Positions 1-64,000 of a stretch of 64,000 bases of DNA are shown in pieces. Numbering within the stretch: the first letter of the stretch is position 1; each line of letters opens with the position of its first letter. The notes beneath the pieces are model-generated. The model was not told the DNA's origin and did not search any database. It worked only from the letters and a program-made list of their open reading frames with translations. Position numbers and translations under genes: made by a program. This DNA comes from Amphiura filiformis (taxonomy: Eukaryota; Echinodermata; Ophiuroidea; Amphilepidida; Amphiuridae): the NCBI RefSeq assembly GCF_039555335.1, contig NC_092642.1:10302752-10366751 (forward strand), in the 5' to 3' direction.

Positions 1-388
1 CACGTGTGTGACTGCTGATACCAGAAATGGGTAAGGTAAAGCAGCTAGCGGCCATGTGTTAGATGAGTACAATATGCTGTGTCTTGCCAAATGTTCACAG
101 GGGCAGCTATTTGCACTTATCCACTTTTGGCCTTAGCAGACGAAATATTAAATTCTAACACCCGTGAAATATTATGTCATCTGAACTTGAAATTGTTCTT
201 TTTTTGTATGTTAACACAAATTCAGAGCGAAAACATGATGTTTGGTTCAGATATAATCTATTGCGTTTTCCCTTAGAATGTAAATATGTTCTTCTTAATT
301 TGGTGCTTTAAAACCTGTGCATGTGTTTTGAATTAGAATAAGTATAATTATATAAGTATAACATACATCAAATACTGGAATTTACATT
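1..388. other. No gene recognised at the left edge
   Basis: AT-rich sequence with only short, unconvincing open frames. No domain, splice structure or repeat could be recognised before the Penelope-like copy starts at about 389. Confidence 0.5.
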
Positions 389-432
389 TGGTTAAATTTT
401 ATGATTGCCAAATCCATAACATACTCACTAAT

Positions 433-1338
433 TTAGACTTTCGCCATCTCGGCTGATGGCTTCTTCAGAAATGACCATTGGGATCCACTTTTCCCGCGGT
501 TTTGGCCGCTGCTTCCGGCGATTTTCTCATCTCTCGGAGGCTTGGTTCTTATAAGTGGATCGTATACATGGTCTAGAGAGTAGCTGCCGATGTCCCTGTT
601 GACTGTTTTGTCCCCCCGCCTTCTAATCCAAATCGCTTCTCTGATGAGTCTTGTTTGCTGGTTCCCGTCTTTTTCAAGTAGCTTAGGCTCCTCCCAATTG
701 ATGACATGGTTCTCAATGGCAATGTGGTCGGTTATGGCAGATTTATTTAATTCCGAAGTTGAAACAGTTCTTTTTTTTCTGGTGTATTTTCTGTTTGCGA
801 CTTTTTCCGCATCTTTCTGGTGCTCTTTTAGTCTAACTCCGAAAGGACGACCTGTCTCACCAATGTACGACTTGTCGCACCCTTTGCAGCCTATCTCGTA
901 GACCACCCCACTAGTCTTGATGGTATCCACTTTGTCCTTTGGGTGTACTAAAAGTCTTTTGAGTGTGTTGTGTGGTTTCATGGCTACTGATATTTTGTGC
1001 TTGCGAAATATTCTCTGCAGTTTTTCTGATAACCCTTCCACATATGGAATTACCACCATGCCTTTCGTTTCAGTCTCCTGTGTGGTGTTCTTCTGTTCTC
1101 CTTTGCTCTTTACCAACTCCGCTTTACCTTCTACCTGTTGTTTTGCCTTGTCGAATGCCCACTTTGGATATCCACAATTGGTGACTGCCTTTTGGATTCT
1201 ACTTTCTTCTTCCTTCTTGTCTTCGTCCTCCGTCACGATGGAATGCATTCTGTCAAGTAATGTTCTGATGACGCCTATTTTTTGATGAAGTGGGTGTTGT
1301 GAATCGAAATTCAAATATTGGTCGGTATGTGTTTTCTT
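433..1338 (-). CDS. Penelope-like element ORF fragment: RT tail plus GIY-YIG endonuclease
   Basis: The open frame begins at the truncation point with KKTHTDQYLNFDSQHP, the typical region after the Penelope-like RT palm, and runs about 300 codons to a stop at 433-435. Numbering from the TTG codon at 1314, the GIY-YIG domain starts near residue 136: VYEI (138-141), YIGETGR (150-156), R161, H165, and a likely catalytic Glu226 in REAIWIRR. C143, C146, H196 and H203 form the CCHH pattern of Penelope-like endonucleases. The C-terminus ends in a basic, low-complexity tail. The protein would nick target DNA for target-primed reverse transcription. No reverse transcriptase motif remains, so this copy is not autonomous. 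There are no internal stops or frameshifts. Confidence 0.8.
   Translation of the reverse strand, partial: KKTHTDQYLNFDSQHPLHQKIGVIRTLLDRMHSIVTEDEDKKEEESRIQKAVTNCGYPKWAFDKAKQQVEGKAELVKSKGEQKNTTQETETKGMVVIPYVEGLSEKLQRIFRKHKISVAMKPHNTLKRLLVHPKDKVDTIKTSGVVYEIGCKGCDKSYIGETGRPFGVRLKEHQKDAEKVANRKYTRKKRTVSTSELNKSAITDHIAIENHVINWEEPKLLEKDGNQQTRLIREAIWIRRRGDKTVNRDIGSYSLDHVYDPLIRTKPPRDEKIAGSSGQNRGKSGSQWSFLKKPSAEMAKV
436..468 (-). ncRNA. Hammerhead-ribozyme-like core, degenerate (element strand)
   Basis: On the minus strand the order is CTGAAGA, stem strand GCCATC, loop, stem strand GATGGC, GAAA, GTC. This is the hammerhead order CUGANGA - stem II - GAAA - cleavage triplet. Compared with the 16.5-kb copy one C appears lost between GAAA and GTC, so activity is doubtful. 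It overlaps the last codons of the ORF. Confidence 0.5.
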
Positions 1339-1459
1339 TCACAGCTACTCTCTAGACCATGTATACGATCCACTTATAAGAACCAAGCCTCCGAGAGATG
1401 AGAAAATCGCCGGAAGCAGCGGCCAAAACCGCGGGAAAAGTGGATCCCAATGGTCATTT

Positions 1460-1492
1460 CTGAAGAAGCCATCAGCCGAGATGGCGAAAGTC
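1460..1492 (+). ncRNA. Hammerhead-ribozyme-like core on the inverted arm
   Basis: Plus-strand duplicate of the motif at 436-468, carried by the inverted 3' cap: CTGAAGA at 1460-1466, six-base stem strands GCCATC and GATGGC, GAAA at 1486-1489, then GTC. The same missing C applies. Confidence 0.5.
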
Positions 1493-1540
1493 TAAATTAG
1501 TGAGTATGTTATGGATTTGGCAATCATAAAATTTAACCAA

Positions 1541-4500
1541 GTTTAATTTCTACAATCCTACAAATGCATCTATTTCATGGAATTTACATGTTTCGATAAA
1601 ATGACGTTGCATTCAATACCATCGGACATCATCAGGGCACTGGTTTAGGTTGATTGGTCACGTGAGAGACGGTCATCATTTCCTTTTAATACCGAACCAG
1701 TAAAGAGTGATTATGCTTTTAACTCTCACACGCTCGGGACCGGGCACTGTACGGTATTGATCTGGCAATCTCACGTTACCAATCGAACTCAATCAGTGTC
1801 CTGATGCAGTCAGATAGTATCGCGTACAATGAAACATGCAAGTTTCAGTATTTGATTTGATTTTGTACTTTTGATTTACCGAGTGAATGAATAATCTGCA
1901 CCAAGATATAATATCCAGAGTTGGGAAAACTTATATTTAGCTATTATGTCATTGTACTTTGTCAGTTGGACTTTTTTCGTTCACACCTGGGAATATATTA
2001 TTTTGCTCAGATCATCCTTTTTTTAATTATTAATACAGCGTTTGCAGTTCACCATGGCGCCTCGAAAAATAACAGCAAAACTAATCTTAACTATATGACA
2101 ATCTTTAGAACTTTCATCTTTAGAATTTACCAAAACGAAACAACCGAGACATGCTAAAAAACAAGAAAAAAAAAAAAAACCAAGCTAAAACCAACAACGC
2201 TCAGAGAGATGACTTGCTGAGGACTATCACCCTAGCCTGGAGGATGAACCGAAAGCTGGGGACCAAATATCTATGACTAGAACCACACCAGAAAACCCAA
2301 AGACGCTTTTTGAGCTTAAATTTACTACTCTACTGTACAGTAATGGAATAAAGAGGGTCTGGGTTTGCGCAAACCTCCACAGACACGTGCAAAAGCTATT
2401 TGTTAGTAACCGATATTTTGAAATATATATATCCGATAACTTGATTGATCGATTTTGTAATGGCCAAAATGCCTTTGTGTATTAATCAGGTATAGACGCC
2501 TTGTCCCACCTTGAATATGTCTTTTTTATTCATTAATTGTTCCTCTCCAGTAGTAACCATCAACTGTTAAATACTTTTTGATCATTTCTTTATTAAGCAA
2601 TTTGTGATAATCGTTAGTTATTGTTTACAATATAGCATTATATTTTGATTTCGAGTAGGAAAATAAACTGTACATGTAGTAGTTTCGGATTCATCATGTT
2701 CATTCCCGTACATGAGAATTAAATGGTGCATACTAATAAAGATGAGACTAAACCCCAGGGATTGAGTTCCTCTGTGCAAAATTTTTCAGATGCAAATTGT
2801 TTAAAAGGGTTAAACACGAATCTTAACATTCTCGAGAATTGTTAGAATGTTTATACTAATTTTGGTAGCACTGGATAGAGGGGACCCATATATATCCTAT
2901 GTAACCAACAGAACAACTCCTACTCTCATTCACCTAACTCGAATGGTACATAAAAGACCAGAATTAATATGCAAAACTAATTAATAATAAATAATGTTGG
3001 CATAAGTAACCAATTAAGCCTCCTTCACCATTGCCTAAATTAAGCTTTATATTCTGGCTTATTTTGTGGACTACAACCCCCATGCATTTCTATACCAAAC
3101 ATCCTCCGTTCTATTTGGCACCAATAAGTATATGTCCCCTCTGTCGTGATATAGGTGAGACGTCGTAAAATTGGGGAATTCTGGGGAGTTTATATTAAAT
3201 AAAACAGTTGCAAAGAAATCGTTCAAATATGCGACATTCACCAGATTTGTGACTACATGTAAACATGGTAAAGGAAAATAACTATTCTAATCTAAATATG
3301 AAGTGTGAACTCAAGGTCATATTTTTGAAAGGCACAAATATAATACAAATTGCTGGGCCTCTACAACCCCCTACCCACGAACTTTGATCAATCACCCTAC
3401 TTCCAGGTAAAGTGGTAGGTAGGTCCACATATTTTCGCTAAAATGAGCGCAAGGGGTGGACGTCAAATTAGCTCATGTTATTTGGGCGCTTATTTAGGTA
3501 TTTTAGTGCACTAGGAAAAACTATATTGGGCTAATACACCCCAGACAATAGATTATAAGCTCAGAACTTTATCCGTAGGCTATAATAATACACATATCTC
3601 GATTAGTTAATAGTCTTCCAATTTCATAGCTACACGATACACTTTTTATATCGATAAATATTCATAGTTGTTCATGTTTGTTGTTTAATCGCAATATTAA
3701 AACTGTTTGCTTATAACCCACTTATTTGATATAGGGTCTCATTTTAATTCAACGAGATGCATGAATTATGTATATTGTAAGTCGTAGACTTGTAATTGGC
3801 TCTACCACCACAAGTGCTGTCATCTTGAAAGTATAGGCTGAAGAAAACTGTATTTAAAAAAACTATTATGAATCTGTATATAAACATGTTATTGTTAGAA
3901 CCGCGTAAATGTGTCAAGTACTTCGTTTGTCGAAACGTGTTCATTAATGTCAGCATAATGTATGTATGTTCCCGTGTTGTATATAATTGATATAAAACGG
4001 AGAAAACAAACCTCTTTTCATATTGTGTTGAGTAATAGATTTTATTATAAATATTATTAAGGAATGTGCCACATTGGAAAAGAATTGGTGCTTAAAGAGT
4101 TAACAGCACATCTGGATTTATTCATAAAGTGAATCCATGATAATAAAAGTGTCCAACTCACCAATGTAAAAGAACATTGTGTAAAAGAACATTGTGGTAT
4201 GTAAGGACAAGGTTACCTACCCAAATCCTAATATAAACATTTAATAATTGCTGGCATTTAGTTACCATGATTAGTGCACAAACCTGGTCAGTTGGCCTGG
4301 CCAACGATGTTAGACCTTTAAGAAAAGTGATAGTCACCGCCAACCATAATCCTATTCCTACACAGCAAAAATATTTTAAACAACTCGGGTTGTTTAAGTG
4401 CCAGGTGTTAAACAACATAACAGTGTTTTACTATGTAATGTCTTGATCACAAACTAACAACCCCCTAATCATAACCATAATTCTAACCCTATATGCTAGC

Positions 4501-4871
4501 CTTAAAACTTTATAGCCCTAAACCTGATCTGTTGGGTGGCGGTAGATTCTAAAGTCCAATGTATTTAAGTAATTAATCGAAAAGTCTTGCCGATTGATAA
4601 GGTGTAAGATTACAGAAATGCATAACAAATCGTTTTATGTTTGCAAGCAGTTGAATGATGTTAATGATGACGCAAATATTTGTGTTATGGAATTGTTGGA
4701 AGCAAATTGTATGTTCTTGTTGTAGCTATTATACTTATGTTCACACTTCTATTGATAAGCAATTGTCAGTGCCCAATTTGCTTTAAACGAAAATCATACA
4801 CACATACCTTCCAGTAATACGTTTACTGCAGATGATCTGCAATTGTTGAAATTCAAAATTCCTCTCTTTGT
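1541..4871. other. About 3.3 kb without a recognisable gene
   Basis: AT-rich DNA with many short frames on both strands, none with a recognisable domain or convincing splice context. A CTAACCC-like degenerate microsatellite occurs near 4460-4490. The 1600-1830 stretch is richer in GC than its surroundings but shows no coding frame. Confidence 0.5.
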
Positions 4872-5562
4872 GTCGGTTTAGTGTCATGCAAAGGCCTCAC
4901 AAAATCGGTAACGAAAGTGTCTTCACTAAAGTTTTGCTTGCTGAGGTGGGGTAGTAGTATTATGGGACCCCGTTTACGATGTTGTCAGAGGACCTCTGTC
5001 ACCTGTGCCTAGGTCCTCGAGAAACACAAGGCCCCTGTTGTGTTGGTGTGTTGTCTTGGAAGTAATGACCTGAGTAATAGCAATTCATACATACCCCACC
5101 CTCCCACCCCCCCAGCACACACACCCACCGCACCCCAACATTACTATACCCCGTATGCATACTTACTTGTATTCGCAGGCAAACGATGACGTATGTGATA
5201 CACCCACCGTGAAACGTGTCGGTTTAGTGTCATGCAAAGGCCTCACAAAATCGGTAACGAAAGTGTCTTCACTAAAGTTTTGCTTGCTGAGGTGGGGTAG
5301 TAGTATTATGGGACCCCGTTTACGATGTTGTCAGAGGACCTCTGTCACCTGTGCCTAGGTCCTCGAGAAACACAAGGCCCCTGTTGTGTTGGTGTGTTGT
5401 CTTGGAAGTAATGACCTGAGTAATAGCAATTCATACATACCCCACCCTCCCACACCCCCAGCACACACACCCACCGCACCCCAACATTACTATACCCCGT
5501 ATGCATACTTACTTGTATTCGCAGGCAAACGATGACGTATGTGATACACCCACCGTGAAACG
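4872..5562. repeat. Two-copy direct tandem repeat, unit about 346 bp
   Basis: The segment starting GTCGGTTTAGTG at 4872 recurs at 5218 and runs with very few changes to CCGTGAAACG near 5562. Each unit contains a C-rich stretch of CACCC/CCCAC words. Frames crossing it are open only because the sequence is duplicated; no protein was recognised. Confidence 0.85.
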
Positions 5563-6448
5563 AAGACATCCCTTGTACTGAAATCTTTCGCCTAACCGTG
5601 GATGTCTCTGACCTTTAACCATCTAAGCGAGCTAGGACTCTTTCTCGTGGAAGGCTGGTTTCCGGCACCCGAGGCCTTCATTTTATATTAACTTGCTGGC
5701 TAACATCCACGGTTGCTGGTGAATACCAAGGTGTCATATCCCCCTATACATCCACAATCACCCACTATAAGCACACCCCAACACATCAGGCAACCACGTG
5801 CTCTTTTGTTGTGGACATTATCATCGGCAGCCTTATCCTACTTTACCTCATCCAAATGATTATGGCATCCAGTGGCGTAGATTTCTTGTTGACATGGAAG
5901 GGGTGGGTTAGAAGCAAATCCTTGAAGTATAGAGATCCAGCACCTTTTGGCGACAAAATAAGTCTATGGTACAAATGCGCGCAAAGCGCACGCAAAAATT
6001 GCCATATTGAAGCTAAAATGTTGAAATATGGTGCCAAAGTGGTAGAAATTCGCACGAAAAGCGCAAACAAAATTTTACTTTCTACATTTTTTCATGCATT
6101 AAATAGCGAAATACAAGTCTTTACTCTTGTAAATAGTGCCCTCAATATTCTCATATGGATAGTAATGTTGCAAATTCTATAATAGACCAATCAGCAGTGT
6201 GTGTAATTTCTATCCAAGAAACAAAATATGAACCGTATACTCAGTTCTCTTTCCTAACCAAGTTTGCATTTGCACTTCAGAATTTAAATTGTAAGCTGTC
6301 ACAAAGAAACAGGCAATCATATAAGCCAATGGCAATATATGGACCACATTGGTCAATGAATTATAATATTTTGATATCTGCCGATATAAATAAAATGTAT
6401 TACGATATTCTTTTTGAAACCACAACTCAATTGGTATTATAATTAGAC
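5563..6448. other. Gene-free stretch with a hAT-type end fragment
   Basis: At 5869 the sequence reads CAGTGGCGTAGATTTC, the same outer end seen on other hAT-type elements in this window, followed by the GCGCGCAAAGCGCGC-type filler typical of these repeats (5975-6065). No matching right end or target duplication was found, so it is probably a truncated copy. The open frame over 5811-6182 lies inside this repeat and is not a convincing gene. Confidence 0.45.
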
Positions 6449-9400
6449 AGGACAGACGACTGTTTAGCGAATGGAGATATTTCTTTGCTACTTCAACTTC
6501 ATCGTCGTTTGGTATCTTGGCTGGCTCAATCTCAAGGAAAAGGCATGAGGACAAAGGTGAGATATATAATAATTGTTACAAAAAATTAAAACCATCATCG
6601 TTTCAAAATCCACCACCACTACTACCACTTCCACCACTAAACACACCATCAGCACCAACAACACCACCAAACCTACCATTAACACCAACAACATCAACAA
6701 CACTGAACACTGAGAGAGATTAAGGTATCACTATCAGCTACTATCCCCAGAATCACACTACCACCACCATCAAAACCACACTAGCAGCCAAGCCAAAACC
6801 ATCACCACGCCCACCACATGCACCACCACCAAATTGACGCCCCTAAAACCAAAACTATAACCACCACATTCGTTGCCGTCATAACAATCGAAACTGCAAT
6901 GATGGATTCACTGTCACCAACATCAGCAAGGGCAAGGCAACTACGCTAAATTGTTAAATACACAGTGCCGCCGAGAGCTATTACGGGCCCGGGGGCAATG
7001 TGAACGCACGGGCCCCTTTGATCAGTGATGACGGTGCAGGACTTCATAAGTGTGGGTGTGTGTGGGGGGGGGGGGGCAACAAATTTCTTTGTAACATGGG
7101 GGAGGGAGGTTGGTGTAAAATCCTTGAACATATGTTGCAGACGGGAGCGAAAGTACCATGTTTAGATGCCAACAATCAAATATGAACATTGAAGGAGACA
7201 AATGCGCGCGAAGCGCGCACAAATTTGCTATTTGAACGGCATTTTGCTCCCATATTAAGTTTCTCTGAACAACTTCCACGCGAAGTGTAAAAAATTTGCC
7301 AATTTAAAGCCATTTGAAGCTAAAATGATCCAAGTATGAACCGGTGAATTATGCACGCCAAGCTCGCAAAAATTTGTAATTAGAATTAGCGACTTTTGCT
7401 CCCAGATTGGACATATTGAAAGAAACTCCGTGCGAAGCGCGGAAAAATTGCCAATTTTAAGGTAAATGATCATAATAAAGTGAAGGGCAGTAGGGCACAA
7501 TGCGAACGAAGCGCGCGAAAATTTGCAATTTGTGTTCCCACGATTAAGCTGTGCACTCCCCTGATTTCTCGTTCGTAGATTTCATTATATCGAGGATGAT
7601 CATTTTGGCAAAAGCAATGAGTAAATTCAAGTGAAATATTTATTAGAGTGTGTGCTTCAAACGCTATCTTGTATTTTTTTAAATAAAATGCACGTCTCTT
7701 TTCTATGTTTTTACGGGCCCGTTACTTTTGTTTGGTTTTATGGGCCGAAAAGAGCAAAGAAAACATACCTTATAATGGACCCGTAAAGGCAAAGAAAAGA
7801 GACCGTAGTGGGCCCGTAAAAAGCAAAGAAAAGATACCATAGGCCCGTAAAGGAAAGAAAAGAGACCTTAGTGAGTATGTAAAAAAACCTTAATAAGCAA
7901 AGAAAAGATATATAATGGACCCATAAAAAGAAAAAAAAGAGACCTCGGAGGGCCCGTAAAAAGCAAAGAAGAGATACCTTAGGCCTAAGAAAAGAGACCT
8001 TTGTCGGCCCGTATAGTAAAGTAACGAAAATATGCCTTAATTGCAAGATATCTATTCTGAACCTTTTACGGCCCCTGAGGTCCGTTTTCTTGGCTTTTAA
8101 TGCCCCATAAAAAAGTCTCTTCTCTTCACTTTTTACGCGCCCCCTGGGCCCCCGGGCCCCGGGGTAACGACCCCGGCTACCCCCCCTTGTCGGCGGCACT
8201 GTAAATACAAGGGCAATCAGCATCACATAGAGAAATTTAGAAATAATTATTCAAGAAAAAAATCAAGCATTACCACCACCAATATCACCACCACAAACAC
8301 CACCAACACTTACACCACCACACAGGCCCGTACGCGGGGGGGGGGGGGGTGCGACCCCCCCCCCCAAATTTGGAAAAGTATACAAAAAGTCCAAAAATTT
8401 CAGAATTTGCGAGCGTAGCGAGCCAAAAAATCAGGGTTTTACGCTTTTTGGACAAAAAGGTCAACATTTTAGGAAGAAAGCCCACTTTTCACAAAATTTG
8501 GAAAAAAGGTCCACTTTTTCAAAATCAGCCCCCCCCATGAAATCCTGCGTACGGGCCTGCCACCACACCACCCACCGCCATCATCATCACCACCATCAAA
8601 ACCAACAACACCAACACACACCACCAAACCTACAATGAACGACTAATCGTCTTTTAAGTTCAGAGTAGTATTAAATGAATCTATCACAGTAACATGAATT
8701 TGTTGTGTATTTCAGGAAAAGAATTATCCAAATCAAGACTTACTGCAACTTATGACAAGACGAAGTGAAATATATCATATATTTCATCAAGGTAAAACAT
8801 TGTGTTCCTTTTCACTTAGTAAATCACACATTTACATTAATGATCTACTAACAATGCCCATAACCGAAATTTCAACAACACTTTTGCTTGACCTGAGAAT
8901 TAGGATATCGAGAATTATAGGCATGCCAATACAATGTAAATGCGAACAACAATTCCATGGAATGCGAAATTTGCATTTGATTTAATTCAGACCAGATTAT
9001 CATGTCATTTTTTACAAATAGGTTGTAACAGAAAAATATATACAATTTAGAAAATAGTATTATGCAAAAATGCAACTTACTGATTGTATGAAATTGTTAC
9101 TTGGTCGTCAAGCAATTTCTTAAGCTAATACGTCAACTCTATTTCAATAAAATCGGTTGTCTATAAGCGATGATACGACCAATTGAATATATGAATACAA
9201 AAGCCACCTAAGTCCATACTTAAACCAAATTGAGTTAAGCATGGGAAAGTGTTCCTTTACATAGGCCTGTCATATGTATGAAAGAACAACTCAAATTCAT
9301 CCTCTGTGTCTATTGAGCATGTGAAAAATAGCATGTATGAAAGAATCACCCAATTCCATGATTTGAGTCTTGTAACACATTGATTAAAATCCAGTATGTA

Positions 9401-11257
9401 TAAAAGTCCACTTGTAACACATTCATTGCTAGAGAGTGACTTTTGAAAAAAAATGGGTTTAATAAAGGAAAGTGTGTGGTTTATATTACATGGCAGAATG
9501 CTTATCAACATTATACATACCTGTGCGCTTTATTTTGTATTATCTTACTAGTGGTAATCTCATTCTAACATTGTTGTCTTTGTATATGATTCAAACAACC
9601 ACCTAAGTCCAAAATTTAAAATGAACCCCACGAAGTCCCTGAAATGCTAATCGTCATACCTAATACAGGTTAATCCACTCATTTGCACGTAAAACTTACC
9701 ATATTGACCAGGTAAATCTAACTGAAGGAATTAAAATGATACACAGGTTTTTCTCTCAAAATCACTTCCCATGGACTTAGGTGGCTTTTGTATTCATGTA
9801 TTCAATTGTGTCAAGTATTCCTAAAACAGCTTGGGCTACTTTCGTGTCTTTGTGAAGCAAAAGTTACTGAATTAAGTTGAATCATGAACCATCTAATCGG
9901 TGCTCTTAGAATGGGTATTTTGAAGTGGTATTTTAATTTGTGATTTCGATCAAGTGAAAAAAAAACATGAAAGACCTTTGTTTTGTTTTGAGATCTTTGA
10001 CGATAAGCATGAGAATTCATTTTACGAGGTGCAAATTTGGTACAATGGCCCAACTCGGGTAATTATGTAAAATCGTGCATAGTGTTTGAACCTGAATTAG
10101 GAAAGACACCAAGTAAAGTTTTTCTATTAGCCAAGATATTAGTGATTCTACTGCATATTTATGTCATGAACCCTTTTATTTCTTTAATGAAAACGAAAAT
10201 GCAATTGCTAAACATGAAACTCGATTTTACGCAAAGCAAGCTTGATATGCGCGAAAAATCCAAACTGGCCCAACTCGTTTTCTGGGCAATTTAGTTAATT
10301 GAACATAGCGTTTGAGCCCGAACTAGTAAAGAAACTAAGTGAAGGTTTCTGTTACTGATTCCACTGCATACAATATTGTTGGCAATTCATGCGCGTATTT
10401 GGGGGGCTTTGGGCGCCAGCCCCGGGGTAAAAGCAGGGGCGGCCAAAATGAAGGGGCGGCGGAAGAAGAAGGGGCGGCAAAAACAGGGGCGGCAAAAACG
10501 AAGGGGGTGGCAAAAAGAATTAGTAAATAAAAAAGGGCGGAAAAATTTGATAAATCATAAACATTTTTGCAAAAATGGTCTATACATCAAAATGTGCTCC
10601 TTTTAGGGCGCTAGCGCCTGAAACCCTTTTTTCACTTTTTCAAACGACCGAGAAAAAATTGGGTCAACCTTTTCGGGCTGTTGAGGAAGGGGCGGCAAAA
10701 TTGAATTTTCTTCAGCCCCCCGGGGTTGGGGCGGCCACGGTACGCCACTGGGCATGATCTGGTTTTTTTTCAGAGAAGCAAAATTGCAATTGTATAATCA
10801 TTATTGTTACAGTCTGTATGAGCACCTGACTCATCTATTGTCAACTCCTAGTCATTTGCTTCTGTCAGTATGCCAGATGGCTACTGTTTCTGCAGTGGCA
10901 GAAGCTGCTTCCTGTGTGATTTTCTCTCTATATATCTTTGGTTTGTATTTTTTTTGTATATAAAAAGCAAATGCGAATAATAGCGCATCAGACATTGACA
11001 AAGCCAATGCACAGAATGATAAATGCAAGCAAACTGATTCTCATGAAGAGTTCTCATTGGTCAATCAAATGGTTCACTGCATCTCAGAGCTGTTGCCAAT
11101 TAACAAGGACACAAATTTACAGGGGATAAAAACAGTGGTAAAGGTCCATGCACATGAGGACAACATCAATATACAAACGTTTTTGCCTCTTCCCCCTCTT
11201 CCAGACATTGACAAAGACGATATCTCACATGATTCACTAGTCATTCAGAAATTTTAA
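6449..11257 (+). CDS. Unidentified gene A, internal and possible terminal exons
   Basis: Three exons join in frame. Exon a ends at 6556 before GTGAGA and reads LLLQLHRRLVSWLAQSQGKG; its acceptor is one of several AGs at 6446-6455. Exon b is 8716-8791 (acceptor ATTTCAG, donor GTAAAA) and reads EKNYPNQDLLQLMTRRSEIY then HIFHQ. Exon c starts at 10776 after TTTTTTTTCAGAG and reads EAKLQLYNHYCYSLYEHLTH onward. Junction phases are 0 and 1 and agree only in this frame. Exon c reaches a TAA near 10961; the same frame reopens at once and runs to 11257 with an acidic, polar peptide (LPLPPLPDIDKDDISHD). That could be a separate last exon, or the TAA could be a real end or a disabling mutation. The helical, leucine-rich peptide suggests a soluble alpha-helical protein, but I do not recognise the family. 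Earlier exons were not found. Confidence 0.4.
6596..6835 (+). repeat. (ACC/CCA)n-rich trinucleotide DNA in gene A intron
   Basis: Imperfect CCA/ACC triplet repeats follow exon a of gene A and resume at 8260-8330 and 8560-8640 on the far side of two inserted elements. Frames in it give poly-Pro/Thr or, on the other strand, poly-Val/Leu peptides that are artefacts of the repeat. Confidence 0.75.
6955..8209. mobile_element. Non-autonomous hAT-type element, 1239 bp, 8-bp TSD
   Basis: The body runs 6963-8201 with terminal inverted repeats CAGTGCCGCCGA and TCGGCGGCACTG. It is bounded on both sides by TAAATACA (6955-6962 and 8202-8209), an exact 8-bp target duplication. The CAG start and 8-bp duplication fit the hAT superfamily. 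Inside are GC-rich ends, a block of GCGCGAAGCGCGC-type words (7200-7520) and a minisatellite (7735-8110). There is no transposase, so it would need help from another copy. Confidence 0.85.
7735..8110. repeat. Minisatellite of GGGCCCGTAAAAAGCAAAG units
   Basis: About ten imperfect units of roughly 30-40 bp built on GGGCCCGTAAAAAGC and AAAGAAAAGAGACC. It sits wholly inside the 6963-8201 element. The long minus-strand frame across it (7738-8226) gives a Phe/Leu-rich repetitive peptide and is not a gene. Confidence 0.7.
8315..8567. mobile_element. Small hAT-type element, 237 bp, 8-bp TSD
   Basis: The body runs 8323-8559 with perfect 13-bp inverted ends CAGGCCCGTACGC / GCGTACGGGCCTG. It is flanked by CCACCACA on both sides (8315-8322 and 8560-8567). 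Because the host is CCA-rich DNA the duplication alone is weak, but its position exactly at the inverted ends supports it. Poly-G and poly-C tracts lie just inside both ends. Confidence 0.8.
9180..9812. mobile_element. About 620-bp inverted-terminal-repeat element, copy 1
   Basis: Ends are TGAATATATGAATACAAAAG and CTTTTGTATTCATGTATTCA, followed inward by CCACCTAAGTCCA on both sides. A second, nearly identical copy lies at 46308-46943. The flanking bases are themselves palindromic, so the target duplication cannot be fixed. It lies in the intron between exons b and c of gene A. Confidence 0.7.
10395..10755. mobile_element. GC-rich repeat fragment with one hAT-type end
   Basis: The right edge reads GGTACGCCACTG, the inverted form of the CAGTGGCGTA end found elsewhere here. 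The body is full of GGGGCGGC words. The expected left end is not visible, so the copy is truncated or diverged. Frames with Arg/Lys/Gly-rich peptides (10339-10606) come from this repeat. Confidence 0.45.
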
Positions 11258-11392
11258 TACAATTAGCTTTAATGTGAGTCCAAAATGACTGCCATTTCAA
11301 CTGCTAATAACGCTGCAGTTGCATTGACTTTAAAGATCTAAATCTAGTGACAGAAAGTAACCAATGGATATTTACTATCATTTGTTTAATAG

Positions 11393-13887
11393 AGACTATA
11401 CTGAGGTGTAGAAGTGGATACATTACAACAACACAGATTCTGCCGAGTCCTATAGAATATTCACCTGTGAATTACCTTCTACTTAGTCCTCAACCATTGT
11501 CGAATAATCCACGAGTCGTTGGTGGTTTAGCCGCTACTCATCGTTGGCCATGGCAAGTGTTACTGATCGACCAGGAGAATGGAAGACCATTCTGTGGTGG
11601 GGTGCTGATCGGAACCCAGCACGTACTGACGGCCGCTCACTGTTTCGATGAGTAAGTCACTATTCCGAACACATGGATTAGAAGGAATATAAACATTACG
11701 TTACATAATCCTGTTCAAATTTGCAAAATTTTACCAAATGTTTAGCTGTTTAGGGAATAATAAATCATTTAATTATCAATGCTCGAATGGTTCCTGCATG
11801 ACACCTGTTATCAAGTGCCAGTATTATGACAGCTTATTGCCTTAGGTGATGGCCATTTTCTGAAGAGACAGACTGAGCAAAGTCATCTTAATCTAAAACT
11901 GTTTCCACGTGTGGGAATGTAGCATACTGTCCACTGGCTATATGGTAAACTTGTCTTCTTAGAGCGTGTTTCTACAGAGCCAAATACCGTTGGAAACGGT
12001 ATTAAAGATAACGATAAGACACCGCTATCCATTTAGCGGTAACTTAGCGGAGCGCCTGTAGAAACAACAAGCTCCTTTTGGCAGACGGTAACATGAGTTG
12101 GTTAATTTCACCTTGAAGGCATGGATAGACTTGTTATTAGGTTAGGTTCCATTGCCTGAACAGAATTGATCACAACTAGCACTTGTTCAATGCGTAGGGG
12201 ACCATGACCAGCTCTCTCTGACATTAAAAAAATCCCCCCGGTCCTCGCGATTGGCGCTGGAAGGCCGTTTCGCGGCCGGCCGCTGCACGGCCGGACGCGT
12301 TTTCGAGGAACTAGAACCAGTTCTAATCACAATTTGAATTCCTTCCTGAGGTAAGTAAATTTATCTGTCAATGAGGTGACCAGATCACCAAACTGTCATT
12401 ATACCTAGAGGTGGTATATAACCATGGAAGTAATAGACAGATGGGTCAATGAGTTACATAAAATGACCTTGAAGACCAAGAAGTGAGTTTTGCCTAAGGC
12501 AATTTCGGGTTTAATGTTGATAGCTTACTATAAACTGACGATTTGGTTGAAAAATGAGGTGAGACTGAGACGTTGACGAAAGCCAAGACTTGACCAATGA
12601 CAAACCAAGCAGTGGCATATTCGGGGCAATGGAAATTGGAATACCGAGACGAAGAAATGCCAAATTTGAACAACATTGTGTTGTCCATCTTCCTTTTACC
12701 TGTTTTATACCAAAACTATCCTCATTTCGGTAAAGATTTGGAAATGTTCGCAATTTTGTTTCAACAAAGTCATTTATTCCTTATTTAGCATCCCATATCC
12801 CTTGACACGAGTTATAGACATGCTACAGTTTTTTGAGAATACTCAAGCGACATTGTTTTCAAAACACGAACATTTCGTGATTTACATTAATCTAATCTTT
12901 GATCTTGCTTACAGCCACGTCTGGGTCAACGTAGACGTTGTTCTTGGGGAATATGATCGATCTATTCACGAAGGAACAGAACAGATATACAACATTGATT
13001 GCCTTACAATCCATGATGGATATGAAAACCAAGTACCATATCATAACGACATAGCCATAATTACACTAGACTTATCTGATACCAATGACGGCAACACGAT
13101 CAATATCACTGAAAACGTACTGCCGATTTGTCTGCCTTCCAAAGGGGAGTTTACTACCAACTCGATGTGTTATGTCACAGGCTGGGGGTACACTGGTAAG
13201 TTAAGGTTTAATCCAGTAGCAGTATACTTAGTAGTCGATATCGAAAAATAAAATTTGTCCAAATTTTATGGAAGGTGACCACCCTTACAAAAACTCGAGT
13301 GCTATGATATTTCTGCAAATTTAAACTTGTGATTTAAACACAGGAAATTAATTCACTATCATCACCCTTTATGCCTTAGACTTGATTAGAGCTGTTTCCC
13401 CCTTCTGACTATCAAAAGAGGGGGTGTAGCCTCCAGCCTCACCCCTTTTGCACACGTCACTGTTCAGATTAAGTCATTCACTTTGCTCATATTGTCTCAA
13501 TTTCTAATCTTCTTCTACAAAATATATTCCACAGGTTTCGAGAACATGTTCGCCCGAAATTTACCCACCAAACTCCAGGAAGCAGAGGTTCCACTTATTA
13601 ATTCTCAAAATTGCCAAACTGCATACGGCACTCAGCTCACTAGACGAATGCAATGTGCCGGCTTCCTAGAGGGCGTACATCGGGCTGACACGTGTAAAGG
13701 AGACAGCGGTGGTCCACTGGTGTGTCAAGATGAAAGCGGGAATTTTAAACTTTGGGGCATTACCTCGTGGGGCGATAACTATTTTTGCACTGTGATGCCA
13801 AGTGGACCCGCCCCTGGTGTTTATACCAGAGTTGATAGATATCTAAAATGGATTAAAGACAAAATTGATAGAGGCACATGTAGTTAA
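11393..13887 (+). CDS. Serine protease 1, trypsin-like S1 family, three exons (5' end not found)
   Basis: Exons are 11393-11651 (acceptor TTTAATAG, donor GTAAGT), 12915-13195 (acceptor TTACAG, donor GTAAGT) and 13535-13887 (acceptor CCACAG), with phases 1, 2 and 1, giving 296 residues plus a split codon. The catalytic triad is present: His in TAAHCFD, Asp in YHNDIA, Ser in CKGDSGGPL. The residue six before the Ser is Asp, which predicts cleavage after Lys/Arg. NNPR|VVGG is the activation site. A pro-region Cys (ETILRC) can pair with the Cys in VLPICLP, so the pro-peptide would stay attached after activation, as in enteropeptidase-like enzymes. It is a paralogue of the protease at 22461-26525. 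That gene has signal-peptide and acidic pro-region exons; no counterpart was found upstream here, so this copy may use a distant first exon or may have lost it. Confidence 0.85.
11966..12069. mobile_element. Short foldback element of about 100 bp
   Basis: GTTTCTACAG near 11968 faces CTGTAGAAAC near 12060. Inside are further inverted words (ACCGTTGGAAACGGT; ACCGCTA...TAGCGGT). It lies in intron 1 of serine protease 1. No direct target duplication is evident. Confidence 0.5.
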
Positions 13888-14250
13888 TATTAATTTTAAT
13901 GTTATTTCAAAGACTTCCAAACAGTGTATTTCGGTTACATTTATATATGCGATTTTATCAATTCGCACGTGACCCATGGGCACGAGATACCAAAATTATC
14001 ACACACAGGGGATTTCCAATTTGTAATATGTTATCAAAAACAACATTTTGAAAGTATTTGACAATGGAAAAAATATTCAACGACGTAAACGTTTACAATA
14101 TAATCACAAAGATGAACAAAGTAGACAAATTTACTGCACAGTAGTCTCGTGTTGTTCCGCCTTTGCATTCAAATGTATAAGAAAACCACCCGATATGTAG
14201 AAGGTCACTTCGAGATTAACTTTCTACAAGCTGTTATGGCAGCGCAAAGG
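13888..14250. other. Spacer downstream of serine protease 1
   Basis: AT-rich 3' flank. No canonical AATAAA was seen close to the stop codon at 13885-13887, so the transcript end cannot be placed. No other feature was recognised. Confidence 0.5.
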
Positions 14251-14254
14251 TGGT

Positions 14255-14270
14255 CACGTGCGTATATAAA
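14255..14270 (+). promoter_or_regulatory. Candidate core promoter: E-box plus TATA box
   Basis: CACGTG at 14255-14260 is followed at once by TATATAAA at 14263-14270. A start site would be expected near 14295, upstream of the small spliced frame at 14431-14645. Confidence 0.35.
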
Positions 14271-14430
14271 AGCGCATTTATAAATATAACCAAAGTACAC
14301 TGCCAAATGTACATTATAGGGCTATATTCCAAGATGCTTGTGTAGGCCTACAAATCCAACATTTGATATTAATTATCAAATTGAATGACGTATAGTTGTA
14401 TAATACAGTTTTGTCATCCCTATTAAAAAG

Positions 14431-14645
14431 ATGGTAAGTCTCGCCCTTTGAGCCTGTTTCATAATTATGTTCTTACTGCATGACGAAGCTGCTGTACATC
14501 TTGGTTTTTTTTATTTCAGTGCTTGCAAGACAACACATACTTGTTACATAAACCGTCGGGCAGAACGGGTACAAAACGAAAACAAAAAGAATCTTGGAAT
14601 TGCTTGACAATCCTGATGGACTTATTTTCGGAAGTGGAAATATAG
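14431..14645 (+). CDS. Speculative two-exon micro-ORF, 42 aa
   Basis: An ATG at 14431-14433 is followed directly by a strong donor, GTAAGT. After 86 bp comes a strong acceptor (TTTTTTATTTCAG, ending 14519), and the frame continues to TAG at 14643-14645. The peptide starts MCLQDNTYLLHKPSGRTGTK and is basic in the middle; no domain is recognised. The E-box and TATA box 170 bp upstream are the main reason to list it. It could equally be the 5' end of a non-coding RNA or chance. Confidence 0.25.
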
Positions 14646-14745
14646 TCTCATACTAGATTTCTTTTTGGAAGCGCGACAATTTTATGAAAAGTCGCGTATC
14701 CGACTTCTAAGTCGTCATTCTTACTTGAATATACTTTCTTTAACA

Positions 14746-15403
14746 TACACTCATAGAAATAGTTCGTTGGCATTACTCAGTAAGTTGATGTAAGTCGTTG
14801 CGTCAACTTTCCGAGTAATGCCAACGCGTACAATTTTGAGTAACGCTGACATATTATCATTATGTTGGTCGCACTTATTTGCACTTACTTTATTGAGTTG
14901 TTACAACTCAGAAAATGAAACTAGCCTAGGTTAGCATAATTTTCTAGAGGTGTGCTATAGTATACAAAATTTTGCACTGATTACAAAAATAAATATTTGA
15001 ATACTGCTAATTGTGCAGAAAATGATCCAATTACGTGAATTAAGTAACAAAGTACCAAATTGGAATAACTCAAAACAATAAGTACCAGTAACTTAATATG
15101 AACGAGTTACATCAACTTACATGTTGAGTTACAATAACTCAACTAATTGGTTCTTTGAACCTTGTTTATTTTTCTAAGTTCCCTGAACTTGAATTCAGAA
15201 GTTGGCATTACTTAAAAACTTTTTTAAAGTAATGCCAACAAAGTTGCTTAGTTGACGGACCTTTTTAAGCTTTTCAGCATTTTTTAAGTTCGTATAACTA
15301 AAATGAATTTTGTTTTGGCAACTTTTACACTATTTTTGAGTTGTCCAAACTTACTCCTTTTGAATTGCGCCAACTCGGCGAACAAGTCATTTCTATGAGT
15401 GTA
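14746..15403. mobile_element. CACTCATAG foldback element copy A, 654 bp, TA-flanked
   Basis: The body runs 14748-15401 with inverted ends CACTCATAGAAAT / ATTTCTATGAGTG and TA on both sides, as expected for Tc1/mariner-type insertion. Both subterminal regions hold further hairpins of GTTGGCATTACT / AGTAATGCCAAC. The interior is packed with short complementary words (AACTCA/TGAGTT, AAGTTGA/TCAACTT). No protein is encoded. An inverted copy lies at 18886-19557. Confidence 0.75.
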
Positions 15404-15591
15404 CTTTTAATGTCTTTTTTAAAAAAGACATTCCATTCACAAAATAATTGGTGTTGATTGGTGAAGATGTTTATTTTTTATGTACCAAAATATTCTACAA
15501 AAATGTTCTTGATTAAGTTCATCAGGACTGTAGTATTCCATTAATTAAAGATGTCTTCTATGCAAGTCCAATTGAAACACTTACTGTATGG

Positions 15592-15627
15592 GACGTTTCA
15601 AGAGCTAAGGTCTGCTCTTTTCATCAG
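15592..15627 (-). ncRNA. Hammerhead-ribozyme-like motif, intact core (element strand)
   Basis: Reading the minus strand: CTGATGA (15627-15621), AAGAGC, an 8-base loop, GCTCTT, GAAA, then CGTC. The order and sequence match the conserved hammerhead core with a six-base-pair stem II. GAAACGTC would make stem III the self-complementary ACGU, so cleavage after GUC may need dimer formation. That last point is inference. Confidence 0.6.
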
Positions 15628-16341
15628 CCAGATGATGCACTGATCTGCTTGGGTTGCCAGTTGACTTCTTGTTGGTATTGATTGAAGTAACACTGTCATC
15701 ACCAGAAATCAATACATCATAAAGGTGGCTTAATTTGAATGTGCCATCAACTCTGTTCATAGATTGGGTGCCCCGCCTCCGGATCCAAATGGATTCCTTG
15801 ACCCATCTTGTATACTTGTCATTTTCAGTTGTAAGAATTGCGCTATCCTCCCAGCCTATAACATGGTTATTTTGAGCTACGTGCTCAGCTAATGCAGAAG
15901 TGAGAAATTCTGATTCAGATGCTTTCCTGTTTGCCCTGGTAAATCTGTTTTTGGAAGTATTTTCCACCGATTTGACATGTTCCTGTTTTCTGGTACCAAA
16001 CGCTCTGCCCGTTTCTCCAACATATGTAGCTTCACAACCTTGGCATGGAATTTCATACACACAATCTGTGATTTTATCCTTTTCTCTTTTGTCCTTGGGA
16101 TGTACCAGAATATTGGGCAGAGTGGTCATGGGCTTCATTGCTGTGGCAATATTGTGTTTTTTTGAAAATCCGCTGTGCTTTTTCTGACAGACCTTGTACG
16201 TAGGGAATAACAACCAGATCTTTATTTCTGTTGGTATCATCTTTCTTTTTTGCTGGTTTACCTTGTTGCTGCTTTTGTTTTATGGCGCTTTCCACTTTCT
16301 CAAAAGCCCACTGAGGGTAACCACATTTCTGGAGGGAATTT
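15605..16341 (-). pseudogene. Penelope-like GIY-YIG ORF fragment with one frameshift
   Basis: Two overlapping minus-strand frames make up one protein. The first reads CGYPQWAFEKVESAIKQKQQ through LVVIPYVQGLSEKAQRIFKK. It is interrupted by an extra base in the seven-A run at about 16157-16163. The second continues with HNIATAMKPMTTLPNILVHP, then the GIY-YIG domain: VYEIPCQGC, YVGETGRAFGTR, EH, and the catalytic-Glu region WVKESIWIRR. The CxxC and two His residues of the zinc-like CCHH set are present. The reverse transcriptase is missing. It ends at the TAG overlapping the hammerhead motif. Confidence 0.8.
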
Positions 16342-16459
16342 GGCACATTCAAATTAAGCCACCTTTATGATGTATTGATTTCTGGTGATGACAGTGTTAC
16401 TTCAATCAATACCAACAAGAAGTCAACTGGCAACCCAAGCAGATCAGTGCATCATCTGG

Positions 16460-16495
16460 CTGATGAAAAGAGCAGACCTTAGCTCTTGAAACGTC
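16460..16495 (+). ncRNA. Hammerhead-ribozyme-like motif on the inverted arm
   Basis: Plus-strand duplicate of 15592-15627: CTGATGA at 16460-16466, AAGAGC at 16468-16473, loop AGACCTTA, GCTCTT at 16482-16487, GAAA at 16488-16491 and CGTC at 16492-16495. TGG just before CTGATGA can pair with CCA just after the predicted cleavage point to start stem I. Confidence 0.6.
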
Positions 16496-16545
16496 CCATA
16501 CAGTAAGTGTTTCAATTGGACTTGCATAGAAGAAATCTTTAATTA

Positions 16546-17089
16546 ATTCTACAAAAATGGATTTGGCTGTGTAACTCATTTTGCCTTATCAGAAGTGAAC
16601 AAATTTATACAATATACCCGTATTATTGAATGGTGTTACATTGTACGAATAAACTTCAAAACCTGCGTTTAGCCATTGGACACATTCTTGCCTTCACTGA
16701 CTTCGTGAACATGTTTAGAAGCTTAACATTACCTTTACATTATTATCAAATTCCTAAACATCAATGTTCAATGTAACATACATTGTAAAAATACATTATA
16801 AAATAAAAAGTTCAAATGAAAATTGTTTTTCCTTTATTGCGGTCTCTCTTGGTGTATGAATCCATCTACATTGTTTAGCAGGAAATAACTATAATAAGGT
16901 ATAATATGCGGCCATGGAAATCTGGAACCTCAGTCTTGAGTTGGTTTCAAAACAGACACAGTAGAATAATATAAAATGTACCAGTCAATTTATCGGTTTA
17001 GGCCAGTTCAGCATCTTCCCCCACACACTTTGTTTATAACTAAATAGGGCAAAAGTAAAAATTGCCCAGGGTAGAGGTGGTTTTCACTG
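16546..17089. other. Spacer without recognised features
   Basis: AT-rich sequence between the Penelope-like copy and the mariner-like relic. No coding frame or repeat edge was recognised. Confidence 0.5.
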
Positions 17090-17892
17090 CAGGGTGTATC
17101 AAAATAAAGTATACAGTTTGAAAAATACCACTAGATTAAAAAGTATGCTCAGGTATATGGTAAACATACTTTGGTTGATAGCTGAATCAACATCTTCTCC
17201 TCCCACAACTGTAAAAGTAAAAGTACTGGCGTGTGACTATTAAAAAGGACTCAGTGGCTATTTTTGTGAGCCGTGTCAAAATAGTTGCGTGAAGTCAATT
17301 AAAATAACATGAGAATCACAGTTTCACCACTTTCTTTATTCCTTACAGTAATTGACAGAACACCTTGCAGAATTGTTTGGCAATCGTGTGAATGCTTTAA
17401 AACACCAAGTGGAATGGCCTCTAAGATCTCATGCTACACCTCTGGATTTCATCTTGTGGGGCTATCTGAAATAAAGGGTTTTCTAAGTCCTCCTGCAGAC
17501 ATTGATGAACTCCAGAGACACACAAGTTGACATCCTCAGTCAGGACGTCTCATAAGATGTGATGTGAATGCCATGTTGAGGAGAGCTGATATCTGCATAC
17601 AGAGGATTGGTGGCCATGCCCTGGTGGCCATGTGGAAAACTAAAGACTGTGAATTACAGTAATGAAAGTGGTTAAACATGTGATTTTCATGTTGCTTTTG
17701 TTGCTTTTATTTACTCGGCTCGCAAAAAGAGCCACTGAGTCCTTATTGATGGTCACATGCCAGTGATTTTACAATTATGGGAGGACAAGATATGTTGATT
17801 CAGCTGTCAACTATAGCATTTTGACCAATACCTCATACTATCTAATCTAGTGGCATCTAGTATAGGCCTATTTTATTTTGATACACCCTGTA
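17090..17892. mobile_element. Degenerate mariner-like element with long inverted ends
   Basis: Perfect 19-bp ends, CAGGGTGTATCAAAATAAA at 17090 and its inverse ending at 17890, followed by TA on the right. Imperfect inverted similarity continues inward for roughly 150 bp. A second inner pair, GACTCAGTGGCTATTTTTG and its inverse near 17718-17745, brackets a transposase relic. Confidence 0.7.
17340..17655 (+). pseudogene. Mariner/Tc1-like transposase relic
   Basis: Conceptual reading with breaks gives LTEHLAELF, WPLRSHATPLDFILWGYLK and, further on, RADICIQRIGGHALVAMW. These match the tail of mariner-type DDE transposases (WP.RS.DL.PLDFFLWGYLK, then R...C....GGH). Stops and shifts interrupt the frame and the N-terminal part is absent, so it is dead. 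Confidence 0.6.
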
Positions 17893-17918
17893 TAGTAACT
17901 TCAACACGATCTCTATTA

Positions 17919-18140
17919 TGGGGAAATGCTAAACGGCATCGTACCTCGACCATTACTCCAAAGAGGGACACAATTATCTAAATTATCTAAATTGTTCATG
18001 TTGTCGATGACCCAATAAAAATGTCTACAGGTTTAGGGAAATGCTAAAGGGCATCGTACCTAGACCAGTACTCCAAAGAGGGACACAATTATCTAAATTG
18101 TTCATGTTGTCGATGTCCCAATAAAAATGTCTATAGCCAC
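17919..18140. repeat. Two-copy tandem repeat, unit about 115 bp
   Basis: GGGAAATGCTAAACGGCATC at about 17920 recurs with one change at about 18035. Both units continue through CTCCAAAGAGGGACACAATT to CCCAATAAAAATGTCTA. No frame or domain was recognised. Confidence 0.7.
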
Positions 18141-18229
18141 TGGAAAAAATAGAATATTAATGGTGCATTCTACAGTCCCGGTCTTTAAAACAAAAAGTAG
18201 CCTATGAAGTAGACTACCCAAAATATAGG

Positions 18230-18520
18230 TCTACTACAAGTAAGATATGTATCTTATAGGGGCTAGGACTACAACTACTGCACTTGAAATTTTATTTCAG
18301 CACAGACAACAGTTGTGGAGTTACAGTCAAAAATGAGGGAAAACCAATATTTGATTAATAATTCAATAACTACTTACCTTGAGTTGCTGAATTGTCAGTG
18401 CAGTAGTTGTAGTCCTTGCCCCTATAATATACATATCTTACTTGTCACCAATGCGTTATAATTTTTGAGAAAAATGCAAAAATAGGCAAAAAATTGGTCA
18501 GTGGTGTAGTACCCCCTTAA
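18230..18520. mobile_element. Diverged foldback element related to the TTAA-flanked MITE at 35.7 kb
   Basis: Inverted arms at about 18232-18285 and 18396-18450 share CAAGTAAGATATGTAT and GACTACAACTACTGCAC. The right part (18415-18516) resembles the 35724-35929 element, including GAGAAAAATGCAAAA and GGTGTAGTAC, and ends at TTAA (18517-18520). The matching left TTAA end is unclear. Confidence 0.5.
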
Positions 18521-18883
18521 GGAGACTGAATTTGAGTTTTGTGAAGAGTAAAATTTATTGATATTTGAGGTGATATTTACTGAACCTAAATACCAAGTGT
18601 TTGTCAGAACAGAAATACACTTGCAATGTAGTTTTGAAAGTGGGAGGAACTTTAAAAGGTGGTACATACTCAGAAAGTTTGAATGTCCCCCCCGGGCCAA
18701 ATGTTATAAACGTACTGTACACAATGAAACAGCATGAGTTCATTGGACAATCACGAATCAGCACAGTTGTTTTTGTATCGTAGGATAACATTTAACCCCC
18801 GTGGAGGGGGATTCAAACTTTTTGAGTACGTACCACTTTTAAGAGCCATATTCTTAAGCTCTTCCCATTTGCAAAAAAATTGA

Positions 18884-19559
18884 TACACTCATAGAAATGA
18901 CTTGTTCGCTTTGTTGGCCCAATTCAAAAGGAATAAGTTTGAACAACTCAAAAATAGTGTAAAGTTGCCAAAACAAAATTCATTTTAGTTATCCGAACTT
19001 AAAAAATGCTGAAAAAGTTCAAAAAGTTCCGTCAACTAATCAGCTTTGTTGGCATTACTTAAAAAGTTGATGTAAGTCGTTGCGTCAACTTTTTAAGTAA
19101 TGCCAACTTCTGAATTCTAGTTCACGGAACTTAGAGAAAAATTAACAAGGTTCAAAGAACCAATTAGTTGAGTTATTGTAACTCAACATGTAAGTTGATG
19201 TAACTCGTTCATATTAAGTTACTGGTACTTATTGTTTTGAGTTATTCCAATTTAGTACTTTGTTACTTAAATCACGTAATTGGATCATTTTCTGCACAAT
19301 TAGCAGTATTCAAATATTTATTTTTGTAATCAGTGCAAAATTTTGTATACTATAACACATCTCTAGAAAATTATGCTAACCTAGTTTCATTTTCTGAGTT
19401 TTAACAACTCAATAAAGTAAGTGCAAATGAGTGCGACCAACATAATGATATCGAGTCAGCGTTACTCAAAATTGTACGCATTGGCATTACTCGGAAAGTT
19501 GACGCAACGACTTACATCAACTTACTGAGTAATGCCAACGAACAATTTCTATGGGTGTA
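18884..19559. mobile_element. CACTCATAG foldback element copy B, inverted, TA-flanked
   Basis: The body runs 18886-19557 and is an inverted copy of 14748-15401. Ends are CACTCATAGAAAT and ATTTCTATGGGTG with TA on each side. With copy A it forms a large inverted pair enclosing the Penelope-like and mariner-like insertions, which could favour local inversion by recombination. Confidence 0.75.
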
Positions 19560-20518
19560 CATTGCAAGTGCAGCTCTGACGAATGCCAATTGCTGACGAA
19601 GTTTAGGGAATATCACCTCAAAACCCAATAGATTTGATAATAACAGAACAATATTGCATAAAGTCCGAAATTGTGTCCCCCCCTCCTCCCCCCCCACAAA
19701 GCTCAAATTCAACCTCTATAAATTCGCTATTTTAGACAAATTCACTACATTATTAGCATACATAATTGAAAGCACATTTTCTATCAAACACCAGCTCCAG
19801 ACTAGTCTTGGAATTTTGGGGAAAATATTCCATACTTAATGTCACGTCTGTAATAATAATGATCATAAGCTATTAATATTAATTATGTATAGTCATAGTA
19901 ATAACAATAATAATGATAGTAGAATTAAATATTATATTAATGAATATCCTGGAAAGATAATATTTGTTTAATATCAACTGTAGGAAGTTCTAAACAAAAT
20001 AAGATGATGAGCATGAGTTAAATATGGAAATTGGGAGATATACCCACCTAAATTAAATGAGAACATTTAAGAAAGGTATAGATTGGGCAAGGTCAGGACG
20101 GGGATATGACAAGACAAGATAAGACAGGTACATTGAATTACTGAATTAAATAAGGATAAGGGGTGAAATAATGCAATTCAAATATACATGTACTGTGTAA
20201 AATGGGTATCTTTACAGTTAAAACGAAAGTGATTTCTTAATGATACACTAAATTACAAATAAATAAGTTATCGATGGAGAAATTTATTCCCCATGCTACG
20301 CATTTGAATGACAAAAGGTAAAGTTTCAAAAGTGACAAATTTGGATATATTTCCTCCTTCCGGGTGATTCCCGCTGCCTTTTGTAACGGGCTCATTACAG
20401 CTTGAAAGACTTACTTGCTATCCTGTGTTTATAATCTGCTTGCTTCAAAGGGAAAGTCAATATAATGCTCTCTTTTTTCTTCAAACCAGTATAAATGAGG
20501 TAAATAAAGTCGTACCAT
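19560..20518. other. Gene-free AT-rich spacer
   Basis: Contains a C-tract at 19677-19695 and AT-rich DNA around 19850-19960. No coding frame or repeat edge was recognised. Confidence 0.45.
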
Positions 20519-21133
20519 CACTGATAGCCAGTATGGAGTCAAGTGACTCTCAAAGTGGAGTAAACTAGCACTAACTCTCAAAAGGAGTCACAAGAGAGTC
20601 AGTTGACTCTACCCGTGGAGTCAATTGACTCTTAATTCAGAGTCGTCGACGGCGTCAAGACATTTATGACTCTTCAAGAGAGTCAGACTCTGGAATAGTT
20701 TGGCTGTTGACACCATGGAATGTATATTTTCCCATTCCTAAGGGATGGTGGTTCAGCCTAAATTTTGTTCATACTGTCGTCTGACGATCGCTTATATGGT
20801 GTGAAACTCAAAGCAAAGTTCTTGATGTACATCTATGTGTGTCATTGTTTTGTGCTAATTCCGAACTGTCGGAGTGACCCTGTAATGGAGTCAGGGTGAC
20901 TCTATATATGGAGTATGGGTTACTCTAGAAGCAGAGTCCAGCCATTACGCGACTCTATGTCTAAAATGACTCCATATTGGGAGTAAAATGACTCCTGCGT
21001 AGAGTCAACAACAGTGACTCTTCTGCGGAGTCAAGAAATTTATGACTCTTATGACCCAATATGGAGTTATTTTAGACATAGAGTCGCAGAGTCACCCTGA
21101 TTCGTCACCCTGACTCCAATTTGGCTTTTAGTG
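20519..21133. mobile_element. Foldback element built from TGACTC/GAGTCA words
   Basis: Ends CACTGATAGCCAGTATGGAG and CCAATTTGGCTTTTAGTG are imperfect inverses. Between them TGACTC or GAGTCA occurs dozens of times in both orientations at irregular spacing, often as pairs such as GAGTCAATTGACTC. No protein is encoded. Each word resembles an AP-1 half or core site, but the word structure more likely reflects how the element evolved. Confidence 0.6.
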
Positions 21134-21290
21134 ATGCATGCCGATTGAGACATCAAAATACGTAGAACAAAATTCTATCTATTACTTATTTTGTATTTTA
21201 GTTTTAGTATGCTTAGGAAAGCTTTTGTTTTAAGTGTAAAGACACTCAGTGTGCGCAGAATACTAGTATAATGACACTTACAGGAGAATG

Positions 21291-21680
21291 AGTAGGACCC
21301 AGAGGATGATTTAAGCACTACCCAGCAAGTCTTGCAGTTAGCATAGCTGTGTGAGTGAATATGACACCACTGCCCGCCCACTGCATAGACGTGCATTGTT
21401 AAATTTGAATTTGGACTGATGTATTAACAATAAAAACACCTTCAAAAAGCTGGTCGATTTCACATTTTATGTTATCTACAGAAGGTGTGAATTATCCTTT
21501 ATGCATCACTTTAGATCTGAAATCGACCAAGTAATAATGACACACACATACAATTCTAAAAGAACATCTTTTGCACAGAGTTCAATAGTATTTGAAAAGT
21601 AAAGTGGTAGTTGAAACTCTAGTGATAACACTTTTGCAGTGCATGATGGGGCTTCCTTAAATCATCCTCTGAGTAGGACC
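21291..21680. mobile_element. 372-bp element with 9-bp TSD (CAGAGGATG family, copy 1)
   Basis: The body runs 21300-21671 with inverted ends CAGAGGATGATTTAAG and CTTAAATCATCCTCTG. It is flanked by AGTAGGACC on both sides (21291-21299 and 21672-21680), an exact 9-bp duplication. An inner palindrome GGTCGATTTCA / TGAAATCGACC lies at 21450-21528. A 9-bp duplication suggests a Mutator- or Merlin-like mechanism rather than hAT. A second family member is at 40745-41117. Confidence 0.85.
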
Positions 21681-22330
21681 TATACAGATGAGGAATTAGG
21701 CCCTATGTGTTTGTGCAAATTTAGAAATGATAGATACGTTATGTGTAAAAACATACAAATGGACTAAATTAATATAGGCCTAGACTTTGAAAGTATCTTG
21801 ATGCACTGTGTATACATTTCAAGAATAACATTTTTTATGATGTTTTGGGTGGGAATCGCGATACTAATAATACTGATGTTCTCTATCCAGGATATGTAAT
21901 CGTATCATTTGTAATCTAAGCTCAAAATAAATGAGCATAACATACAATACGGAATAACTGTCTGGTTTAGTAGCCCTCAAATAATTAGTCAAATCGTCGT
22001 CTTCTCAATTCATTAAAATATTAGTTTCGATGTGGATTCCCGCTGGAGAACACGGCCACAGTAATGCGGATGTCTGCCATCGTCTACCCGGTATCGTATG
22101 TCGCTATAAATGGGAATAATGTATGGTAATAACGGAGTATGATGACAGCTACATTATGACGACATTTTTATTCAAAAACATCCCACAAATGACTTATTTA
22201 TAATTAGAATAATTGCTATAAAGCTTATCCGTTATGGCAAAATGAGTCATTGTGATATCAGTGTTTAAATTTAAAACTGTGATTTGTAAAGAAGCTTTCT
22301 AAAAACAGAAAAACAAACCAAATATTTTGC
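21681..22330. other. Upstream flank of serine protease 2
   Basis: No coding frame recognised. The stretch probably holds the regulatory region of the protease whose TATA box is at 22331. Confidence 0.4.
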
Positions 22331-22338
22331 TATAAAAG
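22331..22338 (+). promoter_or_regulatory. TATA box of serine protease 2
   Basis: TATAAAAG lies 130 bp upstream of the ATG at 22461, which would put transcription start near 22360 and give a 5' UTR of about 100 bases. Confidence 0.6.
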
Positions 22339-22460
22339 TGGTAAAAGGCACACAAATTTGTTAAGATATTCGGAGCTAGACCTAAGAAGGAATAAAAACT
22401 CGACAATATTTCAAGAACAGAAGACTGACCATTGAGCCTTTCAGGAACAGAAACATCATC

Positions 22461-25240
22461 ATGTTTGTGGTAGTTATACCCCTGTGTTTAGTATTTTGGG
22501 TGGCATATGCAACCCCGATACATCCGGATCCACTTGATAAAAAATACGAAGAACTACTTGATGCAGTAAAGACAGAGGTACGTATGGTACATTGAACAAT
22601 TGGCCGGGTAAGTGTAAAAGTGTATTAGACTGCTTCTATTTTAGAGAATAGCTTATTTTTGATGAAAATCAGGAAGCTGAATTAGATTTTGCTGCCTGCC
22701 AATCAGCTGCAGTGGCAGTATTTTGAGACCGCGACCCTAAAAAAGACGTTACGGGAAGTTCTTGCACTAAACCAGCAAAATGGCAATGGAGATTGATTGA
22801 AATCACAATAGAAAATTTGGTATCTCTCTTGAATCTGGTAAAATTCTATTTCAGAATACAGCAGATGACGACAATAACTATTGGAATCACGGTTTTCTTG
22901 GAATGTACAGAATACACCGCTCTACAGATGAAGGTAGGTTTGATATTAATTCATTTTTCCACCCATTGCCTAATACAGGTGAGTACACTTTTCGAATACT
23001 GCGCAAGGATTAATAGTTCAATTAGAAAAAAAGTATGCTTAAAGCCTTATTGTAACAATCCCATAAAAAATAAATTATTATTGAAATGTTAGCTTTTACA
23101 GTTAGATATGTCCCATTTTGAGCCGAACATCTAAGGTAAAGAAAAGAAAATTATAATTAACTACCAGCGCCGATGTCACCAATACATGTAACGCCATCGA
23201 TCGTGCGTGCTACGGCACGGTCTTTTAACCGTCCTGCACGCCATGTACGTAATGTGTTATGAAAATCGACTAATATTTCCATCCTAAATAAATCGTCTTG
23301 TTCAGACGGTCTATTCAAAATCTAAAAATTTGATCAAACTTTAGTACCTAAAGTTTTGATTTTTGCAGGGTATGTTAGTTTACTAAAGTACATTACAATC
23401 GTGTAAAACAGAATTTTGAAAAATATTGAGGGCGTCCTCCTGAGCAAATGTTACATTACATTATGGCATTAAAATAATTACGTTCGTATTGTTTTGTTGA
23501 GTTACTTCAATATCGGGGTTACATCATGTATTTCCTCTGAGGAACCATTTCATGATTTAACCATTATAGCCCTGTCCACTTTTTTTTAAATTTTGGAGTG
23601 CGTGTAATTATTGCATTATCCGAAAGGTGTTTGTAAATGTATTGATCGGCAATCATACAGTTTGGCACCTATTCATGCAAATTTGTCTCTGCAGGATGTT
23701 AATGTGTGATTGGGGGATGTATAAGTTTACTATCCGTGGACAAAAAATCATTAAATCATGAATTTTGGAGAAGAAATCACTGTATTTCATATAGGCTGAG
23801 TAAATGCTATGATTGAGAAAAATGATGCTATTGGTAAAAACCCATTCTTTGTGTTTCTGAGTTTAGATATGCATATTCATCCTTATCCTTGCAAATAAGC
23901 AAAGGAACCCAAATTAGCTCAAATACAAATCTTTCAGAAAAATCACATGTACACTGCTTACAATGCTGATAATTTGGCATCTAAACTTGAAGTATTGCAT
24001 GCACATGTATGTCTCGCAACTTAAAACTGCCATAAATGAGGTTTTCGGAATAAGGTAGTGAACAATATCATTTATGAAGAGATAAAACCTGGCACCTATA
24101 AATTGAATGATTGCTTTTTATGTGTCTCGTTATCTAATTGTTTACCCTTAAATTACCCTGCTGTCTGTTTATCTATTTCTACCTTTCCACCTTCTCCCTC
24201 TTATTATACGGTATATGTTTATTTTCTATTCGTCAATTCAGAGACATCCCAGAAATGTGGCATTCGCCCAACACCGGATTACCTCATTACCAATGATATT
24301 CCATTTGCCAGCCGCATTGTCGGTGGCTCATCAGCAGTTCAACGATGGCCATGGCAAGCGTTACTGTTCGACAATGACAATCAGAAACCATTTTGTGGTG
24401 GGGTACTAATTGGAAGTCAGCATGTATTAACCGCCGCACATTGCTTCGATAGGTAAATGCTTAAAATCTATTTCATATCACGCACCATTAGATATTATCG
24501 GGAGGGGGGATAGGGAGTTTTTGAAGAAAAAAATTTTTGCCTCACTAATGAGTAAAAAAATTGCCTCACTGATGAGTAAAAAAAAAAATTTGCCTCAATG
24601 ATGAGTAAAAAAAAAATCCCTACCCAGCTCTGTATAAAGGTATACATTAAAATTGAAAAAAGACAACTTCGCCGCCGAAGGCAGCGAAAAAAAAAGTGCC
24701 TCCAAAGTCAGCGAAAAAGTAAAATTCTGCCTGACCCAAACTCCCCCCCCCCGATAATATCTAATGGTGCGTCCCTAAGGTTCACTTACACGTATGAAGA
24801 AATAAAATTAATATCATTCGTGGCTATTGACGGTTTAGTTATGAAATTATCATTGAAGGGTCCAAGAAGATTCGTGTTAGGTGGTAAACCAGACATTATT
24901 GTGTTTGGTTGAAAATACTTGGTTTACTTTTCATCATGTCCTTTACTGAGCTTTACTGAAGCAAAGGATTAAGTTCATAAAAGCTAAACAAAAGTATAAT
25001 ACATCTTTTGGAAAGAAGTACACACACTACGCAAAAGTATCCAACATCGCTGAAAAAGAACAATTCATCTTATATCCTGTCGATTTCACATTACATACTA
25101 GATGACAATATCATTAATGTTCAAGATATATTTATGACCAAGCTAATCAATTTGATGGAAGGTGTCACCTATTAGTGACTTCATTGTCGTTTTCCAGCGC
25201 TTACAATGACAGAAAGAAGTCAATCCGTTTATTATTTATA

Positions 25241-25324
<84 letters not shown>

Positions 25325-26525
25325 CTACCACATTTATTTACCACAATACTATCTTTATTGTGTCATTTAGTCACAACAGAAACAACATTGACGTCATTGT
25401 AGGGGAGCACGACAGATCCTATGTTGAGGGAACAGAGCAGGTCTATTCCATAGAGTGTCTGTTTATTCACTCTCGCTACGTACCCAATTTTCCATACCAT
25501 AATGACATAGCTATGCTCAAGTTGGAGACAAGAGAAGACGAGACAGTTGAAATCACAAAAAATGTGCTTCCTGTTTGTCTGCCAGAAAAAGGAGAATGCA
25601 AGGCAAATACGCTATGCTATATTACGGGATGGGGCTATACCGGTGAGTACACTTTTCGAATACCGCGCGCATTCGAGGTCCAATAAGTTTCATGCCGAGT
25701 CTTTAACATGTTACAAAAGGCTGACTTCTTTAATTGCATAACACATCTCTACCTATAAAGTGCTTTTAAACCATTTTAGCTTATCATTTTTGCCACCATT
25801 TTAGCTTATCATTTTTGCCCTCTATATTTGTTTACTGTTACCAAGGAATTATATTAAATCAGTATGTATCTTATAACAATTTTTTTATTCTATTCAAGTA
25901 GAGTATTAATAGAATAAAATCTTTTTACAAACTGTGCTTAATCAGGCACGCTAAAATAATCTCTTCCACAATGGGTGGTAGCAAATTTAATACTATGTAG
26001 CTTCTATCATGTGTTGTTTAAAAAGAGACTTCTAAGGCTATAGGTCATCATAGGTCAGGTTACTGGTCACCTGGTTGAGGTCAAATTTAGGCATCCATTT
26101 TGAACAACATGTGATATCATAATGACCTTAAGCATTTGACAATGTTCAACCTGTTATATTTTTTAATACTAGGTTTCGCAAATCTCTTTGCCGGAAAATT
26201 TCCCGCTCTACTTCAAGAAGCCCAGGTTCCACTTCTCAGCCTTGATGCCTGTCAACAAGCATATGGTATTTTGATTTCGAAACAAATGCAATGTGCTGGA
26301 TTTCTAGATGGCGCACATCGAACTGATACATGCAAAGGAGATAGTGGCGGTCCACTCGTGTGTCAAGACGAAAGCGGGCAATTCAAACTATGGGGTATTA
26401 CCTCTTGGGGAAACAACAATTTCTGTAGCTTAGAGCCTAGTGAGCCTGCACCTGGAGTGTACACGAAAGTTGACAAATATCTTAAGTGGATTTACAAGAA
26501 GCTGACAACAAGTAAATGCAAATAG
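22461..26525 (+). CDS. Serine protease 2, secreted trypsin-like S1 zymogen, five exons, 343 aa
   Basis: Exons: 22461-22577, 22855-22933, 24242-24452, 25371-25642, 26173-26525; all introns are GT-AG and all phases agree. Exon 1 gives a signal peptide ([17 protein letters not shown]). Exon 2 gives an acidic pro-region. Activation is at R90|I91 in SR|IVGG. The triad is His132 (TAAHCFD), Asp181 (YHNDIA) and Ser284 (CKGDSGGPL). Asp278, six before the Ser, predicts trypsin-like cleavage after Lys/Arg. Pro-region Cys71 (QKCGIRP) can bond with the Cys in VLPVCLP, keeping the pro-peptide attached. The length is normal for a pro-trypsin-like enzyme without extra domains. Extracellular digestion or immune and clotting-like proteolysis are both possible. 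Introns hold a MITE (24480-24772) and a TTA microsatellite ending about 45 bp before exon 4. Confidence 0.92.
24480..24772. mobile_element. MITE with about 30-bp inverted ends in protease 2 intron 3
   Basis: CGCACCATTAGATATTATCG followed by G-rich DNA on the left mirrors C-rich DNA followed by CGATAATATCTAATGGTGCG on the right. The interior repeats the word TTGCCTCACTAATGAGTAAA about three times. No target duplication is clear. It lies just after the donor of protease 2 exon 3. Confidence 0.75.
25242..25323 (+). repeat. (TTA)n microsatellite, about 27 units
   Basis: An uninterrupted TTA/TAT tract in intron 3 of serine protease 2, ending roughly 45 bp before the exon 4 acceptor at 25370. Length variation here could affect splicing of exon 4. 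Confidence 0.95.
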
Positions 26526-26567
26526 TTTCAGATGAAGTTGAAACTCTAATATGCATTTGTGCATGTT

Positions 26568-26891
26568 GTTAAGAGCCCGGGGGGGGGGGGGTGTTCGAAA
26601 AAATTTGTACAGGGGTTTGCCACGCAGACTTTTGGATGCTGACTTTCTCTATACCTACTTTTTGCTGTTTTTGCAACCCATCAGTATACCAATTTTCAAG
26701 AAAAAGCACCCAAATAGCACCCAAATTTGCCATAATTGGGCGCTTTAAGGGCATATTTGCAAAAATGCGCCCAATTGGTGTCCACTGAAAACCCACCCAT
26801 CGATATACCAAAATCGCTGAAAAGGTACCCCAAAACCGTGGCACGTCCCCGTATACCTTCAACCAGGAATAACCCCCTCCGGGGTTAAGAG
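26568..26891. mobile_element. 308-bp element with 8-bp TSD next to the protease 2 stop codon
   Basis: The body runs 26576-26883 with inverted ends CCCGGGGGGG and CCCCCTCCGGG. It is flanked by GTTAAGAG on both sides (26568-26575 and 26884-26891). It starts only about 43 bp after the protease 2 stop, so it may lie in the 3' UTR. A related, diverged sequence is at 53460-53830. Confidence 0.75.
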
Positions 26892-27420
26892 TCGGAAAGA
26901 CTGGAGGCCAAATGCATCTTTTCCCAGTTCTTACAAGAATGCACAACAACAACAACGCACTATTTATATAAGTTAACTAAATTTAAATTTATTCGCCGTT
27001 ACACCGAGTCATGAACAATTTAACTGTTTATATGGTGAACATGTAGGTAGAAAAGGAAACATGAGAAAATTACTTTGAAGACGATTGCCACTCATTAGAC
27101 TGTACACCCTTGGTATTCAATAGATAATCACACCATTTTGAACACTGCTGGTGTTACTTTCAACACCTACAAGTGTATTGTCACACCCGTATGGGTGAAT
27201 AATACCACCAGAAATGTTAAAATAACACCAAACATTTGCACCGGTGTTAAAATATAAAGATATTTACCAAATCTTACACAGCTGGTGTGTGGATTTAAAT
27301 GGAATAGCTCAATGCTGGCAACAAAAAGTGTCATGACAATCTACACGTTGCATGATCGTAAACACATGAAATATGAAGCATTGGATCATCTTCTATGTGC
27401 TCATTTATTTTTCAATAAGG
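26892..27420. repeat. Spacer with a GGTGTTA/TAACACC word cluster
   Basis: Between about 27120 and 27255 the words GGTGTTA and TAACACC alternate in both orientations, another iterated-word repeat. The 26895-26975 stretch resembles 42484-42560 (AGGCCAAA, then GAATGCACAACA), suggesting a shared repeat. No gene was seen. Confidence 0.45.
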
Positions 27421-27725
27421 TTTCGAAGATCTGTTCTTCGGAGAATTTCCCGCTCTCCTTCAAGAAGCCCAAGTTCCACCCCTCAGCCTTGATGCCTGCC
27501 AACAAGGATACGGTACTTTACCGGTTTCGAAACAAAGTCAATGTAATGCATTTATAGAGGGCGCACATCGAAGTGATACACGCAAACACAGGTAACAGGC
27601 AAACAGGCAATGCAAGCAGGTGGCATATGAGAAAGTGGTGGACCATTCGTGTCTCAAGACAATAACCATGATAACGGGAATTCAAATTTTGTGGGTTTAC
27701 CCGAAAACTCTATAGCACCATTTTA
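27421..27725 (+). pseudogene. Decayed copy of the last serine protease exon
   Basis: The reading [20 protein letters not shown], then [11 protein letters not shown] and FIEGAHRSDTRK matches protease 2 exon 5 closely. The acceptor is weak (AATAAG). After RSDTRK an insertion of about 50 bp (27585-27635) shifts the frame and replaces the CKGDS segment. Similarity resumes at GAGAAAGTGGTGGACCATTC, the former SGGP region, and then fades with stops. The Cys of QMQC is still seen (QSQC), but the catalytic Ser context is broken. No other exons of this copy were found nearby. Confidence 0.85.
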
Positions 27726-28107
27726 CGAATAAGCCCAACATAGAAACGTCAGGTTTTTTTGTGTGTCAAATTTGGGAGCTGTACCTGTGATACTGGTGAT
27801 GAATGCTTTCTAAGATATACGTGCGAGACTATTTATAGATTGTTATGTCAAGTTTAACATTTTCAGGTCAGCCAGACAAAGTCGGGGACAAAGTACTTTA
27901 GTATGAATGTCTCCCAACCATGACGGTTTTCTACTGTGATTTTTTTATATTTCGGTGACCCGCAAATCCACATTTGGTTACACTGTGATTTGGTGCGAGG
28001 TGTGTGTGTTTAATAATGTAGCGTTAAATTGATTGCAAACCATGTTATTATTATATTTTACATTAATTTATGATTATTATTGTTGTAATGGAAGGTACAA
28101 CCATGTA
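27726..28107. other. Spacer without recognised features
   Basis: AT-rich DNA after the pseudo-exon. No coding frame or repeat edge was recognised. Confidence 0.45.
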
Positions 28108-28262
28108 CACTGTAAAAATATTTTACTCAACACTGAGTAAAAAGGTCACAGCTCAACAGTTGAGTAAAAAAATACTCCACACTGAGCTCATTATAGGTCA
28201 CAACTCAACTGTTGAGTAAGAAATTACTCAACATTGATTATTTTTTTACTCATTTCGGATTG
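28108..28262. repeat. Iterated ACTCAAC/GTTGAGT element, left end only
   Basis: Begins TA then CACTGTAAAAATATTTTACT, followed by ACTCAACACTGAGT-type words in both orientations to about 28262. The inverse of its start, TTTTTACAGTG then TA, is found at 44570-44582 at the end of another iterated-word repeat. No right end is visible here. Confidence 0.5.
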
Positions 28263-28362
28263 ACTCATTCCGAACCACCGTCATTCCGAACCCTAATCCT
28301 AACCCTAAACCTAACCCTAACCCTAAAATGCGGACTGACGGTGGTTCGGACTGACGGTGTTG
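28262..28362. repeat. Interstitial telomere-like CCCTAA array inside a small inverted repeat
   Basis: About six CCCTAA-type units (28289-28326) lie between CCGAACCACCGTCATTCCGA on the left and a partial inverse with GACGGTGGTTCGG on the right. It is short, imperfect and flanked by unique sequence, so it is not a chromosome end. Confidence 0.7.
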
Positions 28363-28572
28363 TACGATCCTCCGGATGAGCAAATCGCTTAAAGTGATGA
28401 TATAATGCATTTACATAAAGAAATGTATTCCTTTTTAGATACTTTTCTTGTTTATTTTACTAATTCAGCCCGGGGATCACAGGGATCGTAAACTTATTTA
28501 GTTATGCATGAACGACAGTTACTATTGACATACTAATATTTAATTGTACAAAATCAGTGATTTCGGTACCTA

Positions 28573-28760
28573 TAGTGTGTGAGTTCATGTCACGTCAACC
28601 AAATTCGTCATTATATACTTTCATTTTGCAATGAACATTGGAGTTGGCCATACCTTTTCGTGTTTTGTTATATGATATTGGATTCGGAAGACTATTGCGT
28701 GAGCCTGGGAGTCTGTGACCAACATTTGAATATTCACAAGGTATGTGATTAATTCAAAAA
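28573..28760 (+). promoter_or_regulatory. Orphan copy of the ARM-TIR 5' module
   Basis: Shares with 60299-60495 a perfect stretch of about 28 bp containing GTTCATGTCACGTCAACC and CAAATTCGTCATTA. It also shares TTTTGCAA, ATACCTTTTCGT, ATGATATTGGA and a donor-like ACAAG|GTATGTGATTA, in the same order and spacing. At 60.3 kb this leads into an ARM-TIR gene; here no ARM or TIR exon follows. It may be a broken gene duplicate or a dispersed repeat used as a promoter. Confidence 0.45.
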
Positions 28761-28862
28761 TAAAATCCGATGATTTAACAAATTTATTTCATTTTGTTGC
28801 TATATTAGACATTATCATGGAAAGGTATAGTGTGTGAGCCTGACTCCTCAGATGGTGTGTTT

Positions 28863-29795
28863 GGTACCAGTTGGGGGGGGGAGGGGCAAGGCTGCACTGC
28901 TACCGGAGATAGTTGACATCATGGGCTACATACATTACCTAGGTAACACAGCAAAATAGTCAAGACCAATAGGCCTCAATGGGACATGACCTATTTTGCT
29001 GTGTTACCTTGGTAACAGAACATCCTAGATGATGCAATCCTATCCTTATTTGAATTGTTTTATCAAAACGAACAATTTGACACCTCTTTTGGCAAAACCG
29101 GAGCACTTTGATCAGTTTATAATATCGAATTGATTATTTCGCATTCATCGAGTGGCCATGGAGAGCGCCATTAGACATGTTACAAGACTACCAAGTGACA
29201 GGTGATGGACCCATACACACACAATAGAATAGGCACTCTTTTGATAATTTTCATCAAGGTTACTCAAAACTTACCTAGCTAATTTATTATACAGCAGTGG
29301 TCTCTCTTTTTTAAACATGTTACGAACAACTTAATTTAGAAAATATTTACCAACGGAAATAAAAATCCATCGACGGAAAGTCTTGTTATGTTCTCACAAA
29401 CTTAGACATAATAATAAAAAAAAATTGTTCTAAAGATTGCCAAGGTTACTGCTGTCACATTCAAAAGCACAGGAAAACCACCCACAGCGTTGAGGTCACC
29501 TTTCTAGACTTCTTGTCTACTGGCAGTAATGGATACTACCAGTGCTAGCATCAATGAATTGTTTAAAACGAATTAATAAATTCGGAATTATAGACTGTTG
29601 ATGTTTTTGACCCTCATAGAGACAAAAACGTGACCTTAACACAATTTGAGCATTTGAAATTTGACCCTGTGTAAAGTTCGCTGACCTTTTTCCGCCAAAA
29701 GCTACTCCGGTTCAATTGCTATCAGGCATTTTTGTGTAGCCCATGATGTCAACTACCTATGGTAAAAGTACAGCTTTGCCCCCCCAAGTGGTACC
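28863..29795. mobile_element. Element with long imperfect inverted ends, about 930 bp
   Basis: GGTACCAGTTGGGGGG on the left faces CCCCCCCAAGTGGTACC on the right. Similarity continues inward through GGGGCAAGGCTGCACTGCTA to AGTTGACATCATGGGCTACA on each side. A further hairpin GGTAACACAGCAAAATAG / CTATTTTGCTGTGTTACC lies at 28940-29009. No transposase or clear target duplication was seen. Confidence 0.6.
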
Positions 29796-29982
29796 GTCCA
29801 ACCCCCGGCCCCTTCCACATTACCTCGTACGACTATAACACTACAAGTGGCCTACTAATTTTGATTATGCCTTTTGATTTCATGGAAAAACAGTGGCATC
29901 ATCGACAGGAATTATATATAATAAACAAAAATTTTCACCAGGATCGCCGTCGCAAATAATAAAGGAGACAAGTAGAAAAGGT

Positions 29983-30040
29983 GATCCTGTCTGGGAATGG
30001 AACCCAGGACCTGTGCCTTAAACACTTGGCCACGGGAGCT
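29983..30040 (-). repeat. tRNA-derived SINE-like head
   Basis: On the minus strand TGGCCAAGTG resembles a tRNA A box and GGTTCCATTCC a B box. The B box sits in a proper five-base-pair T arm (CTGGG / CCCAG). The anticodon arm is missing, so it is not a working tRNA; a SINE head or tRNA relic fits better. Confidence 0.4.
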
Positions 30041-30045
30041 TCGTG

Positions 30046-30594
30046 ATTAGGCTGGTTGCAATTCGAACCTATAAGCGGTCACTTTAATTTTGATTTCTGT
30101 ACTAAATTGAGCGCTATCTATTACCTAAGCTCTCTTTATTACCATGATTACGTTGATTTGTTTTGTATTTCCACGACTTTTTATATCACATTCTCTTTAC
30201 TCTTGCCTCTTCTAAAAGGGTTTTAGTTAGGGTGTAGGAAATTTTATGTTATGATCAGGGTTAGGGATGATTTAGGGTTAGAGCTGGCATTAGGATTATG
30301 GTTAGTGTTTTCAAAAGTAAAACGGTAATAGTGGCCATTTTGTCTTGCTGCTTGAAATGCGCTCACAAAAGTTGTCACAAATATTGTTTGTGCATTGTAT
30401 GTTTTTTAAAGATCAACACAATACTATAGTTAATAATATTGTGTAAAATCAATTTGATGACAACAAGACCACCAAGTGAAAAAGCTCAACAAATGCCTCA
30501 ATAATAATAATAATTGCATTCCAATTTATTCCAAAAAAATCTCATAACCCCAAGAAAATTGTAGGCCTGAGAGATAAGTTTCTGTCTGTTAGAT
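30046..30594. other. Gene-free spacer with degenerate TTAGGG-like words
   Basis: Around 30220-30310 loose TTAGGG/GGGTTAG words occur, too irregular to call a telomeric array. No coding frame was recognised. Confidence 0.4.
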
Positions 30595-31122
30595 TAGATA
30601 TATCAAAATAGAGTAGCGTCGACTGTCTCGTCCCCCGCCTACACCCCCCAACACATGGCCTGTGTTATATGTGCCATTGTGCTGTAGGTTATTAAATAGA
30701 AATTTTTGTTTGCTTCTATCGTCTAAGCAATTTAACTAATTGTTTTGTGATAGGCCTCCAAAGCACCCCCTCCCCCATGTAATTCAAATTCAGACCATCC
30801 ACTTTGAAAAATAATAAATCAAAAACATTGCATAGCCTTGAATATCAACCTTATTATGCATCAAATCTATAAATAATAAATAATTATCAGGCATGAAGCT
30901 CATGGTTTTATTTAAAACAAACTCATAATGACCATAAAAACAGCCGGCCCTCAACACGCGATATTCAAATTTCCCGCGCCGAAATTTTTCTAGTGCATTG
31001 ACCTAATGGTTATTGTGTTCAATTGTCGTCAGCTTTCATTATATTACTCCCGGGTATAATGGGGGGGGGTGTAGGCGGGGGACGAGACAGACAGTCGACG
31101 CTACTCTATTTTGATATATCTA
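30595..31122. mobile_element. Element with about 55-bp near-perfect inverted ends
   Basis: TAGATATATCAAAATAGAGT continuing through AGCGTCGACTGTCTCGTCCC to CCTACACCCCCC on the left is mirrored at 31063-31122, apart from a 4-bp insertion. A second, overlapping palindrome links about 30885-31012 inside the element to 31127-31262 outside it (ACACGCGATATTC words). No coding frame was recognised. Confidence 0.6.
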
Positions 31123-31262
31123 CTGAGATTACTGAGACGTCATTGCACTAGACAATTTCAGTGCCCGGGAATTTGGAATATCGCGTGTTGAGAGACGGCT
31201 GTTTTTATTAATTTTTATGGCCAATATGAGTTTATTTAAAATAAAATCACGTGATTTGTGCT

Positions 31263-32550
31263 TGATATTTATTTTTCCAACATTATAAGGCGAAACGTTG
31301 TGATTGCCGGAGACGCCCTTTAATATTCTCCTCAAAGTGCGGTATTTATTAACATCTGTGTTTGTTTCCACAAAGTTCACAAATCTGAATTTAAGCCAAT
31401 TTTGGTTCGGATTTAGCAAATCATTGATAGTACAAAATCATTGATAGTACAAAATCATCAGAAAACTCTTGATTGCATTTCGTGAGAAGTGCGACAAGTA
31501 CCACGTGCAATTTGACTAAGGTTCCATCTGAGTTCCCTCATTACGCTTACCTGGTATTATGTTTTCCAGCAATTGCTGTTTCTAGAATGTGAAATGAAAG
31601 TTGTAGAAATTGTAAAGTACGATCAATATCAAAATATCTATTCCGACCTAGTGAAAATGAAATGTAAATGGTTCAAACCGATTCCACGAAATTGTAGAAC
31701 AAGATAAAAAGTAAAAATAATATAGATTTCACTATATATGGCATGTATCTTGATATTAATCATTTATTGGGCTCTACATTCATGACATTTGAGTGTTACA
31801 AAATTAGGGAATCATGTTCAGGTATACACGGCGATTTTCCTATACACGGTTCAAGAGCACAATTTATATAAAAAAGCGACAATTCCTTCATTTGGGTTGT
31901 CTTGATTTTGATTCAATTCTTTAATTCAGTTCACTAAATTTGATAATTTAATTCACAGTTTTGCATTAATTTTGATTGGATTTTCTAGCCACATTCTAGA
32001 CATCCGAAACTAATGTCTTACGCAGTCAAGGCGCATTCGGTATGTTGTTAACGCCAGCAAATGTGGTTTTAAAGGGGCAGTGAGAGATTTCTCATGAAAA
32101 TCAAATTGGAACATTTCACTTTATTTTGATAGACTGGGTCCATATAAACCCACCGGAGCTGCAATTACAAGAAAGAAGGCAGCAAATAGTAAAATAAATG
32201 AAATTTTGTGAGCGCTACGTTTAGCATATAAACCGAATTTTGAGTTTTGCGCGCGCGTTGCATTCTGGGATTGAACCAAGGCTTATATCGCTTTCATGTC
32301 GATGTGACAGTTAGCCGTGTATGAATGGCTGTGGTGCGGGGACAGCTACGATACACGATATAGTAAACAATCGGACATGTAAACAAACAGTTAAATACGC
32401 CGTATTCAGTTTCTTCTAAAGAAATAATAATTTCATCATAGTGTTGTGTCAATATATAATTATCATCGTGTTTATATTAGGCCTATATCCCACCATGGAA
32501 TTGAAATAGAGCAGCTTTATAGAACCAGAGAAGATCATGAGAATATCTTC
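31263..32550. other. Gene-free AT-rich stretch
   Basis: No exon, domain or repeat boundary was recognised apart from a short direct repeat of ATCATTGATAGTACAAA at about 31420-31450. Confidence 0.4.
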
Positions 32551-33331
32551 CATACTGCAGTTACTGTCCGTTTTCCTATACACAATACACAGTGCTCTTA
32601 CCATTGACGCGTGACCTCTACACATAGCGTATGGGGATTTGCCTAGTTAACGTCGCTGTGTGAAAAATAACCGGCCGATATTAAAAGTACTCTTCTAAAA
32701 TTCTAGAAAATATAGTTTTGTAACATGTCCTAAATTTTTAGCTAATTTAGATGTTTGGAAATATGCGTACTTTGGTGTTTTAGTGTATGTTATAGGTAAT
32801 AGTACATTGCCTAGTTAACGTCGCTGTGTGAAAAATAACCGGCCAATATTAAAAGTACTCTTCTAAAATTCTAGAAAATATAGTTTTGTAACATGTCCTA
32901 AATTTTTAGCTAATTTAGATGTTTGGAAATATTCGTACTTTGGTGTTTTAGGAAGGATATGTAAACGACAGATAACACCAAAAATATGAAGAAATTATTT
33001 CCAAACCGTGTTAAGTCAACAATTATTATGTTGCTCATTTTCAAGAATGCTGGTTAACAAAAAGCAGGCCATTGTCTCATTTCGTGAACAAAGGTCCACA
33101 TACCATTGTTTCCTTGCGTTTCCTTTATAATCGGTTACCCAACGGAAGCTATAAATACCAGCTCATTGCGATACCGCACATATAAAACAGACACATGTGC
33201 ACAACCAGGAAGATCTGATTTAATCAGTTGAGCTGTTTTCAATGAGTGTTATCTTGGTTTAATAGCTTTTAATGGGGTTTAAGTCCTGCAAAGGTCGAGG
33301 TGAATTCTACTGTAGACATGACTGCATCATG
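32551..33331. repeat. Dispersed 0.78-kb repeat R, copy 1
   Basis: Runs from CATACTGCAGTTACTGTCCG to ATGACTGCATCATG; the tips are loosely inverse. It contains two direct sub-units of about 130 bp (GCCTAGTTAACGTCGCTGTG at 32641 and 32809, period 168). Other copies are 38003-38708 (5'-truncated) and 62803-63593. A short frame reading MGFKSCKGRGEFYCRHDCIM is conserved at the right end of all three copies, without evidence that it is expressed. Confidence 0.7.
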
Positions 33332-33383
33332 ATTTATCCTGCCAAAACTACTGCTCGCGTGTGCCCGCCCAAGATTACATTAC

Positions 33384-35256
33384 CCGGCACCGCTGTTCGT
33401 CGTGGGCACTTAGTTTTAACTCATAGTCTAAATGCGCGTCGCTTAGGCAGTTTTCCCGCGAAATTTGAAATTCAACTTGCGCTAATTTCGCTGCGCGTAA
33501 ATACAGTCGCATTGTATTTCGCACTATACCGGCCTTTTAGTTCCCATTGTAGGCATAAATATTGATGTACTTTTATAAATAAAATGTTCTCTTTCATATA
33601 ATATTGCTCATTTTTTTCAAAAGTCCAAACAATGTCTTCAAAACATTGTTTTTATTCAGATGTCCCAAAAATACAGATTTGAACTATTTTTTCAGAAATT
33701 GCCAAATATATAAATTAAAAGCCAGTTCCAAATATTTTTCAGCGGAAATCCAGATATACCACATAGTTTTTATTAATAACTATCAATGTCGATATTCACT
33801 CATGCTTTCAAATTTAACGTATCAATTCTATTTTTTGAAATATATGTCTTCTAATTTTGGACTATTTTTTATTCCTTTTTTTCTTTTCAAATTTAAATAT
33901 ACCTTCCAGAAGATGTCCCTGTATTTTGCATTATATCATGATATATTACGATTTTTTTAAATTAAATCAATTGATAACCCCCATATTCTTTTTGTTTACT
34001 ATGTATCCGTCTATTTTTGTTTACAAACATTGAACAGCTGATCCCACAAATCAGCTGATCTTGCTATAGGGCCTACATATCGCATTCGACATAACGCATG
34101 AAGGCCTAGCGCGTACCGGTATTAATCCATGCATACATGGTCAATATGTGCATGATATAAAATCAACATCTCTGATGAATTGAAGGCCATCGATTCTACA
34201 AAGCACGATACCAGCAGGAAGTCACAAAATGATCCAAAAATATAGATCAAGAGGAAGTGTAGTTGTATACGATGAAACTAGCTACAGCATTTAGCAGCAC
34301 AAATGAAATGGGCCAAAATGTAAATGACTGCAGGCCTGCACGGTTTACATTATTTCATAGCTTTTCCACACCCAGCGGACATGCAAATGCCGTCGTATTA
34401 TAAAATAATAAATATAATTATGACTTATATATATTAGTTCATGGGTATACTATTATCATAAATAAAATTGTTAATAGTGATGTGACAATAAACCATTATA
34501 CACTCATCATTTTAAAAAAAGCCGGGGAAAAAAAGAAAATTTATATTATTTAGGCCTATAGGCTAGGCTAGGTCGATGTTGGTATATATTATGCAGAAAC
34601 ATAAAGCTGTTCCTATTTTTACATTTCTATTTTTTTATGAACATTATTTTGTTAAGCATGAATTTTGATAGGCATGTATACAATCGCGCAATCCCCGGCC
34701 CCGCCGAGTGCCTTTCAACAATCACCACGCTAGACGCTCTTTTGCATGTTGAATTTGTGTCCATTTTTGGACCACATTGAGGATGGCTTTACTCGGGTCA
34801 TGGAATTGATATGTAAAATTTTTCTTCGGAATAAATTAAATTTGACCCTATATATTAATTGTATATTGACGAAATTTCTGAAATTCCGCTATTTTTTTAA
34901 AAACCTGTTATTTTAGTTACTAATTTGGCAAGAGTTTAATTTTTACTCAGAAAGTCATGCAGAAATACTGCGAAGTTCGCTGGTGTTTTTAAGAAAAATA
35001 TTACGGCTTCAATAAATCCAGATATATTGTATGGTGCATTTATTACCCTATTTTTGATTTCTTGATGAATTATGTATGTATTCGTTCAAATAGAGCCGTT
35101 ATACTCATGTTTCCGTGCTTGTTTACTTCACGAAATTGCGCTGTGCACGCCGCCATTTCTATAAACAACCGCGCGCACGCGTAAACGACGTGCAATTGAG
35201 ACTAAGCGAACTGAACTAAGTGCCCACTTTAACGTACGCACGAACAGCGGTGCCGG
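33384..35256. mobile_element. 1865-bp CACCG element with CCGG TSD, present only in unit 1
   Basis: The body runs 33388-35252 with inverted ends CACCGCTGTTCGT / ACGAACAGCGGTG and a second shared inverted block GTGGGCACTTAGTT. CCGG flanks both sides. The empty site is preserved in unit 2 as TACCCGGGCAGG (about 38757-38768), which proves a clean insertion. A 4-bp duplication and CAC tips resemble Chapaev/CACTA-type elements. The interior is AT-rich and its longest frame (33604-33960) shows no transposase motif. Confidence 0.88.
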
Positions 35257-35719
35257 GCAGGAAATTCCCTGCCCGGGTACCCGTAATTTCAACAAAAAAT
35301 TCTTTTTTCGGTATCGTAACTCTGGACCTAGAGTTAAATGCTGGGATCATTCATGGTTGACTTACAAAAAAATATATAAAAATTGTGTTTTTTTATGCAA
35401 AGTGATTATTTGTGTTCATGTTATACCGGTACTATACGATGTATTCATAATTTCAATATGGATACAAATTCAATGTATTTTGAAATCATTAATAGAGTAT
35501 AACATGAATACAAATTATTAATTTGCATAATTATTAAAAACACAAACCCTTTTTTTTTGTAAATCAACCATGAATGATTGAAAGGTCCAGAGACACTCTG
35601 AAACAGAAACAGAAAATAAAAGAATTTTTTTAAATTTTGTTACCCTATTTTATTTAATACCCGCCCGAAAAATGCGTCGGGTACCTGGGCACAAATTTAA
35701 TTACCTGAAAATCCCTGGC

Positions 35720-35933
35720 TTAAGGTGGTACTACACCCCTTGATAAATTTGTGACTATTTTTGCATTTTTCTCAATAAATAATAACACACTGGTAACAAA
35801 AGCTATGCATGTATATTATAGGGACAAGGAATCCTTGCCCTTATACATAACTTTTGTTACCAATGCGCAGCTATTTTTTGAGAAAAATGCAAAATTAGTC
35901 ACAAAATTTATCAGGGGTGTAGTACCAGCTTAA
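35720..35933. mobile_element. TTAA-flanked palindromic MITE, unit 1 copy
   Basis: TTAA on each side of a 206-bp body with inverted ends GGTGGTACTACACCCC and GGGGTGTAGTACCAGC. Most of the element is self-complementary (GAGAAAAATGCAAAA and its inverse). TTAA targets suggest a piggyBac- or Kolobok-type parent. The open frame at 35751-35933 exists only within this palindrome. Confidence 0.8.
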
Positions 35934-36000
35934 TGAACACCATTTACTACTTGTATGTAGTACATGATTAACTACAACAATACGATGACATTTCATCAAC

Positions 36001-36336
36001 TTTGAATGTCAGTCAAAGGTCTCATTTCAGGTGTCACATCACTAAAAAGACATATCGATCATGTGATGGCATTTCTTGAATTAATGATTCCCTGCTGGTT
36101 GCTGCCATCAAGTCATTTCCAGTCTATCGACGTCCCATGCCATGGAAGCTAGAGTTCTCGAGTACAACTTTGAATGTCAGTCAAAGGTCTCATTTCAGGT
36201 GTCACATCGCAAAAAAGACATATCGATCATGTGATGGCATTTCTTGAATTAATGATTCCCTACTGGTTGCTGCCATCAAGTCATTTCCAGTCTATCGCCG
36301 TCCCATGCCATGGAAGCTATAGAGTTCTCGAGTAAA
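36001..36336. repeat. Two-copy tandem repeat, period 168 bp (unit 1)
   Basis: TTTGAATGTCAGTCAAAGGT begins at 36001 and again at 36169, each running to GAGTTCTCGAGTA with few differences. Confidence 0.85.
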
Positions 36337-37225
36337 TCATTCTTGAATGCTCCCGTTGAATTTCCATGCTGTTCCCCTCTTTTCATGTTATTTATATCAT
36401 GTGCATTTGCACCCCATTCATGCCATTTGCTCCTATTTGCTCAGCATGTGTAAGTAATGCTTTGATCACTACTACTACATGTACATGTAGTTAGCACTGA
36501 CTGGTCTAGTCTAGTTGATGTACTTCACCATCAGTTTTATCATGGTCTTATTCAGAATCTTGTATACTGATCTTGTATAGACTGATAATACGTCCTTCAC
36601 TTACACAGGATCGGCTACATACATTTACATGTATAAATGTAAATGGTACCAGTAGTCCATGTTGCAAATCATGAAATTGCAATGCATATTGAACATGTAT
36701 CCAGTTGATGAACAGGCTTCTGACGAGCAAATGCATAGAGAAGAACTAAGATATACATCAGTGCTGTCGTCCAGTTCTGCACTCATGCACTGAACACAGC
36801 ATACACGTCGTAATCATACGCCCGATTTGTGAAGTTTTCCAACTTCAGTTGGTTCCTGAGGATGACTAAACTGAAGCAAACTGACCTCTGAAGCTAAAGA
36901 AACGAATAGTTACATATCGTCCTGGGTGTATCGCATGCATGTACAACTATCTCACCGGCTCATCATCTGCCAACATCAACAACGTACCGGTACATGGCGT
37001 AACGTAAATGTTATGGCTCAATCCCATGATGCAATGCACGCATTTAACCTAAAATCAACGGGAATAAATGTCCAGATCTAGACTTTTATTCGAAAATCAT
37101 GAAATTTTACCCGAAAGACGCCGAATTTCGCTTAACTATTTCAGATTATGATTTGTATGTACAACCATTGCGTACATGTAAAAAACCAGACTTTGAGCTA
37201 GTTTGACCGAAATTGAGGGCGTTCT

Positions 37226-37248
37226 ATGCGCGATCTCTGATGCGCGAT
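37226..37248. other. Excision footprint: two 9-bp TSD copies around CTCTG
   Basis: ATGCGCGAT (37226-37234), CTCTG (37235-37239), ATGCGCGAT (37240-37248). At the same place in unit 2 the two ATGCGCGAT copies flank a 373-bp element ending in CCTCTG. Unit 1 thus keeps the duplication plus the last five bases of the element, as expected from imprecise excision. Confidence 0.8.
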
Positions 37249-39229
37249 ATCTCTCATTGCCCCTTTAACAACACAAAATGTTGCAGTCAAAATGCCACTT
37301 AGATTTTTAATTATTTTGAATTTTGGCGCACTGAAAGCAGAGATTATAGATTCATTGGTGCAAACAGATGCATATTTAGACCATGCACCAGATACAGCTT
37401 TTGCAAGTGTGAAAGTCTTACCGTTTTAAAATTTAAGGACGTTTTGTGCATAATTTTGACATTTTTTTACTAAAACGTCGATTTCTCAGAGTTATATATA
37501 TTGCGCGATTTTTGTGACAAGATAACTGAAAAATATGCAAGCAAAGGGTAAACTTTTTGCACTATCCTTTAGACTACATCAAAGTCTAGGGAAGGTTTTT
37601 TTCATTTTTTCAAAATATTTGTTTTAAGCAAAAATATACACCATTATGTGCAATTTTTAGCTTAATAGAGTGACAAAATGGCTTTTTTCACATGTTTTTT
37701 TCAATATTTCGAAAAAGAGACAAATTTCAAAAAAATAAAAAAACCTTCCCTAAGTTCATGTCTCTTCTTCATGAAAAGCTAACTGAATTTTTTTTACTCC
37801 GAACGGATTTTTTTCTAAGTTGTCACAAAAAAATTGGGGTAAAAAAGTGAATTTTTGTGATTTTTTCAAAAACTTGAGATTTTTGAAAGATTCCTTGACT
37901 CATTTCCTTTCCAAAAATGTATAGTTTTATATACTTTGGACATACAATTCAGAAATAATGAAGCTCGAAAAGGTCCATGTTCTCTCCCATTACTCTGCCC
38001 TTGTATGGGGATTTGCCTAGTTAACGTCGCTGTGTGAAAAATAACCGGCCGATATTAAAAGTACTCTTCTAAAATTCTAGAAAATATAGTTTTGTAACAT
38101 GTCCTAAATTTTTAGCTAATTTAGATGTTTGGAAATATGCGTACTTTGGTGTTTTAGTGTATGTTATAGGTAATAGTACATTGCCTAGTTAACGTCGCTG
38201 TGTGAAAAATAACCGGCCAATATTAAAAGTACTCTTCTAAAATTCTAGAAAATATAGTTTTGTAACATGTCCTAAATTTTTAGCTAATTTAGATGTTTGG
38301 AAATATTCGTACTTTGGTGTTTTAGGAAGGATATGTAAACGACAGATAACACCAAAAATATGAAGAAATTATTTCCAAACCGTGTTAAGTCAACAATTAT
38401 TATGTTGCTCATTTTCAAGAATGCTGGTTAACAAAAAGCAGGCCATTGTCTCATTTCGTGAACAAAGGTCCACATACCATTGTTTCCTTGCGTTTCCTTT
38501 ATAATCGGTTACCCAACGGAAGCTATAAATACCAGCTCATTGCGATACCGCACATATAAAACAGACACATGTGCACAACCAGGGAAGATCTGATTTAATC
38601 AGTTGAGCTGTTTTCAATGAGTGTTATCTTGGTTTAATAGCTTTTAATGGGGTTTAAGTCCTGCAAAGGTCGAGGTGAATTCTACTGTAGACATGACTGC
38701 ATCATGATTTATCCTGCCAAAACTACTGCTCGCGTGTGCCCGCCCAAGATTACATTACCCGGGCAGGAAATTCCCTGCCCAGGTACCCGTAATTTCAACA
38801 AAAAATTCTTTTTTCGGTATCGTAACTCTGGACCTAGAGTTAAATGCTGGGATCATTCATGGTTGACTTACAAAAAAAAATATATAAAAATTGTGTTTTT
38901 TTATGCAAAGTGATTATTTGTGTTCATGTTATACCGGTACTATACGATGTATTCATAATTTCAATATGGATACAAATTCAATGTATTTTGAAATCATTAA
39001 TAGAGTATAACATGAATACAAATTATTAATTTGCATAATTATTAAAAACACAAACCCTTTTTTTTTGTAAATCAACCATGAATGATTGAAAGGTCCAGAG
39101 ACACTCTGAAACAGAAACAGAAAATAAAAGAATTTTTTTTAAATTTTGGTTACCCTATTTTATTTAATACCCGCCCGAAAAATGCGTCGGGTACCTGGGC
39201 ACAAATTTAATTACCTGAAAATCCCTGGC

Positions 39230-39444
39230 TTAAGGTGGTACTACACCCCTTGATAAATTTGTGACTATTTTTGCATTTTTCTCAATAAATAATAACACAC
39301 TGGTAACAAAAGCTATGCATGTATATTATAGGGACAAGGAATCCTTGCCCTTATACATAACTTTTGTTACCAATGCGCAGCTATTTTTTGAGAAAAATGC
39401 AAAATTAGTCACAAAATTTATCAGGGGGTGTAGTACCAGCTTAA
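39230..39444. mobile_element. TTAA-flanked palindromic MITE, unit 2 copy
   Basis: Duplicate of 35720-35933 carried by the segmental duplication, with TTAA on both sides. Confidence 0.8.
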
Positions 39445-39511
39445 TGAACACCATTTACTACTTGTATGTAGTACATGATTAACTACAACAATACGATGAC
39501 ATTTCATCAAC

Positions 39512-39843
39512 TTTGAATGTCAGTCAAAGGTCTCATTTCAGGTGTCACATCACTAAAAAGACATATCGATCATGTGATGGCATTTCTTGAATTAATGATT
39601 CCCTGCTGGTTGCTGCCATCAAGTCATTTCCAGTCTATCGACGTCCCATGCCATGGAAGCTAGAGTTCTCGAGTACAACTTTGAATGTCAGTCAAAGGTC
39701 TCATTTCAGGTGTCACATCGCAAAAAGACATATCGATCATGTGATGGCATTTCTTGAATTAATGATTCCCTACTGGTTGCTGCCATCAAGTCATTTCCAG
39801 TCTATCGCCGTCCCATGCCATGGAAGCTATAGAGTTCTCGAGT
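39512..39843. repeat. Two-copy tandem repeat, period 168 bp (unit 2)
   Basis: Duplicate of 36001-36336; units start at 39512 and 39680. Confidence 0.85.
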
Positions 39844-40735
39844 AAATCATTCTTGAATGCTCCTGTTGAATTTCCATGCTGTTCCCCTCTTTTCATGTTA
39901 TTTATATCATGTGCATTTGCACCCCATTCATGCCATTTGCTCCTATTTGCTCAGCATGTGTAAGTAATGCTTTGATCACTACTACTACATGTACATGTAG
40001 TTAGCACTGACTGGTCTAGTCTAGTTGATGTACTTCACCATCAGTTTTATCATGGTCTTATTCAGAATCTTGTATACTGATCTTGTATAGACTGATAATA
40101 CGTCCTTCACTTACACAGGATCGGCTACATACATTTACATGTATAAATGTAAATGGTACCAGTAGTCCATGTTGCAAATCATGAAATTGCAATGCATATT
40201 GAACATGTATCCAGTTGATGAACAGGCTTCTGACGAGCAAATGCATAGAGAAGAACTAAGATATACATCAGTGCTGTCGTCCAGTTCTGCACTCATGCAC
40301 TGAACACAGCATACACGTCGTAATCATACGCCCGATTTGTGAAGTTTTCCAACTTCAGTTGGTTCCTGAGGATGACTAAACTGAAGCAAACTGACCTCTG
40401 AAGCTAAAGAAACGAATAGTTACATATCGTCCTGGGTGTATCGCATGCATGTACAACTATCTCACCGGCTCATCATCTGCCAACATCAACAACGTACCGG
40501 TACATGGCGTAACGTAAATGTTATGGCTCAATCCCATGATGCAATGCACGCATTTAACCTAAAATCAACGGGAATAAATGTCCAGATCTAGACTTTTATT
40601 CGAAAATCATGAAATTTTACCCGAAAGACGCCGAATTTCGCTTAACTATTTCAGATTATGATTTGTATGTACAACCATTGCGTACATGTAAAAAACCAGA
40701 CTTTGAGCTAGTTTGACCGAAATTGAGGGCGTTCT

Positions 40736-41126
40736 ATGCGCGATCAGAGGAGGCTTAAAGGCATTCCTACAATGCACTATGATTGGGAAATTTGATCAAT
40801 ATAACCTAATTTTAAAGGCAAAGTCCCCATTGCCACACACACAAAATGGTCATTTTAAAACTGCAGCCAACGAGCTAATAGTTGAGACTTAGGACTGATA
40901 TTTAATTTTCTTACAGGAAACATTCATATTGTCCCACTGCATTAATTTTATTCCTAAGTCTCGATGTTATGAATGTTAAATAATAGGATGAAAACACCAG
41001 ATATTTGCACACAATTCCAATGCAAGGCATGATCAACTGTACCATATGTGTACAAAAGCCAGACATACAAGGTCAGAAACCCCATTGGGTTGTGGGAATG
41101 TCTTTAAACATCCTCTGATGCGCGAT
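40736..41126. mobile_element. 373-bp element with 9-bp TSD (CAGAGGATG family, copy 2)
   Basis: The body runs 40745-41117 with inverted ends CAGAGGAGGCTTAAAGGCAT and ATGTCTTTAAACATCCTCTG, flanked by ATGCGCGAT at 40736-40744 and 41118-41126. The length and tips match the 21300-21671 element. It encodes no protein. Confidence 0.88.
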
Positions 41127-41863
41127 ATCTCTCATTGCCCCTTTAACAACACAAAATGTTGCAGTCAAAATGCCACTTAGATTTTTAATTATTTTGAATT
41201 TTGGCGCACTGAAAGCAGAGATTATAGATTCATTGGTGCAAACAGATGCATATTTAGACCATGCACCAGATACAGCTTTTGCAAGTGTGAAAGTCTTACC
41301 GTTTTAAAATTTAAGGACGTTTTGTGCATAATTTTGACATTTTTTTACTAAAACGTCGATTTCTCAGAGTTATATATATTGCGCGATTTTTGTGACAAGA
41401 TAACTGAAAAATATGCAAGCAAAGGGTAAACTTTTTGCACTATCCTTTAGACTACATCAAAGTCTAGGGAAGGTTTTTTTCATTTTTTCAAAATATTTGT
41501 TTTACGCAAAAATATACACCATTATGTGCAATTTTTAGCTTAATAGAGTGACAAAATGGCTTTTTTCACATGTTTTTTTCAATATTTCGAAAAAAGAGAC
41601 AAATTTCAAAAAAATAAAAAAAACCTTCCCTAAGTTCATGTCTCTTCTTCATGAAAAGCTAACTGAATTTTTTTTACTCCGAACGGATTTTTTTCTAAGT
41701 TGTCACAAAAAAATTGGTGTGATTTTTTCAAAAACTTGAGATTTTGAAAGATTCCTTGACTCATTTCCTTTCCAAAAATGTATAGTTTTATATACTTTGG
41801 ACATACAATTCAGAAATAATGAAGCTCGAAAAGGTCCATGTTCTCTCCCATTACTCTGCCCTT

Positions 41864-42843
41864 AACAGTATCGTGTTGTATATAGCTTACAGTATATTAA
41901 ATGCAGTAATCAAAATCAATCAACCTTTGAAAATACAATACTTGAAATTACATATAAGTTCACACATTTTTTCGCATTGTTATCAATCCGTTTTCATGAA
42001 TTTGAATTTCGATGTATTTTGAGCAATTTACCGGTGCTAATTATGTTTCCAACAGCGTCAACGTATTTCTTCAACATTTTCACCACACAAAAGTCATGTA
42101 CCTTAATTAACAATACCTTCTCCAAATTATTCCATGATATATTACGATTCTAAACAAACTTTTTCAAGAAGGAAGTATTGGTACCTTAGTATGACAGTAT
42201 TATAACAAATGCATACATATGTGACTGGACACTACGAAGGAGCCGTAAACTAGGCAAATTGTATTCTGAGTGACAGTTTAAAATGTGCGTGACGGTCGTA
42301 TTCATAGGGACATCAATATGATGCGACAAGTATCTCATCAAACACTGTTTAAACCAATCAATAATCCTATTGCTGAAGAGGATAATATAGAATCTTTAAA
42401 TAGTTCTTGTCTTTGTTTGCTTTGGCTAAATCCTGTTCAAGTGGTGGATAACAAAGCATTGTATTTTGTTACGAGTCGTACTTGACTCAAGGCCAAAATC
42501 ACCTTTTACCCGAACTCACACGAATGCACAACACAAATACACTGTTTAATTAAGCTAACAAAATCCAAGTCTTTAATTGAAAGCACGTTATTATTGATAC
42601 AATATATGACAACAAATGTACATACACAATAATCAAATATAATCACTCTTTATCTATTTTGTACTTAGCCAGCATTCTTCTTCTTGGCAATCATAAAGTT
42701 CTTGCAATGTTCTGGACGACTGATGTAATATATCCTTATTCACTTGTCCTGCGAAAATCAGCGAAGTCCTTTGTACACTTGCATTGATAAATCCTTGCAT
42801 ATAAAATCCTCATACGAAAATGGTGTTACTTTCTCCCAAGTAC
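41864..42843. other. Gene-free stretch after the duplication
   Basis: Short frames only. No domain or splice structure was recognised. Confidence 0.4.
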
Positions 42844-42990
42844 TAAACTCCTTGCGTCGTTCTGTAAACACATTTATAACTCCTTGCGCAGTTCTCCAAA
42901 TGTTAACTCCTTGCGCTGTTCTCCAATGCTAAACTCCTTGCGCAGTTCTCCAAATATCTTTACTCCTTGCGCTGCTTTCTCCAAACTTGG
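42844..42990. repeat. Minisatellite, about five units of AACTCCTTGCGCAGTTCTCC
   Basis: Units of about 30 bp (AACTCCTTGCGC, CAG or CTG, TTCTCCAAAT) repeat in the same orientation. Overlapping frames (42744-43200) are by-products. Confidence 0.75.
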
Positions 42991-45131
42991 TGCTATTTCC
43001 ACCTTTCACACAATATCTTCACGAAGCAGGACTGCGATGCAGTTGTCCCCACTTATTTTGACAGTTGTGTTGAATCAAAATACCAGACTTCAGCAAGTCG
43101 ACAGAAGAATATATTTCCTTTCTTGGAAGAAGTACGTTCTTTGACGTATTCTAGATCTTCTCCGACAACACTGGCAAATAGTAGTACTTTGACTACATAA
43201 AATATTTCTGGTTTGCAATTTCCTTTCTTTGAAGGAATTGGACTGTAAGCATATTAGCTAGCTAGCCCACATCAACACTATCAACTGTGACAATAATTGT
43301 GTTTACATTTTCTTATATATCAAGCCTGGGAAAAACCCCAAATATTAATAGCCCGTGTCATCTTGGAAATTCCCAAGCCTTAATTATAACATTAACCTTT
43401 CTCATTACATCACTTCCTGAGGGGAATCCCATTACATCACTTTCCTTTACAACCTCAGGGGTTTCCAAATATTCCAAATTAGATATGATTCAACTTGTTT
43501 TGCTCAATTTGAGAGGGGAATTCCCCAAAATGTCATCACTCATGTAACTTTGTAAACAAAGATAAATCATCAAATTAAATTACTCAGGGAACATCACAAT
43601 TTTATCTAGATATGTATAACCAACAATTAACAATGAGAGGACATTCCTGAACCTCGTTGACTTGGGGATGATTTGAAATGACCGCCAATTATGACTGTTT
43701 GATATTCATTACCAGAAATGTGGAAAAAGAGACACATGTAGAACCGAAAAAAGTACAGAGTTCAACAAACCATAACCCCGCTTCTGGATATCGTTTGAAG
43801 TCAAATGATATACTATTTTAAAGCTTATGATAATTTTCTAAACACGAAATAAAACAAAATTGACCTAATTAAACTATTTTCATTCTTCACAACCACCCAT
43901 GATGGGAACTTCCGATTAACACCACTATTGCGTAACAATATCGATAATTATGCCCATTCATTCATTCAATTTATTTATATCCTCTCCGATTGCGATCAAT
44001 GTTCATCATCCACTTGAATGAGCTTTGATCTGATTTTACTTCTTCACAGGGTTACCAAACCCGTGAGTTTGTAGCCAATTGGGCAACTTTTAGTTTTAAA
44101 GATTTTCCCCGCGACTTCTGACAATACCTGTCCCATAGAAACCAATGGTTAAGAAAACAATTGGGCAACTTTTCAACATTGGCTCCCGCAACTTCGGTAG
44201 TTTACTATCTGGCACAGAAATCAATGGTAAAAGATAAAAATTGGGCGACTTTTCGATTATTTGACCCGCAGTTCGAGCTGAATTGTTCTTTTTCAAGTTC
44301 TTTACTTTGAAGGTCGTGCATATTATACAGGTCTTTTGGTTTGGCCATCGTTTCAGTATCATTAGGCCTCAGTTATTATTATTTGTTTTACAATAATTTT
44401 AACATGTAAGACGCCGCGATTCTGCATGCTTCGAAAAAACTAAACATCATGTGTCAAATTTCTCAACATTGGTCAATGATGATGTTTAATTTCTAAACAT
44501 CTGACATCCATATTCTAAACATAAGGTTTCTAAACACATTCTTGCCAGTTTGCCACCACTTTCTAACCACTGTTTTTACAGTGTATACAACATATAGTGT
44601 GTAATAATAATATCATTGCTCTACAAGGCCTATCGTGCTTAAATATAAACATTTTGATCTAGTGTCTGGTCTTTTGGTGGATTTGAGCCTCACCTCATAC
44701 CGACAGACGGCTGCCAAAAATTGATACGCGAGGAAAGAATCGCAATTTCAACAGATGACCATCTTAACTTTTGTCTTGTCTTGCTTTGTCTTATCTTGTT
44801 TGTAACTTTGAAATAAAACGAAGACCAGGAAAGTATTGCAACGAAGAGCCGTTGCCACGGCTCCGTTAATGCCCCTCGGTTAAAACGTGAACACCGTGTA
44901 AGTTGATTTTTAATGATTATGATATTAAAATATATAGTTTAGATCAAAAACCTAAATTTAGATAGTAAACACAGGCCTTTGGGATTAAAGAAATATGTTG
45001 ACATAAATACTGTGATTTTTCAATAACTTTTTTTTTCCACGTGCATTTGCGGAAACATCAACACTATTTGCGAGTTGTATCACCTTTATTTTATTTTACT
45101 CACTTGGTTATTTCCAGTTGGATTTGGTACA
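42991..45131. other. Gene-free stretch with one iterated-word repeat
   Basis: CTAAACAT-type words repeat at about 44440-44570 and end in TTTTTACAGTGTA, the inverse of the 28108 start. Elsewhere only short frames were seen. Confidence 0.4.
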
Positions 45132-45134
45132 ATT

Positions 45135-45735
45135 GCTGAATAAGGTGCAACTATAGCCTTGCCTTCTGAACTGAAAATGACACTCTGAATAAGGTGCAAC
45201 TATAACCTTGCCTTCTGAACTGAAAATGACACTGACGTATTCAGTCGTATTCAGTCCATTAGAAGTATTACAGTTGACACTGACGCATTCCACCACTGAC
45301 ATATTATCAATGCTATTGCCACTGACGTATTCGCCTATTATTATGGTATTATCGTATGACACTGACGCATTCGCCTACTATGTGGATTATCGCATTGTAC
45401 ACTGACGCATTCGCACACTTTGTGGTATTGTTGCATTGCTACTGACGCATTCGCCCACTATGTGGTAATATCGCGTTGACACTGACGTATTCGCCTACAA
45501 TGTGATATTATCGCATTGACACTGGCGCATTCGCCTACTTTGTGGATTATCGCATTGTACACTGACGCATTCGCACACTTTGTGGTATTGTTGCATTGCT
45601 ACTGACGCATTCGCCCACTATGTGGTATTATCGCATTGACACTGACGTATTCGCCTAAACTATATGTGGTATTATCGCATTGACACTGACGTATTCGCCT
45701 AAACTATGTGATATTATCGCATTGTCACTGATATA
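45135..45735. repeat. Minisatellite of CACTGACGCATTCGCC units, about 40 bp, with higher-order structure
   Basis: About twelve units of CACTGACGYATTCGCCTACT followed by ATGTGGTATTATCGCATTG. A four-unit block of about 160 bp starting near 45381 recurs near 45541. The left edge has a separate direct repeat of TGAATAAGGTGCAACTATA. Confidence 0.85.
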
Positions 45736-45971
45736 CATATAACAGCTTCGCAGCTAGGGCAAGTAAGAAAGTGTGAACTCATGGGTCGGAGATTTTGCAT
45801 GTGCTTCATTGTATTTGGTCTGTAGGCTTTGTCCTTCATTTTTAGGAACATACATGCAGCAACCCAAATGTTTCGAACACATGTTTCCAGTGGGACCACA
45901 ATATAACAGCCCCGCAGGGCAAGTAAGAAAGTGTGTCAGAGATTTCGTATGTGGTTCATAATTGTATTTGT

Positions 45972-47691
45972 CTGTAGGCCAGGGCCGTCACCATGGGGGT
46001 GTAGGGGGGTGCGACACCCCTCTGGCGATCCCAAAAAAAGAAAAAAAAAGAAGAAAGGGAGAGAGAAGGGGAAGAAAGAAGGGAGAGAGGGAGAGAGAGA
46101 AAGAGAGGGAAGGGGCAGGAAGGGATAAAAACTAGAAAAAAAGAAGACTAAAAAAAAGTTAGCGTGATGCGTTGAGAAATGATGTCTTGCTGACTATACA
46201 GATGAGATGAGAACTACATTCAGTTCGTATAATATAAGCCCTATTGGCCCGGTATATGAGGCCTACAATGATGTTGGCCTGGCGCGTTGAGGTGATGTGG
46301 CCATTAAACAAATGAATATATGAATACAAAAGCCACCTAAGTCCATACTTTGGCCAAATTGAGTTAAGCATGGGAAATTGTTGCTATACATAGGCCTGTC
46401 ATATGCATGAAAGAACAACTCAAATTCATTCTCTGTGTCTATTGGGCATGTGAAAAATAGCATGTATGAAAGAATTACCCAATTCCATGATTTGAGTCTT
46501 GTAACACATTGATTAAAATCCAGTATGTATAAAAGTCCACTTGTAACACATTCATTGCTAGAGAATGACTTTTGAACAAAAAATGGGTTTAATAAAGGAA
46601 AGTGTGTGGTTTATATTACATGGCAGAATGCTTATCAACATTATACATACCTGTGTGCTTTATTTTGTATTATCTTACTAGTGGTAATCTCATTCTAACA
46701 TTGTTGTCTTTGTATATGATTCAAAAACCACCTAAGTCCAAAATTTAAAATGAACCCCACGAAGTCCCTGAAATGCTAATCGTCATACCTAATACAGGTT
46801 AATCCACTCATTTGCACGTAAAACTTACCATATTGACCAGGTAAATCTAACTGAAGGAATTAAAATGATACACGGGTTTTTCTCTCAAAATAACTTCGCA
46901 TGGACTTAGGTGGCTTTTGTATTCATGTATTCATTAATGATTTTGTAAGATCGACAGAATTATATGTGCATCCCAATACCCCTCCGCACCTGGCCCTTCA
47001 TCAGCTCCAATGGAGATTAGCCATGGGCATAGGCGTAGATCCCAGGGGGGTGGGGATAAATTCCCCCAAAATAATGAAATGGAGATGGTCCATACAATCA
47101 CCCCCGATATGTTGACACCGACACCTGTAAATGTTGGTCTATTTTAGACCCAAAATTAAGCCCATTTTGGTATTTCTAGTATTAAAATGCCAAATTGCCG
47201 CATTTATTTTAGCAAACCCAAGTATTAGTAGATCTGCAAGACGCCCCATTGGAAATTGGAAGTCTCAAAAATGACAGTTATGTAAATTATAAATATGAGC
47301 GCTACTAGTAGGGCATACAGGTCTAATAAGTTAAGACATCAAGCTCATGAGCTGGGTCAAAATACCGGGACTTAATTAACCAAAAGGCCTAGATGCATCT
47401 TCCTTTAGCACGATTTTAGGACACAATTGTCATCGTTGCGTTCATTTTACCATTGAAACTGCAATTTGTTCGCGCGCAATTTGTCAAAGTTTTGTTCCTT
47501 AGTTTCCCGGTAAAGGAATTCCGGGGAGTGGACAAATTTGTGTTACAGTTGTGGGAGGAGTGTCTTCTATCCAATGAGCTAGGGTGGCGTGTTGCGCAGG
47601 TGCCAGCAAAAGGTAAATCGGGCCATACCAGGAAAATTTATTTCTATACACCCCCCTGAGAAAATGGTCTAGCGACGTCCCTGCTGTAGGC
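45972..47691. mobile_element. hAT-type element of 1.7 kb with 8-bp TSD, inserted in the satellite
   Basis: The body runs 45980-47683 with ends CAGGGCCGTC and GACGTCCCTG. CTGTAGGC, part of the satellite unit, flanks both sides (45972-45979 and 47684-47691). Inside are a purine-rich tract (46030-46155) and the nested 46308-46943 element. No transposase was seen. Confidence 0.75.
46308..46943. mobile_element. About 620-bp inverted-terminal-repeat element, copy 2
   Basis: Very similar over its whole length to 9180-9812, with the same TGAATAYATGAATACAAAAG ends. It is nested in the 45980-47683 element, so it is younger than that insertion. Confidence 0.75.
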
Positions 47692-49098
47692 TTTGTCTTT
47701 CTTTTTTAAGAACATATATGCAGCAGCCCAAATGTTTCGAGAACATGCTGCAAGTGGGACCCAATATAACAGCCCCGCAGGGCAAGTAAGAAAGTGTGAA
47801 CTCATAGGTCGGAGATTTCGTATGTGGTTCATAATTGTATTTGTCTGTAGGCTTTGTCATACATGCAGGCTGCAGCAGCCCAAAAACTTCGAGAACATGC
47901 TGCAAGTGGGGCCCCAATACAACAGCCCCGCAGGGCAAGTAAGAAAGTGTGAACTCTGGGTCGGAGATTTCTTATGTGGTTCATAATTGTAAAGCCGGGG
48001 AAAATTAAATTAGTGATTAGTGATGTGCGACCCGCGTTCTTGATCATTTAGTGCTGTGCGACATTTTAAGAACATACATTTAGCAGCCCAAATGTTTCCA
48101 GCAAATGCTCCAAGTGGGACCACAATATAACAGCCCCGCAGGGCAAGTAAGAAAGTGTGAACTCATAGATCGGCGATTTCGTATGTTTGTACATAATTGT
48201 ATTTGTCTGTAGGCTTTGTCTTTTCATTCATTCATTCATATTTTATTTTCATCAATCATCAACATCAATATACAAGTGATACTAATAGCTCAACAAAGTA
48301 ATAAAATTAAATGTAAACAAGAGTCATTGGTATGTAAATAAATCTCAATACATTTAGGCAGTAACAATTAAATCAATATAATTAAATTAGAATAACATTA
48401 CTATGTGTGTAGTTACATATACATAGTTTAGTTTTAGTTAAATTATAAGGCGCTTTATCATTAAACGTCCACAAAATAAATAGCCTACAATGCGTCACCG
48501 CCTTAAGTTTCAAAACAAGTATTTATAACTACGGAGCCTTTGTAACATATAGCCTATGAGAAATTACACGTGGCGATATGTAAAACCAATGCGTATAAGT
48601 ACAATACGTCAGCGTCACAAACTACATAGCCTACAATGGATACGTCAATGCATCAGACATCTACGGAACTTTTGTAACATTTAAGAGAAATAACACGTGG
48701 CGATATGTAAAACCAATGCGTCACTGACAAAAAGTTTTCAAAACAGATTTTCAGCACACATATAGGCCTCACATATGCATACGTCAGTTCGGCACACATC
48801 TACGCAGCCTTTATAAAAACCAATGCGTCACTGACAAAATTGCCCAGAACAAGACGCATTCAAGCAAATATCTCTTATGCATTTTCGGACGCTGACGCAT
48901 AGACACAACACAGAATGATCTTTTCACATTGACGCTGACGCATGGACACAACACACTATGATCGTGACACATTTGTCACAGACGCATTAAAACAATTGTA
49001 GTTTAATATGCACTTGATAACAATGTATAAGTAAGCCCAATACGTCTGCGACAAACCAATTCCAAAAGACGTATTACATTTGCACCCTATTCGGCAAT

Positions 49099-50886
49099 CG
49101 CTCCTTGGATTTTAATAAATCAAAATTCGGTTCCAAATAAACGGTGTATATAGAAACAGTGGCGTAGCTAGGTGTTATGCCTTTGTGGCTTTGCACAAAT
49201 CATAGGGCATATCACTCATTAATTTTGGTTCGGCCTATAATGAAGTTGAATATCGGTCTTAAATAATTGATCTTTCCAATGATTTTGTGCTGAAATGCGC
49301 GCAAAGCTCGTAAAAATTTGGTCTTTCATCGCTATGAGGGGGCAGAATCGATGCTGAATAAGTCCATTCGGCGCCCCTAAGGGATGCGCCCAGGGCACGT
49401 GCCCGACTGCCCCCTCTGTCCCTCCTCCCCCCTCGCTACGCCAATCTTCCAAAATAATGTTATTTTGGTTTTAATAATGTTATCATGGCTAGTGACGATG
49501 GTAAAAAAAGGTAAGAAAAAGGAAAAAGAAAACAAACCTAGAATCATACAAATGACTATTTATGAACACTGATATAGCAAAAAATAAACTTGATAGCTCG
49601 ATTTACACTGGTGAGCGACCTCAAAAGTTTGTATTGCTTTGATCTTGCTTCTCAAAATCAATCGATTGAGATACCTAGCACTTGAGATGGCTTGAGAGTC
49701 CCAGTTATATAATAGATGTGGTTAAATGATGGCCCAAATTATGGCCGGGGCAATTTTCAATATTTGGATTTATGACGTGGCTCATCAACTGGTTTCGTGT
49801 GGTCACTGTTTATTATAATGAGAGTGCACTGCTGGGGGTAGCGAACGGATCTATAAGGACCAACGCCTGACGGCGTTGATTATGGTGCTAACAGTTAGCA
49901 GCCTGGACAACCGATTCTTTTGTTCTGCAAGACTCACTCAGTCATTTAAGGTTATACACAATTTTGCCATTTTCAGAAGCAAAATGGGATGCACGTAGCC
50001 CCCTTTAAACTTATCTATTTCTGGAAATAAATATCGCAGAGAGAAAACGCAAACTACGTCTAAAAGCTGAAAGTGTAAGGGTCATTATTATGCTTGAATT
50101 TTCCACTTGGCTCAAAATGAAATGTACTTTTCAAACATTTCAATGTTTTTCAATATCCGGAGCATCAAGATTTTTGGGAACACGGCCATAATTTCTCATT
50201 GGAAGTGGCGATTTTGTTGGGAACTTCGACGCACATTACAAACAAGTCAATAAAAGAATGTGCATATTCATTCTTGATATTGGTTGTCTCGATGTTTTAT
50301 GTCAGCTTAAAATGTTGGCCGAATTTGAAGTAAAATGGCCTCCACTTGTATGTCGTTTTGTAACCAGTAATAATAATTCCGTGCAAGATTTCATAGACAA
50401 AATTCTGACCTACATTATTTCTATAAACCCTCTTCTGCATGCAGGTGCTATTTAAATTTTTATTTCGATAGCAGAAAATTGAGATATTTGCTATTTTTCC
50501 GACTCGCTGCTGCCAAATTGTCTAGTTTCGCGATAAAAGATACAGCGAAATCAATTTTTTTCGAACCATTTCACCTCGTTTCGGCTTGTGCTTTGAAGTA
50601 CAAACTTCAAAATTGATATAGTGATTCTATATTTCAAGCTGCGTCATACTGTGTTTTTCTTACCTCTGATTGTCGCTGCTCAAGGCCAAAATTCGAAATT
50701 TTTTGGACAGAAGTGACACTCTCATTTTTTTTTTTAAACACGTTGTTTACGTACGACATGTTACGACGGGCTGTATTTGCCCGATTCCTTTCGTCACAAA
50801 GTGGTGTTGCCGAGTTTGGATTTTAAAATATTTAGGTATTTTCTAGCTTAAAATCTAGCGCCAATGCTGCGCTTGCAACAGGTAGG
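49099..50886. other. Gene-free stretch with a partial hAT-type copy and a hairpin module
   Basis: CAGTGGCGTAGC at 49158 and GCTACGCCA at 49434 are the ends of a hAT-like copy lacking a clear target duplication. At 49829-49921 a module (CTGCTGGGGGTAGCGAACGG, then CAACGCCTGACGGCGTTG) ends in CCTGGACAACCGATTCTTT. The inverse of that end starts the copy at 57465. Confidence 0.5.
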
Positions 50887-51216
50887 CCCTAGATCAGGCT
50901 TCCTCAAATAGATTTGTTGAAGCGCCACATGAAATTAAAAAAAAACTGCAAAGCGCCACTCAATGGCTGCGAAGTCGCCGGGGGAGTCAGAGGGGGGGGT
51001 CCCCCTGTGAAGTTACCGATTTTTTTAAAAATGAGGTGCAAATGACGCCATTTGGTGCAACATTTTGTACTATTTTAGCCTGTCTTTACAAGGATAACAT
51101 GGGAATCCCATTGTTTATTTATTTTTTAAATCTAAACGGCGCCGCGCGCCACTCAGGAAGCCACGATGCGCCACATGTGGCGCGCGCGCCGCTATTTGCG
51201 GAGCCCTGCCCTAGAT
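50887..51216. mobile_element. hAT-type element, 314 bp, 8-bp TSD
   Basis: The body runs 50895-51208 with ends CAGGCTTCCTCAAATAG and CTATTTGCGGAGCCCTG, the Charlie-like hAT tip. CCCTAGAT flanks both sides (50887-50894 and 51209-51216). The interior repeats GCGCCAC words. No transposase. Confidence 0.88.
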
Positions 51217-52764
51217 ATTTAGAAATCCATTTAAGGTATGGGTATGGGTATGGAAATTGGGGATCCCAAAAAATTGGCATATGCCTAAATATAGGCTATA
51301 TGCAAAGGGATGGGGCATTTTGGCAGGCCAAGGGGAGGGGCCACAAAAATTGGCAGTCCAGGGGGTGCGGACAAGCGATTTTCGGCTGGCCGAGACGGGA
51401 GGCAAGCGATTTTTAGCGAGTCGCTTGGAAATTTTGGCTTTTAATTAGTAGGCTAATACCGGTACTGATTGCACAGCCTTTCGAGAAAGCAATTTTTTGG
51501 CAAGCCGGGGCCGGGGGAGGGAATACATTTTGGCAGGTCGAAAGGAAGAATGACTTTACCTAGCACACATTAAAGGGGCATTTCGTGATCCACAGCCTCA
51601 TACAACCCCATAGGCCTACGTCCTTTCTCACAAGTTAAGATTTTTATACCAGTCATCCCGCTCTGGCCACATGTTTAGGCATTTTCACGCAGATCAATTC
51701 ATTAAGCAATGGAAAATATTGCCAAATTTGAATTTCGTTTTAAAAGCCTACTCCCCATTAAAAAAAAACACTAATTTTGGGGGATTAAAAAAGTTCTGTA
51801 AAATCAAACAAACGGCTGCCTCAATCCTAATTACTCATTTAATAGGCCAGGCCTTCATTTCTGAAAATAGCGGAGCTCAGTTAGTCACTCTCCTATGTGT
51901 AGGCCTACTGAGGAGCTTGACAAGGAGCTCAATTATATAATATCAATATTAAACCATAGGATTTTCAAGAAGTGAGCAGCTCAATAAATGCCATTGGTAA
52001 AATTATTGGGCCTACGATTTTTATATTTTATTTGACTGTGATCCGTTTTTCTATAGGCTATATACATGCCTACACTGTATATAGGCCTACCTTTAAAATT
52101 TCTAAAATTGGCGGAATTGAACAAGCTCTAAATTTCTCATACATCCAGCATAACCAAGGGCAACGGGGTGGGGGGGGGTGGGAACGCCCCCTAACTATGG
52201 CCATACCTGTAGTGGCGGAACCAGAATTTTTTCGCGGGGCATGGGGCCCGGGGAAGTGAATTTGAGACAGGGGCACTTATTGCACTTGAAATTGCCGCAA
52301 AAAGTGGAAAATTACATAATTGTGGGGATTTTGCCTAAAAACTGGATGGGAAAGAAAAAATATTGGGGGAAATACTGCCCCCCCCCCCCCTAGCGGCGCC
52401 ACTGCATATCCATCCATGATGCTAGAATGACGGAAGTTCTGGCGCTGAAATTCAATTTCAATATCACGAGTTTTTATCAGGGATTTTACCAAGGGAAGGC
52501 GATAGGTGTAGGATTTTGCTGATATACCAGGCAACACGAGAAAGGTGTGGCTAAATAAGGGAGTGTTCATTATAAATATTTTCCATTATCATACTTTTGA
52601 CGCCGAGAGCATAATTATTTGAAGCGTACATCGTGTCAGTCACATGGTCACATTATTTTCTGTTGAAAGAGAAACGCACATTAGCTACTGCGCGCTGCGT
52701 GCTGGTCTGTTGTTGTCGAGTGGAAATGGGAAATTTATGAATGAACTTCCGCAACTTTGCAACA
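51217..52764. other. Repeat-rich, gene-free stretch
   Basis: Includes GGTATG repeats (51236-51256) and a short hAT-like copy at about 52212-52404 (TAGTGGCGGAACC and GGCGCCACTG ends, target duplication not convincing). Open frames contain poly-Gly and poly-Pro from homopolymer runs. Confidence 0.45.
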
Positions 52765-53092
52765 TCATCACGCAGCGGCGTAGCCGGGATTTTTTCCAGG
52801 AGGGGCAAGACTGTAGGCCCTATGGGGCGGGGCCCAAATCCACCAAATTTCCCACTGGGGGCGGGGGCCCAAATAGACAATTTATCATAATCGTATATGG
52901 TAGGCCTATTGAGCTGTATTGCATATCGTTTGGATTCCCCATCTCTCTGCCCCTCCTCTCACCCTCTCCTCTCTTTTTTCCTCTTTCTCCCCCCCCCCCC
53001 CCTTCCCTCTTTTTTTCTTGCACTAGGGGCGGGGGCCCAAATAGGCAATTTTTGCAATTGCCCCCCCCCGCAGCTACGCTACTGTCATCACG
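52765..53092. mobile_element. hAT-type element, 312 bp, 8-bp TSD
   Basis: The body runs 52773-53084 with ends CAGCGGCGTAGCCGGG and CGCAGCTACGCTACTG. TCATCACG flanks both sides. It includes GGGCCCAAATAG repeats near both ends and C/T tracts in the middle. A truncated relative starts at 55840. Confidence 0.85.
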
Positions 53093-53114
53093 GTAGACAT
53101 ACGCGGTAGGCCTA

Positions 53115-53290
53115 CAAGCAGGGCTGTCAACTCTCACGCATTGGCCGTGAGTCTCACGCATTGGGTCACTTTCTCACGGTCTCACGCCAAGGTAGTATAA
53201 TCTCACGCCTAGGTAATAAATCTCACGCAAAAAGCTGGAAAATGAGTAAAATCTCACGCATCGTCATGAATAATTTGTTGCTCCTACACC
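53115..53290. repeat. Iterated TCTCACGCA repeat starting with CAGGGCTGTCAA
   Basis: TCTCACGCA-type words recur every 20-30 bp, all in the same orientation, after a hAT-like start CAGGGCTGTCAACTCTCACG. No right end was found. Confidence 0.5.
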
Positions 53291-56038
53291 CCCCCCCCCC
53301 GCTTTTCACATTCCCGAGCGCCGTGGCTCAAATATTAATGGTTCAAAATGAACATTGGAGTCGCCAAATCCCGGTACGCCTAGCTCTTTATACAGACAAA
53401 TATAGTAGGCCTATCAAAATGTTGTATTTTTATATTTTCTGGTGGACTCGCGGAGAATATCATGTCCATGTAGGTCCCGGCGCTGGGTTGGGGGGGGTCT
53501 CAAGGCATTTTGGTAGGCATACCCATGCTTGATTCTGGGAGGTTTTTTAGCAGGCCCGACCATTTTTTTAAAATAAAAACACCTCGGGGCGGGTCTCTTC
53601 AAAACATTTGTACCGCGGGGATCAAAGTCATCCAAATTTGGCCTAATTTGACGCTTTTTTAAGGGCACTTTTGCCAAAATGCGCCCAAAAGTTGGTCTTC
53701 GCTGTAAACCCACCCATCATAGTCGTTGAAAAGGTAGGCCTACCCCAAAACTGTGGCACATCCACGAACCCGAGGGAGAGACCTCCGCGGGTAAAAACAC
53801 ACCTCTAGCGGGACCAGATTTAGGCCTATAATTTAAAATAGGCCTACATTTTGGAAGCCAGTCATCACGACAAAACGGGCCATGGCAGTGTTAATGGTAT
53901 TAACACTTTGATTTTAGGCTTAAATAACGAGTGTAGGCCTATAAATTGCAAATTTGCACACACCCGGGGGAACCTTCTCAAGCTGGTTTGGGTAAGGATG
54001 TGAGGCTGTGACTCCGAAAAACTACGGTACGATTTTAAACCAAATTTGAAGAAAACAGACCCAAAATTGTATCAACTTTTGGACTGAAAGTTTTCGCAAA
54101 TTTTTACTTTTCGAGAAAATTATTGAAAATACCCTTCTTGAACCTAATTTTCATGACACTGAGGGTCAATAAAATCATGGCTAAAAATACAACAGAGTCT
54201 AAACTAAATGGCTGAAAATGCACCCCAAATCTGCCGCACATCCCCACGACACATTTCACCTTATAGATTTTGAAAATTGTCGCAATAAAATAGGCCCGAA
54301 CTTATCCCAAATTATCCCCCGAAAAAATATTTTTTTTTTTGCAGGTGAGGTTGGAGTCTTATTATTTTTATTCTCAGAGAGGATAGGGGTTGATATTTTT
54401 AGCAGGGTACAATTTGTCTTGTTTTTTGACGTTGAAGTTCCAGATTCTTTTTTTATATGTTATTATTCATTTATTTATTTATACCCCGGGATTTATACCC
54501 TGTACGTGGGGAAAAGTACACACGGCAGCTACAGAGAAACCACGAAAAACTCCTGTGAAGTGCATGAAAATGCCCCGAAAATGTGCCAACCGAAACACCC
54601 GAACAGGAAGATAAAATAAAAAACAAAACCAAAAACCCAGGAAATTTCCCGAAATAAGTTCCAAATTCTTTGTCCCCACTAAAATATATTATGAACACTC
54701 CCTTATGAAGTCTGCCCTCTTCCGGCTATTCTGGTAGTAGGCGTTGACAATTACCTTCATATTTTTGAAGCATGTTTGAACCCGATTTGTTCTCTATTCA
54801 CATTTTTATCGTTGCTAGTAACATTTCAAGACCTCTATTTGTGACAGGTATTTAATTATCTTGCTAGAGATGTGCCTAAAGTTGAAATTCAATATTTCGG
54901 ATCGCAAAGATCGAGAGATATAAAGTTTAACACCATGGATCATATGGGCGTCTTATATGAACGATTACGATAACTAGGCAAAAATGGCTGGGATACAGGT
55001 TGTGTAAATACTACATGAATATTCATGAACTATACAGATTCCATTCTTCTCTAATAATAAAGATGTCAATCACTCTCCTAGACGACAGTTGCTTGGCGCT
55101 TGTAAACAAATCGAATAATAGTGCTTGATAACAGCTAAAAAAATAGGCTAAAAACACATTTTCACACAATTTTTTCCGGATTTTTTATTTCACATGATAA
55201 GTAGACATATTTTCTTACGTATAAGGTAATAATATATTTTTTTCTGGAGGTAAAGCCCTTCAACACTTTGTTTAACCTTAATGAGGCAATACAAACGATC
55301 GAATTTGGTGTTGAAATGAGCTAAATTTTGAGTTACAACTTTTCAATGTAAAATTTATTTTCTCGGCCAAATAAAAAGCAATCATTTTCATTTTTTCAGT
55401 AAATGTCAGGTCAAATTGCAGTGCTTGATACTGTATTTTTTTTTCAAATCCTAGTGTTAAACTTAGGCGTGAAATTCAGTCATTTCGTGTAAGATTTTCG
55501 ATTTTGATAGGCTTAAACTCTGCCCGCGAGCCTTTTTTTTGATCAACCTTTTAGCTTTTCAAAGTAATATAGTTCGCTAATGAAGGATTTTTCCCAACTT
55601 TCTAACGCACATCACCGTGAGCGATATATCATAGTTTTGTCAGAATTTCCGTTTTGATTTCATCATTTTTATTCCCGCCTGAAAAATTTCAAAATCAACG
55701 CGTGAAATCAAAAGCTAATACTAGCATTGTGGATCGATATCCCTGGGTTTAATAGGAATACCGGCATGGGTACAGTGTTGCCAGAACTTCAATATAGCAA
55801 CGAAATTCCCAGACCTAATAGCGATCCTACTGATCACAGCCGCGTAGCTGGGATTTTTTCAAGGGGGGTAAGCCTGTATGGGGCGGTGGCCCAAATCCAC
55901 CAAATTTCCCTGCACTTGGGGGGGGGGAGGGGGCGGGGGCCCAAATAGACAATTTTTGCCAGGCTTATTGAATATAATCGTATGGTATTGCATATCGTAT
56001 GGATTCTCCATCTCTCTTCCTCTCTTCTCCCTCTGTCA
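53291..56038. other. Gene-free stretch with degraded repeats
   Basis: 53460-53830 is a diverged relative of the 26576-26883 element. 55840-55965 is the left part of a 52773-type hAT element. The remainder is AT-rich with unconvincing frames. Confidence 0.4.
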
Positions 56039-56097
56039 GGTTTTTGTTTTTTAACAAAAACCTGTTCAAGCAATTATTTAAAATTGCTTACCTAAAA
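56039..56097. repeat. Two adjacent perfect hairpins
   Basis: CAGGTTTTTGTT and AACAAAAACCTG form a 12-bp stem with a tiny loop. About 3 bp later AAGCAATT and AATTGCTT form an 8-bp stem. Confidence 0.7.
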
Positions 56098-56610
56098 ACA
56101 GAATAACTTGGATGTTAATACTTCTGACGTAGTGTTTCAATTGTGTGACTGGGTATGGTGCCTTTTGTTTGTGTTTGTTTGAAACTGCTTTTGGAAACCC
56201 ACCGAAAGTCATAGGCCCTAATGATGCAGCCAAAACAATACCAGGTTAAACATGGAAGTTTATAAAAACCTATAAATAACCATAAGGAAAAAAAAAAAAA
56301 AAAAATTTGTGGCAACAATAAGCCTTGCATTGGAAGTCATGGTTAAAGTGTGTTGAGTACCACCCCAAAGTTTCCCTACATACACCCCCACTACCCACCT
56401 CACACACCTCTGCACCCACCCCACCCCATAGCCTGCATGCACATGATATTACATAATAATATATAGCATAGCTATACATTTAGGTATACGCCTACATGTC
56501 AAATTAAAAACAAACCCGAACACAAGTCTGAAGGGTGTCATGAAAATGGCAACCCGCGATGGGGGGGTAGGTCATACAAAATTCACCTGGCGATAGGAGG
56601 GACAGAAGAT

Positions 56611-57207
56611 TATAATATATAGACCCACACGATGTGCGTTACAGAGGTGGGAAATATCTTTCTTTAGCAAACTATATTAGTTTGAGACGCTAATAAACCA
56701 ATTCCGTATAATAACACGCTAATTTTTCTAGGTTTGGACCGTGGATTTCCCCGTGGACCTCAAGCGTGCGTCTCTTTTAAGAGAAAATACGGACTAACCT
56801 AGGTAAACAAACAAACAGACAGACAAAATGGTTTTCATAATCATGGAATCCATATAAATTGAAATTGCAGGCTATCACGGGAGCAAATTTTTAAAATTCA
56901 CCTCATTTACCAGAAAAGCCAATTGGGGATTTGGGCTACTAAATCGCTGGTCGGGCAATATGCTTTTCAATGTAAAATTGCCCTGGATGACAACAATGAA
57001 AATATCGCCTATTTCTGCTGGTTGCTCACGAGATAAAAGTACTAAGTTTGACATTTTCGGAGCATGAAGGGAAAAAGCGTAAAATAAAAACGCAAATTCT
57101 GACAAAACTATAATATATAGACCCACACGATGTGCGTTACAGAGGTGGGAAATATCTTTCTTTAGCAAACTATATTAGTTTGAGACGCTAAAAAACCAAT
57201 TCCGTAA
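56611..57207. repeat. Pair of 100-bp direct repeats 498 bp apart
   Basis: TATAATATATAGACCCACAC starts at 56611 and 57109, each copy running to about CCAATTCCGTA with a few changes. The short spacing could reflect LTR-like or duplicated ends, but no coding sequence between them was recognised. Confidence 0.6.
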
Positions 57208-57464
57208 AAAGCTCGCAGGCGAACTCAAGGCCTATAAAAATCAAAAATATCACACTAAAAGACACAATTTGATGCTTAATTTTAACACCAGGATTTAAAA
57301 AAATATATATCCAAGCACCAAGTTTTTAACTGACATTACTGAAAAAAAAAAAACATTGCTTTATATTAGACCGAGAAAATTAATTTCATAGTAAAAAGGT
57401 GTATCTCTGAATTGTGCTGATTTTAACATGTATCGATCGACTTTTAGCGCGACTAAGCATTTCT

Positions 57465-57612
57465 AAAGAATCGGTTGTCCAGGTTGCTAACTGCTAAATA
57501 TTGCGTTGGTCCTGTATGGACTAACTGCTGGGGGTAGCGAACGGATCTATAAGGACCAACGCCTGACGGCGTTGATTATGGTGCTAAATATTGCGTTGGT
57601 CCTGTATGGACT
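57465..57612. repeat. Second copy of the 49.8-kb hairpin module
   Basis: Starts AAAGAATCGGTTGTCCAGG, the inverse of the end of the 49829-49921 copy. It then has GCTAAATATTGCGTTGGTCC twice on either side of CTGCTGGGGGTAGCGAACGG. CAACGCCTGACGGCGTTG forms a perfect hairpin. Confidence 0.6.
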
Positions 57613-57961
57613 AGTCTCACCTGGTTTATCCTGTCGTTGTCTCTGTCTTTGTGCATTCTATAGTATTTTAATTACTGTTATGTTCAACTTGAGTTTAGCT
57701 TTGTGGTGGCATTCCGTTTTATTAATCTCTTTATTAATATTGCACTGTTATGTTATGGAAAAATTAACTGAAACTGAAAGTTTAGGAATAGGTCGTCTTA
57801 CGATCGTATGCATGGATGAATGGACAAATCCAGGTAAAGATCATTTTAATATAATGACAAAAGAAGTGAAAGATAAAAATACTTGCATATCTTTGTCATA
57901 ATTTAAATAGCCAATCACATCATGCCACCGTTGCCACGGTATGGCTTACGGAGCGCATTTG

Positions 57962-58190
57962 GTACATATATAACCAAAGTACGCAAACAGTTTGTGATAT
58001 TTCACGAACAATTGTGGTAATCTATAGGTTTACCTCTATGTGTCTACTTCGTACAATATTAAATACGAGTGATCGGGATTGTTCCAAAATGTGTAATAAG
58101 GTGAGATATTTTTTCTTATTCTTAAAATGCTTGTGTTCTAATAGCTTCTACCTCACAGGCTTTCTTAATTTCTGGACTGACGCTATTGAT
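57962..58190 (+). CDS. Speculative TATA-driven micro-ORF, about 32 aa
   Basis: ACATATATAACC at about 57965 could be a TATA box. ATG at 58038-58040 opens MCLLRTILNTSDRDCSKMCN then K to a donor GTGAGA at 58101. An acceptor CTACCTCACAG at about 58158 continues AFLISGLTLLI to a TGA. The roughly 58-bp intron is short, and there is no domain. It shares TATAACCAAAGTAC with the candidate unit near 14281. Confidence 0.2.
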
Positions 58191-58209
58191 TTGAAGTCAG
58201 GTCTATAAA

Positions 58210-59094
58210 TCATTGTGGTAAATATTGTGGCGACTTAAGCTAATCTTAGATCCATCCATTGCGCCAATTTTAGTGATAAAAAATTACCCCAGCACTTTAC
58301 CCGGGGTATAGTAGGACCGACCATCAAGAGAGAGGAAGGATTGGTTAGGCCCATCATAGGTTTCTACAGTAACATTCAAGATTTTCATTTTGCCCATGTA
58401 AAATCATTTTCATAATTGGGTTGAAATAATCATTTCATTTCAAATCCGATAAAAATCGCTTGTTCTTTTTGTAGCCTAATTTTCGGGGGCGATCTCACAT
58501 TATGACGTCACAGTGACATTTGCGACATTATGTGGGGAATGTTTGTATATATTTATTGGTATCTACTGGATAGACAGAGTAGACCCATAACAGAGGCGTA
58601 GCCAGCTTTTTTGGTCAGGGGGGAAAAATCAAATTTTGGGGACACATAAAAAATTACAGTTGCATCATATAAAACATAGAGATTGTATGTCTTCAAGCTT
58701 CCAAAAAGGCTTTATTGTGACGCTGTGCGCGCCCAGCGCGGAAAAATATGTTATTTTACACTATTTCCGCCCATTATCAGGATGACAAGGGCTTTATTTG
58801 TACAATGTGCGGGCGTAGCGCGCAAAAAATTTGTATTTTACACTATTTGCCCCATGATCGGGCTGAATTTTGGTAGAAAAGGGCTACTTGCCCCTTTTCT
58901 TTTCTTTGCCCTCCTGATTTTGTCTTTCATTTTTTGGTCACAGCGGCACTTTTTTCTTTCATTTGTTGCCAGGGGGCACTCTGCCCCACCTAACCCCCCA
59001 CATAATGTGACTGCTGCTCGCCAATTATTAGCCTGACAAAAGTGAGACGAAAACGTCCTATTCTCTAAGTCGCGTAAGTCTAAGAGGTGGCCAC
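58210..59094. other. Spacer with hAT-end fragment
   Basis: CAGAGGCGTAGCCAGC at about 58591 is a hAT-like left tip followed by GCGCCCAGCGCGGAAAAA filler. No right tip was found. Confidence 0.4.
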
Positions 59095-59691
59095 CGCTCC
59101 TGCAGTGGCGTAACTCCTATGGGCTCTGGGGGGGCGTGCCCCCGGGCACCCGGGCTAAGGGGCACCCAAGCCTGGATAGCCTTTGACACGATAGTACTTT
59201 GTTATAGGAAAGAAGTGGAAACCTTTACCCACCATGCATTGAATTACTCTTCATTTGGGTGCCCTTCAACACAAAATGTTTCGCGCTTCGCGCGCATTGC
59301 AACATATAAATTGTCATTTTAAAGACCTAAATTCAACTTGATTAAATACCAAATTAGTGGTATTTATGCACATTTTGCGCGCTCGCACTCAATTGTTTTA
59401 GGAAGAGGGGGTATTTTGTATTCTTGCCCTGGGCGCCATATGCTACGTCACTGCAGCTAGTGACGAGTCTCCAAAGTAAAGACATTAGAGAATATGAAAA
59501 CATTTTGTTTTATTAACATGAACTGCATTGAAACATGATATAAATTTAATCTGAAACACTTCGTAAGTTATTCGGTAGGTCTATGGCTTTCAATACTAAA
59601 ATTGATTAGCTCTGCACCATGTTGGTCAGGGGCACCCGAACTACTTTCGCCCCCGGGCACCCTGACCCAAAGTTACGCCACTGCGCTCCTG
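59095..59691. mobile_element. hAT-type element, 581 bp, 8-bp TSD
   Basis: The body runs 59103-59683 with ends CAGTGGCGTAACT and AGTTACGCCACTG, flanked by CGCTCCTG on both sides. An extra internal end-like sequence, GCTACGTCACTG near 59440, suggests an older copy nested inside or a partial duplication. Confidence 0.85.
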
Positions 59692-60298
59692 ACGAAAATC
59701 TGTACATATGTGCACATGAACTCGCCCCCCCTCGTCACCGACCGCCCCCCCGACAAGAATCCTATAGATATCCCACTCCACTTATATACTCCACTTCGAG
59801 CTTCATGGTCAGAAAAACAAAAAATTAATATTATGCGATTTGTAAAAGCGGTAAGATGAGGGCATTGGGTTATTGTGCGTAGTTAGCCGTACCAAAACTA
59901 CTGACTACTGACCTGAACCTGGTCAAGTCGAAGGTTATATGTTCTTGTTCAGTGCTTGTTGCTGTTTTATTGTGTCATATTCATGCTAGATGCTAGTTAG
60001 TAGGCTTTGTGTAAGGTACTGATGTTAACAAGGATAAGGTGCTTCTACACTGGTGTTCTTGTTATTAAAGTTGTTTCAAGTTAAACTTTTTAATGAAACC
60101 AAGTGTATGTTTTTGTTTAGCATAACGTTGGTTTCCCTAAATACTAGTTTGATACTCTAAAGTGATGGCATAATTGACAGGTTAAAGAGCCGCATTCCTT
60201 TTTAAAAGCAATTCTTGCTAATTTCACTTTATTCAACCGGTTCATAGAGAGAGTCGATATTGGTAATAACAAAGTTGAACTTTTTCAGCATCTAAATT
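59692..60298. other. Spacer upstream of the ARM-TIR gene
   Basis: No coding frame or repeat edge was recognised. Confidence 0.4.
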
Positions 60299-60482
60299 AT
60301 AGTGCGCGAGTTCATGTCACGTCAACCAAATTCGTCATTACTTTCTTTTTGCAACAAATAGAGTTGACAATAACTTTTCATACCTTTTCGTATTTTGTAA
60401 TGATATTGGAGTTGGATTGAAACTTGAGTCTGACAGACAAACATTAATTTTTCCGTTAATACTTCTTTGAATAAAAAACAAG
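60299..60482 (+). promoter_or_regulatory. Putative promoter and 5' UTR exon of the ARM-TIR gene
   Basis: Contains the module shared with 28573-28760, including GTTCATGTCACGTCAACC, a CRE/ATF-like GTCACGTC. It ends at an AAG|GTATGTG donor (exon end 60482). The next good acceptor upstream of the coding start is TATATTCAG at 61155, so a 5' UTR intron of about 670 bp is likely. Confidence 0.45.
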
Positions 60483-60498
60483 GTATGTGATTAAAGGC

Positions 60499-60506
<8 letters not shown>

Positions 60507-60538
<32 letters not shown>

Positions 60539-60640
60539 TTCTCTCTCTCTCTATTTCCTCTCTCTCTCTCTCCCTCTCTCTCTCCCCTCCCCCACTCTTA
60601 CTCTCTCCCTCTCCCTCCCTCTCTATTTATGCACGACTAA
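60507..60640 (+). repeat. (CT)n microsatellite
   Basis: A long imperfect CT/CTCTCC tract in the putative 5' UTR intron of the ARM-TIR gene. Confidence 0.95.
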
Positions 60641-61155
60641 GAATACAAATACTAAAATAGAAATGTTCATAGCGTTTATTGAATGCACCATTGAACCTTG
60701 AAGGCAGTAAGCACTTGAGTTAGACAATGTTAAAGCCATAATGTGTGATTTGCTCCATAGCGACTCCCTCAATTTTTATCGAATTTCTACTTTTTGCATG
60801 ATTGTAATGCCCAATGGTGTACTAAATACCACGTAAAAGATTAAGTCAAAGTGCTCTAATTACAATTAAATTTAAGGTGTTTTTTTAATTCCTAGTTCAC
60901 CGATCGAGTGGTGACTAAAAAAATCGCGTGCATGTGTATTATTAAATCATTGAATCAGTGACTATTTGTCTTAAGTCTTTGCTTGCTCGTCCCAGCTGTG
61001 TGAAGTTACGCCAATATTCGTGATAATAATAGGATCGGCGAGCTAATACACGCATTGTAGGCGGTGGAATGAAAAAGCAATTTTCTTCGTTTTACCTCAT
61101 TTGTTTATTATAATGCATTGTAAGAGCTATACATCCTATATCTTTCTATATTCAG

Positions 61156-62782
61156 ATAGTTTGAGTACTGAATCATGGCTGTTCTGAGAAAGAAGACACT
61201 GAAGGAGATGATTCCAGGAATCGAGGAATCCATCAAGTATTTGAAAACCTGTGAGGATTTCTCTACTGAGGAGGCGTTTCGACATTTCAAAACGCTAGAT
61301 ACAGCACCTGACACATGCCCTTGCATTGATGCCGTTGCAATGAGAGAGTATATTGGCAAATCTAGCATTGGTTCACTCTTCCCAAAAATGTGGAAAGCGT
61401 TGCATATTTACATGAATGAGGATAAATGGGGTTCGCAAGGCTTTTCAAATTTGAGCAAGATGTTGCAAGATCTTGGAAATATCACAGATGCTAGCCCGGA
61501 CCTTGGTGTCTCATTGGGAAAATATGGCGGCGTACCTCTTTTGTTTGGTGGCCTACAGCAAATAAAAGCCATGTATGATCAGCAGCTCAAGTTAACAAAA
61601 ATAGAAAAAATAATTATAAGCATCTTTTTGCTTTTACATAACGCAATTCGTTTGTGCCCCTCCAACATCACATTTTATCGAAAAAGTAACGCAGTATCCA
61701 TCCTGACAGGATTCCTTGAGCTTGATACCCTGTTACAAGTTTTCTCGCTACTTTGTTTGGCATATGTCTCGACAGATTCGGAAAAGAAGAAACTTGCATC
61801 AACAGAGACAGGGGTAAAGGTTCTGATCAAGCTCTTGAAGGAAGCTGTTAGTTCAAGTGATCACATGGCATCAGCTGGTGTTGCTGGTTTTTCAGCGTTC
61901 GAATTACTTGACGCTGTCAATCAGATGTCCGTTAACGACGATGTCAAACATGCTATGGCAAATGAAGAGGCAATTCCTTTCGTCATCCAAATGCTGCAAG
62001 ATGATTTCTCGGAAGAAGAACAGAAAGTCTCCGCTGAAGCTCTCTGGAACCTGGCATTCATTGAGTCAATTAGACAGTCTGACATTTTGCAAGCTACGAT
62101 TCCAAGTAAGTAATAAAGCAAGTATACTAACGCTAAACGGTAACTCGGTTGTAAGTGTCGCAGTGTAACACATGAGGGGGTTGTTACAATTGAGACTCAA
62201 AGAAATGCAACTAACATAGTTTTAGCTAAAGCTCGACAGATCTTGCAATATTATTTTTGAAAATACTATACTAGAGCTGAATAGGTACAGGTCTTGCAAT
62301 ATTATTCTTGATCCTTCTATTGAACATGTTCATCGTAAAATTAACAGTTAACAACAGTAGCATTGATAAAGATAACTCATTAACTGTTCATTTATCGAAA
62401 CGTACCCACGTAAGTGTCAGACTAGTTTGATGACAACTCAACTAATAATAATTCATGATATTTACATATCAAAACACACATTTAATTTCCCCGCTTACTC
62501 CAGCACTGAAGAAACTGATGAAATCAAGGAACAAAGACGTTCGAGGTGCCTGTGCATCAGCGCTCTTTGAAATTCAAGGTGACGCCAGTTCCTCGTCCTC
62601 TACTTCCCATACTCTGCCGCCATCTTATCAAGAAGCCATTTCAGAGCCAGACCCATTAAGTACCAATCGATCTGTTCAGATAATGGTTAGCTATCAATGG
62701 GACTCCCAAGGACGCGCTGTGCAGATCAGAGACAAACTGCTTGCAGGTGGCTACAGCGTCTGGATGGATGTGACAAACATGC
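61156..62782 (+). CDS. ARM-repeat plus TIR-domain protein, N-terminal 403 aa (gene runs off the window)
   Basis: Exon 61156-62105 (acceptor TATATTCAG, ATG at 61175, donor GTAAGT) joins 62504-62782 (acceptor TTACTCCAG, donor GTAAGT) in phase 1. Residues 1 to about 335 form leucine-rich helices of armadillo type (KYGGVPLLFGGLQQI; VSAEALWNLAFIES; LKKLMKSRNKDVRGACASAL). A flexible Ser-rich linker holds PPSY (349-352), a PPxY motif that could bind WW domains. A TIR domain starts near residue 367 with VQIMVSYQWDSQ, then an alpha-A helix and YSVWMDVTNM, where the exon ends. The later TIR parts, including any NADase glutamate, lie beyond 64000. The order ARM then TIR recalls SARM1 without visible SAM domains; such proteins are expanded in some marine invertebrates and may act in innate immune or cell-death signalling. 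Function is inferred. Confidence 0.85.
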
Positions 62783-62802
62783 GTAAGTTTTTGATAACAG
62801 GG

Positions 62803-63593
62803 CATACTGCAGTTACTGTCCGTTTTCTTATACACAATACACAGTGCTCTTTCCCATTGACGCGTGACCTCTACAAATAGCCCTACGTTAAAAGTATGGG
62901 GATATGACTAGTTAACGTCGCTGTGTGAAAAATAACCGGCCAATATTAAAAGTACTCTTCTAAAGTTCTAGAAAATATAGTTTTTAACATGTCCTAAATT
63001 TTTAGCTAATTTAGATGTTTGGAAATATTCGTACTTTGGTGTTTTAGTTAATGTTATAGGTAATAGTACATTGCCTAGTTAACGTCGCTGTGTGAAAAAT
63101 AACCGGCCAATATTAAAAGTACTCTTCTAAAATTCTAGACAATATAGTTTTGTAACATGTCCTAAATTTTTAGCTAATTTAGGTGTTTGGAGAGGGTCGC
63201 ACTTTTGTGTTTTAGGAAGGATATGTAAACGACAGATAACACCAACAATATGAAGAAATTATTTCCAAACCGTGTTAAGTCAACAATCATTATGTTGCTC
63301 ATTTTCAAGAATGCTGGTTTACAAAAAGCAGACCATTGTCTCATTTCGTGAACAAAGGTACACATACCATTGTTTCCTTTCGTTTCCTTTATAATCGGTT
63401 ACCCAACTGAAGCTATAATACAAGCTTTATTGCGATATCGCACATGAAAACAGACACTTGTGCACAACCAGAGAAGATCCGATTTAACCAGTTGAGCTGT
63501 TTCAATGAGTGTTATCTTGGTTTAATAGCCTTTAATGGGGTTAAGTCCTGCAAAGGTCGAGATGAATTCTACTGTAGACATGACTGCATCATG
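62803..63593. repeat. Repeat R, copy 3, inside the ARM-TIR intron
   Basis: Full-length relative of 32551-33331, with both ends and the paired sub-units at 62908 and 63074. It starts only 20 bp after the exon donor at 62783. It is more diverged than the 33- and 38-kb copies. The open frame crossing it (63444-63695) is not a TIR continuation. Confidence 0.7.
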
Positions 63594-64000
63594 GATTGCG
63601 ATTTACTGGCCAATGTTGTTCGGCTTGACCACACCATTAATATAAAAATCACTCTGACGTCACCTGATTTCTTAATAATGGCTGTCCAGCGTTAAGTCCG
63701 AAAGGCTGCTAAGAGTTAAATTTACATTCAAGAAATCCGGCTTTAATGAATATTTTGGGTTGGGTTCACGAGCGAGCCACTAGACTTAGTAGCCTCCATG
63801 ACCCCGTAAGCCCGAGGCTTACTATATTAAGCCGCTTGCCAATAGACTTACTGAACATTGGCCACTGACTGCATTGTTCCCGGGGTCGATTGACCAGTTG
63901 TCTCCCAAAGTCCCGCCCAAAGTATTGTTTAGTTTATATTTTATTTTCCATGGCAGTCACTATATTGGCCTGTCGACGGCCCTCGGCTTCATAATTGTTG
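63594..64000. other. Right edge, no exon recognised
   Basis: Presumed intron of the ARM-TIR gene. No frame resembling the rest of a TIR domain was found. Confidence 0.45.

Follow-up and report, generated by a model that had tools for sequence, protein, structure and literature searches.

Introduction

P elements make target-site duplications (TSDs) of 8 bp and are cut to leave a longer overhang inside the element, and the terminal inverted repeats (TIRs) of hAT elements start CAGNG. Other cut-and-paste systems are described here as they appear in excerpts of the papers cited. Where TSDs are present, excision of Muta1, from Aedes aegypti, is precise in most events (25/29 to 28/30 across six constructs), with up to 13 bp of TIR occasionally left behind by donors lacking TSDs, and its authors suggest that cutting takes place outside the TIR (PMC5225508). 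The hAT element Tol2 gave an 8-bp TSD in 86% of 333 in vitro insertions (PMC4818426), and the footprint of Sleeping Beauty is given as C(A/T)GTA (PMC3878927). Of 94 natural excisions in rice, only 8 resulted in exactly two TSDs, all others showing flank deletions or filler; 43 are listed with flank deletions, 58 with extra segments and nine with both, printed figures that are not quite additive (PMC4423477).

Here we describe a site in a 64-kb window, the whole stretch of Amphiura filiformis DNA that was analysed, which is very probably the scar left by excision of a MITE, a non-autonomous cut-and-paste element, whose group is marked by CAGAGG...CCTCTG ends and TSDs of 9 bp. Such a scar is a known phenomenon, a textbook-type event that is here cleanly preserved. 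The traits of the group, represented by two elements that we call E and F, would point three ways, to Mutator-like elements in the 9-bp TSD, to the hAT element Tol2 in the CAGAGG ends, and to Tc1/mariner elements in the form of the footprint.

Results

Self-comparison of the window reveals two units that adjoin without a gap, as a tandem duplication (Table 1). The original prediction called them nearly identical, which holds for their aligned parts, where there are 5 substitutions in 3475 positions (0.14%; 0/759 in R, 4/1981 in A and 1/735 in B) and nine small indels, the largest of 18 bp, but not for the units as wholes, the long insertion U being present only in unit 1. At the junction, 38002/38003, no bases are common to the two breakpoints, and B closes without any overlap with the first bases of R. 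Both units contain 168-bp tandem doublets, with 96-98% matches, in R (32639-32951 and 38013-38325) and in A (35997-36334 and 39508-39844), and a further copy of R (93%) lies at 62803-63597. Both also hold a near-palindromic element of about 215 bp with TTAA on each side (35720-35933 and 39230-39444), part of which has a diverged relative (82%) at 18413-18521.

Table 1. Positions in the window of the tandem units, the elements and the flanking repeats.
Feature	Position	Strand	Details
Element F	21300..21671	.	372 bp; perfect 16-bp TIR CAGAGGATGATTTAAG (16/16); interior unlike E
9-bp TSDs of F	21291-21299 and 21672-21680		AGTAGGACC
Tandem unit 1	32629..38002	.	R 32629-33387, U, A 35253-37234, footprint, B 37249-38002
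Insertion U	33388..35252	.	1865 bp, unit 1 only; TIR CACCGCTGTTCGT; 4-bp TSD CCGG
Probable excision footprint	37226..37248	.	TSD ATGCGCGAT 37226-37234, CTCTG 37235-37239, TSD ATGCGCGAT 37240-37248
Tandem unit 2	38003..41863	.	R' 38003-38762, A' 38759-40744, E with TSDs, B' 41127-41863
Left 9-bp TSD of E	40736..40744	.	ATGCGCGAT
Element E	40745..41117	.	373-bp MITE; imperfect 28-bp TIRs, 24/28 matching, CAGAGGAKGYTTAAAGRCATTCCYACAA
Right 9-bp TSD of E	41118..41126	.	ATGCGCGAT

The two units differ at the site of E in just the way that had been reported, unit 2 carrying the 373-bp element between two copies of ATGCGCGAT and unit 1 carrying both copies, at exactly the positions claimed, with CTCTG between them. 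This 9-mer is confined to these four sites in the window; its mean count in shuffles is 0.15, and none of 100 shuffles reaches four. Compared with unit 2, the unit 1 site has a net deletion of 368 bp, and only two deletion registers give the footprint, so that the CTCTG residue may be the five right-end bases of E with none from the left, or one left-end and four right-end bases. The join involves no more than 1 bp of microhomology. No substitution separates the units nearer to the footprint than 872 bp on its left and 379 bp on its right. Because two TSD copies and element-terminal bases remain in unit 1, its form needs an earlier insertion, and the proposal that E entered before the two versions of the site parted, and was then lost from one of them, is well supported.

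E and F have the character of MITEs, being short (373 and 372 bp), bounded by TIRs and 9-bp TSDs, and non-coding in as far as this is judged at a threshold of 110 aa, since the ORF list of the window, which has that minimum, places no ORF of at least 110 aa inside either. E starts CAGAGGAGG and finishes CATCCTCTG; the end label CAGAGGATG given to it originally describes the right end but not the left. CAGAGG is found at all four ends of E and F, and both intact copies, which are two sites only, have a perfect 9-bp TSD, the two duplications differing in sequence. Indeed, CAGAGG...CCTCTG pairs spaced by 60-4000 bp and flanked by a perfect 9-bp repeat occur twice in the window and in none of 200 Markov-simulated windows. 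The interiors of E and F show no similarity above letter shuffles, 108/300 and 256/300 of which score at least as high as the real comparison in the two orientations. The whole elements score 23 against each other (shuffle maximum 27) and 23 with F reverse-complemented (maximum 32), and because these values stay within the shuffles the kinship of E and F rests on their ends and TSD length. The window thus holds two copies of the E/F kind with unrelated interiors, and from these we take CAGAGG...CCTCTG between 9-bp TSDs to be the probable usual form of the group.

The occurrence of CAGAGGATG at 9298-9306 was considered as a further member of the group and rejected, as it sits inside a different, 626-bp repeated element, the other copy of which reads CATTCTCTG at this place, and the pair scan finds no TSD-flanked partner end for it. 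This 626-bp element, which has inverted terminal repeats, is present in two copies that are 97% identical (9180-9804 and 46309-46933).

Insertion U is flanked by CCGG at 33384-33387 and 35253-35256, and the motif is present once in unit 2, at 38759-38762, a precise empty site. A 125-aa frame within U (33583-33960) has no Pfam match, and a 118-aa frame spans its right end. To judge from this comparison, at least one other DNA element, U, would have entered the unit 1 lineage, or left unit 2 precisely, in the same period.

Discussion

Loss of E after its insertion, as originally proposed, is well supported. We regard an excision later than the duplication as likely rather than proven, as E-bearing and excised alleles may have coexisted before the units arose. 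The most durable alternative is that it is older, and that the two alleles were combined by tandem pairing or a later exchange. Such a history would suit the haplotype-like pattern in which the units differ by E, U, the 18-bp indel and eight smaller ones against 5 substitutions, but a divergence of 0.14% in substitutions needs no two haplotypes, and with no bases shared by the breakpoints there is no sign of a simple homologous unequal crossover; we consider this order of events possible, though rather unlikely.

The tandem units could also be two haplotypes misjoined in the assembly, the footprint and E then being allelic, in which case the excision reading survives. False haplotype duplication yields an identical layout, but there is no N in the 64 kb and, B and R being without overlap at the junction, an overlap assembler would presumably need reads crossing it. 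A misjoin therefore appears improbable.

Ordinary deletion of E through replication slippage or random breakage, with no transposase, is a still poorer account. Inverted repeats are deletion-prone, and only one event is known. Against this, slippage from TSD to TSD would cost one TSD and both are whole, the join has at most 1 bp of microhomology, and the chance that both breaks fall this near the borders of E is about 2.2e-4 in a uniform model that confines each break to within 200 bp of its boundary, a simple model that makes the figure only indicative. We thus judge such a deletion very improbable.

We take the CTCTG form to be derived, probably a remnant of the occupied form, because F shows CAGAGG...CCTCTG with a 9-bp TSD as the standard of the group. 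The converse, in which the CTCTG form, as a short tandem repeat, is ancestral and the 368 bp of E arose there in some other way, found nothing in its favour and is scarcely credible, as it requires the last five bases of E and a 9-bp direct repeat to coincide and F carries the same ends and TSD length elsewhere.

Excision by a transposase is thus the account that we prefer. E would have inserted once, in the common ancestor of both units, and a transposase acting in trans, E itself having no long ORF, would have cut it from the unit 1 lineage. The broken ends would then have been joined without homology, leaving both TSDs together with five right-end bases, or one left-end and four right-end bases. 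A staggered cut could leave CAGAG overhangs on both flanks, from which repair to a single strand would yield CAGAG or CTCTG. A stagger of 5 nt within the element predicts one or other of these, and CTCTG is observed; the 5-nt stagger is our hypothesis, drawn from one event. Aborted copying from the sister or homologue could likewise leave 4-5 end bases.

Occupied and excised paralogous sites within a duplication that has diverged by only 0.14% provide direct evidence of recent MITE excision, and hence of transposase action, and the footprint gives one readable repair product. The earlier claim of a recently active transposase is a sound inference, because the divergence of the units is so low (5/3475), but the 8 ORFs scanned against Pfam, out of 31 in the window of at least 110 aa, include no recognisable transposase. 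The matches among these eight were one each to Trypsin, Arm (barely above the cut-off) and GIY-YIG.

The comparison with described groups divides trait by trait, here as far as the excerpts of the cited sources extend. Both E and F have 9-bp TSDs, within the 8-10 bp that Mutator-like elements make without sequence preference, and equal to one of the two lengths, 8 or 9 bp, made by Muta1 (PMC5225508). Muta1-type MULEs also have many non-autonomous derivatives that are alike only at their ends, as E and F are, but the TIRs of Muta1 are long and accompanied by subterminal tandem repeats, unlike those of E and F (PMC5225508). The scar, which keeps both TSDs and element bases, is not a typical Muta1 product because Muta1 excision in the presence of TSDs is mostly precise (PMC5225508). 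A likeness to it lies in the stretch of TIR that Muta1 donors lacking TSDs occasionally leave at the site, and a difference in the cutting outside the TIR that its authors suggest (PMC5225508). The Mutator TIR consensus is GAG as against CAGAGG in E and F, a consensus that comes from rice and may differ in animal MULEs (PMC4423477).

With hAT elements it is the ends that agree. Those of Tol2, CAGAGGTGTAAAG and CAGAGGTGTAAAA as given by primer sequences, have the CAGAGG of E and F as their first six bases (PMC4818426), and CAGAGG also has the initial CA by which hAT TIRs are recognised in a rice table (PMC4423477). The TSD does not agree, being 8 bp in hAT elements and 9 bp in both E and F. As both 9-mers start with A, the duplications could conceivably be 8 bp long with a chance extra base at each site. 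The scar is also unlike hAT excision, which is described as passing through flank hairpins to a random footprint (PMC3878927). Its form is instead that of Tc1/mariner footprints, in which the terminal bases of one end lie beside the target duplications, but these elements have a TA target and 2-3 nt overhangs, as against a 9-bp TSD and 5-nt residue here (PMC3878927).

The combination of 9-bp TSD, CAGAGG ends and staggered excision is thus shown by none of the three, MULE, hAT or Tc1/mariner, in the excerpted accounts. A group that truly pairs a 9-bp TSD and Tol2-like ends with Tc1-like staggered excision is a doubtful proposition. Its transposase would cut the non-transferred strand about 5 nt inside the element, and if this is true empty sites should regularly read TSD-CTCTG-TSD or TSD-CAGAG-TSD. 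If further empty sites prove to carry this 5-base residue, they would set limits on the chemistry by which elements of the E/F group are cleaved. By analogy with the rice excisions, a scar with whole flanks and element bases only would be one of many excision outcomes; the rice counts indicate that footprints of a few extra bases are common, and the scar of E is an ordinary example.

A literature search for CAGAGG-type ends or MITEs with 9-bp TSDs found no family with the ends of E and F, which is not proof of absence. The TIR pattern had no match in prokaryotic genome contigs, a result uninformative for the host, and matched two loci in viral contigs, L001 and L002, the second of which appears by eye to overlap the first in opposite orientation. 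The L001 match (902-924) was rejected as chance, as it lies inside a 399-aa levivirus coat-protein ORF (159-1358).

Other features of the window

The frame with the GIY-YIG match lies at 433-1338 on the minus strand, and we take it to be Penelope-like. A similar-looking frame at 15605-16279, also on the minus strand, has no Pfam match at 0.001. At 4870-5562 a unit of 346/347 bp is present twice, head to tail, with 99.7% identity between the copies, and a minisatellite of about 10 copies of 40-bp units extends from 45315 to 45731.
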